A stretch of 64,000 bases of DNA from Sipunculus nudus (taxonomy: Eukaryota; Annelida; Sipuncula; Golfingiida; Sipunculidae), in contig CM049318.1 of NCBI GenBank assembly GCA_026874595.1, positions 50,744,750-50,808,749 on the forward strand, given 5' to 3'. Of the stretch, positions 1-64,000 are shown one piece after another. A program made the translations under genes and the position numbers. The notes beneath the pieces are model-generated. The model did no database searches. It had not been told where the DNA came from and saw only the letters and a program-made list of their open reading frames with translations. Within the stretch, counting starts at the first letter, position 1, and every line of letters starts with the position of its first letter.

Positions 1-1096
1 ACCCTGTCGCCGAACATGCCATCAATGAGCTCTGTTTAGAATGCCTCAAGATTTACCCCGAAGGTGGCCCTTTAACTAAGCTAACACTGGCTCAAGCCAC
101 AGCCAACATGAATACCAGAATCTGGAAAGCTGGTCTTTCCGCAAGGGAAATATGGACCCAACGGGATCAGATAACAGGTGAGCAATTACCTATTGATGAC
201 CGTCAAATTATCCTACAACAACACTTTACCCGCGAACAAAATCATGGTCCCAGTGCTATGGCTAAATCTAATGGCAAATCACAGTCTCGCCAATATGACA
301 TTCAAGTTGGGGACCTCGTATACCTGTATGATGACCGAGATAAAACCAGAGCAAGAGACAAATACATTGTTACAGAGGTGTCTGATACAACTTGCCAGGT
401 CAGAAAATTCACTAAGTCTCAGTTTCAGTCTAAGTGTTATGATGTGAGAATCGCAGATTGTTATCCTGTCATGTCTACCTCCTTAGGTGACCCACATACT
501 GGCCCCGTCAGAGGCTTGGACAACTGTTCTGATTCTGAAACTGAGTCAGCGCATGCAACGCCACAGACAGCGCCCCCTATGGCAACAACGGATCACTAAC
601 CTGCGCAGTATCCGCCATCCGTGCCACCTGAAATGGTACTTCAGCCCGACCCCCCAGCCGGCCCATCACCAGAGCACCAGATACCAGAGAATCACGTGAT
701 AGCCACGTCTGAGTTGTCCACACCCTCTTCGCACGCCCTGCTTGAGGATGACATTACCCTCAACACCCTACTACGCTGGTCCTCACGGTCAAGAAAACCC
801 CCAACCTGGCAGGATAGTGGTACATGGGTCATGGACTAATGTTACCTTGTTTGTTTTACATTAAGAACTCATTTTATTATTATCTATGTTGCATGCTCAA
901 TGACCCCACAACTCACTGTTGTGGTACCCTTTTATTTCCTGTATTAAGTGAGTGCGAGCCTAGCGCCGCTCACCTAAACCAAGTTGTGCTGCATCCTAAT
1001 TACTTCAGGACCTTCATCCGTGAGGAATGTGAACTTTAGCCTGTCCAGCAGTGTGATTATTTCTATGTTGATGCGTCTTACTTTCCTTTGTGAAGG
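1..1096 (+). mobile_element. LTR retroelement fossil, integrase C-terminal end
   Basis: The segment from about 50 to 600 reads as the C-terminal end of an LTR-retroelement integrase: a stretch around GLSAREIWTQRDQ, then a compact basic domain with GDLVYLYDDRDKTRARDKY, typical of the DNA-binding tail of integrases in invertebrate elements. The rest of the element lies left of the window. I cannot decide between Ty3/Gypsy and BEL/Pao from this tail alone. The 600-840 region continues as a Pro/Ser-rich tail. It looks old and is probably inactive. Alternative: the very end of a longer element whose main body is intact outside the window. Confidence 0.65.
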
Positions 1097-1262
1097 TTAG
1101 GGAGGTGGTTGCGCCACCTTACGGCAGTTAGTTAAACTAATGTTCATTGTTCATTGTTCCGTTCTGTGTCCGCCTTACATCCATATAAAGGCTCGATCCG
1201 ATATAAAGACGTTGATGTTTGTCGCAGTATCATGATCTTAGTGCTAGAGACAGAATTTTCAG
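1097..1262 (+). repeat. possible 3' LTR start of the first element
   Basis: A purine-rich tract (about 1097-1109) resembling a polypurine tract is followed by sequence with a TATA-like box near 1183. This is the order expected at the left edge of a 3' LTR. No matching 5' copy is in the window, so the call is inference, and the right edge is set only by where the next element begins. Confidence 0.3.
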
Positions 1263-1264
1263 TA

Positions 1265-2036
1265 TCTGGTGAATATCAAGAATTTTGGCACAGGGGGAAA
1301 GTGGATCCCGGGAACCATTGTCAAGAGTACTGGGCCAGTTTGGTTTGAGATTTAACTTGAGGATGGAAGGAAAGATAGAAGGCATATTGATCACATACAT
1401 AAACGTTATGTTGAATATCAGGATTCAGGTAAAACTGTAAATGAGAAAGCTGAATCACAATTGCTACCACAACCATTGTTACCTATGTCAAATGCTGATA
1501 TTGAGAAAGTTACACAGCATGATGATTATATTGATGATACAGAATTAAAGAACAGTGAGACTGGTGTAAAATCAAATGAGGAAGTAATTCTTCAGGAAAC
1601 ATTAGAGATAATTGAAACACCAGAGATTAAACCTGAACAGGATGTTCACAGGTATCCAGTCAGAAACAGGAAACTTCCTCAGCACTTGGAAGATTACCAT
1701 TGTACATTAAAGTAATAATCATATTTATATAATAAACTGTTAATCATTTGTGCTTAATAGGATGCATAACTAGCCATATAGTGTTATAGTGAACCTTTAT
1801 TGTATAGTTCATTGGAATATAATGGAAATAATTAATGTATCTTACTGTATCGCCCCCTGGTGGAAAGCTTGTACTCTATATTTTGTTGCTCTTGAAAGAA
1901 ACGAGGTTGAGTGAGAATGAGCAAGGAGGCCATTCCGCCAAGTGATGTATTGGTGGTGGAATAAAATGTCGTGGACCGTTATAGCCTTTGTGGTGTTTGT
2001 AATAATGGCCGGAGCCCAAGTTATGACAACAACTTT
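1265..2036 (+). mobile_element. Ty3/Gypsy fossil, integrase C-terminus and LTR-like tail
   Basis: The 1270-1715 region encodes the end of a Ty3/Gypsy polyprotein: a GPVWFE-type module of the integrase C-terminal domain, a histidine-rich HIDHIHKRY segment, and the terminal RYPVRNRKLP tail common in this superfamily. About 300 bp of non-coding sequence follow, with an AATAAA signal near 1962 and an end near 2036, consistent with a 3' LTR. Only the 3' end of the element is present and it is broken. It abuts the previous fossil, so one probably inserted into the other. The LTR borders are inferred; no second LTR is visible. Confidence 0.7.
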
Positions 2037-2125
2037 GATTTAATTTTTTATTAATAGGCCTATACCTAACTATAGGCTAGCTCAGATGACTTCTAGTCAG
2101 CTTAGCTACTGACAAACACTCAAAC

Positions 2126-2337
2126 CAGGGGTGGATCCAGGATTTAGGAAAAGGGGGTGGGGGGGTCCAACCATCCAACTTGAATGAGGACTTAGAAAAA
2201 CCTAAAAAAGATCACCAGGTCCGGAAAAGGGGAGGGGTCCAGGCCACAAAATTTTGTCTGAAACCCTTAAAAATGCTTGCAGCAGATGAAAATGAGGGGT
2301 CCGGCCCCCCTGGACCCCTCCCCTGAATCCGCTTCTG
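2126..2337. mobile_element. MITE, GGATCC-type TIR family, copy 1
   Basis: A 212-bp element with imperfect terminal inverted repeats: left CAGGGGTGGATCCAGG, right end (read inward) CAGAAGCGGATTCAGG. The interior is non-coding with G- and C-rich runs and a central CAGGTCCGGAAAAGGGG motif. Related copies or fragments lie at 5960, 19420, 38553 and 40113. No clear target duplication is visible. The family looks like a non-autonomous DNA element; its superfamily is not determined. Confidence 0.65.
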
Positions 2338-2480
2338 CAATCATATTCTTTATATCCATTAATTATATTTGACATGAATATTGTTAATGTATGTTCTATA
2401 TTTGCTCCAATGCTTTAATAATTGTAATTTTCAATTGCCAGGCGATACATATTGCGTTCGACTGAAAATAGTGCCTTAAC
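2338..2480. repeat. dispersed repeat, shared with 45463-45600
   Basis: The stretch reading ATATTCTTTATA, then TATTTGCTCCA, then a CCAGGCG-containing end is found again, diverged, at 45463-45600 in the same orientation. Non-coding; family unknown. Confidence 0.45.
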
Positions 2481-3104
2481 AATATGCACATTAACTGGCC
2501 AGAGATCTATCCCCTTCATGGACGAGATCTCGCGTGTTGAGAATGGGAAAATCTCCGTGCACGTGCGCGAGTGGATGCACGCGTTTTAGTAACGTTTGCC
2601 GATCTGGTATCCCAGGACGAGTTGGTTTACTGCGGCCGAGGGGGTTCGCGGTCGTGATCGTCCTGACCATCTCCGATCCGAGATCGATGGGTTGTAATTC
2701 AGACTTGTCTAAAGAAAGCTTTGTCACCTTTGACAATCCATGTCAAGGGTTTCGAAACTGAGAATTTAAATTAATGAATAAAATTATGCTTAAATATTAC
2801 TTATCTTGTTACTGCTGCACGGATATACCGCCAGACGTTACTGTGGGGCGCCAGCTCATGTTGCAGAATGTTGGTAGCTTCTACCGCCACTAGGTGGCGC
2901 TGATCGTGTCTTCGAATCTCAACTGATTTTGGAAGCGATTTGTCAGTATGGACTCGCAAAAATTAACAAAGAATATTTTTTCAGTTGGGATTATTACAGT
3001 AAAAATAATAGGTGTGATTATGTGGCAAAAACACTGGACAAGATAAATATGTTAACGCAAAAATATTAGTTGTAGAAAGTTCAGGTCTAATGTATTATGT
3101 TATT
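2481..3104. other. GC-richer patch with no recognised gene
   Basis: The 2490-2740 part is visibly richer in G and C than its surroundings and is open on both strands for 75-81 codons (plus 2534-2761, minus 2736-2491). Neither translation resembles a family I know, and no good splice sites frame it. A near-palindrome (CGCCACTAGGTGGCG) lies near 2889. It may be an old exon or part of the repeat to its left; nothing decides. Confidence 0.25.
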
Positions 3105-3612
3105 TATATCCCAGACAGCAGCCCCCCATGGGCCCCATGTGTAGTTGTCACGGGCTAGCCCAGTGGGCAAGACATGGCAAGCCACATGGGATCCCATGAA
3201 AATTGCACCCATTGCCCTTATGGGACCAAACATGAGTATAACACATGGGCTGACACATGGGCATGACGTGGGCCCAATGTGGGTTCGTCTGGTAATGACA
3301 ATGCCTTTCTTCTTACTCATGGGCCCAACACGGGGCCCTCTTGGACTGAGGAAAACATTCTCACACGTGGGCTCGAAACGGACCTCTCTTATTGATACCC
3401 TCTCACACGTGGGTCCACGAGTACTGACCCCTCTCACACATGGGCTCCACATGAGCCCCTTCTGTACTGCGAAGTCTCACACATGGGATCTACATTGGCC
3501 CTTTCTGTTCTGACACCCACTCACACATGAGCTCCAAATGGGCTCCTACTGTACTACAATCCTCTCACAAATGGGTTCCACATGTGTCTTTATTGTACCA
3601 ACTGTACCAGTA
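3105..3612. repeat. degenerate minisatellite, ~43-44 bp unit
   Basis: Repeated TCTCACACATGGG blocks begin at about 3358, 3401, 3432, 3475, 3519 and 3563, giving a period of 43-44 bp with one shortened unit. CACATGGGC-type motifs continue, more diverged, leftward to about 3105. The ~120-codon ORFs on both strands across this array come from the repeat and are not genes. Confidence 0.7.
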
Positions 3613-5959
3613 TTAAAGTTTTAAACTTTGTTTTAAATTCCTGCAAATTATAGTCAAGCGATGAAACAATCAAGTAACCATTACCAAATAAGACTGATTA
3701 CTATACATCAGCCACATCAGCCACATCAGCCCTTGGTATTCAGAGAAATCAAAATACTAAGAAATTATATAATCATAAACTTATGTATATTTGAAATAAT
3801 AAAAATATAACGAGTGTATGAATTATAATGTAATGGCTATATATTCTCTCTGTGGTGGCATGATCCATATACTTCATATTGTCCACAATTTATGACCTCT
3901 TTATGACATTTTTATTAAAAAGTGACAGATTTCACTATATAATTTGAAATAATGTATCGATTTATAGGCATAGAGGAATATATCACACAAATCCTCATAG
4001 ATTATGAAATTAAACAAAACAAAAAACAGGAGCTATGAAAGATTACTTTTGTTTTTGCATGATGCATGTGCACCGTTTTGAAAACTTGTGCGGTACCTCC
4101 TAATGTATTTTAAAAATAATCAACAACGAAATCTAGCAGCAAGTTTGACAATGGTGTTTTGCAACTGGTGACTCCCAACTTCCACACTTATCCAACCAAC
4201 CACCTTCAGCTGCATGGACATTCTGTTTTTCAACTATGGTGTATGTACCGTGCTTACTAACAGCTTGTAAATACACAAGACCAGACATACGTTACAGGGA
4301 CATTATATGAATCTTTCTTAGCAGGAATAACCTATGTACACAGAATAAGCCAGAAAGCATATGAATTCTACAGTTAAGTAGGTGAATAGCGCACTTTAAA
4401 TATTTTTCACTCTAAGTTTCATGTCTTTTTGTAAAGATTTCTCAGAACGTATGAACTCTGTGTTGCAGAGTTTTGGGTTCATAATTCTACGGCTAAAATT
4501 TTACTTCTGACGACTGGAGTTAAAAGGAGACTGCCACTTTCTCGGTCGGTGTCATAACCGCTTCAGGGTCGCCTAATGGTGTTGTTTGGGGTCGATTATT
4601 GCGGTTTTGTGATGCAAGGTCGTGCCATGAAAGACATGAAAGCCATAATCTTCCCGAAATTGTCTCCCTACTTAGGTCACTCCTAATTAGTAAGCTCCCA
4701 CCTCTGAGAATAAAAAAGAATAACAGGGTGACATGTTTAATTGTCACCAAAAATTTGAAAAAAAACTGATGTTGTCAAATATCCTATATGGATCCGGAAA
4801 AAATATAGACACTGTATTGTAATTGTTTAAAACAAGGGACTCATGGGTCACTGTGCTCAGCTGAAGTTGACCTTGAAGGTAAAAATCTGAAATAATATCA
4901 AATGGAGATAACGTCTGTGAGGTAGAGGTAATATAAGCCATGGCTGGTTGACATGATTGGTTTGTATTGATGAGTGAGAAATTGTTGCAAATTATATTTT
5001 GTGAACAAACTATGCATTTCCTATTGTTAAAATTGAAGCATTGTGAAGTTGCTTATAGACATTTATATACTCAAGAGTCTTTGGCAAAGTAATATCGCCC
5101 TGTGTATCATATATGGTTATGATATAATAATCTTAAATAAATTAGAACTGTACATCATTTATTTATTATTTATTATATTATGTTCAAGAGACTTAGAACG
5201 AAATTCAGTTATTTGCTCTTTTGCATAAATGTAAGCTTTCATTCTCTCAAGGGGAAAAAAACCCAAAATTTTAGAACTGCACAAATCCAGAATCTTAATT
5301 GCTTATTTCTGTTTACAGTTACTCAAATAGGGTTCAACTGCACGTTAAAATATACCCTAATCCCCTAATTTCTTGACATAATGGGTGGCCCGTGACATAA
5401 TACGGAGGAATAAAAGAATTATGGTTCAAAATTCAGTATAAGATATTAACATTACAGCGGAATGCTGATGTTTCAGTTTTAATGAATGTAAAACACAATT
5501 GGTACTAGCGATATAAACATCATCAATATTCACATGAATATTGAATCATGTGCAAATGTAGCAACAGAGATATCAGTTTATCACTTACGGATTTCACGTT
5601 AATGTAATCTAATACTTATAATAAAAGGGATTTGAGCCACACCTTTTGACACACATTTGACACTGTGCCATACCTCATTTTTAAGGTAAGTGTTCCCGCA
5701 GTGACCTCGCCGATAACCATTTTGAGGAATTTTTACGTGTTTTGAGAACTGCGTGGAGGTAATCACCGATAACAGCCGAACTGCCTCCGGCAAATATCGG
5801 ATTGCCTGTGTGGTCGTCTCCAGGATTGAGGACTATTGTGCACGTGAATAACCCCTGCTGTCAACGACGGATTTAAGCATATTTGGACTGACATTTGACC
5901 AAGCCTCTGACTCACGTGCTTGCGTGGTCAGTAAATGTGAAAAACACGTGAATCTCGCT
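3613..5959. other. AT-rich intergenic DNA
   Basis: No coding region, RNA gene or mobile element is recognised. The region near 4520-4750 and the GC-richer 5640-5900 patch give short ORFs without recognisable content. A short direct repeat (CAGCCACAT twice) sits near 3710. Confidence 0.5.
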
Positions 5960-6163
5960 TTTGGAAAAGGGTGGGGGTTCAACCCAGGAGGATCAATGAA
6001 AAACCTCATACAAGGTCCCCAGGTCCGGAAAAGGGGCGGTTAGGTTTGGCCGGGGGGATGGGGGAGGGTGGGGGGTGGTTGATTGTTCAAGTCTAAAAAA
6101 AATTGCCGAAACGATTAAACATGGGTAACAGATCGCCTTGACTCCCCTTGGTTCCGCTTCTGC
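5960..6163. mobile_element. MITE, GGATCC-type TIR family, copy 2 (diverged)
   Basis: It shares with copy 1 the opening GGAAAAGGGTGGGGG run, the central CAGGTCCGGAAAAGGGG motif and the closing CCGCTTCTGC terminus. The left inverted repeat is no longer recognisable. The order and spacing of the shared blocks support common descent. Confidence 0.55.
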
Positions 6164-6420
6164 TAATAACGAGGTATGAATATTTCCGTTTCTTTCCTCA
6201 GGAACATCTTCCTTGACTTCAAATGTCCATTTAAGTCATATTTTATATCTTAGGAAGTTCCTCACATTAACCCATTCTTAATAGGTCTAACAACAATAAC
6301 CAGTCACAGATATTCGAAAATCTGAATGCTCCGCATATATTCCGGTCAGCAAATGTAAACATCATCACTTACCATGTCTTCAAGTTAAACATATCGATGT
6401 ATGAATTTCAGAATGTTTGC

Positions 6421-6495
<75 letters not shown>
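6421..6495. repeat. (AT)n microsatellite
   Basis: An uninterrupted TA/AT dinucleotide run of about 75 bp. Confidence 0.95.
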
Positions 6496-6499
<4 letters not shown>

Positions 6500-8279
6500 A
6501 AGAGCTAGTCCTAAATAGCTAAAAAGCTGGATGATAAACACGTAGGTCCTCCGTACACTTTACTTACAGGTCGTAATTTATACAGAGTTTGCTGTTATAA
6601 CACATTGATAATTAAGGTACATAAATATTTGCCATTTTGACTCATTGAGCTTGTTAATGTAAAGGCTGCAAATATTTTGTTTGTTTAATGTACAGTGATT
6701 TTCGATAAAAATATTATATCTACAAGCCAGGAGCTCTTGTCTAAGATAAGGCAGTTCCAGAGTAACCGTTAATATGCCTGTCCTATATAATGCTGACACT
6801 TATAAAGTATATTTTCAAGTAACATATGGTAGTTCAACACTTGCATAGGCTGGTACCCTGTCCTCGACCAGCCCGTATCATTTTCGAATTCCACGTTATA
6901 TGATACGAGAACAAGTCTGTTCACTGACATAACTTTATAGCACTCAAAAAGAGCATACCCACCTTGACGCCGGAAATATAAGGGGTGGGGGTGGCGTGGG
7001 TGCGAGATTATGGGAGGTATGCAAAATACTAGCAAATTAAAATTTTTATATGCCAGATCACATCAGAATCTCTTTCTGATTATATTTACACTTTGATTAC
7101 TGTATTAATCTTTATCAAATTCTATCTCTAGTACTTTTAAAGTAATTGTAAGGAAACATAAATAAAGCAATTCAAGTTTGGATTTATAGGCAGGGGTTTG
7201 TGGCGTTTATAGGTGGGTTCATTCTGGCCAATTTGGCATGTTAGGTTATAATGCGGGGTTTCTTTTGTATTAAGAGGGATTGGATTCTGTGCTAACATTT
7301 ATGCTTGTGGTGTTATAGAGACAATCCCTGAATGATGGTGCATAAAAGCACGAGCGGTTTCCTTTGTAATGCAGCATGAGACCAAAGTCATACGGACTAT
7401 AGCTCCCCTTACCCATCCACACCAAGGGATGGTTTATGTGCATACTCTAAACCATGTATAAGCCCAGCAGGCAAGGGACACGCATGGTTTATCTGTAATA
7501 GTGTAAACATTTCACGTTGTTACATCAGCCTCGCATTTACCGGCCAACCATGTGTGTGTGTGTGGGGGGGGGGGGGGGGGGCTTGTTTAGCACCTAGGAT
7601 AGCTATATATAGGGTCTGCGGAATGAGTACATACAAAACTTATGTATTTTTAATTGTGAACGAAAGACGTAAAATTACAAGTATATATGTACGCACAAAA
7701 TTTATACATTTATATGTATAAATATCGATTGTTTTTCCATTTGCATCAGGGTATATATTTTTAAAATTGTTTAAACTTATTTTAGGTTCATCAAATATTC
7801 AATTGTTAAAAATGTTGTTATATTATCATTAGTATATTTGATTAACATTTATGGATATTCATTATGTTTCATATACCAATAAAATACAGGTTAAACCAAA
7901 CGTGATATTACATTTGTAACCAAGTAGATGTTAAATTCGTAATTTGGCCTGCAGTCGTATTTGATAAATTTAATTGCATTTAGATTTGCATTTAATTTAT
8001 TTTAACTATTAACATTTAAATTCGCAACGTCGCATTTGAAGACTGCCCAATAAAATACACATACACGTACGCACGCACACACAAACATACACACTCACAA
8101 GCACGCGCGCACATATTGGTATAAACAATATTTGTTGCAAAATAGCTAGAGTATTTGAAAACAGGGCACAGCCTTAATTCTTCTCCTTTTGTAAATTCAA
8201 ATAATAAATTCACATGATATAAATGTGCATTTGTACAATAATAATACCATACATCTTGTCATCTTCCATAAGCCAAATA
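6496..8279. other. AT-rich intergenic DNA with TG/G tract
   Basis: No gene or element recognised. A short TG run grades into a poly-G tract at 7553-7581. A CA-rich stretch lies at 8060-8110. Confidence 0.5.
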
Positions 8280-8327
8280 CGTATAATATATACGTATATG
8301 TATATATATATATGTATGTATGTATTT

Positions 8328-8359
<32 letters not shown>

Positions 8360-8489
8360 TACATGTATATTTATTCATCATTGAATATTTGTCTATCTTT
8401 CTCTCTCTATCATTTTCTGTCTGTCTCTCTCTTGTCTCTGTTTCTCTGCCTGTCACTCGTACTTACTCATTCTCTCTTTTCTCTTATCC

Positions 8490-8563
<74 letters not shown>

Positions 8564-8580
8564 GCACACACACAAATCTG
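8280..8580. repeat. compound microsatellite cluster
   Basis: TATG/TA repeats (about 8290-8360), TCTG/TC repeats (8395-8548, with long pure TC runs) and CA repeats (8549-8574) follow one another. ORFs here are repeat artefacts. Confidence 0.95.
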
Positions 8581-8732
8581 TATATGAACCTTTTTTTGTT
8601 AATTTTGTATATTTGGTTTCTTTTTTTTATAATCGTGTCCATTTTAAATGGAATACTATTCACCACGCTCAGCTTTACCATCATGATCATGATTTTACAT
8701 GCAAGGTCTATCCAATTTTGCAATGATTGCTG

Positions 8733-8737
<5 letters not shown>

Positions 8738-8799
<62 letters not shown>

Positions 8800-8800
8800 A
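8738..8800. repeat. (TA)n microsatellite
   Basis: A nearly pure TA dinucleotide run of about 62 bp. Confidence 0.95.
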
Positions 8801-10795
8801 AATTCCCCATCCCCACCAGTAAAAAAATATAAAAATTATTATCACCTGAAAAAGTTTGATGAATCTTAAAAGGTAAAAAAAAAAGTAATCCTGACTAGTG
8901 CCACCTTGAGGTGGTTTTGGCATCTGTTTTCTTAGCATGGTTTAAGTTAGGTATTGAATGAATCCTGGGTGACACTGCGTACATATGAATGAACTCCTGG
9001 TTATTCATGTCAAGAAAACAAAAAGAATTCCACATTGTATACCCCTACACAAATGTTATCTCGAAAATTAGGTGATTGTGTTACTGTAGAACCTTTATCT
9101 GTTGTAGGTGTGGCCCTTTATTAGTAACATCGTAATTGTTGGGTGGGGGTCTACGTCATGAAATTTATACAGAAGACCAGTCTTACGAACACAATGTTAT
9201 AGTGTTCTAACACTATAAATGCTAGTCTGCTGTATAGATTACAACCGTCTACTTGTCTTGGTAACTATCACCGATTATATGTATAATATCGACACAGATG
9301 CAGTAATAATATATATGTACTTCTCAATGACGATAAGTTATAACCTGCTAGTTATTTTCATGTTGTCACACGGGTGTCGAAAGAACGTTCAATTATGTGT
9401 AAATTTAGCTGATGCTAATGTAACGTAAAAGATAGTTATACATTTCTGTCGTATTTAAGGTTTTGGCTCAGCGAGGTTTGCGTCACGTGGTTAATAGCTT
9501 ATCTTATTCATGACAGGTATTGGTTATATACCAATGAAATGTAATGCAAGCCATGAGATTTGCTTGGCTTGTGTCAATCATGGCAGACTCGCTATTGAAT
9601 GGGCTATAACTGATTTGTCCCGCCTCCTTGGTCGAAGGTCAAGCGTGTCATTTTTTTGGCTACGCCCCAGTTCTTTGCCACTTTTGGAAAGTCGCCATGC
9701 AACTTCACTTGCATGGTCACTTTTCATGACTTTGTGATACAAGCAGATTTGAACGTGCAATGAAAACAAAGGAAAATATGCCGCATGTGGGACAATTGGA
9801 CAATGGCGCACCTGTACGCACTTGCATACCCATCACATCAATATACATAAAAAATTTCATCAGATCAGACGTGATACATCACGGGTACTGCCGATTTTCT
9901 TTGTACCGACAGTTTTAGTGAGTGAACTTTTACAACAATACAGTCCACCATTTAAAGTAGCCGATCCAAATAGTAGGGCCCAAGGGGCCGGGATCTATTT
10001 CCATTTTTCAGAAACCGCAACCATTTTCAACCAATTTTTATGACTCCTAGACTCCACTTGTGAGGACAAGAAATTTAAACTTTGTTTATTTTATATGGGT
10101 TGTACTAATAGTTATACTATTATGGAACTCTTCATTGGTCAGGTGGTGGCTTTCGGTAGTGTCTAGAGACAGAAGAAACCGGAGAACCCGGAGAAAACCA
10201 CCGGCATTTGACGGGCAACTTCAATCCAAATCGAACCCGGTTCGACAAAGGAGAGAACCAAACGTTTTACCCTTAAACTGTCCGTGCCTCTGAGAACCTT
10301 TTAAGGTTTTTTTCTCACTGTTCTCCTTGCTTGGGCCCCTCTTCCCTTAAAAAAACTCTGGATCATAAATGATAAAACAGTTTCTGTGGTTGCGAGTGAA
10401 ACAGTTGCCAGAGTTTTATATTTGACTTAATTTTGATATTGACTTACTCATGATGCATAATATATGGCGTATTCATTATGTATCAAATGACGAGTCTTTA
10501 GGCTTGTCATGAACTCCAGATGTAGTTGTTATATGCTGCAGTCGTATCACAACTCCAGCACTGTTTGCTGAAACAGGGTTTGATTGGTTTCACAAAAAGC
10601 CGGTAAATATCGGGCCGAAAAAAATTCCGACCAATGAGAGCTGGATATCGCGAGTTGAATATGAAAACCCAGTCTCATTGGCCTGACTATTCTTGGCCCG
10701 GTGTTGACAGCAGCAAGAAATGCAGGCTTTTTGGATGAGATACACACCACTAGCAGGCCAATAATCACTCACACACTCAAACACATTCATATAAT
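8801..10795. other. intergenic DNA, no recognised gene
   Basis: Several 65-77 codon ORFs, none with recognisable features. A 22-bp palindrome lies at 9197-9218. The 10165-10250 stretch has an ACCCGGAGAAAACCACC motif of a type I have seen in dispersed invertebrate repeats, but no ends can be set. CCAATGAGA and TCTCATTGG at about 10632 and 10673 form a short inverted repeat. Confidence 0.4.
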
Positions 10796-11540
10796 CCTGG
10801 GGCCAATCCTGTAATTTTAAAGATTTGCTCCCCCCCCCGTCATTATTAGGTTTGATGGCATTTTCTCTTAGGTAATGGATAGAGATCATATTTCAAAACA
10901 TTACCTATCTGGAAAAGTGTCCAAAAGGCTTGAAATCGGCAATTTTATAAACTAACCTCGGTACATATATTAAAAAATATATGTGTTAATGTCTAAGGTT
11001 CACCCTTGCATGGAAATTGTTATGTAGAGAAATGTGTAATTCTATATTCAATCAAAGTTAGCACTATACCTAATTTAAATGTGCTAAATTCATTTAAATT
11101 GAATTCCAAACTGTTTTACAAATGTTTAACCTTCAAATTTCAAAATTGAAAGCTAAATCATATATAATGGAATATACTTTGAAAGCCTTGCTGTTATTTT
11201 GGATCTAAAGAGACAAGATTAGTCCTTATAATCAATGAGCCTAATGGAATAGAAATGTTATTTTAGGATTTCAATATATTTCAAGCCTTATAGTTAAAAT
11301 ATTAAGCGATAAGTGATTAATTGTTTATAATTAGGGTACACATCAGCTTTGGGCAGAGTAAAACTTTGATGTATACATTCCATATACATTCCGTATACAT
11401 TGCATGAGGCATTTTTTTGTGTTTTCTTTAATTCGACTGAAATGAAGTTTCAAATAAAATGCAAGATCTTTTTTTATATGAATTTTAAATAAAAAAATAC
11501 ATAAAAATTCACAGAATGTTAGTAATTCACGGCATTTGCA
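10796..11540 (+). repeat. ~700-bp dispersed AT-rich repeat, copy 1
   Basis: Co-linear with the reverse complement of 15200-15860. Shared landmarks in order: CCTGGGGCCAAT, GTCATTATTAGGTT, CTTGAAATCGGCAATTTT, GAGTAAAACTTTG, TTTGTGTTTTCTTTAA, TATATGAATTTTAAAT. The copies are diverged by substitutions and small indels. No coding capacity. Probably an old non-autonomous element; ends unclear. Confidence 0.65.
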
Positions 11541-13912
11541 GAAGACAATCCCTGCAGATTCAGTTTAAAATAAACTTGATAAACAAATCCAGTGAAATAA
11601 CTGCTTTCACACATTTCCGCTTTGCCTCCTTAAACTTGTAGTATTTCAAATTATTACTCTGCATATTTTTAGAATGTATATATGTTTTTTTATTGTTTTA
11701 ATATATTTCGTGACCCGGTCATTAAGTGAGAAAGATAGCCCTAACGTCAATAATATGAAGTGACGCATCAAAAGTAATCGATTAAATAGTCCGCCACAAA
11801 GTTTACAAAAATAAACTTGAAAAAAAAAGACACCCAAACTCGGTGCCCCCTTCTTTGAAAACTAAGAGACGATGTAGCTTTAAGTGTCATAAATCAAATC
11901 TGAAAATGAGCTTTGCATGCAGTGTTGTAAGTTAAACATAACAAAGACCATAGTAGAGCTGCTGCTCATAATTTTGAAATTAAAACATTTAAATTAGATT
12001 CTATATTGGTCAAATTTTAATAAAAACACTTTTTTATATGTTTGGTTGAAACCTCCTAAGACCTGACAAAGTTTCTATATTTACCGTGCAAGGACCATAC
12101 CATCAGACTGGGACGTAATAAATTTTTGTCTACTTTCCATTTCTTTTACATTTGGAATAAAATAAAATGTTGTATGCACAATGTTTTAATAAGCTTCGTT
12201 TAAAGCGCTGAACACTTATTTTTCATTCACAACATATATTTTTTAAAGTCCAGGATTCATCAGAATCCCAGGCCAAATCCTGATTCAGATCGTGAACATA
12301 CAGCATAACAAATAATGAATAGGCAGTCCATTCGTTCGATTAATTAAACAACCATACACTTGTTCAAATCTTAGACAAATATATGAGTTGGATCAGGGGT
12401 CTGGATGGCGGTAAACTTGGTAAGACTGGAGAGGCAGTCATTGTTATTTGGAAATCGGGACTTTGGCTGACATGAATCATGATCGGGGTCTGGTCAAACC
12501 TAGATCTCGATCATGATTCGGTCAGGATTAATCCAAAGACGCAGAAGACGAAAAAACCTAATAAACTTCTCTTCTCATCAATTTAGTTTAGCTCTTCTTT
12601 TCATTATTATCTTGATCCTTTAATAGTACAGTGTTACTTAATATGTATAAAAAATGCAACACTCTAATTGGTAAATTTAAACGTTGTCAGAAATTTCAAG
12701 GCATAAATAAATTTTATATTAGTTTTGTAAGCCAAGTTTGCAAGACGGTTCTGAAGTGCTAGTCAGTATGAATGGCGATTGATTGAGACAGAAGCAGTGG
12801 AAGGAAATTCTATAATATTTCAAATTAAATTACAATTTCACTTTGCTGGATATTTGTATTTGGAGAACGCCGCTTCTTAAGTCATTAAGCATTTTTTTGG
12901 GGAAGAAAACCATGTATGTCATTGACAGTTGGAAAAAGTGGGAAGAACTTCACTAAATTGCATCACATATCATCAGGGCAGTGGTTAGAAATATTTTGTA
13001 TAATTTTCAATAAAAATAGATTTAATTGTGAAAGTTTCAACTCAAGGTTGTACATGACAAATTACACTATTTTATGGTTCATGAGGTTTGTTAATAATTC
13101 TTGAATATTTCAGTTTCTCGAACAAACACTTAATTTATTGTCCCCTTTTTTATTTTAAAACAATAAAACGTCGTCATCTTGTATCTGGTTAGGATATCTG
13201 ATAACTGGCGCGAACCACGTTGTGAGATAATCAGTCTCCATCGCTTAGGAGCTTATCTCCTGTATTAAACTTATTTAAACGAATCACAAAATTTTGTTAA
13301 CATTAGTGAAATTCTGAAGGATTGATTAAGTCATATATATTTGCATGTGACTCGTGACTTCTAATTCTTACTTGCAAATTAGAAATGTATCATTCTTGAA
13401 CTATACTTCTGGTTATATACACTCAAACATCTGTTTCCCCTAAAAGAATGTAACGTAAGTATGCCCAAGAAGATTTATAAAGAAATCCCTCCATTTGAAC
13501 TTTCAAGCGAACGGAAGGAGATTAAAAAAGGACCAGCCACAAAACTAAGGCCGAGTGAAAGTAATCGGAGCTCAAAGAAATAAAACCAGTTTATATGAAG
13601 AATCATTTATTTGTTGCCTTTCAGTTAATATATTGTTTCTATCTAATTATTTTTTTTTAGCTGAGACGCATCTAGGAACAAATGACAGTATGTTATGTAA
13701 ATAAACAGAATAAAGGATCTCCAATAAATTCCCTGTCTAGCTGGCTAAATGAAACGTGAAAGGAATTAACAGTTATATAACATGAATCAATTTTATTTTA
13801 TCTGCTTTAGTTTTATCTCTTCAATTAGTCTTAACCTTTCATCTTGTATTAAAAAGTGATTTTAATACCAACTGTCCTGACTGCAAGTGTCTAACTCTGA
13901 AGTGGGCGGAAC
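11541..13912. other. AT-rich intergenic DNA
   Basis: No gene recognised. It holds a short inverted repeat (12474-12519) with 14-bp arms around GAATCATGATCG, and related CAGGATT/ATTCATCAG motifs near 12250-12300. Confidence 0.5.

Positions 13913-13979
<67 letters not shown>
13913..13979. repeat. (AT)n microsatellite
   Basis: A pure AT dinucleotide run of about 65 bp. Confidence 0.95.
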
Positions 13980-13981
<2 letters not shown>

Positions 13982-15199
13982 CCCTACGCCAAACAAGGGT
14001 CAGTAAACAGGCATATCAGTAATGAGGTCACCTTGCTACCATGGCTTAAGCCTTTTATATAAATAACTATAAAATCAAGATTTGTTTGATAATTTAAAAC
14101 TGAAACTTGTCCGAAATCTGGTTATATTCTAAATGTTTAAACTTTTATTGATAAATTCAATATTTGAAATTTTAAATTTGACACACTTAGTCTAACGAAT
14201 GTAAAACATACACATATTTTTTTGTTCGCAATGGAATAATCACACTTACGTTTTTCTGTACTGTCGGATACAATACAAAATTAACACAAAATCATAATAA
14301 ATTAATATAAACATATTTTATAAATTTTCAAGAACAATTTCAAGATTGAAATGAGAGAACGTTTTAACTTTTGCAAGATATTTAACCAGAATTTCAAAGG
14401 ATTTAAAAGATAAAACCAGAAAGGTAAGTTTATAATATTTATTTTTAGAAAACAATTAAAATATACTCGCTGTCCTGCCAGCTTTAATTAATACGTGTAC
14501 ATCCCACATATGCATACTTTAAGCTCAAACGCACTCTGTTTTAAGTTATAGATCCTAAATGTTATGACACTAAACATTTCATTGGTTTATGTCCATTAAA
14601 TTTTATCTGCATATTGTAATATTATTACTTATCTTATATCCGTTTCTTATGCAATATGACAATAAGACTTGTCGTGCCGTTTGTGTGGTAATGTATTGCT
14701 ATGCTGCCGGCAACATTTATGAAGATGATGGATATAAACGTATTCGAAGTTTTTAAATTAAATAAGAGGATTTTAAATGCACTTTATTGTTGGCTATAAA
14801 CGGGAAATGTGATCCAGCAATACATGGTAAAGATTCACCTCTTCATATTTTATGCGATATGTCTTGACAACCTTAAATTTACATATTAATTTTCATTTTA
14901 ATATTTAAATTAAAACTTGATTTTAATCAAATATAGATAAGTATAAATGACCCCCCCCCCTCCCCTATGCCGTCTCAGTACCCACCTACATTCTGATGTG
15001 CCTCAAATAAAAGAGCGAATTCATACCAAAATATAAACGTTATTTAAACTTTTTAATTTAGTATAGTCTTCTAATATATTCTTCAATGTATTCTTTAAAT
15101 AGTCACTTTTCAAATTTAAACGAGACTTGGGACTAAATTGGAAAAAAAATATTAGACTAACCTGAAAAAAATTGATGATTAGGACTAATTCTGCCTGTT
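13980..15199. other. very AT-rich intergenic DNA
   Basis: No gene, RNA or mobile element recognised. A poly-C tract lies at about 14950-14960. Confidence 0.5.
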
Positions 15200-15860
15200 T
15201 ATACCTAAAGTAACAGTTAAATATTAACACAATATGTCTTTTTATATTTGTATATATACTAATTTAAAATTCATATAAAACTAAAAATTTATATTTGTTA
15301 CCCCATTTCAGTCGAAATTAAGAAAACACAAACGAATTGCCCCATGCCGTTCATATGGAATGTATACAGCAAAGTTTTACTCGGTCGCAAAGGCTGATGT
15401 ATATCTTATAATTATAAACAAAAGGTCATTTATTTAATTAACTTAAGTAGCTTAAAATTGTGACCTGTAAGGCTGAAATATGCTGAATGACATTAATGAC
15501 ATTTTTCTATTCGACTTGGCTCATTAAAATAATGATTATGACTATTCTTGCCAGTCTTTACCCAAAATACCAATTAGGTTGTATAATTGTATGCCTTTTT
15601 ATATTTAAACTTTTAAACTTAAAACTCCGGATATCATTTTTCAACCCCTTAACCCATTATATTTTTTTTTAAATATCTGTTCCATGGTTAGTTTAAAAAA
15701 TTGCCGATTTCAGGCCTTTTTGATACTTTTCATGAGGAGTTATGTTTTGAAGTATCATCTCTATTAATTACTTTAAAAAAAAATAACACCTAACCTAATA
15801 ATGACGAGGGGTGCAGCATACTCGAAATTAAGGGTCCTTATGAAAATTGGCCCCAGGACT
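15200..15860 (-). repeat. ~700-bp dispersed AT-rich repeat, copy 2 (inverted)
   Basis: The reverse complement aligns with 10796-11540 over its whole length through the same ordered landmarks. The two copies face opposite ways with about 3.7 kb between them. ORFs inside (for example 15487-15672) are not conserved with the partner copy and are rejected as genes. Confidence 0.65.
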
Positions 15861-16879
15861 TATCTACACGATAGCACCCATACACTCAACCACACAGATT
15901 CTAACGCAGGCAACCACATGTACATGTGGTAATATATATACAGAAAACCAACACAATCTCACACACGTATACACACATGTACACAGAAAAGCAGACATAA
16001 TCATACACGCCAGGTTAAAATGTTACCAAATTTTCAATATATTTGTCTGTTATTCATGCAAACACCTGTTAATTGCATATCTACAGAAATAGCGGATAAT
16101 CTATACACATAGATTGTATAATATTGTTCTGAATTATTTGAATGCCAGTTACAACAAGTATCGCATCTATGTTAAAAAAAGCTTAGTGTTATACAAATAA
16201 AAGAGCATTTAGGCAAAACAGATAAAAGGAATAGTTCTCAGGCACCAACCGCGTCAATTTTAACCCCCGCATAAAAATTGATTTTGATTTTGATTTTGAT
16301 CTTTTAAGAAGGTAAAGTAATACAATATTGATAAGATTTCCCTTTTTATGTAGTGCTTTTACCTGTTTAGTAAAATAATTCAGTTATTTTCATGTTTTTT
16401 CCTAATCATATGACATTTTTTATCGAAACATACAAAAAAGGTAAAAAATAAAATATCGCCCGCCCGCACTGATTTATGAAAAAAAGTGCCTGAAACCATA
16501 CTCTTGTCCTTACAGGTAATATAAAGGTAAACAAATTTCACTCTGTGATGTACAAATGGTTAAATCTGATTGTCACATACCATACTGTCACATGTTCAGT
16601 TTTACAGAAAAGGTCTCGGGGATTACTTCATTGGATGATTTATTCTGTTTGAAGCTGTTTTACCATTCACAAACTTAAGGGAAATATTAATAGAGGTAAA
16701 GAAACATTTTCTATGCTATATTTTTTTTCTTGTAATACCTACCTTATGACCTGAGTATTCAACATTTTCTAAATCCATGTACTCTGTAAAACCAAGGGAA
16801 CATGGTAACATTTATAACATTAACTGACTGCATGAGAATGTGCGGTTTCTTAAAAATTGTGACTGTAATTATTCATGAA
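15861..16879. other. AT-rich intergenic DNA
   Basis: No gene recognised. CA-rich tracts lie at 15880-16000 and a short ATTTTG repeat near 16277-16300. Confidence 0.5.
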
Positions 16880-17060
16880 TACATGTCTCAGTAGGACTAT
16901 ATTGACTCAGTTGGGCCGGTATAGAGTCATAATACAAGGAATACGGGGGAATGCACTGCAAGGCCATCCATCCAGCTTCATTAATATCGTTGTAAACGGC
17001 CGACAATCTTGACATAAGGCTATGAATGATGAATTCACTACAAAAATTCATGTGAACTAA
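16880..17060 (+). repeat. dispersed repeat, shared with 32650-32820
   Basis: A ~170-bp block with landmarks GAATGCAC, GCCATCC, ATATCGT, TCTTGA and GGCTATGA reappears in the same order and orientation at 32650-32820. It is too short and too diverged to give a family. Confidence 0.5.
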
Positions 17061-17815
17061 AAAGCAAACATGCACGCATGGGATATTCAAATATGCTGCG
17101 TTAAAACGCTTTCTTTTGCACATGGTAGGTGCTATTAAAAAGTATACTGAAAAGGAGAACTCTTTGTCTGTTGATGTCACGTGACAACGACAGTTTTGCT
17201 TTTATAAAATATGCGTCATGGTCGTTTGCTCCTCGGATATACGAAAACGTCTTTGGACACGGGAAAAAGTCTATTGAAAAAAAAATATAACCGCAAAGAA
17301 TAGAAGTGATAGATACTTCTAAGAAATGGCGACTTTACATTGAACTAATTCGTCGTTTTGTCCAAAATTTAATGTAATTTCGGACTTTAAAGCAAAACAA
17401 TATCACTGCAAGTGTATCCACAAACATGGTAGTATGAAGATGGTATAATAGGGAATTACTAAATCATATGTAGGGTATGATGTCTTAAAGGATCATTCTC
17501 GACTTGATTTTAAATTTTAAAAACACTAATATCTATCATATGAAGAAAACCAAATATTATTTTCTGTGGTACAAGCATGTATAAATTATTATTAAGTCAG
17601 ATTTAACCAGACTCATAAAGTAATACATATGAAATGGAGGTACATTGACAATAATCATTATTCATCGATCAATTTTATTATACATTTTTTATTATAAATC
17701 TAATATCACATGCAGTAATACTTTTACATACAGACTACTGCTCTTCTCATGAACTTGAGCATACCCTACTGATGCCTCATTCGCTAGGGGATGCACATCT
17801 TTCTTCTATATAATA
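17061..17815. other. AT-rich intergenic DNA
   Basis: Nothing recognised. Confidence 0.5.
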
Positions 17816-17950
17816 AATACAGAGTTTGTTTTCTTTTAGACCACGGTTTACCTGCTTCCGTTCTGTTTTGACTATCCTAAATTAATACAGTTTGTTTTTT
17901 TCTGGACCACGGTTTACCTGCCTCCGTTCTGTTTTTGACTCTCCTAATTC
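17816..17950. repeat. two-copy tandem repeat, 68-bp unit
   Basis: Copies at 17816-17883 and 17884-17948 share AATACAG, GACCACGGTTTACCTG and CCGTTCTGTTTT blocks with few differences. Confidence 0.85.
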
Positions 17951-19419
17951 GGCAGACGTATCAGTGGTGTGCTTTCTAGGACAAGTTTGTTTTATTTTTC
18001 GGGATGCTGCCCTATTAAACTAAAAAATTATAATTTTAATATTTTCCCCATTAGGAGCCCCTATTTCTTTTGTGCTGCAAGGTCCTCCACGCCTGTGACG
18101 CTTTTTCAAGAGGCGCCTCGGGGATTTTCACTGGCCTGGTAAGACCGTGGCCAGAGCGCATGTTCTGCCCAAAAGGCATTTCCGTGCAATACGCGGTCAC
18201 GTTAATCCCTATTGTTCCCTGATATATATATGGTAACGCCTCTAAAAGAATTTTCTCTGTCTGAAGGAAGTAAAGGTTTAATCTAAAGACCACATGACTC
18301 CGGTTTCAAGGCGAGGGTTTTTCAGTTTGGTTAACACTGGGCACTGAGTCCAGTGAAGTGACCACCGTTTGACAAATTTATTTATAGGTTACAGGTATGT
18401 GGATTTTTATACATTAAAAAAATCTTTTCATGATAACCATGGTTTCAAAAGTTCGGCTAAGTAATGTGTTTTATGACTTTTTTTTAGAAAGAAGCGCCAC
18501 AACTTTATTATTATTCGGGTTGGGTGGGGGTTTGGTCTAGGGATGGGTTTTTTTTTTTTTTGGGGGGGGGGGGGGGGGGATGGGGTCCCATATATTTGTT
18601 AAGATCCGTTTTCTGTGGGGACGGTGATTCATGAAAAAATATAACCAGTACATCTTTTAATTGATAACAAACTAGAATCTGTAGTCAGGGCGTACAGACC
18701 TCCACCAGAATCTCCTTGAAATAAATCAACCTGCTTTCTATTTATCTGGGGGAGTTGTCAATTTGCATCAGACCTGCTTATTCCATGACAATTTAAAGTA
18801 CTTAAACCAAAAATTTTAATCTGTTGGAATGTATTTTTCTGAGCTTATCTTTTTCACATTGGCAGCTATACGTTTCGCGTACAAGAGACTTAAACGACAT
18901 ATGCATGTGTAGAAAAATAACGCATGTGTCTGTTAACATGCCGTAGACTATACCTTCAACTTTACTACACTGAATAAACACGATGTCGCCTGAGCTTCAA
19001 CTAATACAAAGCATCTTTCATATGATTTCACGGTAGAATGCTTCTTTATACAATCGTTATATCTACGATATTTTCCAAGAAATGAAGCTGTCGGACCTAA
19101 GTTGTTTATCGGAAAAAAAACTTCTTACTTAAAAATTCGTACACCCTGTATATGCCTTGCGTCTCTTTCCAAATTTTTTTTTCTGTGTGATTTCTGGAAT
19201 AGACTAATTTTTCTTTCTATGTTGATATTTAGAAGGGAGAGTGTTCCTGGAGAAATCTAGCAGAAGTAATGACAAAAGTTCCTGCAAAAACCTTAGGATT
19301 AAAATATGCGTCGTTTAGTTCCTATCAGCTCATTACAAAAATATGCATCAGATAGAGCCGTGGATATTCCATGGGTGCAGCAAGTAAAATATATGAATAC
19401 TAATTAAAAACGTAAGTAT
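17951..19419. other. intergenic DNA with T/G homopolymer tract
   Basis: An 80-codon minus-strand ORF (18293-18051) lies in a GC-richer patch but has no recognisable feature or splice context. A T run then a G run occupy 18549-18580. Nothing else recognised. Confidence 0.4.
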
Positions 19420-19500
19420 CAGGGGCGGATACAGTTAGGATCTTAGAAAGGGGACTCTAGCTTGACATAGGTTATCACGCCCCCTGCGCCCCTCTAAATC
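19420..19500. mobile_element. MITE fragment, GGATCC-type TIR family
   Basis: It begins CAGGGGCGGATACAG, the left inverted-repeat motif of the MITE at 2126, and runs into a short C-rich end. It is probably internally deleted or truncated. Confidence 0.4.
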
Positions 19501-19544
19501 AAAGCTCGACGCGTAAAGTATTTACCAATTGCACGGCGTCACAC

Positions 19545-19880
19545 CACCGCCACTATCATTACCATTACTTCAGCTATTATTGCCACTGCTTCGATTACTG
19601 TTACGATTATGGCAGGGGGCCTTTTTATCACTACTTCTATTATTACGACTAATTCTCCTATTATTACCACTACTTCCCCTATTATAACCTCTATTTCTGC
19701 TATTTTACCTACTTAAGAAGCAGAAGTAATAGTTATAATCGCAAAAGAATTATTTTGCTATTATAACTATTACTTCTGCTATTATAACCACTACTTTTAC
19801 AATTATTACCACTATTTTTGCTATTATAACCACTACTTCTTCTATTATAACAACCTCTTCTACTATATTATGACCACTTC
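19545..19880. repeat. degenerate 21-bp minisatellite
   Basis: Repeated CTATTATAACCACTACTTCTG-like 21-bp units, grading into TTATTACCACTAC triplet-rich sequence. A segment of the array is inverted at 19719-19746, which creates the hairpin listed separately. The downstream triplet-rich ORF (19870-20088) is not considered coding. Confidence 0.7.
19719..19780. repeat. 28-bp near-perfect inverted repeat (hairpin)
   Basis: Left arm 19719-19746 and right arm 19753-19780 are complementary at 27 of 28 positions around a 6-nt GAATTA loop. The right arm is a minisatellite unit, so the left arm is an inverted copy of it. Confidence 0.85.
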
Positions 19881-20433
19881 TTCTGATATTATTTTTACTA
19901 ATCCTTTTACTGTTTTAAATATGTTTCCTGCTTCACCTGATGCTGGAACGGAACGTACTATTGCAACTACTAACTTAATCCAGTTCTCTCAACCACAGCT
20001 CCCACTTTTACTACTCCTGCCGTTATTACCTTCAAGTAATCTGCCACTTATTCATACTACTATATTGCTGTTGTTGCTACTACTGTAACGCCATATCGGC
20101 CCTCTAACACTACGACCAGATTACTGGCTGAAGGAGGGCCTACGGAGTCGTGTTTGTCACGGCCACTAGTACTGTTACATATGTTGCAGACTTGCAGTCA
20201 TTATCTGTATAACTGCTTCATCTTGTAATGACAATCAACATCAGATACAATTTTGTCAGAATCGAATTTTCAATTTAATGAAGAAATCGGGCTTCTCTGA
20301 ATAATTTAAATTCTCAAACCTTATTTTTTAGGTTAACAATGCCCGATAGAGCCAACAGTATAAATAATGTGATAACTCATTTTATTTTTTTATATTAGGA
20401 TATATTATCAAATGGTTAAAATGGAAATGACAA

Positions 20434-20497
20434 GTGGTTCAGGCAGCCGCACCGGAAATCGGATGATCGTGGGTCCAAATCCCACCGGCAGTGAACT
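20434..20497 (+). repeat. tRNA-like segment, possible SINE head or tRNA relic
   Basis: GTGGTTCAGGCAGCC resembles a degenerate D-arm/box A and GTGGGTCCAAATCCCACC is a good T-arm (box B with a 5-bp stem). Between them an anticodon-like CCGGAAATC segment recalls tRNA-Ser(GGA). The acceptor stem does not pair, so this is not a working tRNA. Alternatives are a SINE promoter or chance. Confidence 0.3.
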
Positions 20498-20598
20498 TAC
20501 CCTTTCAATCTTTAAAAATAATGAACCAGCATGGTCATTCATATATATATATATACAATCCTGGTTATGTTATATTTAGGTCTAGGCCAACACCAATG

Positions 20599-20843
20599 TT
20601 GAATTATCTATTGCAGGAAATCTGCATGAGAATTGACTAGGGACTATCTCTGGCAACAACACACTTTTATTTGTTTGCGGATGCATGATACAGATTACGG
20701 GATAAAAAGTCAGCAAAGTCTGATCTGATATATCCGTGAACTTTGATGCTCATCATTTTATCCCCGTCTAAAGCGGATTCTCAATCAACGTTCAGGTGCG
20801 ATAGAAATCTTTTTCGTAGAAAACTCTTCTCTATAATCCTACA

Positions 20844-20893
<50 letters not shown>

Positions 20894-20930
20894 CGTCTTA
20901 TCTCCTGCGTACTGGCAGCCGGCACAGACG
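20599..20930 (+). repeat. upstream copy of duplicated promoter region
   Basis: This ~332-bp unit is repeated at 20931-21231, directly in front of the secreted-protein gene. Shared landmarks run from CTATTGCAGGAAATCTGCA through GATGCATGATACAGAT and GCGATAGAAATCTTTTTCG to a TATA-rich tract and AACGTCTTATCTCCTG. The main difference is a longer TA run here (about 20849-20892). Confidence 0.85.
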
Positions 20931-21231
20931 TTGATTTATCTATTGCAGGAAATCTGCAGGAGAATTGACAAGGGGTTGTCTCTAGAAACAACGCACTTTT
21001 ATTTGTTTGAGGATGCATGATACAGATCACGGAAAGAAAAGTCATCAAAGTCTTATATGATAGATCCGTGAATATTGATGCTGATCATAATATTAACCTT
21101 GTCCATGGCGGATTCTCAATCAACTTTCACGTGCGATAGAAATCTTTTTCGTATAAACTCTTCTCTATAATCCTACAATTATAATATATATATAACGTCT
21201 TATCTCCTGGGTACTCGCAGCCGGCACAGAC
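20931..21231 (+). promoter_or_regulatory. proximal copy of duplicated region, probable promoter
   Basis: The second copy ends 45 bp before the ATG of the gene at 21277. It has a TATA-like tract at 21182-21194, suitably placed for a start site near 21220. The equivalent tract in the upstream copy could give a second start site. Promoter function is inferred from position and the TATA tract only. Confidence 0.5.
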
Positions 21232-21276
21232 ATTGGGGTTTGAGGTTCTGTGTTAAGGTTGGTAAAGCCTGACGCC

Positions 21277-24140
21277 ATGAGGGCCGCTTTTGCCGTTGTA
21301 GTCTTCGTAGCAGCAGCATTTGCGTTTCCATGTTATTGTGAACAAGACGGGCTGGTAAAAGCTAAAGACCTTGCTCATCATACCAAATTCCTAAAAGAGA
21401 GCGTCAACTCGGCGTCGAATAAAGAGATCAGCGTCTTTGACGATGAAGGACATACGAAAGAAATTACTGAGGCCGATGACGTCATTGACGATGCAGACGA
21501 GAAATTTGTCAATACCCTCGGTAGGTCAAATTAATTAATAAATAATTCGGATAAGATCAAGTTCCAGGACTCGGAGATGAAAGATTAGGTTAAAGTGAGA
21601 ACGACTCCCCCCCTAATTATGATTAAATAATAGCGCCCCCCTTCGCACACACATAAACACACATTTGGCCCATTATTAAAAAAGTAAAAAAGGAAGATAA
21701 AAAAAAAAATAAATAATGATACACTTTTGCGACATATTCTTACAACTTCATATAATTCAAATAGAGGGTTTTGTAACGTAAACCGTTAAGAAATATTGAT
21801 AATAAAATTAAATATATAAAACTAATAAATTTGTTTTAAAATAAAAAAAAAAAACGCAACCAGTTTTGGGAAATCGAGTATATAATCAGTTTAAAGATTA
21901 TGTGCATGTCAAACGTTCCCAGACAATAGTTTAGGTAATATTTACGGAAAAATGAAACGTTGACTACTGAGAAAGTTCGACAACCTTAAACACAAACCGC
22001 CCCCCACGTGTCTCAGTAGTGAAAATCAAGATCTCAGAACTTTAATTTCACATGACTTTTGTTTCTCCAAGCCTCATGCATGAAAAACCTTAAATCTGAT
22101 ATTTCAGACCTGGGGGTTGTAATAATAGTACGCCTTTTAAGTTATTTTTAAAGTCTCTTACCGTTGTTGCAAGTATCACAGTCAAAAGAATATATAAACG
22201 TACACCAATATTTTGATACTCACGGTTTTTGAGCTTTTATGCTGGGTAGGAAAACAAAGAATATGTTTAATATGTATTATATTACTCGTGCCTGTTGCTG
22301 CAATGATAGAACTTTATCACGGGACATTGTCACAGGCAGCAAATACGCAGCATAAAATTGAAGACCTCCAGGTGACAGCTCCACTATGCTCTGCATGTTG
22401 CAGGCCTTTATTCTATTCTATATTCAAAAAATAAATATTTGTATGACCTCAGGTTATTATGGTATGTGATTAGGTGTCTTGAAGACACAAATTTGCACGT
22501 ATGTCTGATGTCAAATGACATCCCCACTTAATGTTCGCGAGGGTTTCAAATTCATGATATTCGTTGAAATGATGACGTCTCATTTTCGTAATTTACATAT
22601 CATGCAAACAGTAACAAAGGTATCATAACCAAATTTCGCACTGTCTGTTGTAAAAGACGTGTTTTCATAGAGTTAAACAGTTCTGGTCAAACTGTCTAAC
22701 GAGGATATGTATGCCAAACGGAAATGACCGGAACTAACGTATCCTAGAATGTGCTGATGTTAATTGTAATCTGACAACATTAAAGAAAGCGAAGTATCCT
22801 TGTTAATTGGCAACTATAATTAATTGACAAAAAACTTGGTATTTCAACTACTAAATGAGAAATAGTCAATTGAATCTTGACCGTTTGCCCTCTACTATGA
22901 CCTTTGCCCCAAATGACCTAATCGTCTGTATGATGTTATACTTTAGTTATAATATAGTTCTGTAGAACTATAGGGTAGAAATGTGATTGTTCCTTCTTCA
23001 GTTTTTACAGATGGGGTTAAAATGGTGGTGTTACGTATCACAATATTGAAAAATATTGCTACCAAACTTGCAATAGGCCTCCTACATTGTAAATTTCGCA
23101 TGTCTGTTAAAATTTCAATTTCTAGTTCCAATGGTTTATGTGGAAACGTAAACGTGCTGAGTCACCTAGTTCATATTTTTATAAGCCCACTGTTATCCAT
23201 TTTTTTCTGTACCTCTTATAGGTTATAAGGAATTTGACATTATTGTAATCTGACATAGTGCTCTTTTTAATGGTATTAATATTTTCAGAATGTTCATTCC
23301 ATTCATAGGATATTTTAAGATTTTAAATAGTACGCTCAATTTAGCACTAAGTAACAGGAAGTCAATTTTTACAGGGCATATAATGAAAAATATAGGAACA
23401 ATTTTGTTTTGTTTTGTTTTCTCTATCATGTGGCTATCTACATTAAAACTAAAATATTAAATTTTGATTAAATTAAAATAAAAATTTTATTTATCAACAA
23501 GAAAAACACTGTATAGAAAAAAACTAAAAAAAAATTGAGATATTTTCATGTAGTTTAATATTAGTCTATTTACATGTGTTTACTTTTACTGGGGTATAAT
23601 TAGTTTACCTTTTAAAACCTTTTTTTTGTAAAATGATACAAATCTTTTTAAATGATTAAAAAGCTAAAAATCTAAGCCATCATAAAGAACACTACTTTTC
23701 CATTTTTATTTTAATCTCTATAAGAATATGCATGAATTGTTCTTTTTTCAGGAAACTGGATCCAGTTTCGTGAACCGTCTGCCCGACGTCGACGACGATG
23801 GGTTGGACTTGCTGTTCGCGGTGCAGGATGGGCCTTTAAAGCAGCACGTGGTCTGTTTCGGGGAGCGCATAGAACCGGAATCACCCGAAGTGGAAGCCGT
23901 ATCACTCGGCAGTACACCAAATCCGGATCCTACCGAACCGGACTCCGCGATTTCGCCCGACTCAAGCCCGACAATGTTAAACGGATCAGTGGTGGATACA
24001 CGAGGGGGTACACCGGCACGGTTGGGAGGTACAGGGTGACGGTCAGAAATGCAAGCAAGGGCACCGGAGGGAAGCGCGGACCACCCACTTTTGAGATACG
24101 AAGGGGGAACAGCGTCCGCAAATTTCGCTACAGAGGATGA
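21277..24140 (+). CDS. secreted basic protein with acidic pro-region (two exons)
   Basis: Join 21277-21520 with 23752-24140 (210 residues). The start is the ATG at 21277, inside a longer open frame. Exon 1 ends one base into a codon at a CTCG|GTAGGT donor; exon 2 follows a TCTTTTTTCAG acceptor, and the joined phase keeps the frame open to TGA at 24138. Residues 1-17 form a signal peptide (hydrophobic VVVFVAAAFAF core). Residues 22-92 form an acidic pro-region with 17 Asp/Glu, clustered at 55-75. Residues 93-97 are five arginines, a likely furin-type site. Residues 98-210 carry 28 Arg/Lys against 3 Asp/Glu, no cysteine, an amphipathic start (WVGLAVRGAGWAFKAARGL) and the C-terminus PPTFEIRRGNSVRKFRYRG. 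Architecture suggests a cationic host-defence or effector-like peptide released from an inhibitory pro-piece; that role is inference and I recognise no named family. Both exons are GC-richer than the 2.2-kb intron. Confidence 0.8.
21521..23751 (+). other. intron of the secreted-protein gene
   Basis: 2231 bp, GT...AG, AT-rich. A poly-A-rich stretch lies at 21690-21860. Short ORFs (22213-22434, 22983-23228) show nothing recognisable, and no nested element was seen. Confidence 0.7.
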
Positions 24141-24275
24141 ACACGGCCGCCCGAAATGACCGTACTAGACCTGCATCTTGCGCTTTATGGTACAAAGTCC
24201 TTCATAACAGTCAGACTCTTCCGACCTGAGGGCTCGGACAAGGCACCTTATCTGAGTTTAGCTTTTATTTCACCG

Positions 24276-24278
<3 letters not shown>

Positions 24279-24349
<71 letters not shown>

Positions 24350-24352
24350 TTA
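24279..24352. repeat. (TA)n microsatellite in presumed 3' UTR
   Basis: A TA dinucleotide run lies 140 bp after the stop codon of the secreted-protein gene. Confidence 0.9.
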
Positions 24353-24427
24353 TACTATCGCGCTCAAGTTGGTTTGACTCAGAAATATTGTCTAAAATAT
24401 TTTTTCCTTTGAGTACAAAATTCAACA

Positions 24428-24440
24428 AATAAAAAATAAA
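24428..24440 (+). terminator. possible poly(A) signals
   Basis: Two overlapping-range AATAAA motifs about 290 bp after the stop of the secreted-protein gene; the first plausible 3' end signals downstream. Such motifs are common in AT-rich DNA. Confidence 0.35.
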
Positions 24441-24963
24441 AAAAGTACTGAAATATGCTTTGTTTGAATGAGGTCAAGAAAGGGAGCCTTCATTAAACCA
24501 AAGAACGCAATGTACAAGTCTACATTTTTTCATTTTGGTTTAATTCTCATTAAATAGACATATATCATTCCATAATTGCCGCTTACTTTTTAATGATTTG
24601 CTCATTTATGGAAATATTGCCAAATTTAAATGGGCACCAGTCTGTGAAACAGACTGTATGGACCAGGAATCAATCAACACAGGAATGTTTTCTTGAAAAC
24701 AGTTTTTAATCATATAATAATGCACAATGTTTGCACCACACATTTTTATTCATATTGCACATTTCACAACTCATAATGTTATGACAGGATGACTGGTACC
24801 GTGAAATTTTTCAGAGAATACAAACTCCAAATGTCTGATAATTTCATTATTAGAATATGAAAACAAATTGCCAATATTAACATTTCCGGAAATAAACCTG
24901 TTAGTTACACTCACATTTATCTTTCATTTTGGTGAGAGAGCTGAATGTTTAACACATGTATTC

Positions 24964-25013
<50 letters not shown>

Positions 25014-25515
25014 ATGAGAGAGCGAGATTAGAAGACACATAATTTCCTTTAGCCCAGACAAAACGCGGCGCATAAAACATAAAACTGGAAATAACGTGAA
25101 ATTTCAATGACATATCCTCAATAACATATACAAATAAAGTTGAAGCTTAATACATTAAGATATGCGTGGGCGTAAAAAATATAAGGAGAGGGCAGGCCCA
25201 GGAGTACCCCCTCCCCTCCTGAGCTCACCTTGGACCCACTTATGTGAGGTATAGGGGCATTTTGCCAATTGAAGATATGTTAGTTTGCCATAAAAAATAG
25301 CTCTTTTATATATCCGTAAAGTCCGAGTAATAATAAAAAGAAATATGTAACAGTGTTGCAAAGTTCTTCAAAGCTATCACACGTTTCGACAACACCTTCC
25401 ACACACCCTCACTCACCTACTCCCATATTCCCGATATATATACCCATCACCATATAAAATCCACCACAGGACTGATGACATTGTTGTCCCCACCAGGAGG
25501 TGATGCGTTTCATGT
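24441..25515. other. intergenic DNA with GA microsatellite
   Basis: A (GA)n tract lies at about 24967-25020. Nothing else recognised. Confidence 0.5.
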
Positions 25516-25780
25516 GGGTGTTTGTGTGTGTTTTGTATGTGTGTGTGTGTCTTTTTGTGTTTGTTCACAACATAGCCCACGCAGTCATGTACGGAATTTC
25601 ATGATATTTTCAGGCCATTTCGCGAATGGGCCAATAATGAAACGACTGGATTTGGCTGTAGATCCGGCACAAACCCGGATTCTGGACCGTCATCAAGAAA
25701 TATTCATGAGTCACTTAAGCATGAATGAACCTGCACCGCATATATTGGCCCAGTGAGTAAATGCAAACACATGGCGGAGG
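25516..25780 (-). mobile_element. non-LTR-like repeat tail, copy 1
   Basis: Read on the minus strand it is co-linear with 36035-36275: GTTCATTC, AAGTGACT, TTCTTGATGACG, AATCCG, TTGGCCCATTC, then a GAATTTCATGATAT-type block and an ACAAACACA-rich tail. This layout resembles the 3' ends of RTE-like LINEs and their SINEs. The 93-codon plus-strand ORF across it is an artefact. Confidence 0.5.
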
Positions 25781-26899
25781 CTTGCATTTTCTAGAATGCA
25801 GATTTCTAGTATACGAAGAATCACGGAGGCAATTGACGAATATCATATCCTATATTTTTCTTAATGTGAGATGCAGAATTGAAAATTTATTTATGATACT
25901 AAGTTGAAACTATAGATTATCTTGATGACAAAATTAATTTTCAATCGTTATCTTAAGAATTATTCATTATAATTCCTTAAACTTTTTTTTTATCAAAACC
26001 CCTAAAAGTGAGGGGATATGTTCCCGACTCATGTTAACATGTGGCCAATGTTAACAAGGTGAAAATTAACAGTTTGATTTTCAGAAGGGGTAGGTTTACA
26101 GATTACACTTAGTGATTATTACCCTTAAGTCAAAATCCAGAAATAGGGCGGAGTTACTGCATATATAAATTCATTAAAAACTTTGCAAAAAAAAAAAAAA
26201 AATATTTCTCCCCAAAGATTGGACCCTCCCCCCCCCCCCCCCCCCCACCGTCTCGTGCACAACACCAGAAAGTACCCAAAAGATACCGAATAGTACCAAA
26301 ACATTAACCTAAAATTACTGAAACGTTATCGAAAGTAACTGAAAAGAGCCTACAAGATCTCATCAAGTATGTTTCGGCAATAAAAATTCCAATAAATATG
26401 TCTGTGTTACGGAACCTAAAAGAGACACCTGTAACAGTCTATCAAAGCCAGGGGAAATGTATTTAATGGTTTAACAATTCGATGTTGGTATCATAGGTCC
26501 ATACCGCAAGCCAGAACAATGGGTCTCCTTTCAGATTACCCATGTCCATTTTTACCCCGTTCGGAGTGTCCGCTTGAGTACTTGGGTATGACGATCGTCT
26601 GGTATGCCCTGTCTCTAAACTGCTAAGATTCATTTAATATAAAAATTACTATGGTTACCCAGATTACCTCGAAAATGTAATGTAATATCCTTGGTAATTG
26701 CAAACATGCCGATTAACCAACCAACTAACTCAGACAAAACATATTACATCCTAGTCGGCTATAATGAAGCAGCTTTTGATATAGAAATATAATTTCTTTT
26801 GGATTGTGCAAATGGTTCTAATATGAGCTCTGGTGAGGCATAGCTAACATAAGATTCATAGTATCCTTACCTCAACAGTACCTTTACCCTTACCAGTAA
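25781..26899. other. intergenic DNA
   Basis: A poly-A tract lies at 26189-26204 and a poly-C tract at 26229-26246. No gene recognised. A CGCGGATCCAGG motif near 26909 may be a remnant of the MITE family seen at 2126. Confidence 0.45.
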
Positions 26900-27308
26900 T
26901 TAATTAGTCGCGGATCCAGGATATATAGGGAATGTATAAAGAAGCCAGTGTTTTTTTGTTAACAAATAATTATAATTTATTCCTAGAACATCCCTAACAT
27001 TACAATACACTAAATCAATACAATTACACAGTATAACAACAGTACAACTGCAAATCAATACAAACACACAGTATAATAAATAAAGCATACAGTACCTGGA
27101 TACCACCACTGTCACAGCGACAACAAGTCCTCTAAAACGTTTTATCCAGATGAACAGTTCACATTAATCTTCTCAGAGAATAATAGTCCAATTCATCACA
27201 AAATCAATCTGTTGTAATCCAAAAGTGATCCTGGTAGCGATCCAAAAGGCAAACTGAAGACTATATAAAATCCATTACAAATTCGAAGAAGATCTATAAC
27301 TGCTGCAA
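26900..27308. other. unassigned sequence beside a Gypsy gag fossil
   Basis: AT-rich with TACAATACA/ACACAGTATAA repeats (27000-27080). It could be downstream sequence of the minus-strand gag fossil at 27309 but shows no coding signal. Confidence 0.3.
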
Positions 27309-27786
27309 TTATCGGATTAGGTCCACAAACTGACTTACACTCTTCTGTGTCCGCCGGAATATATTTCTCTCTCCTCTCATTGTTTTTTTTTCTAGTTCTA
27401 ATTGTTTTAATGCTAGTTCATGTTGCATTTCTAACTTTTTTAATTCTAACTGCATAGCAAGGCTGTCATTTTTTTTTATGTTACACTTCACTCTTTTCAA
27501 TTAAACCTTTGCTATCTAGATCTTGCATGATTTTAGCAATGATATCAGGCTTTCTCAATGCTTTTTTCACACCTAGCCATAAGTGTTGTCCCAAACGCAA
27601 CAACTCTTCTTTTGTCAACTGTTCAAGTTGATCAGGGTCGGGATCTTCAACAAATGTCTCAGGTATGAAATCTGCCATGTTAAGATGTTTAAACAATAAC
27701 AAAAAACCACTGAGATAAATCCAGTAAACAATGTATTGTAAACAATGTGTCTAGGTCATGCCTAATAAATTTTCAAAACTATAAAG
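27309..27786 (-). mobile_element. Ty3/Gypsy-like gag N-terminus fossil
   Basis: On the minus strand the first part (near 27700) reads as a small helical domain (LEQLTKEELLRLGQHL...KPDIIAKIMQDL), followed by a Glu/Leu/Lys-rich coiled coil (LELKKLEMQHELALKQLELEKK). This pair of parts begins the gag of many invertebrate Ty3/Gypsy elements. The rest of the element is absent; the remnant is truncated and broken. A primer-binding-like site and LTR-like sequence lie just upstream (27789-27965), which supports the assignment. Confidence 0.65.
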
Positions 27787-27788
27787 CT

Positions 27789-27965
27789 TCCCGGACGAGC
27801 CCACAATTTTATTACGAAGTTAAATGGTTGAGGGGAATACATTGGGCCGATCCCTGATTCGAACCCATAACGGTGGCGCACAAGTCCGGCGTACCAACCG
27901 CTTCGCTAGCAAAGCAAGCTCCACTAGCGAGGCAGTTCGGTCCGCTTTTATGTGACCCCGTAACA
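27789..27965 (-). repeat. LTR-like sequence with tRNA-like segment and tRNA-Pro-type PBS
   Basis: On the minus strand a ~162-bp unit starts TGTTACGGGG at 27965, has a CATAAAAG TATA-like box, then a tRNA-like stretch with box A-like TAGCGAAGCGGTTGG (27909-27895) and box B-like GGGTTCGAATC (27866-27856), and an AATAAA near its end. Next comes TGGGCTCGTCCGGGA (27803-27789), complementary to the 3' end of tRNA-Pro, the usual primer-binding site position. The first ~115 bp recur at 56879-56992. Either this is a short LTR that contains a tRNA-like sequence, or a tRNA-derived SINE sits at this spot. Confidence 0.55.
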
Positions 27966-28223
27966 ACTGATTTTAAAAATAATACTGACAGGCATTTGAA
28001 ATGAATTGGTATTAACATTTTTCCCCAACACACTTAACTGAATAAGAATTGAAGTTTCATACAAATCTGGATTGTATCTAACTTGAAATGACAACTCTGA
28101 ACTGAACACAGGTTTGCTTGTAACAGTATCACAGGGGACCTATGCTACTTACTTGAAGACTAAGACTTGAAATAGTGTGTAACTGGGTTGACTGAATGAC
28201 ACATAGCTCAGTATTGGTCAACT
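27966..28223. other. intergenic DNA
   Basis: Nothing recognised. Confidence 0.5.
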
Positions 28224-28579
28224 AAGGTGATCAGACAATCTCACGATACATAAAGAGGTTCTAATTACATCCGAACAAATAGCTTGTTCTCCCGAGGCTT
28301 TCGGATAAACGACTCTCTACTGTACATGGTTGTACAGAAATTTGATCAACATTATATACACACATAAACATAGATACAGATGCAGCGTCCGTGACAAGAT
28401 ATATAAGGTGATCAGACAATCTCACGATACATAAAGAGGTTCTAATTACATCCGAACAAATAGCTTGTTCTCCCGAGGCTTTCGGATAAACGACTCTCTA
28501 CTGTACATGGTTGTACAGAAATTTGATCAACATTATATACACACATAAACATAGATACAGATGCAGCGTCTGTGACAAG

Positions 28580-28585
<6 letters not shown>
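28224..28585. repeat. 181-bp near-identical tandem duplication
   Basis: Copies 28224-28404 and 28405-28585 differ at a single site that I can see (C at 28390, T at 28571). The second copy runs into a TA microsatellite. Non-coding. Confidence 0.95.
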
Positions 28586-28611
<26 letters not shown>

Positions 28612-28646
28612 TTTATATATATATATGTGCGTGTGTGTGTGAGGGT
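28586..28646. repeat. (TA)n/(GT)n microsatellite
   Basis: TA dinucleotide runs followed by GTGTGT repeats. Confidence 0.9.
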
Positions 28647-29299
28647 GTGTACACATTTGTATGTGGCCTAAATATAATATGGTCTAGCGACTGATGTTTG
28701 CAATGATAATTCCTGCAGTTTAAAAGAAAAAATTGGCAAAGACTCTACATTTAAGAAGTCTGATAACTTAAACGCTTGACGCGTTTCATACATATGACCA
28801 CTACTTTGAGACGTCTGGTTCTCAGTGCAAACTGCTTTTTCTACACCAATGCACACCTGTCTTATTAAGCAATCTTTATAAGCCTTGGCACATCAACACG
28901 GCAGGATAAATTTCTCCGGAACTGACCTTGTTTCAACTACCAACTACCACATGCGCTTAAATGTACTACATTTAATTCACACCTATTTTTGTTGCGGGCG
29001 TCTTAATTTGGATAGATTGAAATTATCATTATAGTCATATGGTCAGGCAACCAGAGTCAACTACAAAGTGTGAAATCCCCCCCTTTTACCATGTGTATGC
29101 GTTTTAAATAGCTACCCTGAGCGATCGAAACGTGCTGCATACGCATACGCATACCCACTGCATACGCATATGGATCACTTGAAGAGAATACAATATTTGC
29201 GATTCCACCTTAAAAAATACGCACACGTAACGCACAAGTACTGCATACGCACAAATCCGTCGGTTCCTCCCCCCCCCCCCCCACCATTAGTGAGCACTC
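28647..29299. other. intergenic DNA with CATACG repeats
   Basis: GCATACGCATAC motifs recur at 29137-29170 and near 29240. A poly-C tract lies at 29268-29283. No gene recognised. Confidence 0.45.
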
Positions 29300-29515
29300 T
29301 GCAGGTTAAATATATGACTGTGTCCAACTTGGATCGGGATCACCCCCAAAATTTAACCAATTGTTCCTTGTATCAATGCCGAGCTATGCTGAAAATTTCA
29401 TCAATATCCGTTTATATCATTTTGAGAAACGTTGGTAAGCAAACAGACTTATGGACAGACAAACACACAAACGCCGGCAATTACATAAACCCCGCCCCTT
29501 GGCGGAGGTAAAAAT
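29300..29515 (+). mobile_element. non-LTR-like repeat tail (RTE/SINE-type 3' end)
   Basis: It contains GGATCGGGATCACCCCCAAA, TGAAAATTTCATCAATATCC, a run of ACAGACAAACAC-type repeats and the terminal CTTGGCGGAGGTAA. This block order is common at the 3' ends of RTE-like LINE/SINE repeats in marine animals. The 113-codon ORF over it is an artefact. Confidence 0.55.
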
Positions 29516-29639
29516 TCCCATTCCCTGATCTGTGGAGTTATGATCGTGTCAGGTTGTAATAGACAATATGGCTGATACCGATACTGTCGTGTGGGGCGGC
29601 AGTCTGCCTGAAAACTATAGGGATACAGCCAGCTTGAAG

Positions 29640-30560
29640 AGGACAGCTTTATAAGTATCTTGTTTTTCTGGAAATGAAGGCCTCAGGCCGATATATACAA
29701 CATTTATACATACAAAATACATAATACATGGTCACGTGAAAAAACAATGATAAATGATAAGAATAAATAATTAATAAATAAACAATTAAATGAATATAGT
29801 TTTCAACAATACACAGTTATCATTAATAAAATATTAACAGAAATAACCTTTTTTATCAACTGAATAAATACACATTGTAATATTATAAGGTAACTATTTG
29901 TGTTTCACAAAATGTTTAAAGTTTATGGTTATTACATAGAATAAATTTCATAACAACATAAAATATGATACATGGAAAATTGTTCACTTACTAGTGCAAA
30001 GAATCATTTAGAAATGACTCTCTTTTAACAAATGCAAAATATACAAATGCTGAGAGCTTATTAATTGTGACATAATTTGTAGTGGACATTAATGAAATGA
30101 AAGACATATCCTTAAATTCAGACAGATATTTTTCTCTTAATTGAATATATAAAGGACATTTAATGACAAAATGGTACTCATCTTCAATATATGATTCTCC
30201 ATGTTTAAGGTAAAATTTACAACATCTTTCTTCCCAGGCTATTTTCTTGTGGCGACCAACTTCTGCTTCTAAGCTATGTGATGATGTTCTAAGTCTTGCT
30301 AAACTAATTCTATATCTTCTATTTGGAACTGCTGATAAATATAATTCAGTGTTTAATAAGCTTTTAAAGATAGCATATGTTTTCAATCTTCCATTATTTT
30401 TTATGTTAGCTGTCCATTCTTGTCTTTCATTATCATGCAACCTTTGTTTGAAACCAAGAGGACAGCTGTACAGGAGAGCTGTTTACATTTACATGTTACC
30501 TCCTTTAAACCTGAATAAAATTATGCATTTGAGATCAAAGGCTACTTTTAAGTTGGTATG
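29640..30560 (-). mobile_element. LINE fragment, ORF2 C-terminus and 3' end
   Basis: The minus-strand frame 30440-29991 (149 codons, open a little further upstream) reads as the C-terminal part of a non-LTR retrotransposon polyprotein: GRLKTYAIFKSLLNTELYL, RISLARLRTSSHSLEAEVGRH and a Cys/His cluster with spacing ERCCKF...DEYHFVIKCPLY. About 350 bp of AT-rich 3' UTR end in a GGCCTGAGGCC-containing terminus near 29660. The reverse-transcriptase core is missing, so this is a 5'-truncated copy, the usual state of LINEs. Clade not determined. The open frame suggests moderate rather than great age. Confidence 0.75.
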
Positions 30561-32084
30561 ATATTAAGGAAACGTGGAATCGTTGCCCTGGTTATGGAAA
30601 AGAAAACCAGTTGCTCAGCAGTGGCCTCAATACAGGGGGGGGGGGGGGGTAGACAGTGAAGCCCGCTTATTGTCATATCGGTGGTGCATGCATAAAGTAT
30701 GATAATAACCGGGATGTGACATTATCCGGGCTTCAACATCGATGTACTTTTGAGTCCTAGAAGAAGAGTTATGTCTCGTATGATATTAAATAAACCGTCA
30801 ACAAACAGGAAACAGGAACGTTTATGAATATTTTTATTGCACAACGGCATATCAAATTACGTTAATGCACACCTGAAAATTTATTTCCTGTAAGTTTTAT
30901 GCCTCATGTCGCAATAACTGAAAAAAATCGGACTTGCCAACAGAAAGAGACGTAGCGTCTGGGTCATGAGGTAAAATTTCTGAAAAATATGTTGCACAGT
31001 TATAACGTTATTTGTAACAAACTATTTTACTAAATAATTCTTTGCCCGACTACTGCGCCTTATTTTCCGGACATCTTATTAATGACCCAAACTTCCCTGA
31101 TCGTCTTTATGATTGGACTGTTCAGGGAGCGGACATCGTCATGCCATTGTCAACTTTATGAAGTTTCGCCGCGATTGAGATTTTTGACCGGGTATCTCCT
31201 CCAGTGCTCACAAATTCTCGGGCTTTTCGTTGACACTTAAAGGGGACTTCCAGTCGTAAGCAACGTTTAGAGCTTGTGCTTTATATCATCTCGACGAAAT
31301 GTCACTGAAGTTTAAACCGTGGCCTTTCAAAGGCCAGAAGTTAATTATGTATGATATGTGATCGTATTGTGTGTGTGAGGGTATGTGTGTGTGTGATGGT
31401 CGTGTGTGTAAATTTGTGTGTACACAAGGTATTTGAAGAAGGCCTAATTGAAATTTGACATCTTGGTCGCTATTCTGAAATTTTTATACTGATTAAATTT
31501 TAGTGCAAATCCCAACGTAATTAACACGATGAGAAGTGTCTTCTGGGGTTTGAGAGTCGGTGACAATAGCCTTTTGCTAAGGTTGTACTTTTACAAATAC
31601 TGACTATAAATAAAACTATGTTTTGTATTGTATTGTATTGGTCATACGCACATCTATGACACGCAGTTACGTGGCGTGACGTTACTGACAACTATGACGT
31701 CTACGGTTTGTGCTGTTTCTTGAAAGGTTACAGTAGGTTAGCATACGACACTATTTAAAACAAATTTTCATTGAAAGAAAGTTCAAAGAACAATTTAGGT
31801 TAACGTTGCCGGACCCAATCGCCCCAACATGGGACTTTTTTAAATATTTTTGAATTTTTGAATGTGTGGAACTTTTTTTTACTGAAAAATAAATTCAGGT
31901 AGACTAAACCGTAACGAAGAAATTAGAATGCTATTAAAATCATGTTAAGACACAAATCGATTAGACACAAATAAAAAATGTAGCTGTTTCTTTCGGCAGG
32001 CACGGATGACGTAATCATTTGCGAAGTTACCTTGGAGTGGGCGGATGGGATAGTCACGTGATCGGACGTGACCTGCTGGTGCAA
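30561..32084. other. intergenic DNA
   Basis: A poly-G tract lies at 30637-30650 and GT-rich sequence at 31360-31430. A stretch ending in TGTATTGTATTGTATTGG (31621-31640) looks like the microsatellite tail of a LINE or SINE. No gene recognised. Confidence 0.4.
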
Positions 32085-32160
32085 TGTGATTGGGTAATAT
32101 CATCCAGTCGAAAAAGAACATCTGAGTCATACTGAGCTGGAGAAATAAGTATAAAAAGGA
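32085..32160 (+). promoter_or_regulatory. possible core promoter (CCAAT and TATA motifs)
   Basis: A reversed CCAAT box (GATTGG, about 32088) and a TATAAAAAGG box (about 32149) have promoter-like spacing. A downstream + strand gene would be needed, and the only candidate is the cysteine-rich exon 2.1 kb away. Weak evidence. Confidence 0.25.
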
Positions 32161-32185
32161 CAAGGCACTGCCGAAGACAACTGCG

Positions 32186-32290
32186 AATATCGAATATCAC
32201 TCATTTCATGCGAATGTCGAATATCACTCAAATCATGGATAATCGATATTCGCATGTGAATATCAAATATTACTAAAATCAGGGATATTT
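32186..32290. repeat. short tandem repeat, ~32-bp unit
   Basis: Three diverged units share GCGAATRTCGAATATCACTC. An inverted ATCGATATTCGC motif makes the third unit partly palindromic. Confidence 0.6.
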
Positions 32291-32649
32291 CCTACGATTT
32301 TCAGCAATTATACAGTCCGAGAGTGAATGGGATATTACACATATTTTTGGATATGTCACATTCACCGTAACTTGTATGTGTGTATGGCTTTGGTGATAGG
32401 CGTTGTTCTGTCATGTACAAATATGCCGCTAAATCCCTATGCGGGCAATCCGATATCTCGTGTTGAATGTGAAGTTATACTTAATTGCCGCTTGTTGTAC
32501 CGTTTGCACATTGGAAACATGGGTGATTGAGGCATATTAGGAGGCATGAGACATTTCTAGGAGGGCTGTAAATCATTACGACAATTGAATTTAATGTCAA
32601 ACCCCAATAGTCAGGCTGCATCCCTAGGTCATAGACGACTCAGTAGGAT
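32291..32649. other. intergenic DNA
   Basis: An ATG at 32382 opens a short hydrophobic ORF that I do not accept as a signal peptide exon. Nothing else recognised. Confidence 0.35.
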
Positions 32650-32820
32650 TTATACTAAGAATTAATCACGTGTCAATAACAAGTCATTCGGGGAAATGCA
32701 CCGCAACGGCCATCCGCCCTGTTGCATCGATATCGTGGCAACAGCCTTTTATCTTGATATTAGGCTATGAGTGATCAGATAACAAAAAATACATGCGAAC
32801 TCGTTAAACAAAGTGTTAAA
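32650..32820 (+). repeat. dispersed repeat, shared with 16880-17060
   Basis: Same ordered landmarks as the copy at 16880 (AATGCACCGCAACGGCCATCC, ATATCGT, TCTTGATATTAGGCTATGA), same orientation. Confidence 0.5.
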
Positions 32821-33849
32821 TTATTCTCTTTGATAACAAGCCATTTCCTGTGTCCGTTAAAAGCAGGCTATCGTCCAGTCACGCGTGCGAGACATGTTTG
32901 TATGGTCAGATATTCAACAAACAAGAAGGGAGATTTACCAATATGCTGAGTTTCAATGGAATTTTTCTTTCACAGTTATTGTGAGAATGGACGCAAATAC
33001 ATCTAACGACTAGCCTGGTTTATTTTAAGTGACAGCGTACCTCTAGGCCATGAGGCCTTGTGAAAAATGAAAAAAAAATTGTATCCTAATCAAGTACTAC
33101 AGTGTCATTACAAAATACTGAGCATGGCGCCCCCTGTCATGTGGACAGACGTGTCGAGGGACAAATGGCATTAGTCCCGTGGTCTCTATATGCGGATCCA
33201 TGTTTCATTTCGCTATCGCAATATGGCAAAATTAATCAACGCAATTAATGTGTCTATATCCCCTGGGAGACCTCCCTAAGGCGGTGCAGTCCTAGCGAGC
33301 GATAAATTATACGGAATTATTACCCATTTGGCCTGTAGGGATAACTCCAAATATACTGTAGCTGTAAAACTCTGGAAGGTCCTGGACAGCTTGATTTCAA
33401 CTTGCGGCTGTGAAATGCAATCCTTGGGCGAGTCAAAATTTTCGATAAAATCCGGTAAGACTAAACACAAAAAACTAGGGACCTATGGGCTCAGTTGAAA
33501 TTGATTTTGAGAATATTTGATAAAAAAAAAAACGTGCATATGGAAATGAGACAACAGTTTCTTGTTTATCACTATTTGAATAATGTACACAATACGCACT
33601 TTCAGAGTTGCCTGTGTACTTTAATGGACAATATAAAAGATGAGGAGCCTCTCATGATCACATTATCAGTATCAGAATTAAGTGTCTGTATAATATGTAT
33701 ATAAATTTATAAAGACATGCATTTATTTCAACACAACAACATAAACTGAATTTATAGCTTTAAGAGTGCAACACGTAAATTTTGGGATCCAAGACCTAAT
33801 AGTTCATGCAAATTCAGAATTGTTAATGTTAACCTAATTTAAATATATA
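32821..33849. other. intergenic DNA
   Basis: Nothing recognised. Confidence 0.5.
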
Positions 33850-33854
33850 TATCC

Positions 33855-33912
<58 letters not shown>
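33850..33912. repeat. (TA)n microsatellite
   Basis: TA dinucleotide run, near-pure from 33858 to the end. Confidence 0.9.
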
Positions 33913-33914
<2 letters not shown>

Positions 33915-34249
33915 GTTATAGCCCCGTCGGTCGTCGCACAAAGCTAGTATTTGTATCCCACCGACCGGCACAAAAGATCTTAAAGTTCGTCAAAAAACAA
34001 CTATTTGTACCGTAAGATTTGATTACTCACTTTCCCTTGTTGTAAATTCAGGTATGACTTTGGTTATTCAAGATTATTTTTAACCTACCTGTCCATCACA
34101 CCATAAGGTCTGTCCATCATACTAAAAGGCACAAACAGAATTAGTCTATAACTCTTATAATTTATATATGTTATATCCGATATATATTTCTTATTCTCTG
34201 AACTGCAGGTGCGGATGGGGGTTGGGGATAACATCCCCTGTTGCTTAAG

Positions 34250-34593
34250 CGGCGGGGTTTAATAATCCCTACTGTACTGACGTGCCTGATTTTAATGCCT
34301 TCATTTGCCCGAATATCGGGAAGTTACTGTGTATGAAATGCAAGAAGAAGAACCAAGGATCGCACTGCTCGGGTACACATGACGGGACGGGTGATGAAAG
34401 TTTGCTTGGTACCAGCTGTAGTTCGAACCTGATACAGACGCCAGCTTTTACCTGCGACACCGCAACCAGAACAGCCACGTGCGATCACACCAAGGTGACC
34501 GGGGGATGTGAATGCTGCGACTACAAGATCAGAGGGTTTTATAGCTACCCCAAACTTATTAAAGCCATGCAGAACAAAACAGCCGTATCTTGA
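34250..34593 (+). CDS. cysteine-rich terminal exon, hypothetical extracellular protein
   Basis: An open frame of 113 codons from a possible acceptor (TTGCTTAAG|CG, 34249/34250) to TGA at 34591-34593. The frame is closed by a stop just upstream, so the start must be a splice junction. A stronger-looking acceptor (CTCTGAACTGCAG, ending 34208) would put the exon in other frames that close quickly. Counting from codon 34252, cysteines are at 8, 19, 27, 30, 39, 56, 68, 77, 86, 88 and 89: eleven in 113 residues, with a terminal GGCECCDYK motif and a basic tail. That points to a disulfide-rich extracellular protein. The patch is GC-richer than its flanks, and an AATAAA at 34597-34602 follows directly. 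No family recognised; upstream exons not found. It may be a pseudogene fragment. Confidence 0.45.
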
Positions 34594-34596
34594 AAT

Positions 34597-34602
34597 AATA
34601 AA
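34597..34602 (+). terminator. poly(A) signal after the cysteine-rich exon
   Basis: AATAAA four bases after the stop codon; unusually close, and partly inside the first unit of the minisatellite that follows. Confidence 0.4.
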
Positions 34603-34763
34603 CAATCACACACAACGGCGTCTACAAGAATATAACAATCCAACACAGCGGCTTCTACAATAATATAACAATCCAACACAGCGGCTTTTACAAACATAAC
34701 AATCAAACATTGCGGTTTCTACATGAATATAACAATCAAACAATGAGGCGTCTGTGAGAAGGA
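34601..34763. repeat. 33-bp minisatellite, five units
   Basis: AACAATC starts occur at 34601, 34634, 34667, 34698 and 34731; units share AACAATCMAACA, GCGGCTTCTAC and AATAT. It starts within 10 bp of the stop codon of the cysteine-rich exon. Confidence 0.85.
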
Positions 34764-35040
34764 TTTAGATGACATACAAGCAATATGCTTGAAACCATGT
34801 TCACAGGTCTTCAATATTAATATTAACTTTTTTGACAAGTATTTATATATTATATAGGCCTATTCAGTTATGTGAGTGGTTTTTCCCGAATTCTGTTCAG
34901 TTTGTCTTGAATTCGAATACATGTCATAAAAAACGATTACTTTATGTACTCGTCTTTCTGGTGGTGATTTTTTTAGAAATATCACTTTTATTTCGGGTAT
35001 TTCAGGTCGCTCTCTGGTAAAATCGGACATACATGTAAAT

Positions 35041-35203
35041 GGATATTTTAGGGTGGAAGTTTACTGAAAATATCAAATATAAATATATAAAGAATATAAA
35101 ATGGCGGTAGTTTACTGAAAACATTAAATACAAACATGTATGGATATAATATGGTGGTAGTTAACTGATAACATTAAATATACATATGAAAGGATATTAT
35201 ATG

Positions 35204-35210
<7 letters not shown>
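35041..35210. repeat. ~50-bp tandem repeat, three-plus units
   Basis: GGATAT/GAATAT starts at 35041, 35092, 35142 and 35192; units share GTAGTTTACTGAAAACATTAAATA. Confidence 0.8.

Positions 35211-35211
<1 letters not shown>

Positions 35212-35268
<57 letters not shown>
35212..35268. repeat. (TA)n microsatellite
   Basis: A pure TA run immediately left of the MITE at 35280. Confidence 0.95.
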
Positions 35269-35272
<4 letters not shown>

Positions 35273-35279
35273 AGTAATA

Positions 35280-35642
35280 CTGTGGATGTCTTTTTGTTTG
35301 CGATATTCGCAAAATTTCCACGAAAATTAAACCTTCGTGAATAAGGGACCCAATCTTCGGAGGCAAGTCAAAAAAAAAAAAAAGAAACTATTGCTACTAT
35401 AAGGATGTCAAGTCTGTCAAATAACCTGCCAATAATGAAGAGTAATCTGTACTCGTTGATATCTCACATAGGTCTCCGCCCAGTCGTTTTTGTCACATTC
35501 TATCTAACATAAGAAAATCATACAATGATTTATATGCTCTGTGTAAATTGTTAGGCGCTCTCGCGATAATGAAACCTTTGCGAAACAAAGAAAATGTGAT
35601 AATCGCAATATTCTAACTTCGCGAATATAAAGGCAACCACAG
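35280..35642. mobile_element. TA-flanked MITE, CTGTGGTTGCC family, copy 1
   Basis: A 363-bp non-coding element between TA dinucleotides. Left end CTGTGGATGTCTTTTTGTTT; right end read inward CTGTGGTTGCCTTTATATTC. Subterminal TTCGCGA/TCGCGA motifs occur on both sides. It shares ends and interior motifs with 56421-56852. A TA target site suggests a Tc1/mariner-type mobiliser, which is inference. Confidence 0.75.
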
Positions 35643-36034
35643 TATATTATGTGCATTTCCCACTGTGAAGGGATTACCTTGATCACAGGTGTGACACTCA
35701 TGTTTGGTTTACAGGTCTTTGTATTGAGACACTCATGTTTGGTTTATTGTTACAATTAATTTCAATTTACTGAAATAAATGGGCATTGTGGTTTAAAATT
35801 TTCTTGTTCATTCTTTTCAATCGTATTTGGGTGGATATATATATGTATAATAAATTTTTAATGTATTCTTCAAGGACGGGCGTTTGTGGATGGACAATTT
35901 CTTGTAAATGGTCATAAATGAATGCAATAATAGTTTAGGAAATCAAAGTGTAAAGTTGGACAATCCAGACAGCAGTCGTTAAACTAGAAATACTTATTCC
36001 AAGGAATATAAATCTCCGCCTATCAAGGCATTCA
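35643..36034. other. AT-rich intergenic DNA
   Basis: Contains a short direct repeat (ACACTCATGTTTGGTTTA, twice at about 35694 and 35729). Nothing else. Confidence 0.5.
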
Positions 36035-36275
36035 CTTAATCGGCCCATATTCTCAGGTTCATTCGTGCATAAGTGACTATATACATTTGTGAAATTCCTT
36101 GATGACGTTCATGAATCCGCACCATGTTCCGCATCCACACCAAACTCTAAGTGTTTCTTCGTTGACCCATTCCCAAAGGCCCTGGAAATTTTATGAGTTC
36201 CGTTGAGTTATGCTGTGAAAAACACACAAACAAACACACAAATACAAGAACGGACATGCTCCTATATATTGGGCA
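36035..36275 (+). mobile_element. non-LTR-like repeat tail, copy 2
   Basis: Co-linear with the reverse complement of 25516-25780; ends in ACACACAAACAAACACAC. Same interpretation as that copy. Confidence 0.5.
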
Positions 36276-36557
36276 ATTAGACAATGACCCGACACCTTCA
36301 GGGACGGTTTTCGTGCTGATGATAAATTAAATTTATGACATTGAATCTAACTTCCTCAAATTTTCATTATAAATAGGCAATACATAAAATAAATTACTGA
36401 ATCCCTATGTATAGTATGTGAAATAATTTTAACACTGTAATCTCATACTTATGATTATTATTATAATCACCTTATTTCTCCAACCCTTCTTTATATATTT
36501 TGAGAGATAATTTTCTGAATGTTTATATCATAGCTGATAGATCATTCCTCAGTTCCT
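36276..36557. other. AT-rich intergenic DNA
   Basis: Nothing recognised. Confidence 0.5.
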
Positions 36558-36559
36558 TA

Positions 36560-37632
36560 TGCTACGGTCACAATGTGAAACTGCCAACTGCCGATTTTTA
36601 GACATCGGCGGATTCTTAAAGTTACATGCCGCCGGCCGATTTTTTGCAAATCGGTGCGAGTGGTCATAAATAACTGCCAGTAAAAGGCCGCCTGACGGGC
36701 TCGGGGCGGCCCAAGGCAGTGTCTAAGTTCGAGGGGGTGTGTGACGTCATCAGGGTGTTGGCCGGTGGCAGTTAGGCGACAGGCCGGCAGCCGTCAGATT
36801 TTACCTGCCACCTCCCGGTGACCTGGCGGACACCGGCCATTTACACCTGCCACCGGCCAACGATCGGGCGTTCTAATTGTCACCGGCCGGCGCCCGCCCG
36901 ATAATCTGACGGCGGCAGTCTGGTTCCCGGTTGGATATATAAACCTAGATTGCTCTCGTATGACTACAAAGTGTACCATCAACCATTTATTATCAACCAT
37001 TTTCCATCAACCATTATTATCAACCATTTCCTTCCAACAAGATGCCCCCTAAAGGCAAGGGAAAGGACAAGGCGCCAGCCCCAAAGCGAGTATGTTGTAT
37101 GGTGGATGGCCTCGGATTTATATTCAGGGGTCCGGGAGTCCGCAATCGGCAGATCGCCGTCCAGCCACCTACCAACACCGACAGCCGCCTCCCAGCTGCC
37201 TTTCAATCTCCGCCCTGCCGCCGGAAGATATTTGAAATCGTACGGTGGCATGTCGGAAGCATAACGGCAGCAGGCCGGATGCTAGAGAGTAGCAGTTAGA
37301 TCCTACCGATCGCCGGCCGAAGTTTGAAGGACCTCGAGCCCCACGACCGAATAAAAATCGCGCTGCTGCCAGCCTGCCGCTTGATAGCCACCGCGCGACT
37401 TCGAAATGCACCCGGCCGGCGACCTGACGACTGGCATAATTGGAAAAAATCGGCCGGTGGCAGCCAGAATTTTAACTTTTTCTTAAAATTTCAGCGGCGT
37501 CCTAGCGGCGTCTAAAATGCCGACTGCCGCCTGCCGATTGTGCCTGCCACCGAGCTGCCACCTGACGAATTTTAGTGAAAATTGGCAGTTACCACGCCGG
37601 CAGGCGGCATTAAGTGATTTGTGACCATAGCA
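36560..37632 (+). mobile_element. 1.07-kb terminal-inverted-repeat DNA element with promoter remnant
   Basis: Ends: left TGCTACGGTCACAA, right (inward) TGCTATGGTCACAA, each next to a TA (36558-36559 and 37633-37634), giving a 1073-bp element. Both subterminal regions carry many CTGCCRCC/GCCGGCCGAT-type motifs in both orientations, like transposase-binding arrays. The GC-rich interior holds a TATATAAA box (36936-36943), a leader with four ATCAACCATT repeats, an ATG (37042) in a lysine-rich context, a GTATGT donor (37090) and an AATAAA (37350). No transposase is encoded. It looks like an internally deleted non-autonomous copy that keeps the transcription start and first exon of its parent. Superfamily unassigned; a TA target is compatible with several. 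Confidence 0.75.
37042..37299 (+). CDS. short ORF with basic N-terminus inside the TIR element
   Basis: Begins MPPKGKGKDKAPAPKR, a lysine/proline-rich DNA-binding-like tail, exactly up to a good splice donor (CGA|GTATGT at 37089/37090). Unspliced, the frame runs on to 85 codons without recognisable content. The likeliest reading is that only 37042-37089 is (or was) a real first exon of a transposon gene. It is 99 bp after the end of the TATA box. Protein product doubtful. Confidence 0.3.
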   Translation: MPPKGKGKDKAPAPKRVCCMVDGLGFIFRGPGVRNRQIAVQPPTNTDSRLPAAFQSPPCRRKIFEIVRWHVGSITAAGRMLESSS

Positions 37633-37634
37633 TA

Positions 37635-37962
37635 ATTAGTGAAAAAAAATTTCTAGTTGAAAGTTAAACACTCCCCGAACAACAGGTGGACATTAGCATA
37701 ATTAATTTCAGCCTTCAGGAAGCGCATGATGCCGCCTTTTGACAAATAAACGAATTTCAAATTTCCATTTTAAATTTCTTTTGACAAAGAGATTTTCATT
37801 GGACCAGAAGTCGGACTTGGACTTGAATGGACTGAACTTTGACTTGCGCATGGACTTGGATGATGTAATCATGACTACATTACTGATCCCACCCACCGCC
37901 TCCAATCCCCCTCCCAAACCCCAGACCCGCAACTGGTCGATAATAAGGAATCTGCTTTAGAA
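37635..37962. other. intergenic DNA
   Basis: GGACTTGRACTTG-type short repeats lie at 37810-37860 and C-rich sequence at 37890-37930, probably the left part of the repeat units listed next. Confidence 0.4.
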
Positions 37963-38280
37963 TGTACGACCTTGGGATTAAGGTCAAGTTAAATAATAAA
38001 TAACAGAAAATGGATGAAGAAAAAAAAGGGTAAAATTGAAATCAGTGGTTTTGCGCTCAAGGGGACCAAAGCAGCTCCATCCATATTTTGTTTTTACCCA
38101 AACTATAAATAGAGACCCTAAAAGCCCACTCGTCGACTGATCATTGAGAGTACCCCCCTGCCCCGCAATCCCCTCACAAACACACCCCAAGCACAAATTG
38201 AGAAATAATAGGGGATTGACTATAGAGTGTACGACCTTAGGATTCAGGTCAAGGTCAAAGATAAATAACAGGTAGAAATT
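37963..38280. repeat. TGTACGACCTT repeat units 1 and 2
   Basis: TGTACGACCTT at 37963 and 38228 (265 bp apart), each followed by an AAGGTCAAG or CAGGTCAAGGTCAA block and then ATAAATAACAG, with C-rich sequence upstream. Further units at 40226 and 40531. Confidence 0.65.
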
Positions 38281-38552
38281 TGTGACGTAGGACTTATATT
38301 GTGCCCGCATTTCAGCTTATACTAATCAGCCATATTGAAGATCTCGATCAAAAAGAAAATAGCACAAGAAAGAAAAAAGTAAAAGAAAGGAAATCGATTG
38401 TTTGCATTCAGGGGAATGAACGTAGGTCCACACACAAAATGTTGTCCCAAAATATGAATGTGGAAATAAACTGGTCAGCCCATACAAGCCCGCAGGTCCT
38501 ACGGAGGGAGGAAAATCTAGATGTACGCAATAGCCGAGCACTTATTGGAAAA

Positions 38553-38690
38553 GCCCAGAGGCGGATCTAGGTTTAAGGAAAAGGAGGGGTCCAACGCAGG
38601 AGGACTAATAACAAACAATAAAATAGGTCCCAAAGTCCGGAAAAGAGGGGTCCAGGGCGCAAAATTGGTCTGAAACCCTCTACTGGCGAC
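38553..38690. mobile_element. MITE fragment, GGATCC-type TIR family
   Basis: Opens with AGAGGCGGATCTAGG and holds the GTCCGGAAAAGAGGGGTCCA and GGTCTGAAACCCT motifs of the copy at 2126, but lacks the right terminus. Confidence 0.6.
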
Positions 38691-38755
38691 CCATGGGTAT
38701 CGACGCTCAGCTGAATTTTTCTCTTTAAGGATAATTTTATGAGCTTTTCTTTTCA

Positions 38756-39480
38756 AAATGTGGGTCCTGTGACCTTAACCAATGACCTTGAGACCAAAAA
38801 TTCTGAAAACTTACTTTCCTGGAACTTGTAGCATTTAGATTAACGTAACAATCTTTTAAAGAAGGTGGTACCGGTGACCTTGACCTCTGACCAGGTAACC
38901 CCAAAATCTACAGATTTTTTCCACTTTGGGCAGGTAAGTCATCTGTGAAGGATGGAAAGTTTGGGATGACATGTTTGATTTACAGTGCATCCACATTCCT
39001 TTAAAAGATGTGGCTCCTGTGACCTTTGACCTCAGGACCCCGAAAATCAAAATGTGTTTTTACTTAAGTGATGGGTCGTTAAAAAATCAAGTATGAAGCC
39101 AATCTGTCTAACCAATCTGTCTAACCAATCTAGAAACTAATTTGTGGACAGATGGACCTTGACCTTGAGCTTTGACCTTGTGACCCCATATTTATTAATA
39201 TTCTTCCCCTACTGGCAGACCTGTTATATGTGCAAGACAGAAGGTTTGGGGTGAAAAGCTTGGCTTAAAATGTAGCCATTATCTTTATAAATAATTTCGT
39301 CCCGTAACCTTGTTGATCTCGTGACCCTTAAATCATAAGGGTTCTTGCTTGAGTGGTGGACCATATATAAATAAGGTTTGAAATCCATATGTCAATCCAA
39401 CCTGGAGTTATCATCTGGAAACGCATTTGTGTGGATGGATAGATGGACAGACAGACGGACAGAATAACAGACGGAGGAAC
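38756..39480. repeat. ~145-bp degenerate tandem array with GTGACCTTGACC
   Basis: About five diverged units, with GTGACCTT-type cores near 38770, 38874, 39019, 39170 and 39300, separated by about 105-147 bp. The right end has ACAGACAGACGGACAG repeats typical of this kind of array in marine invertebrates. No coding. Confidence 0.55.
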
Positions 39481-40112
39481 AGTGTGATAACTATATAGCA
39501 TCCACTTACTCTCAATTAACACTATAGTTTTTGGGACACTAGAAGCAGCCACAGCTGAGAATCTGACATGATTGCTGTTATTTTATAGTATATAGATAAT
39601 AATAATGAAAAACATTCGTAAATGAAAGAAAACATACATAAATATAATAAATATACCAGGTTTCAGGGCACCATGTGAAACCACAGCTGAAAAACTGACA
39701 TTATTGCTGTATTTTGATAGTCTCATTATGTAAAAATATCATTAAAAACCAGACAAAAATAAAAGGTGGCGCCACAAGTTTTTGGACCTGACAAAACTGT
39801 CATGATCAACATTCAAGGCAAGATTTATGACAATCCATGCATTAATTATCAAGATACTGGAGGTTTTGTATCAAATTTTTAAATATTCAGAGGGGTACTT
39901 ATGAGTCCCATGGCTCGGAGGATATGGGTAACAGAGACCTAATTTCAGGTTTCCAAGAAGATTTTTTATTGACTTAGTCCATATAGAAGATGCCAGGTCA
40001 AGCGGTTAAATTTGTGCCCGGACGGTCGGACACCGGGAAGGACGACAGACAAAGCACCTTTCATACACCTCAGTTGACCTTCATACAGCTGAGCTAAAAA
40101 CGGTTGCGGTGG
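39481..40112. other. intergenic DNA, repeat-like
   Basis: Near-repeats of CAGCTGARAAYCTGACAT..ATTGCTGT at 39553 and 39685 suggest further tandem structure. No gene. Confidence 0.35.
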
Positions 40113-40168
40113 CTGAAAAGGGGGGGGGGTCCGGACCCCCTGGACCCCTCCCCTGTAGGCCTATCTGC
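40113..40168. mobile_element. MITE right-end fragment, GGATCC-type family
   Basis: GGTCCGGACCCCCTGGACCC followed by CTCCCCTG matches the right third of the copy at 2126; the rest is missing. Confidence 0.4.
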
Positions 40169-40225
40169 TTGTGGTGCCGCACCCTAATCTCGCAGTGGAG
40201 CAGGAATAGGGAATAGGCTATGCAT

Positions 40226-40580
40226 TGTACGACCTTTGAAATTCAGTAAAGTTAAAAAAAAAAAAAAAAAAAATATGCAATATGTCTACAATCACCAAGC
40301 GATCGCAGGGGAAGCCGGCAGATGGCGCGCAGTAGTGGTCCTGCAGTCTGAAGAACTCCGCTGACATGAATGGACGAAACTATCACCTCATGTACAATGT
40401 TAGTGGGTGGTTGGGCATAAAAATATCAAAAGTGTGTAGTATTCCCCCTCCAACCCATCCCAACCCTAGTGAGCTAGCGCAACCAGGCTGAGGGACAGAT
40501 CTGGGCAATAACAGAAAAATGGCCATGCAATGTACGACCTTGGAAATCAGGTCAAGGTCAATTATAAATAGCAGGTGTCT
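40226..40580. repeat. TGTACGACCTT repeat units 3 and 4
   Basis: Units at 40226 (tail replaced by a poly-A tract) and 40531 (intact CAGGTCAAGGTCAA block and ATAAATAGCAGG). Confidence 0.6.
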
Positions 40581-40734
40581 TTTGGGACCAATATTGTTCC
40601 CAATGGTCGATGTTATTTAAATAAGCCATTATGTTGATTTAACCCAAACAGGAACAGAAGGAAGAATAAAAATGCAATTAATAGTTTAGCCTTCTGGATG
40701 ACCGGCGAAAGGCGACTGTAATAAAAAAGTTTAC

Positions 40735-40812
40735 AGACAGACGGACAGGCCGACAGACAGACAGTCGGACAGACGGAAGAACGAAGGAAGGAAGGATGAA
40801 TGAACGAAACGT
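40735..40812. repeat. (GACA)n-like / GAAG-rich simple repeat
   Basis: Imperfect ACAGACGGACAG repeats followed by GAAGGAAGGAAG. Confidence 0.85.
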
Positions 40813-41999
40813 GTATGCAATCGTTGAGAGATTGGAAGAAGAGCGTTCGATGTGTCCGGGTATTTAGGCAATCTCCGGATTAACGTCTGTTGCAGTCACG
40901 CTGGTTGAGCATGGACCAGCTTATGTTCTGGAAATTCCCTTTTCAGCGCGCCCTATCGGTGGTCGAGTGACACCTGTCAAATGTACGTTTATCGTTATAG
41001 GACACGTGGCTGTATTTATTTTCCCTATATAACATCTATAAAACACCTGAGGTTTGGGCCTCTTTTAAATAATTTTTCAAAATAAATTCTGATATTAAAT
41101 TTTTTTTACCTGAAAATTTGCTGTTTCTACAGTCAAACTAGACCAAGAAAAAGGGGGCTTGTGTATTTCCTTTTTTAACCATCCTGGCCCGAAGCAGTGA
41201 AGCCCAAAATACCCCACCAAGCAGTCCCAAACAAGCATTTGGACAACACCTCTTTGATTGGCCACAGATTTTTTTTATAAAATTTACCAATACTGTCAAT
41301 TTTATTGGAAATTATGCTCAATATACTTAACAATCAAACAATGGGGTGTTTTTGATGATCCACCACATGATGGCTAGAGCCAACCAGAGAAAGCCAGACC
41401 ATTCACTACTCTCCTTCAGGTTCAGGGCTTGGTGACCCTAGGTCATGTAAACAAATAGGACCACGTGACCTAAAGATCATTTCTTTTTTTAGGGAGTATT
41501 TGCGTTTATAATTAAACTCGTTGTAAATTTATAAACATCACATACAATAAAATGCCAGTAAACGTGGTCATATGTTGTTTTGTAACGAATAGGAAGAATG
41601 CTAAAACGTTCATATAGCTATAAACATTAAATAACCAATACATGAAAATAAGTGAAGCAACGAACATTTAATAATTTTAGTAAAACTACATAAATATTAA
41701 CATAGCATAGTCCCATCAATTTTTAGTGTCCGTTAGTACACCTTGGCCGATGTATCAGGATGTTAAGCAACAGCGAAGCTATAGTAGCCAGCAACTCTCC
41801 GTCTCTATCCTAGGACACTTCCCGAAGACTGGCAGTATACTAGCAACTAGGCATACTAAAACAAACATTCAAATTCGGACAGACCTTTCGGCCATTTTTG
41901 GTGGACTTAGATTTTACATATTGTTGTATTTAATTTGGGGTTAAATCTTAAACCCTAATATTCGTGGCTTCATCGTGCAAAGACATTTCTTAAGAATCT
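40813..41999. other. intergenic DNA
   Basis: No gene recognised. The 41726-41944 ORF may be the outer edge of the BEL/Pao fossil but shows no diagnostic motif. Confidence 0.4.
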
Positions 42000-44260
42000 G
42001 TGAAAAACAAGTGGATTGGGATCAGGTGTTAACAGACAGGGACTTAATGAAATTGGAACAGAACAGGCCCCTACCACTGAGAATCTGGTAGTACAAAGAC
42101 GTTTTGAACCACAAAATTATAGCCAGGAGTCTTCACGGCAGATCCATAACATCATGTCGTATTCAAAAGCTACCAAGGATATGGAATTGCAGCCCACCTC
42201 AGCTTGAAATGTAAAAATCTCATTTTAAAGATACTGGCAGTGTCTAAAGTGGAGGTAATGTCAGCTGTTATGGTAAATGCAAATGCTTCAAATAAACTGG
42301 AGAACGTTATCCTCAAGGACAAACAATCGGATAAAATTAAATATTCTATATATGACAGTGAAACGTGTGCATTCGGGCAGAAAATGTTATTGTACTCGAA
42401 TGAACAAGACATTTCCTGAAAACCCTGCTTTAGTGCTTAAACCGTACTCACTTGTAAAAGTTTAGCTTACCTGGGCTCGGGAGTTGTTCCTAAAGTTGGG
42501 ACAATCATCAGGTAGCGTGTATGACGCATCATTCTCCATACAGTAAATTTGTCATGAATGTCAAAGATAAACACAACATATCTTGACTTTGCGCTGGAGG
42601 TTGATAAAGGGCATGCAGGATGACCCAGGGAAATCCCCTCCCTGTTTGTCTTTACCGCTTGAGATGGAGACCTACCTGATTCAATTGATCAAGGGACATA
42701 ACGATTTTCAAGTGGTCTTTTGTGTTCCCATATGATAACAAATATGTTTGTATTCTTATATATGACACTATTTTGGCCGGGATATTAGCGTATATTATCG
42801 TATATATCTAAGCGAAACAAAGCGTATAGGGAGAGAGCACGGAAGCTAGGGCTAGTGTTATGGCAATGTGTATGATCTCTTGCGAGCTTCACAGTCACAC
42901 AGATTATCAATATTATTGTTCAGTGCAGCAGGAAAACAGGTGTGTAATTATTTAGTAATACGCACTAAATAAATTCGGATTATCTTTGATGAAAAATGGT
43001 TCTTATTTTACTGTGCCTTAAGTTAAATTCGTACAAATTAGATGGTTCCGCACATTTGTTGTCAATAGAGTGCAGTTTATTGGAGAGGCAAAAGCGGTAA
43101 CCCACTGGATATATGCAGACACAACATGTAATCTAGCTGATGACTACTTAAGATAATATCAAATAAAAGAGTTACCTTGAAAACAAACGCTCGTTACAGG
43201 GACCAGAATTGTTATGGACATCAGACAAGGATCGACTTAAATGTGAGGGTCTGTATCAAAGAATTGAGGAGGTCAACGAGTAGCCTCTAGGTCAACTCTA
43301 TTCTGTGCTTGAGAGCAGGCCAGTTATTGGTATGAAGGTCCTCCTGGAAAACTTCTAAGAATGGATCCGATTAAAACCAATCGTGGCATGGCTGTTAACT
43401 ACTATGGACTTTTTGCTACATATGGTTAATACATGTATTAGAAAATGTCAACAGCGTAATCTATTGATAAAGATTAAGTATTGATGAAAGAAAACATGCA
43501 GTGGAAAATGAAATGAAAAGTGTTAAACGCAATGATGAATTAAACTGGACCTAAGGTCAAACCTGAATTAATATGACTGAATAAACATATATGAGAAGGT
43601 TAGTTTTTGTAACTTGTAAGTTCAATACTATGAGAAAAAATGTCTTAGAACCAGACTCGTATAGTTTACCAATTTAAAAAAAAAAAAAAAAAAACAATTT
43701 TCTTGTACAGATCAAATCGTACGGGGAATTCTCGGCGAAGGAGGATGCCTGGTCGGGCATCTAGAAAAGGGTGACATATGAACTAAGCTTAGGCAAAAAT
43801 ATTGGATAATTTCGCAAGTACTTAGGTGCAGTCGGTAGGCAGCTGTCTTATGTGCCTTCAGATCGGACAGCTACAGACAAACTACCATTTACTGGGAAGG
43901 TTATAGACTGCTTTGGACCTTTTGAGGTAAAGCACGGTAAAAATTTTGTAGGAGACATGGCGTTTTTATCATGAGCTTTCTATATAGAGATTGCATTTTC
44001 CCTGGACAAGGACACGTGGAACAATGCAGTTGAAAGGTATATAAGCAATAAGGGAAATGTATAGTTGAAGATATCAGATAACAGCTTCCTTCAGAAATAA
44101 ACAAGTGGAATCTTGCACACTTTTGTGACGCTGCTTGACAGCAGACTGTTGCATGGGAATTAAATCCACTTTATTGTTTCCATTTTGGTGGTGCACAGGA
44201 ATGGTTGATTAGAACAGTAAGAAAAGTGTTGTATTCCTTAATAGCAGCTACATTAACTTG
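42000..44260 (+). mobile_element. BEL/Pao LTR retroelement fossil
   Basis: The 43080-43340 part matches the stretch between RNase H and integrase in BEL/Pao elements (a WIYADTTCNLAD segment and a TGPELLW box). The 43830-44250 part matches BEL/Pao integrase core (PFTGKV..DCFGPFEVK, then FHFGGAQEWLIRTVRKVLYS-like context). The 42000-42480 part is in the same orientation but not diagnostic. It is heavily broken, well over ten breaks across the recognisable region, so it is old. LTRs are not visible. Confidence 0.65.
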
Positions 44261-44472
44261 AATACTCGAATATATACAAAAAAAAACTCGAATATCAGCT
44301 CTGTCCTTTCATTGTTACAGGAAACAATTATACTAATTCAATTATGATCAGTGTTTATAAAGAATATATACTTGAAATAGACTGAGTCAATTTCGCCGCT
44401 AAACAGGTTTACAAAATTCGAAAGCGAAATTAGAAAGAGTCTGCATCTCGCAAGAAAAGGACAGGTTTAATC

Positions 44473-45078
44473 ACAGGGGCTTGAATCCCTATTTATAATA
44501 AAGTTTTCTCCGGCATATCTTCAATGTTCATAGAGATACTACGACGAAATTAGGTCAAACAAACCAAAAAAAAAAAGGAAAAACCGTGTTATCATTTGTA
44601 ATAAGAAAAGGTAGGCAAATCAACCAAAACCTTTCGTGCGATAATGAAGGAAGTTACGTTCTCGACCCGCTTATACTCGGTATATATATCTTCCTTGTAT
44701 GCCTAATCCATATGACCATTAATACTACGGGAGTTACAGAATCAAATCCATTCAATTTCCATTGTTTTTAAAAATCAGTATAAGCTACCTTGATAACCTT
44801 ATGTTGTGATGTCTGAATTTCGACGTCGTCCATTCCAAACGTTGGCGCAAGCGGCCTTTATTGACAGGTAAGTGATGCGCAGTGGCATGACCTAACGTGA
44901 CCCATCTGGAATGGCCGCCGTCGAAAGGTTTTCGCCGAGTTGTTACCTTGTCATATTACAAGTGATAATACGGTATTGCCGTTTTATTATTGGGTCGTTT
45001 GACATGATTTCGTCGTAGTATCTCTAAGAACATTGGAGATATAAAGACCTTAATATAAATAGGGATTCAAGCGCCTGT
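44473..45078. mobile_element. 606-bp Mutator-like MITE with 9-bp target duplication
   Basis: Flanked by an exact direct repeat GGTTTAATC (44464-44472 and 45079-45087). The terminal inverted repeats start ACAGGGGCTTGAATCCC (left) and ACAGGCGCTTGAATCCC (right, inward) and can be followed, with small indels, for about 150-170 bp per arm. An inner inverted repeat lies around 44820-44841 and 44908-44930. Non-coding. Long terminal inverted repeats with a 9-bp target duplication are the signature of Mutator-like (MULE) elements. The exact duplication argues that the element has not been truncated. Confidence 0.8.
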
Positions 45079-45087
45079 GGTTTAATC

Positions 45088-45462
45088 AAAATTACACACA
45101 TTTATGAGAGTCATATATTGATGCTCCCCGCCAAATCAAGAGTAACTTCTTGGCTTTATAGCACTTACCGCCAATCTAACTTAAACCTACTCAACCTCCA
45201 CAGGGTCATGATCTATTCAGAAAATGATAGGCCCCTGTAATTCTTTGTTCACCCGACACAGTTCTTCAGCGGCCTTGACTGACATTGACTGAGGTTGCTT
45301 GGACAACCACAGTACTACACAACCATGGCGGACCACATGGACCCGGACGCCACCTGGTCACCCAAGAATCGCGCCCATTTTCCAAACATGTTGTTAAACT
45401 GGATACACGTGGCACCGCAATGTAATTCCCCATGTTTTACGAAATAAAAAAAAAAAACAAAG
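45088..45462. other. intergenic DNA with a 39-codon ORF
   Basis: An ATG in good context at 45325 (ACAACCATGGCGG) opens a 39-codon ORF starting MADHMDPDATWSPKN in a GC-richer patch. It has no recognised family or clear splice donor, so it is noted only as a possible first exon. Confidence 0.2.
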
Positions 45463-45600
45463 ACAATAATATTCTTTATAATTGTTATATTTAGCATTAA
45501 TGTTGTCAATGCATGCTTTGTATTTGCTCCATTGACTTAATTATTGCAATTCACAATTCCCAGGCGCCGCAACTCGATTTTGGCGAACTAGCGTGTTGAG
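45463..45600. repeat. dispersed repeat, shared with 2338-2480
   Basis: ATATTCTTTATA, TATTTGCTCCATTGACTTAA and CCAGGCG landmarks as in the copy at 2338. Confidence 0.45.
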
Positions 45601-46599
45601 CGCTAGAGCGTTTGCAGGAGGTTTATCCTTGATGTTCATAGATGGACCTCCTGCTCGGAGAATGATACTACCGTGATGTGACCTGAAACGTGCTTAAATC
45701 TTCAGTTAAACATTAATTTATAGAATGGTTATAACTACAGTTTGGTGTGGAATTGCTATTTGACCCAATAGCAAGCTAAACTATACTTTTGCATGCAAAC
45801 ATTCACCCTTAGTGATTAACAAAAACCAAATTATCTGTTATATTTAATGGTTAATCAAGATAAATAAAATTGTGTATTGTTAATCAGGTTCAAGTCTTTC
45901 AATCACTACCCAATTATAAATCGTACGTTACTTTCCGCCAAACCATATCCAGATCCCACTTAACTCCCAGTGCCATCGCTCTGTTAGGCAGAAGGTGACC
46001 TGTAAATAAACTTTGACCTGACTTCCTAACTAAACTTGACAACTGTGAACTTATGAAAACTATATGTTTTGAATTAGTTCACATCTGTCATACTCCATAT
46101 TAAGAAAACGTTTCAATATTAAATCAATGTTAAAAATGCTGGCATACCGAAAATTGATTAATTAGCAAAAAAGGTTATATGTAAATGCTCTCTATAACGG
46201 TCCGTGTGTGGGTTAAATCGTAATGAATTGATACACACATTCAGCAATCGAAATTGCCTTGCACATGCTTTATAATTCGCAAAACCGGAAACAGTATTCT
46301 CAAGTGCCCGCATATACACGGTTGTTTAAGTAAGTGCCACGAGACGGCGCCACCGACTAGTCCACAAGTTTAAACTCGATATATATAACACTCTCAATCT
46401 AAAGCCTCGGTCACCACCCGCTGCGGTCACCGCACACCATAGATAACCTTTCGGTTTTTCAAACGTGCGGGAACGGCAAGGTGTCTTCCTCAATCTCACG
46501 GGCTTCGCACGGTAAAATAAGCCAACCCTGACCTCGCGTCCTGACCGTGTTTCCTTGCCGTCTGAGAATATATATATTTCTGGATCTCTCATATTTGGT
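45601..46599. other. intergenic DNA
   Basis: AT-rich to 46300, then a GC-richer patch (46320-46560) with a TATATATA box on either strand. It might be LTR sequence of the Gypsy fossil to its right, but no repeat partner supports this. No gene recognised. Confidence 0.35.
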
Positions 46600-47300
46600 T
46601 GATCACTGCTCGTTCTGGACAGGATTGGACATCACTAGTATTTTGATTATCAGCATTTGCAGTATTCTGCTGTGGTGGTGGTTCATTTGTTTTTCCTGTG
46701 ATACACACGAGTTTTCCTCAGAATCTCACTTTCTGTCTGTATTTTAGAAGAGCGCTCATCTAATCTTTTGTTTATAACACCTTCATCCCATGTTTTCTCA
46801 CCAAGTTGGAATGGTTTCAGCCTTACCACATATCATTCATTCAGCCCTGGCAGATCTCCCTCCGTTTTATTAACAGTTGTGCTTGCCTAGTTTGGCTAAG
46901 CTACATCCTTTCCCACTCTTAAGTGAGTACCTCTGCACCTCGTGGCTTTAGCAGGTTGGCTGTTTCAGGTTGCCTAGTAACCGTTGTGCAGGGCTACTGC
47001 CTATAGTTTTTGTGACTGTATTTCTAATCTGAAGAAGGGCTTTGTATATGTCATTCTTTCCTTCTTTACATTTTCTCTTTGTGCGCTTATCATTTTGGGG
47101 TTAGAGTGAGCCTACCACATGCTCAAAATCCCATTCTCGTGCAAATTTATGGAATTCATCAGAAATATATTGTTCCCCATTGTCACTGACAACAATGCTA
47201 GGAATTCAAATTCTTGCGAAGTGAACTCTCACGTTGGTTATTACTGCATGTACTTCAGGGTTGGCAAGTTTTAAGCAGGAAGGTTTTAACAATAGGTACC
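46600..47300 (-). mobile_element. Ty3/Gypsy integrase fossil
   Basis: On the minus strand, 47240-46960 gives an integrase catalytic-core segment (VVSDNGEQYISDEFHKFAREW) followed by the downstream helical part and an AQRLLG-type box. Typical of Ty3/Gypsy. Only this piece is recognisable; it has several breaks and looks old. Confidence 0.7.
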
Positions 47301-47712
47301 AATATACCAAACTTACTTTTGTTTAAATTTAAGACTTATTAACTTATAAAACTACCGAAATGGCCGGGGTGTTGCAGTCACAAAGCTTTGCTGGTCTCCT
47401 GGAAGTAGTCAGAGCCCGTGACCATGAAATGTATATAATTATGCTCCCCAGGCCCAAAAGTGATTATGAATATTCTATGGTTGCCACATATCTTTTGCTA
47501 CATGTTAACTTTTAACATTTTTAAGTTTTATAGTGTTTTGTGAGGGTTATATTTTCACGATCTCACTGAGTATATCCATCATTTTATGGATAATAAGTAT
47601 GTGCACAAAATCTTAAAATTTGACCAGGGATACCTTAAGGGAATAAATAATTAGTGGAATTGTTTGTTTATTATCAGATAATGTAAAAGATATGATCATA
47701 TTTTTAAAGTAT
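47301..47712. other. intergenic DNA
   Basis: Nothing recognised. Confidence 0.5.
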
Positions 47713-48165
47713 GGTTGACCTACTTTTGACCGTTGTACGGCTCCTTAACTTAGAAAATTTCATGAAAAATAGAAATTTTCATGACAAATACACATGTACG
47801 GACTTTTTTTCGCAATGCCTGCAGATATTGGCCTGATTTTTGGTGTGTATGCAGATATTGACTAGTTACAGATCGAGTTTGCGTTTCGTCCTGGTTGACC
47901 CACTTTTGACCGTTTTACGGCTCCTTAACATAGAAAATTTCATGAAAATATAAATTTTCATGACAAATACACATGTACAGACTTTTGTTCGCAATGCCTG
48001 CAGATATTGGCCTGATTTTTGGTGTGTGGGCTGATAATGACCAGTTACAGATCGAGTTCACGTTTCGTCCTGGTTGACCTACTTTTGATTGTTTTACGGC
48101 TCCTAAACATAGAAAATTTCATGAAAAATATAAATTTTCATGACAAATGTACATGTACAGCCGTT
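47713..48165. repeat. ~180-bp tandem array, left part
   Basis: GGTTGACCYACTTTTGACC starts at 47713, 47893 and 48072 (period 179-180). Units share GAAAATTTCATGAAAA, ACATGTACRGACTTTT, GCAATGCCTGCAGATATTGG and CAGATCGAGTT. Confidence 0.9.
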
Positions 48166-48839
48166 TTTAGCCCTCAGCTCAGAGGCTGATGGGCTATTGT
48201 CGTCACCCAAGCTGTCCGTCTATCCGTCCGTCCATCTGTCTATATCCACTGTCAGTCCGTTCCGCGTCTGTTAACTTTTACCTTGTGAGCGGGATACCTA
48301 TAAAAGGATTCACTTTTGGAATTTTATTTCATCAGTGAAGATGTTTATCGATAAAATCGAGATTAACTTCGAAGATGGGTGACCTTGACCCATTTTTCTA
48401 CATTTTAGAGCTGATTATAGAAAAACACTCAGAAGCTTATATCTCAGGAACCATTGTGTGGATTTTTACAAAACTAACTATGATAATTGGGACTGATTGT
48501 CTGTACGTGCTGCACAATTTTGGGGCGCCACATACAATTTCTGATTTTTAAATGAAATTTTATCAGATTTTTCCATTTTGGCCTTTTGTGCAGGATATCT
48601 CCAAAGGTATTCAACACAGGAACTTCATTACTTCAGTGCTATTGCATTATATTTACAAAATCTTGGTCAAGTTCAAAGATGGGTGGTCTTGACCTACTTT
48701 TCAAGGTCACAGAGCTTGGTATAGAAAAAACTTAGGAGCTTATTTCTCAGGAAGCATTTGGTGAATTGTTATGAAACATGGTACATACCTCTCCAATTTA
48801 AATTTATAACTTATTATCAACTTTTGCTAATATTCTAGT
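48166..48839. repeat. different repeat inserted in the 180-bp array
   Basis: Starts with CCCTCAGCTCAGAGGCTGAT and CCGTCCGTCC repeats and holds two diverged ~300-bp sub-units with GATGGGTGRCCTTGACC and GGAGCTTATTTCTCAGGAA motifs. It separates the two parts of the surrounding array, so it inserted later or came by rearrangement. Confidence 0.6.
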
Positions 48840-49223
48840 TTCGCAATGAAATGCTTACAGAAACTGGCCTAATGTTTGGTCTGTGGGCGCATAATGACCA
48901 CTTACAGATCGAGTTCGCGTTTCGTCCCATTTAACCTATTTTTGACCATATTACAAATCCTGAACATAGAAAATTTCATGAAAGACAGAAATTTTATGAA
49001 AAATGCACATGTATGGACCTTTTTCACAATGCCTGCAGATACTGGCCTGATTTTTGGTGTGTTGCTTGATAATGACCCGTTACAGATCGAGTTGCATTTT
49101 GCCCTTGTTGACCTACTTTTGACCATACAACACCTCCTGAACTTAAATTTTTTTACAAAATTTAACAAATGTTTCTAAATTGCCCCAGGCGGGGGCATTC
49201 GTGTCGTTCCGACACATCTTGTT
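48840..49223. repeat. ~180-bp tandem array, right part and terminus
   Basis: Two more units (starts near 48929 and 49106). It ends in GGCGGGGGCATTCGTGTCG and TTCCGACACATCTTG, a palindromic end (GTGTCG/CGACAC) of a kind often seen closing such arrays in invertebrates. ORFs on both strands are artefacts of the repeat. Confidence 0.8.
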
Positions 49224-49539
49224 TAGGACTAGGGTTGGGGTTATTTAATTTCGGGTATACCTAACAGGGTAAACAACATGTCGGTTTGTGTTATGTCTCA
49301 AGGGAGAAGCTTAAAACAAAAGGTCTCAGCCATGCCACTTCATTATGACTGGGGGGAGGGGTTAAGAAGACCTTTTTACGAGAAATTTGCTCATTCTTCC
49401 CCTTCACATTTTTCTTTCTACAATAAAACTTCAGTTATGTATTCATAGGCGGCGAAACCTTTGGGGGCGTATATGCTTTTTGGGTATAATATTGGGCCCC
49501 CAATGAAAATTTAGTTTCGCCGCCAATGGTAATTTATAT
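49224..49539. other. intergenic DNA
   Basis: GGCGGCGAAACC and GTTTCGCCGCC (49449 and 49513) form a short inverted repeat about 60 bp apart. Nothing else. Confidence 0.4.
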
Positions 49540-50115
49540 GAAGTGACATACGTGATATTTTTTTTCTGGGTTATTATCGCGTTCCCTCGCGATCTTTTCG
49601 CGTTCCCTCGCGATCTTTTCGCGTTCCCTCGCGATAATATCGCATTCCCTCGCGATCTTTTCGCGTTCCCTCGCGATAATATCGCGTTCCCTCGCGATCT
49701 TTTCGCGTTCCCTCGCGATCTTTTCGCGTTCCCTCGCGATCTTTTCGCGTTCCCTCGCGATCTTTTTCGCGTTCCCTCGCGATCTTTTTCGCGTTCCCTC
49801 GCGATAATATCGCGTTCCCTCGCGATCTTTTCGCGTTCCCTCGCGATCTTTTCGCGTTCCCTCGCGATCTTTTTCGCGTTCCCTCGCGATCTTTTTCGCG
49901 TTCCCTCGCGATCTTTTCGCGTTCCATGGAGATCTGTTCGGCTTGGCTGGTTCCCTGCTCCTCTATATCTGGCATACATGCAAATAAATGGACGCGGGAA
50001 CCAGTACAACAGTTTACTTTACCTCGTTCCTTGTGTCTTTAACACCACTACGCTCCAGTAAGATATACGCTCGATGTCAGGTCAACACAACGATGCTTGT
50101 ATAAGATTAGATTAG
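49540..50115 (+). mobile_element. element with 20-bp CGCG minisatellite core, copy A
   Basis: Core 49575-49925: about 17 units of TCGCGTTCCCTCGCGATCTT (some units with an extra T or with GATAATA). Flanks: GTGACATACG and TTTTTTTTCTGGGTT on the left, GGTTCCCTGCTCC to GATGTCAGGT on the right. Core and both flanks recur, inverted, at 52898-53403, so this is a mobile or duplicated unit rather than a local satellite. Left flank + tandem core + right flank recalls the Helitron-related 'pearl/CvA'-type elements of bivalves; that comparison is inference. ORFs of up to 188 codons in several frames are artefacts. Confidence 0.75.
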
Positions 50116-50368
50116 TAAATGATTAAATATGCAGATGACACAGTGACCTTAGGACTCCTTTCTGATGACAATGAATTGCCTTATAGGCAAGAGATATTAT
50201 ATCTGACTAAATGTTGTCAATCATAACCTTCTTTTAAATGATGAAAAAAAAACAAAGGAAGTTTTATTCGATTATAGGAAAGGGTGTAATGTAGTAATTA
50301 AAGTGTGTATCAACAATGTTGGAGTTAAGATTGTTAATAATTCTAAGTACCTCTCAAATGGTCTGATA

Positions 50369-50370
<2 letters not shown>
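50108..50370 (+). mobile_element. LINE reverse-transcriptase fragment
   Basis: Encodes KYADDTVTLGLLSDDNELPY, the YADD catalytic box of non-LTR reverse transcriptase, followed after one frame change (near 50226) by KKTKEVLFDYRKG and NNVGVKIVNNSKYL. This order is standard for CR1/L2-like LINEs. About 85 codons remain; the fragment ends in an AC/AT microsatellite. Confidence 0.75.
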
Positions 50371-50414
<44 letters not shown>

Positions 50415-50560
50415 CATATATATGGCATAAATGTTTTCAATAATATTTTATATCTTTTTCTTTTACCTGATATGAAATTAATATTAGGCCAGATTCTATT
50501 AAATACTAAAAATACTGGACACAGTTCATCTTGGAAAATTGATACTTCCACTGTCAAAAC

Positions 50561-50651
<91 letters not shown>
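50371..50651. repeat. two AC/TA microsatellites
   Basis: (AC)n(AT)n at 50371-50414 and a longer (TA)n at 50566-50651, with 150 bp between them that may be more LINE-derived sequence. Tyr/Ile ORFs here are artefacts. Confidence 0.9.
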
Positions 50652-50654
<3 letters not shown>

Positions 50655-52897
50655 TTATGCTCCACATATCTGCTGTTTATTATTATGGATCCTCGGCCAC
50701 CCGGAGATATGTGCAAACCGGTGTTAAAGATGACCTAATTTATCTGGAAACAACCTAATACATACATAAAATAATCGGAATGTCTTAAATTATTAGATTT
50801 GCTATATAGAAATGAGGCCTTCGTTGTTGGTCTTATAATTTTATGAAGAAACACGATATATCACATATAACAATATATATAACAATAATGTCATCTTAGT
50901 AAATACATACATTTTCAGGCATTTTTATCATATATTTATCATCTTTCCTTCTAAGATTTCTTCAGTTAAAATTGCGGAAAAGTTAACAAATGATTCTCTA
51001 TTAAAACTTCGCATGAAATAAATCTATGAAACAAAATGTAAACCGTTATTATTAATTGATGGTTTGTAAGTAATATCTCCATGAAGATGGTGTAAGAGAG
51101 ACTAAAATAGACTTAATGGGAAGAACGTGCTGGCCGGCCCTGCTTCGGGGGTTTGACCCAGCAATAGGATAGATTACGCACCCAGGGCTCGCAAGTGCAG
51201 TGGTCACCGGGCCTGGTTACCGCCAGGAAAAAAATCAGAAGAAGCGTGCGATAATGCCGTGTCACATAATCCGCAAGCGGAATGGAATTCTGCAGATGTT
51301 AATATTAAAATATAGAAAATGGTGCGGTTACCTCCAACAAAAAATCTTTAATAAAAGAGTAATTGTAAATGCCAAAAGTAAAGTTTGCAAATGTCAAACT
51401 GGAAAGGAGGCATAACAATCCAGTAAAATGTCCATCTGGCTCGTACTAATTAAAAGTCAAGAAACAGGGCACAGATATCAAAATAAGCAGTTTTTATTCT
51501 CATTCTCTAAAGGTCGGTTCTATGCTGCATTTGTTTATCGACTGGCAATTGAAGAATGTGTTGGTCCTCCCAGGGCACGCTTATGGTTTTGTATTCACTG
51601 ATGTGTGATCGGCAAATAAGTTAAATATTTCTCTTTCTTAATGGAGAATCACATGTATAAAAATACATTAATGAGACAAGGTATGTATAAAAATGATCTA
51701 GGGTAAAATAACCCTCTGAACACTGGAATATCTGCATACGAGTGTTAATTTAGTATCAGAAGAAGAACAGATGAGGCCTAAGGCCAAAAATAATTATGGG
51801 ACTGTTACAACTGATTATGTAAAACCAACTGATAAAGTAATAAATAAATGACAAATAACTTATCACTAACCAATAATGTAATGCGAAGTCAAACGATAAT
51901 GTAACAGATTTTACTAGCCGTTAACGTAAAACAGAATTAATTGGTAAAGTAAAAACATTTCAGTGAACCTGACCAAACAAAACTGGACCTCCCGCATGCT
52001 TCTTGGACAATACATGCATTTTTTTTTGCTCAGTTGACCATAGGTCATCAGAGCATTAGTGATCACCCCTTGTCCGTCCAAGCACAAATCGGTCTCTTTC
52101 GCGTCGGACTTTTCATGTCTTGTATTATGATTATATAGCACAACTTAGGACATCAAAAGTTCAGAACATTCATAATGATTAATTCAAACCAGTTGGGGAT
52201 CCAGAAATTTCAGAAATTAGGCTGGAGAGGGGGGGGGGGGGTCAAACTGGGTATGATTAAAATTAAAGTTCTTAAATTGCGCATTTAAGTTTTTGTTTTA
52301 TATATATCTGCCGATGCATTCCTACAGCTTTGAATTAAAAGAAAATATTAAATAAATATGAATTTATCATCTATGAGTATTATAATTTGTATATTTTATG
52401 GTATTATGTGTTGAAAGTAGATAATGGGTGGAAAGGTATATACCTGCAAAGGTTCTATACCTTGTACAATGATTTTTATTATTATTTTTTAAATAGATTT
52501 AAATAAATTAAAATACGTGTATATTTTTTTGTATTTTTTGTCGTATTTTATAAAAAACAGATATGTATAAAATAATACCAATATCAGTAAATGAACATAG
52601 GGAGATGGGCATGTGCAAAATTGATATTGTTGATTGGTAATTTGGCCTAACCCATCTTAAAATGGGTCTGAACCAATAACTGACGTGAAAAATATTATTA
52701 ATTTCTGTCAATTACATCGGGATATGGACCTGTTCCAGGTTGACATTGTTGATCCGTTGTTTGGTCTGACTGCTAATAAACAAAGAGATAGAAAAGAATA
52801 ATTTGATAATCTAATTGCTAAAAATATAAAAAGAAGTCTGCAAAAAAATGAATAAATGAGGAATAGATAACATATATCAGAAACATGGCAAAAAGTC
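50652..52897. other. intergenic DNA between the inverted element pair
   Basis: No gene recognised. The 50950-51020 stretch (KIAEKLTNDSLLKLRMK) could be another LINE scrap. A GC-richer patch at 51130-51240 has a box B-like GGGTTTGACCC but no tRNA fold. A poly-G run and GGGGATCCAG near 52195-52245 may be a MITE remnant. Confidence 0.35.
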
Positions 52898-53403
52898 TAA
52901 TCTCTCTTATTCAAGTATCGCTTTGTTAACCTGACATCGGGTGTATATCTAAGAGGTGGAGCATGGTGGTGTTAAATACACAGAACGAGACACAGATAAC
53001 TGTTGTTCTGGTTCCTGCGTCCACTTTTTTGTAAGCTAGATGTTGCAAGCTAGATATAGGGGAGCAGGGAACCAGCCTAGTGATCATTTGTAAGATCGCG
53101 AGGGAACGCGAAAAGATCGCGAGGGAACGCGAAAAGATCGCGAGGGAACGCGAAAAGATCGCGAGGGAACGCGAAAAGATCGCGAGGGAACGCGATATTA
53201 TCGCGAGGGAACGCGAAAAGATCGCGAGGGAACGCGAAAAGATCGCGAGGGAACGCGAAATTATCGCGAGGGAACGCGAAAAGATCGCGAGGGAACGCGA
53301 AAAGATCGCGAGGGAACGCAAAAAGATCGCGAGGGAACGCGAAAAGATCGCCAGGGAACGCGATAAAAACCCAGAAAAAAAATATCGCGTATGTCACTTT
53401 AGG
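52898..53403 (-). mobile_element. element with 20-bp CGCG minisatellite core, copy B (inverted)
   Basis: The reverse complement aligns with copy A through right flank (52898-53090), core (53092-53365, about 14 units) and left flank (53366-53403). The two copies lie 2.8 kb apart and head in opposite directions. Confidence 0.75.
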
Positions 53404-53667
53404 GGCTCCATAAATTTACATTGTGAACATTTATTATGAAAAAATATTTTACCGGAACTAGCCCCCCCCCCCTTTCCCCGCTCACACATACTCCAGACAA
53501 ACATGGCCCACGAGTGTTGTACGAGTGCCCGTTGCATCATTTCAGGTTTCAGCATATTAATTCCATTCTAAATTCATGCAAATAATTGACCATAGTCTTC
53601 ATCCAGTGTATAGAAGCATGCCTCAAGGATTTAAAATGTAGGTCTTACTGTTTTATCTATCTACATT
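53404..53667. other. intergenic DNA
   Basis: A poly-C tract lies at 53463-53472. Nothing else. Confidence 0.5.
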
Positions 53668-53990
53668 TATCTCGTTCCCACGCGATAATTATCGCGTGGC
53701 CACAAGATACTAACGCGTGGGAACGAGATAATTATCGCGTGGCCACGAGATACTAACGCGTGGGAACGAGATAATTATCGCATGGCCACGAGATACTAAC
53801 GCGTGGGAACGAGATAATTATCACGTGGCCACGAGATACTAACGTGTGGGAACAAGATAATTATCGCGTGGCCACGAGATACTAACGCGTGGGAACGAGA
53901 TAATTATCGCGTGGCCACGAGATACTAACGCGTGGCCACGAGATACTAACGCGTGGGAACGAGATACTATCTCGTGGGAACGAGATAAAA
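53668..53990. repeat. 43-bp palindrome-rich minisatellite
   Basis: TAACGCG starts at 53711, 53754, 53797, 53840, 53883 and 53926 (period exactly 43). Each unit holds ACGCGTGGGAACGAG, the palindrome GCGATAATTATCGC and CGTGGCCACGAGATAC. The last units are rearranged. Confidence 0.9.
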
Positions 53991-54059
53991 ATAATTTTGT
54001 GCATGTCCTATACGAGCCACCGTAGAATACACACGCGCAAATACATACTGATGAAATTT

Positions 54060-55560
54060 CTCTTGCGAGTTTACTATAGGCTAACATCTCTTTTTAGATA
54101 TGCGCTTATCTTGTCTCTGTTTGCGTCATAGCACGAATCACGTATGATATGGAACGGCCACACTGCACAAGTACCGGGCCTATACCACTCTGGCTGACAC
54201 TCAATAGTAAGTTCTTTAGATGGCTCATAATAAGCTAGTATAGGGGTCATAGAGACATGTGATTTTATTTCTTGCATAGCCTTTTGCTATATTTCTGTCT
54301 AGCAACACACGCTGCACTGTCGGGCTAGCGCCCTCAAGGCTTCCATTGTTTTGGAAAGCATCGCGCCAAGTAATTGAGTGTTTCTTGTTGCCGCTGCACC
54401 TCTTGTGCATTTATTGGTTGGGTTTTGCATCTGTAGGATGGCTTAGATTTTCTCATTGTCTGATTTAAGCCTTTCACTTGAAACACAGTGACCAAGAAAG
54501 GAGATTTCACTTGTACGAAACTGGCATTTACCTTTGATCAAAGGATTACCCTTCTCCTTACATCTTTGTAATGGGGCTCTCAGTTTCTGGTTATGGTCCT
54601 AGGTAGCTTGTTCTAAATCATCTCCAGATAAAAAATAATGATGTCATCTGTAACACAAATTACTCGACTTAGACCTTGAAGAGCCATATTGAGCCGTTTT
54701 GAAATATTTCGGAGCTAACATTTAGTCCGAATGGTAGTCAGAGCCACCTGAATCGACCGAATTCGACACAAGTTGTAATCCGGCTACTTTTATCATCCAG
54801 TAGAGAGTGCCAGTATCCATTCTGTAAGTCTACTTTTGTGAACATTTTTTCCTTGGCAAATTGTGGCAACACATCATCTATTACAGGTAATGGGTAAATT
54901 TCTCTTTTGAGAGCTTTGTTCAATGTTCGAGTGTCCAAGCCGATCCTGAGATCATTGTTCCTTTTAACACAAATGGTCATCCGGGAAACCCGGTCCGTCA
55001 ACCATTTCATCATGATTCTGTTTTGATTTGACTTCTAAATCAATTGGCACACCTTTTGTTTTCACTGATCTTTAGGCTGCTTCTGAATTTAGAGTAAAGT
55101 GAATTTACCAGGAAGGGTTCCTAGTGTTTTCTGGTCTCCTGTTTTGACATCATCATAGTCTGTAGTGATGTCCTGTCTCGCTACACTGTGCAGCAAGTGA
55201 AAGTTATCATGGTTCACTCTGATCACATTCATGGCTTCAGCAGCCTTTCTGTTTATTAGGGGAGTTAGATCTTCCAATACTTCTTGGAATTCGACATTGT
55301 ATTTTTTCTTTCCTTTTTTTTAGGGGGGGGGGGGGGGGTTCTCACTGTGAGTCTCTTCTTGCCCGAAGGCTTTGAGGTAACTTTTAGGTGTTTATCAAAC
55401 TTACGAATGATGGTAACATGATCTTGTTTGTTCTCTTGGGGGGGGGGGGGGGGGTTGTCATCTGGTCCTGCAGGCGCAAACACAAGACTGTTATATATTT
55501 TAATACCTACAGTCCCAGCACACTTGCACATTGGTATTCTTTATCCCTTATATCCAGTTC
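54060..55560 (-). mobile_element. Ty3/Gypsy pol fossil
   Basis: On the minus strand, in order: a linker region with a TLGTLPGKFTL segment (near 55110), reverse transcriptase (55013-54738; RTLNKALKREIYPLP, FTKVDLQNGYWH), and RNase H (54240-54075; TPILAYYEPSKELTIEC). The order is that of a normal Ty3/Gypsy pol. Broken in at least five places, integrase not seen, no LTRs identified. Confidence 0.8.
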
Positions 55561-56207
55561 AGATATGCCCTGATAGTTCCTAAAGAGCTGTTTGAACATT
55601 TTCCATCCCCTACCTTATTGGTACAAAGTTGCAAGGGAGGTTGTGTTTGTACAGACGAGGGTGCATAAATGACCAGCCATCATGTATCTGCATTTTCAGT
55701 TAGAACGTGGAGCTCATAGTTGAATTAGACTTACCAGGGACAATCTCAGACAGGAACTGGTATTTCCTCCGCATATTCAAGATCACACTGATGTAACAGT
55801 TAACAGTCTCAATCTATCATAAGCACTGCGTAGAATACATGCAAGTCCTGTATCTAAAATGGATTCACTTTCAGATTAACTTTCGGGAAGGGCCGCCACC
55901 ATGATTGCGCCACCGAACTTTGACCTTGCCAAACGCCATGAACGTTGTTCTTGTTCTTCAGGTGAACATTAACTTCGTTTTGTTGAGATATTATTCAACT
56001 CCATAATTTTCATTGCGTCAATACCATACTAATAGGTGGTTACAAATATCAAATATGGTTATAATATATTTTAATGGTGTAATTTAATTTGATAAATTTT
56101 GAGTCATTTATTATGGAACAATCCCATTTAATCTGTTTCTCTTACATGTAATTCATATAACACCCTTAGGTTTCGTATGTTTTTGCATTTGATATTATCT
56201 CTTAAAA
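55561..56207. other. intergenic DNA
   Basis: The 55600-55960 part may be upstream sequence of the Gypsy fossil but is not diagnostic. The rest is AT-rich and empty. Confidence 0.35.
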
Positions 56208-56375
56208 TTAAGTCTCTGTATACATAAATATATATTTCACATTTGTAAAGAGAGATTCCAAAATCCAACGTCGTATCGGCAACACGACACGAACGTTATG
56301 TTTTTTTTTTTCAGAATATATCACACGTCACCACACTTCCGAGTGATTAAAATTGTGATTGTGTATGAAGTGAGA
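56208..56375 (+). repeat. direct repeat, partner at 63842-64000
   Basis: AAGTCTCT, ATATATTTCACATTTGTAA, CGTATCGGCAACACG and ACACGTCACCACACTT landmarks recur in the same order at 63842 and run up to the window end. Possibly the LTR starts of the Gypsy fossil between them; otherwise a dispersed repeat. Confidence 0.65.
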
Positions 56376-56420
56376 GTGAGGGAACATCCCGTTTCATATA
56401 TATATATATATATATATATA

Positions 56421-56852
56421 CTGTGGTTGCCTTTTTGTTCGCGAGGGTTTTAATTTCGCAATATTCGCGAATGGGAAATAATCGCGAAAATGAAACCCTC
56501 GGGAATAATCGGCCAATTGAGAATGTCCTTCATATTTAGTGTAATCAATACTTGTATGGTAATAGGTTAAAACAGAGAGAATTTTTTAAATAAATTACAT
56601 CCTTGCAGGTATAGGGAAATGTAAGCCTTAAATTTGAACTAAACCACCTATGCTGTGTGTGCGGGCCTATCATTATATAAGAAAATGTCACAAACTCATG
56701 ACTTATTCTCATTTTATAATACACACAGGTATATGGCTTTGCCAAAGATTTGATATAGGTTATTGTGAGATCGCGGAAATGAAACCCTCGCAAAACATTA
56801 AAAATGGAAAAATCGCGAAATTTCAGCCTCGCGAATATGAAGCCAACCACAG
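56421..56852. mobile_element. TA-flanked MITE, CTGTGGTTGCC family, copy 2
   Basis: 432 bp between TA dinucleotides inside a TA-rich tract. Left end CTGTGGTTGCCTTTTTGTTC, right end (inward) CTGTGGTTGGCTTCATATTC, both followed by GCGAGG and by TCGCGA motifs. Same family as 35280-35642. Confidence 0.75.
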
Positions 56853-56878
56853 TATATATATATATATATATATATATA

Positions 56879-56992
56879 TCTCGGATCGAACCCAGGTCGG
56901 TGGCGTACAAGACCGGCGTCCCAACCGCTTCGCTAGAAAAGCAAGCTTCACTAGCGAGACAGTTCGGTCCGCTTTTATATCACCCCGTAACA
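56879..56992 (-). repeat. LTR-like/tRNA-like repeat, copy 2
   Basis: On the minus strand it starts TGTTACGGGG (56992), then ATATAAAAGCGGACCG, then the tRNA-like segment with TAGCGAAGCGGTTGG (56935-56921), a CTTGTAC anticodon-loop-like stretch (as in tRNA-Thr TGT) and GGGTTCGAT (56893-56885). It stops at a TA microsatellite; the LTR 3' part and primer site seen at 27789 are absent here. Probably a truncated or solo copy. Confidence 0.55.
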
Positions 56993-57649
56993 ATATATCT
57001 TGGAACCCGAAGGACATTGGAGGCCCTTGCTGGGATTTCGGTCTCTCTCAAAGGTCGGACGTCAAACAACCTGTCGTGGTTCACGTCAAGACGCCAAGAC
57101 GCCAAATCGCGCACGTTCTAAGATGGGGTGCACACCAGCTGAGTTTGAGGCAGTCAGGCATGACATCATTACTTCATGATACTGAACTGAGTCTTCCAAT
57201 ATTTTTGACTCTGGTAACGCTGTACTCAGTATTCTGCCAAATGGTGTGAAATTAACTGGTTTGTGTAAGAGCTTGCCGCCCACAAACCGTACGTTAAATG
57301 ATCTGCAACTTGCACCATTATGAGGAGTCCAATTTTTGAGAAACTTGAGGTGAAATGATCTTTGCCTGGAAACGCTCGTATCATTGCGTCGGTACGACTG
57401 CGCTGGTTGTTGAACTTGTGATATTGTAAATGGTTTTTTTTGAATGCCTGTAAGACTTACAAATATTGCGCGGACCCTTTAAGGATATACGTCTGTGCAT
57501 TGGAGCGCTGTTTCATTTGACTCTTGTATTCCATTTGATATTGTATGAACTATGTGATATTATTGCTGTTACTGCATGAACCACAAAATTTGCTTTATGT
57601 TTAGCTAAAGCTACACTGTATTCGTGACTAGATTATGTACTAGCTGTGG
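56993..57649. other. unassigned sequence
   Basis: Moderate GC and a long chance ORF (to 57249), no recognised motif. It ends in a purine-rich GTGGGGAGGGA tract (57648), which could be a polypurine tract or internal to an LTR. Confidence 0.3.
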
Positions 57650-58378
57650 GGAGGGATACAGTCATCCACCATTCTTTTTAAACCAACTCTTTAAATTATT
57701 GTTTTAAATCATCCTGAGGATTTTTCTTTTCTTTTCATTATGCGGAAAGATTTGACAAACCAACTTCCCCCCCCCCACTTTATTTACGTGCTGCCACTTA
57801 GTGAAACTCGCACACATTTATCATCCTTTATCATCGATCGTTCTGTGCACGTGTATATTTAGTGTCTAGTGTCGCTGTATTATAGTGCTGCCACCTAGTG
57901 ACACGCGCAAACATAATTCAATCTTTATCGTCCTGTGTACTTCAATATATGCGTGCTGCCACCTAGTGACATTCTGAAACACTATTAAAATTTATTATAT
58001 GAACAACCTTTCAATTTTGTTAGTTGACATCAAGTAAAACTAAACATAAACTACATAGTCACCCCCTTTTTTTTACTTTTATTATTCATAATCATATATA
58101 AATTTTCCATTGGCATCATTCGTCTTTTCAGGTCTTTCTATCATTACTATACAATGAGCGACCACTCAATTGCCTAGTGCACTGTTTGCAAATGGTTGAA
58201 GACAAAAAATCAACATTTGTACTGACTTAGCACTGATTCACATAGTATAAATAAAATAGAATATTTTTGTTATTTTTGTTATTTCCAAATGATTTTTCTC
58301 TTGCTATATAAAAGCCAACTGCACGGTTGACTGATCATAGCGGCAATTTTCCATAAATCTATAAACAAATACAAATTG
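57650..58378 (+). repeat. possible 5' LTR (or its right half) of the Gypsy fossil
   Basis: GTGCTGCCACYTAGTGA occurs at 57788, 57885 and 57953 as part of a short tandem repeat. A TATATAAAAG box lies at about 58302, and the region ends in TACA just before gag-like sequence. This fits U3 enhancer repeats, promoter and R/U5, but the other LTR is not complete in the window, so it remains inference. Confidence 0.4.
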
Positions 58379-61300
58379 GTAGACTTATTGTGTGTCGTCA
58401 GTATCTATTGGAATCCACCTGATGCCAACTATGAGCAATTTACTGCACATATGGCACAGGCAGGCCAAATAAACCATATCTTATATGTACGAGAAGCTAA
58501 TTCTAGCCTATGCACTATACATGGCAATATAATATATAAAAATGTAGATTCTTCGGACAAAACTGTTACTATGCTAAACGAAACCTGCTTACAAGAAAAA
58601 ATACAATTAAACTATCATTACAAAAAGCTGACACTTCCTGTTTGGCTGAGATAACTACCCTCGTAGGTAGAACCCGCTAAGCAGCATAGTTTTTTTCTAG
58701 CTTTTGTGGAAGCGGTGTTGACTTTGTACACCAGTTAGTTATGACTGATGCCGAAGTCAATCAATTGATAGCTGAATTCAGAACCATTAGAGGTGAAAAT
58801 ATCTTTCTACCTGCAGTAAAAAATAGCTATACTGTAGTAGCTCCCCAAATTTTGACCTTTACTGGAAATCATGACAAAACAAATAGTTATGAACAGTGAC
58901 GGTTACAGGTTAAGGCACAATGATATCAATAATAAACAATGCCTCCATACCTGAACCTAAAATAATTACAGCCATCAACCAATCTGTAAGAGGCACGGCA
59001 GCCAGTGTGCTATTTTCAATGCCTGATGGCTCAAGTCTTTCAGAGGTATTTAAAAAAATTGACAAATACTTTGCCAATGTTCTTCAATTAGACTTTCTTA
59101 AACACAACTTTCAATCAAGTAAACAAGAACCTAAGGAAGACATTATCACATGAAATGGTAGGCTGCATGGAATGCTAGACCTTATCAATAAAAGCAGCCA
59201 ATGTCTGCAAGAGAATAAAGCAAATGCTTTGTTCTTAATTTTGGAATGTAGTAGCTTACAAAAAATCAAGATGCAACACGCCATCGTTATGATTACGATG
59301 AAGACTGTGATGAACACTTTGCGGCTTGTAGATCACTAGAATCCCAAAGATTTGCTCGAAGGACCGCACACACTAACGAACTGTCTTCCCAGTTAGAATT
59401 GGCTGACATCTCCTCCCTAAATAAATTGTTCAGTCGTCCGAATTATTTAAAAGGAAAATTGACTAGTAGAATTGAGAAAATAGAAGCAAGTATGGTACGT
59501 ATGGAGAAAGTCCCCTTTTTACAGGGAACCGTTTTTGATGCTACCAATACAACCAGACCCCCAGGACTCAAAGTCCGTCAGAGTTGTATTGAACCCGTTG
59601 CAAGCGTTACACCCAAAATCTAGACCAATGTCGTGCACGAAGGGAAAAAATGGCCAGTTACTAAAAAAAAAACTAGTCCCTATCTGCCCTCAGTCGCAGG
59701 GAAGGATAGGAATGTTAACAACGCCAACAAATCAACACAAAGTCACTAATCCTAGGTCTACCAAAATTCCTTTCATAGGAAATACTCGAATTATAAAAAA
59801 TACAGGAAGATGGGAAACCTTGTCTAGGTCTACTAGATACTGGGTCACAGTTTTGTACTGTAGCTCAATGGTTTGCTGAACAAAATATGTCTTTGGAAGA
59901 TCTCACGCTAATAGATGATATGGTGGATCAGCCTGGTGAGTGGACAACCAATGAAGTAAAGTGGAATAATTCCAGTAAACTTAACATTCCCATTCGTCCT
60001 TAAAAAGACTTTCTTGGGTTATTGTCGTGTTAATTAAGGACACCGAATTTAACAGCGATGTGTCTTTTCTACTAGGGACCAATGTTCTATCTACCTTATT
60101 GCATACTCTTAAATGTGATATAGGAGACAACTTTGTCCAGCAACTGCAGGTGTCTAAACCTTGTCAATTTCCTCCAACCATGATGAACGAGCGTACGGAA
60201 CTAAGTCAATGACTGTCCCACCTCGTGGTAAAGTCACAAAATATGCTATCACCAGGGCGGCAACAAAAGGGAAAACAGAACTGGATCAGTTCAATCACCT
60301 TCTACGGAAGCGGGAACATTTATTCTCTTTATCGGATACTGATCTTGGTCGTCTTAGTCTCGTCCAACACAACATTACTCTGAAAAATGATGAGCCTTTC
60401 CGAGAAAGATATTGACGGAAATCCCCGATTTTGTTTGTCCGAAAGAATACTGTACAGATGCCTAAACTTTGCCTAGAATCGAAGATACTTTAGATTCTAT
60501 CTTAGGAGCCCATATCTTCTCTTCTGTAGACCTGTAGGCCGGTTATTAGCAGTTCGAAATGGCAGAAAATGATAAAGTTAAAACTGCTTTTTCCGTTGGC
60601 TCCTTAGGGTTTTATGAGTTTGAAACCATGCCTTGGTTGATGCAAAGTGTAATTTGGGATTTACATTTGAAAGAATGCCTGCTATACTTAGAGGACATTG
60701 TTGTGTTTTCTAGTACATTTAGTCAACTTCAGAAAGGCTAGATTCTGTTTTTTCAACGCCAATATGAGGCTGGTCTCAAATTGAAACCATCAAAATGCTG
60801 CTTTGTGCAGAATGAGATCAAATATCTTGCGAATGTAGTGTCTAAAGATGGTATTAAGACAGATCCCATAAAAAAGGAGGTACCGCGTTCAAGGCAAAGA
60901 CCCAATTCTGTTCAAGACGTGGGACGTTTCCTAGGCTTTCCCGGTTTATAGCGTCGATTTGTACCAGATATTGCTACAATAGCTTAACCCCTTCATTTCT
61001 ACTAAAAAGACCCAAAAAGAAATCAAAGAAGTCTGAAATACTCGGTAAATCATCCCACGGTCCGACTTTCGTTTGGACAGATGAGCATCAACAAGCGTAT
61101 AAAAAATCATTTACCTGTTTTGCTCATCTAAAGTTTTGGCACTTGTGGTCTTCTCTAAACCATTCATAGTCCATATGGATTCCAGTTTTGACGGTTTCGC
61201 TGGCATCTTGTACCATTAGAAAGGACGACAAAAGCGCCTGATAGCATTTGCCAGCCCGAATTTATCTCTTCTGAATCTCGCTATCCAATACATAAACTAA

Positions 61301-63450
61301 TTTTTTTGGCTTTAAAAATGGTGTGTCACCGACAGATTCAAGAATTACTTTACGGCTTTCAGTTTACAGTCTTTACTGACTATCTTCTGACATATATTCT
61401 CGTAAGTGCTCGACTGGATGCAACTTGACAACGATGGGTGGCAGACCTGGCGAACTATGACTTTAGTATTCAGTACCGGGCTGGAAAGCATAACACCGAA
61501 GCAGATGCACTATCTCAAAAATCTACAGCAAAGAACGACCAGGGACGAGGTTAGAAAATCATACCTGAAACGCAATTAAAGCTTTATGTGAAGAAGGTAT
61601 GTCTTCCCATGACATTGTATCTTGTTTAAATGTTTATCCAGAATCTAGCTATTCATGAACTTGTCTTGTACATCTCTCAAACTCGACGGTCAAGATGTTA
61701 GAATTGCTAAATTACAAGATTTCACCTTACTGCCTTTGATCCTTCATTTAAGAGACCACTGTCGGATTCAAACAGAAAATTTGAATACTGAACAACTAAC
61801 TTTTTAAAAAAGCGGACATTTCTAATATTAAAAGATAACCTACTTTTCCGTAAAAGACTAAACTATGGGGAGGAAACTTACCAGTTAGTTGTGTCAACTA
61901 GCCTTCGACCATTGGATTTCTCAGGAGTTCATGATAAAAAAGGACATCTTGGTCGAGATAGGAGTTTCGAATTAGCCCGAGAAAGAGAAGGAAAGGTTTT
62001 AGTAACATCATCAACGCCAATGGAGTTTTTCCGAAATACTATCTTAGTCTAGGTCCCGCAAACGGTGGTACCGAGCATATATTGGTTATGAAAGATAACT
62101 ATACTAGCTATGCCCTGGCCCTTCCTTGCAAAACAACCAAAGGAAACCAACAGCTAAACTGCTATATGATACCTTCGTCAATCATTATGGATTCCCTATG
62201 AAAATTCACGGTGATCAAGGAGCACAATTTGAGTCTCGAATTATCAGATAATTATAAAAATTAACTGGTATTAAGAAGGCACACATTGTTCCTTTTCATC
62301 CCAAAGGAAACCCTGTGGAACGATTCGACAGGACTCTGTTAGCATGTGAGGAGCATTTGACCAGATCAGAAGAAAAACTGGATAGACCTTGTCGGATCTT
62401 TTACCAATGCATAAATCTGGACGCGAAATGATGCAACGAGTTATTTACCGCTTTTTCTTTAGTTTGGTTGACACCCACACCTGCCAATAGACCTAAGTTT
62501 GGGACATATAGAGTCTTCTGATATAAAGGCGTATCAGACATACGTGGCTGATTTAAAGAATCGACAATCTTTTGCTTACGAAACTGCGCAACGTATTACC
62601 ACAGCAAATAAGCGTCGACATAAATCATTATATGACCGTCGCTGCCACAGTACTGTCTTAATGCCTAGGGACAAAGTCCTGGCTCGAAATGTTGGTTTAA
62701 AAGGTAGGCAGAAACTTGCTAATAGGTTGAAAGAAACAATCTATAAAGTCCAGGATCAACCAAGGGTAGATAGCCCTGTTTATGTTGTTTTCCCACTTGA
62801 TGATAGTGAACTTCCAAGGACACTTCATAGAATTTGTTACGCTCTATTAACAGGTTACCACTGGATGCTAACCGAAAAGCATTATCTCGCCGAGCGTAAC
62901 CCAATGTTATCCGTACCCTTGGTCGCCATATTAGCAATAGTACTATTGTAGATTCTTCTGATGAATCCTCGGATGTCTTTATTCAGTACCGGATCATCCG
63001 AATCCGCATGATAGACCTGTCTCCCAAAATTCAGGAGAAACTGTTATCTTGTAGGAGGACCAGCAGCTAATCGACCACGACGAAACTGGAGATTCTCTGG
63101 ATAGCGGTTCAAACGGAAGGAGAATTGATTAGGCCAGCACTGAGGAAAGTGAAGTTGACCATTATCTTGAGATAAGTATAACGCCGGAATCTGCTCCAGT
63201 GGAAATTCTGTTAGTCGAATTCGAGCCCATGTCTTCATTAGATGTCGATATTCCTCAGTATAGTGTTCCTGAAATACCTTTGGAGGCTGTACCATCTGAA
63301 CCTGAGCCAAGTGAGCCTGAATAAAATGTATTTCCTCAGGAAAACATTCCGTCAGTAAATCTGTCTGTTCACGAGACTTCGGATGACATTCCACAAATTT
63401 TAGGTTGGCCACAATGTCAAAGGAGCCCTCCTGTCTACCTACGTTCAGAT
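58379..63450 (+). mobile_element. Ty3/Gypsy fossil, gag to integrase
   Basis: All main parts are in the normal order on the + strand: gag-like region (58380-59160, with SVRGTAASVLFSMPDGSSL), protease (DTGSQFC near 59826), reverse transcriptase (60160-60960; ECLLYLEDIVVFS is the YLDD-type box), RNase H (61070-61530; VFTDYLLTY, YRAGKHNTEADALS), integrase (61850-62960; VHDKKGHLG zinc-binding part, core near 62080-62400, C-terminal domain 62500-62960) and a Glu/Pro-rich tail. Nearly full length but broken by well over a dozen interruptions in all frames, so old and inactive. The small ORFs are pieces of it. Confidence 0.85.
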
Positions 63451-63841
63451 GAACATATAGTAAAGTTTAAGAATAAAAATAATATTATGTTGTATGTCGT
63501 ATCTTATGTTCATAATTGATTCATGTTTCAGATACACCAGTTTCAGGTAAGCGTTTCCGAGATTGTCCTCACCTGTCATCAGCACAAGATATGTGAAAAA
63601 AAAAAATTATTTGATTCATATAAAATCATATAAAACAATACAATTTGTATATATAAACAAATAATATAATGGGCAACATGTATGTATCAGCGTATCAGTA
63701 ATCGTTACAACTGATACGTTAATCATATCAGATAAAAATGATGTTAATGCTTGTCCATTAGTCAATAACCTAATTGTCAAGCATTCGTCTTAGTTCAACT
63801 AAGGCTAATTTCGTAAAAGTAATATGCACGACGTCACTGAT
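63451..63841. other. AT-rich DNA after the Gypsy fossil
   Basis: No gene recognised. A near-repeat CAGCGTATCAGTAATCG/CAACTGATACGTTAATC lies at 63689-63725. Confidence 0.45.
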
Positions 63842-64000
63842 GCATAAGTCTCTCTATATATTGATATATTTCACATTTGTAAGAAAGATTCTAACATCAA
63901 ACTTCGTATCGGCAACACGCCGTGAATGTTTTGTTTTTGTTTTTCAAAAAATACCACACGTCATCGCACTTTCGAGTTATTATATGTGAATGTGATCATC
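63842..64000 (+). repeat. direct repeat, partner at 56208-56375
   Basis: Matches 56208-56375 and is cut by the window end. If the pair are LTR starts, this would be the 3' LTR of the Gypsy fossil. Confidence 0.6.

What the first reader, a model, noticed from the sequence alone, without database searches (positions are those of the whole stretch)
21277..24140. Unnamed secreted cationic protein with an acidic pro-region and polyarginine cleavage site
Seen: two GC-richer exons join in matching phase to give 210 residues with signal peptide, a 17-acidic-residue pro-region, RRRRR at 93-97, and a cysteine-free domain with 28 basic and 3 acidic residues ending in PPTFEIRRGNSVRKFRYRG. Known: acidic pro-pieces and dibasic/polybasic sites are common in precursors of cationic host-defence peptides. 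Inferred: a defence or effector peptide family. I have only a vague memory of similar P-T-x-E-I ... K-x-R-Y C-termini in small secreted domains and do not rely on it.
Basis: partly seen in the sequence, partly recalled or inferred. Interest (0 to 1): 0.75.

Follow-up and report, generated by a model that had tools for sequence, protein, structure and literature searches.

The report
Animal secreted protein with bacterial-toxin domain
An animal genome carries a small family of secreted proteins whose positively charged end is related to the killing domain of bacterial weapon proteins, held behind an acidic leader with a cut site, which suggests a bacterial toxin taken over for the animal's own use.

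Summary
Exons 21277-21520 and 23752-24140 join in phase into a 210-residue precursor: hydrophobic N-terminus, acidic pro-region, RRRRR at 93-97, cysteine-free cationic domain. It belongs to a family: contig C8 has four intact two-exon paralogs plus decayed copies, with acidic pro-regions (net -5 to -27, window gene included), R-Q-K-R sites and mature parts of +21 to +28. The last ~80 residues are homologous to C-terminal toxin domains of bacterial Rhs, CdiA-type and HINT polymorphic toxins; in 7 of 7 loci read a small ORF follows at once. Profile-profile P is 5.6e-18; a bacteria-only profile finds the window exon at E 1.1e-11 among 2058 ORFs. No library model reached its cut-off and no PDB match is convincing. 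Bacterial-looking contigs in the same assembly carry further copies. Best reading: a horizontally acquired interbacterial toxin domain, probably a metal-independent RNase of the BECR fold, turned into a secreted zymogen whose acidic pro-piece may stand in for the immunity protein. Activity, fold, target, transfer direction and host species are inferred or unknown.

The parts
21277..21520 (+). exon 1: signal peptide (about residues 1-22, read by eye) and most of the acidic pro-region; ends in phase 1
   Evidence: paralog exon 1s
21521..23751 (+). intron, GTAGGT...TTTTTTCAG, GC 0.309
23752..24140 (+). exon 2 with stop codon: end of pro-region, polybasic site, mature domain
23784..23798 (+). RRRRR (residues 93-97), presumed furin-type cleavage site; the four intact C8 models have R-Q-K-R here
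   Evidence: cleavage not tested
23799..23891 (+). N-terminal segment of the mature domain (residues 98-128), basic and partly hydrophobic; role unknown
   Evidence: no amphipathic helix shown here
23892..24137 (+). core domain (residues 129-210) homologous to C-terminal toxin domains of bacterial Rhs/CdiA/HINT polymorphic toxins; keeps the conserved R, S, P-T and R-Y
20598..20860 (+). first copy of an upstream tandem duplication
   Evidence: 266 aligned positions, 86.8% identity
20930..21194 (+). second copy of the upstream duplication, ending about 80 bases before the ATG; may hold promoter or 5' UTR (not tested)
24428..24433 (+). AATAAA, polyadenylation-like string
   Evidence: string match only; five further such strings follow up to 25133

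Best explanation
The gene encodes a secreted proprotein (zymogen). The signal peptide takes it into the secretory pathway; the acidic pro-region masks the strongly cationic mature domain by charge; a furin-like protease cuts after the polybasic site; the freed domain, descended from a bacterial polymorphic-toxin C-terminal domain, acts on nucleic acid, most likely as a metal-independent RNase of the BECR (Barnase-EndoU-Colicin-RelE) type, against microbes or parasites. Shown here: gene structure, paralog family, charge pattern, homology to bacterial toxin domains, purifying selection in the C8 pairs that can be measured. Inferred: secretion and processing, charge masking, BECR fold, RNase activity, defensive role, and transfer from bacteria to animal (direction inferred from the spread over several bacterial phyla).
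For: tblastn with a blended paralog core hit 10 plasmid records; 7 cover 80% or more of the query (E 2e-3 to 2), and the 5 of these 7 that are annotated are Rhs, hemagglutinin-repeat or DUF6531 proteins. 5 of the 10 were fetched; in 5 of 5 the domain is the C-terminal end of the protein. Two more came from genome contigs, one behind a PT-HINT domain. In 7 of 7 loci a small ORF starts within about 25 bases of the toxin stop. hhalign of 6 animal against 7 bacterial domains: probability 99.0, P 5.6e-18. The bacteria-only profile finds the window ORF at E 1.1e-11 among 2058 ORFs; the animal-only profile finds 7 of 7 of the loci L020-L026 (E 1.8e-13 to 2.7e-5). A Prochloron toxin domain searched through the 1.43 Gb assembly gives 16 matches, the best four being C8 paralogs (E 2.2e-4 to 7.4e-4). 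Net charge is -5 to -27 for the pro-region and +21 to +28 for the mature part in 5 of 5 intact models. The R, S, P-T, R-Y set is complete in the window copy. The copies lie on 70.9 and 80.9 Mb contigs and are split by an intron. Zhang et al. 2012 (PMC3482391; abstract, outline, passages, section 28 and part 1 of section 47 seen) describe BECR RNases as a helix and a four-stranded meander with a conserved S/T in strand 4, which the P-T-[LF]-E-I stretch would fit.
Against: No structure could be predicted (tool off). No convincing PDB match: phmmer E 1.4 and 0.28 at best; the profile hits with lower E are designed TPR or PPR repeats matched by the short helix region, and E 0.088 for the strand part. 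A crude Chou-Fasman reading supports the strands only partly and the helix poorly in the animal proteins. With a single bacterial query the window copy scores only E 0.079, sixth of 16, and the window exon itself found nothing in plasmids, so homology of this copy rests on profiles and paralogs. 5 of the 7 bacterial sequences were found with an animal-derived query. dN/dS is higher (0.42 to 0.58, mature) in the pairs with P4740, where dS is above 1, and undefined for the window copy's mature part. P4791/P4800 differ by only about 6 changes there. Some paralogs decay: P4826 has a stop in exon 2, P4806 is a fragment with a stop, P4784 lacks the polybasic site and the conserved S and T, P4796 is truncated.
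Confidence: 0.6

Rival explanations
1. The domain keeps the bacterial toxin fold but no enzyme activity, and works as a cationic membrane- or nucleic-acid-binding antimicrobial protein that is neutralised by its acidic pro-piece.
For: Mature charge +21 to +28; animals have used a dead polymorphic-toxin domain before (teneurin GHH, as stated in PMC3482391 section 47).
Against: The conserved R, S, P-T and R-Y are complete in 4 of 5 animal rows examined, the window copy included; dN/dS of the mature domain is low in the three measurable pairs.
Confidence: 0.22
2. The toxin is aimed at eukaryotic cells: parasites, predators, or as a venom or egg-defence component.
For: Microbial toxins have been recruited this way: centipede venoms (PMC7864903) and cdtB in gall midges (PMC8455502); of both I saw only the search listing and the start of the abstract.
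Against: No expression data; I saw nothing in the sequence that points to a route into eukaryotic cells, but did not search for one beyond the N-terminal helix test.
Confidence: 0.2
3. An ordinary lineage-specific cationic antimicrobial peptide precursor with only chance resemblance to bacterial toxins.
For: Acidic pro-pieces and polybasic sites are common in such precursors (general knowledge); no curated family covers it.
Against: hhalign P 5.6e-18, two-way profile hits, and matches falling at the C-termini of Rhs/CdiA/HINT toxins.
Confidence: 0.04
4. The animal copies are bacterial contamination in the assembly.
For: The assembly does contain bacterial-looking contigs with this toxin.
Against: Window and C8 copies lie on 70.9 and 80.9 Mb contigs, are split by introns, lie in DNA with open-frame coverage of 0.19 to 0.45 against 0.84 to 0.93 on C74, and fall on one side of a branch in the trees (63/87; 84/96).
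Confidence: 0.02

Closest known systems
C-terminal toxin domains of bacterial polymorphic toxins (Rhs, CdiA/filamentous haemagglutinin, PT-HINT), here from Bradyrhizobium, Streptococcus, Duffyella, Enterococcus, Lactococcus, Prochloron and a Lachnospiraceae MAG
   Same: Homologous ~80-residue core with conserved G, F, V-R-x-x-S, P-T-L-E-I and K-[IF]-R-[YF]
   Different: The animal version is a short proprotein with signal peptide, acidic pro-region, polybasic site and an intron, without a large carrier. Whether an immunity gene lies beside it was not searched
Ntox7 clade of BECR RNase toxins (Zhang et al. 2012, PMC3482391, passages and section 28 seen)
   Same: The paper gives a predicted BECR fold, 'DGx + xhR, N motif', and FilH, RHS and HINT as partners; bacterial members here mostly have D-G-x-x-x-x-V-R and P-x-N-V-K
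   Different: The motif spacing does not fit letter for letter; the neighbouring ORFs do not show the Imm8 W-E-aromatic C-terminus; the passage lists no eukaryotes for Ntox7. The type sequence was not compared
Antibacterial genes transferred from bacteria or phages to animals (tae/dae amidases, recalled; phage lysozyme in bivalves, cited in PMC7379824, passages seen)
   Same: Antibacterial domain of prokaryotic origin in an animal genome
   Different: Those are cell-wall enzymes; this domain comes from a family of C-terminal toxins and has an acidic pro-domain
Cationic antimicrobial precursors with acidic pro-pieces (defensins, eosinophil major basic protein; recalled)
   Same: Charge-balanced precursor logic
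   Different: No sequence relation was found by Pfam or PDB sequence search; the mature domain is toxin-related

Membership tests
Polymorphic-toxin C-terminal domain of this type | Sequence homology of the core domain | tested here: met
Polymorphic-toxin C-terminal domain of this type | Conserved R, S, P-T, R-Y residues | tested here: met
   complete in the window row; 13 of 16 rows have all six, misses are P4784 (S and T), Streptococcus (P) and Prochloron (Y to F)
Polymorphic toxin system (whole system) | Large carrier protein with Rhs/FilH repeats or HINT upstream of the domain | tested here: not met
   the animal models are 210 to 260 residues with a signal peptide and pro-region instead
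Polymorphic toxin system (whole system) | Adjacent immunity gene | not tested
   a small ORF follows in 7 of 7 bacterial loci; the animal genome was not searched for such a protein
Ntox7 (BECR RNase) | Motif DGx+xhR and N | tested here: inconclusive
   most bacterial rows have D-G and a following R, but the spacing differs by one; the animal rows lack D-G
Ntox7 (BECR RNase) | Imm8 partner with W-E-aromatic C-terminus | tested here: not met
   read by eye, 7 of 7 neighbouring ORFs lack it, and none matched a Pfam model at E up to 1; the paper lists other partners as well
BECR fold | Helix plus four-stranded meander with S/T in strand 4 | not testable with these tools
   structure prediction switched off; crude propensities only
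Cysteine-stabilised antimicrobial peptides (defensins and similar) | Paired cysteines in the mature domain | tested here: not met
   0 cysteines in the mature part of 4 of 5 models, 2 in P4740

The most novel reading that the evidence does not exclude
An animal has domesticated an interbacterial toxin domain as a zymogen in which the acidic pro-domain took over the job of the lost immunity protein, and uses it against bacteria, including associates that carry many variants of the same toxin family.
Probability: 0.3. Interest if true: 0.88.

Novelty: new variant of a known kind. Interest (0 to 1): 0.72.

Why it matters
Animals are known to have borrowed bacterial toxin domains, but the passage on the clade that looks nearest lists no eukaryote (PMC3482391), and among the rows listed by ten paper searches I saw no report of this domain in an animal. 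A toxin without its immunity protein must be kept safe; an acidic pro-region with a furin-type site is a simple, testable answer, and would show how an interbacterial weapon can become an animal effector. Bacterial-looking contigs of the same assembly carry the same toxin family in Rhs arrays, so an animal and its associated bacteria may use related toxins.

Tried and rejected
Rejected: plain antimicrobial peptide (homology); contamination (contig size, introns, open-frame coverage); PDB hits to designed TPR and PPR repeats, matched by the short helix region; membrane insertion by an amphipathic N-terminal helix (best segment of P4791 no better than shuffles, 0.531; in the window copy the best segment, 0.028, is residues 28-45 of the mature domain, reaching into the core); the assembly's own bacteria as the direct donor (their copies form a clade of their own, 99/99; a clade with the animal genes is not favoured but not rejected, p-AU 0.186).

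Led nowhere: window protein against Pfam, NCBIfam, PHROGs, PADLOC and plasmids; animal or bacterial members against Pfam and NCBIfam (a few hits at E 0.0047 or weaker, all far below the curated cut-offs); viral contigs (0 relatives among 4 and 53 pattern matches); phages (one hit, E 5, half the query); exon 1 in the own genome (only itself); rRNA of the bacterial contigs (tool unreachable).

Limits of the counts: H2 and H6 (records of the same species as H1 and H5 with the same scores) and H8-H10 (E 5 to 9; one annotated as an ABC-three component protein, two without a feature) were not fetched. Of the 16 matches, 13 were read as sequence; those on C62, C89 and C91 were not. One search also printed one spurious candidate each for P4740 and the C74 control. 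Left out of the first tree: P4800, P4796, P4806, L031, L033, the second copy in L025 and a fourth C74 copy; left out of the second: these, P4826 and the third C74 copy.

Full report
Observation. The window gene is as described. Exon 1 (21277-21520) and exon 2 (23752-24140) join across a phase-1 GT-AG intron into 210 residues. Residues 93-97 are RRRRR; residues 98-210 have 28 basic, 3 acidic and no cysteine residues; residues 23-92 have 16 acidic and 8 basic. The window lies in a 70.9 Mb contig (C13) of a 1.43 Gb assembly.

A family. tblastn of exon 2 in its own genome gives 10 matches: itself, eight on C8 between 4.66 and 4.83 Mb at 37-62% identity, and one on C74. Upstream of the C8 copies a scan for a hydrophobic N-terminus, a phase-1 donor and at least as many acidic as basic residues finds a long acidic exon in 6 of the 7 C8 copies tested (P4796 gave none, the fragment P4806 was not tested, and the scan selects for these traits). 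Four models join to an acceptor placed so that exon 2 starts x-x-W: P4664 (239 aa), P4740 (260), P4791 (246), P4800 (246) (the x-x-W rule was mine). Net charges of pro-region and mature part are -9/+25 for the window gene and -21/+28, -5/+21, -27/+22 and -27/+23 for these four. The site is R-Q-K-R in the four C8 models. Other copies decay: P4826 and P4806 contain a stop, P4784 lacks the site and two conserved residues, P4796 is truncated. dN/dS by NG86 is 0.27-0.28 (mature) and 0.30-0.39 (pre+pro) for P4664 against P4791 and P4800, and 0.07 and 0.28 for P4791 against P4800, the 0.07 resting on about six changes; pairs with P4740 give 0.42-0.58 for the mature part at dS above 1, and the window copy's mature part is saturated.

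What the mature domain is. No library knew it at its cut-off. A blended paralog core against plasmids gave 10 records; seven cover at least 80% of the query, and the five of these that are annotated are Rhs, hemagglutinin-repeat or DUF6531 proteins. E-values are modest (2e-3 to 2 for the seven), but in the five loci fetched the domain is the C-terminal end of its protein and a small ORF follows at once. A scan of bacterial genomes with four of these gave two more, Prochloron didemni and a Lachnospiraceae MAG, the latter behind a PT-HINT domain. The seven neighbouring ORFs align only weakly (mean column identity 32%) but share a C-terminal stretch like H-Y-x-I-x-T; 'immunity' is inferred from place. 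Animal and bacterial alignments match at hhalign probability 99.0, P 5.6e-18. The bacteria-only profile finds the window ORF at E 1.1e-11 and the C8 genes at 3.5e-15 to 8.9e-6 (a fragment at 0.012) among 2058 ORFs; the animal-only profile finds 7 of 7 of the loci L020-L026. A Prochloron domain searched through the whole assembly gives 16 matches: four C8 genes lead, the window gene is sixth at E 0.079. Five of the seven bacterial sequences were first found with an animal-derived query, so the profile tests are not fully independent; the other two came through bacterial patterns.

Bacteria in the assembly. C74 (1.2 Mb) looks bacterial: 0.84 and 0.93 of the two stretches read lie in stop-free frames of 100 codons or more, against 0.19 in the window and 0.34 to 0.45 in three C8 stretches. 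It carries an array of Rhs C-terminal cassettes, two with the whole toxin domain and two with its later part. C61, C66, C69 (twice) and C77 carry more; C62, C89 and C91 have matches that I did not read. Whether these bacteria live in the animal or are contaminants is unknown; the rRNA search did not complete. In the first tree (18 rows) the animal genes are one side of a branch with weak support, 63/87. In the second (21 rows) support is 84/96, they sit in a group (88/89) with Streptococcus, Enterococcus, Lactococcus, the Lachnospiraceae MAG and two unnamed relatives, apart from the clade of the assembly's bacteria (99/99); a clade of animal plus those copies is not rejected (p-AU 0.186). Elsewhere the domain is rare: 3 of 299 genomes of the Lachnospiraceae MAG's phylum and 2 of 386 of Prochloron's, the query genomes included, one of the latter a fragment with a stop.

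Mechanism. The shared residues are V-R-x-x-S, P-T-[LF]-E-I and R-Y; 13 of 16 rows have the full R-S-P-T-R-Y set. Zhang et al. 2012 (PMC3482391; abstract, outline, passages, section 28 and part 1 of section 47 seen) describe BECR RNases as a helix followed by a four-stranded meander with an S/T in strand 4, and Ntox7 with a 'DGx + xhR, N motif'. Our bacterial members resemble that, but the spacing is off by one and the Imm8 hallmark is missing, so I do not file them as Ntox7. RNase activity is my inference. In bacteria a separate immunity protein protects the producer; here the acidic pro-region with a furin-type site is the obvious candidate safeguard. That is also inference: no binding or inhibition was tested.

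Novelty. Transfer of polymorphic-toxin domains to animals is known (at least 14 domains according to PMC3482391). In ten paper searches I saw no report of this domain in an animal among the listed titles and abstract starts; most searches matched more papers than were listed, and the library lacks most subscription journals. I rate it a new variant of a known kind.

Noticed in passing
own-genome contigs C61, C66, C69, C74, C77 (L015, L034, L036, L041-L045); C62, C89, C91 by match only: Bacterial-looking contigs in the animal assembly carry Rhs C-terminal cassettes with many divergent variants of the same toxin domain; two matches lie in open frames of over 3,300 aa.
   Followed up: partly
window 49577-49940 and 53092-53363: The same 21-bp minisatellite unit in opposite orientations, 17 and 13 copies, open in several frames.
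   Followed up: no
window 28223-28586, 47712-48160, 53680-53988: Tandem repeats of period 181, 179 and 43 bp.
   Followed up: no
window 20598-20860 and 20930-21194: About 265-bp tandem duplication just upstream of the gene, 87% identical.
   Followed up: partly
window 34249-34593: Cysteine-rich 114-aa open frame without a Pfam match at E 0.01.
   Followed up: partly
window 54738-55034 and 62472-62951: Open frames that look to me like retroelement fragments (recalled motifs; no Pfam match at E 0.01).
   Followed up: partly
plasmids collection, H13 and H14: Two records filed under Neisseria gonorrhoeae plasmids are 2.17 Mb long, chromosome-sized, and hold a relative of the toxin domain; not fetched.
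   Followed up: no
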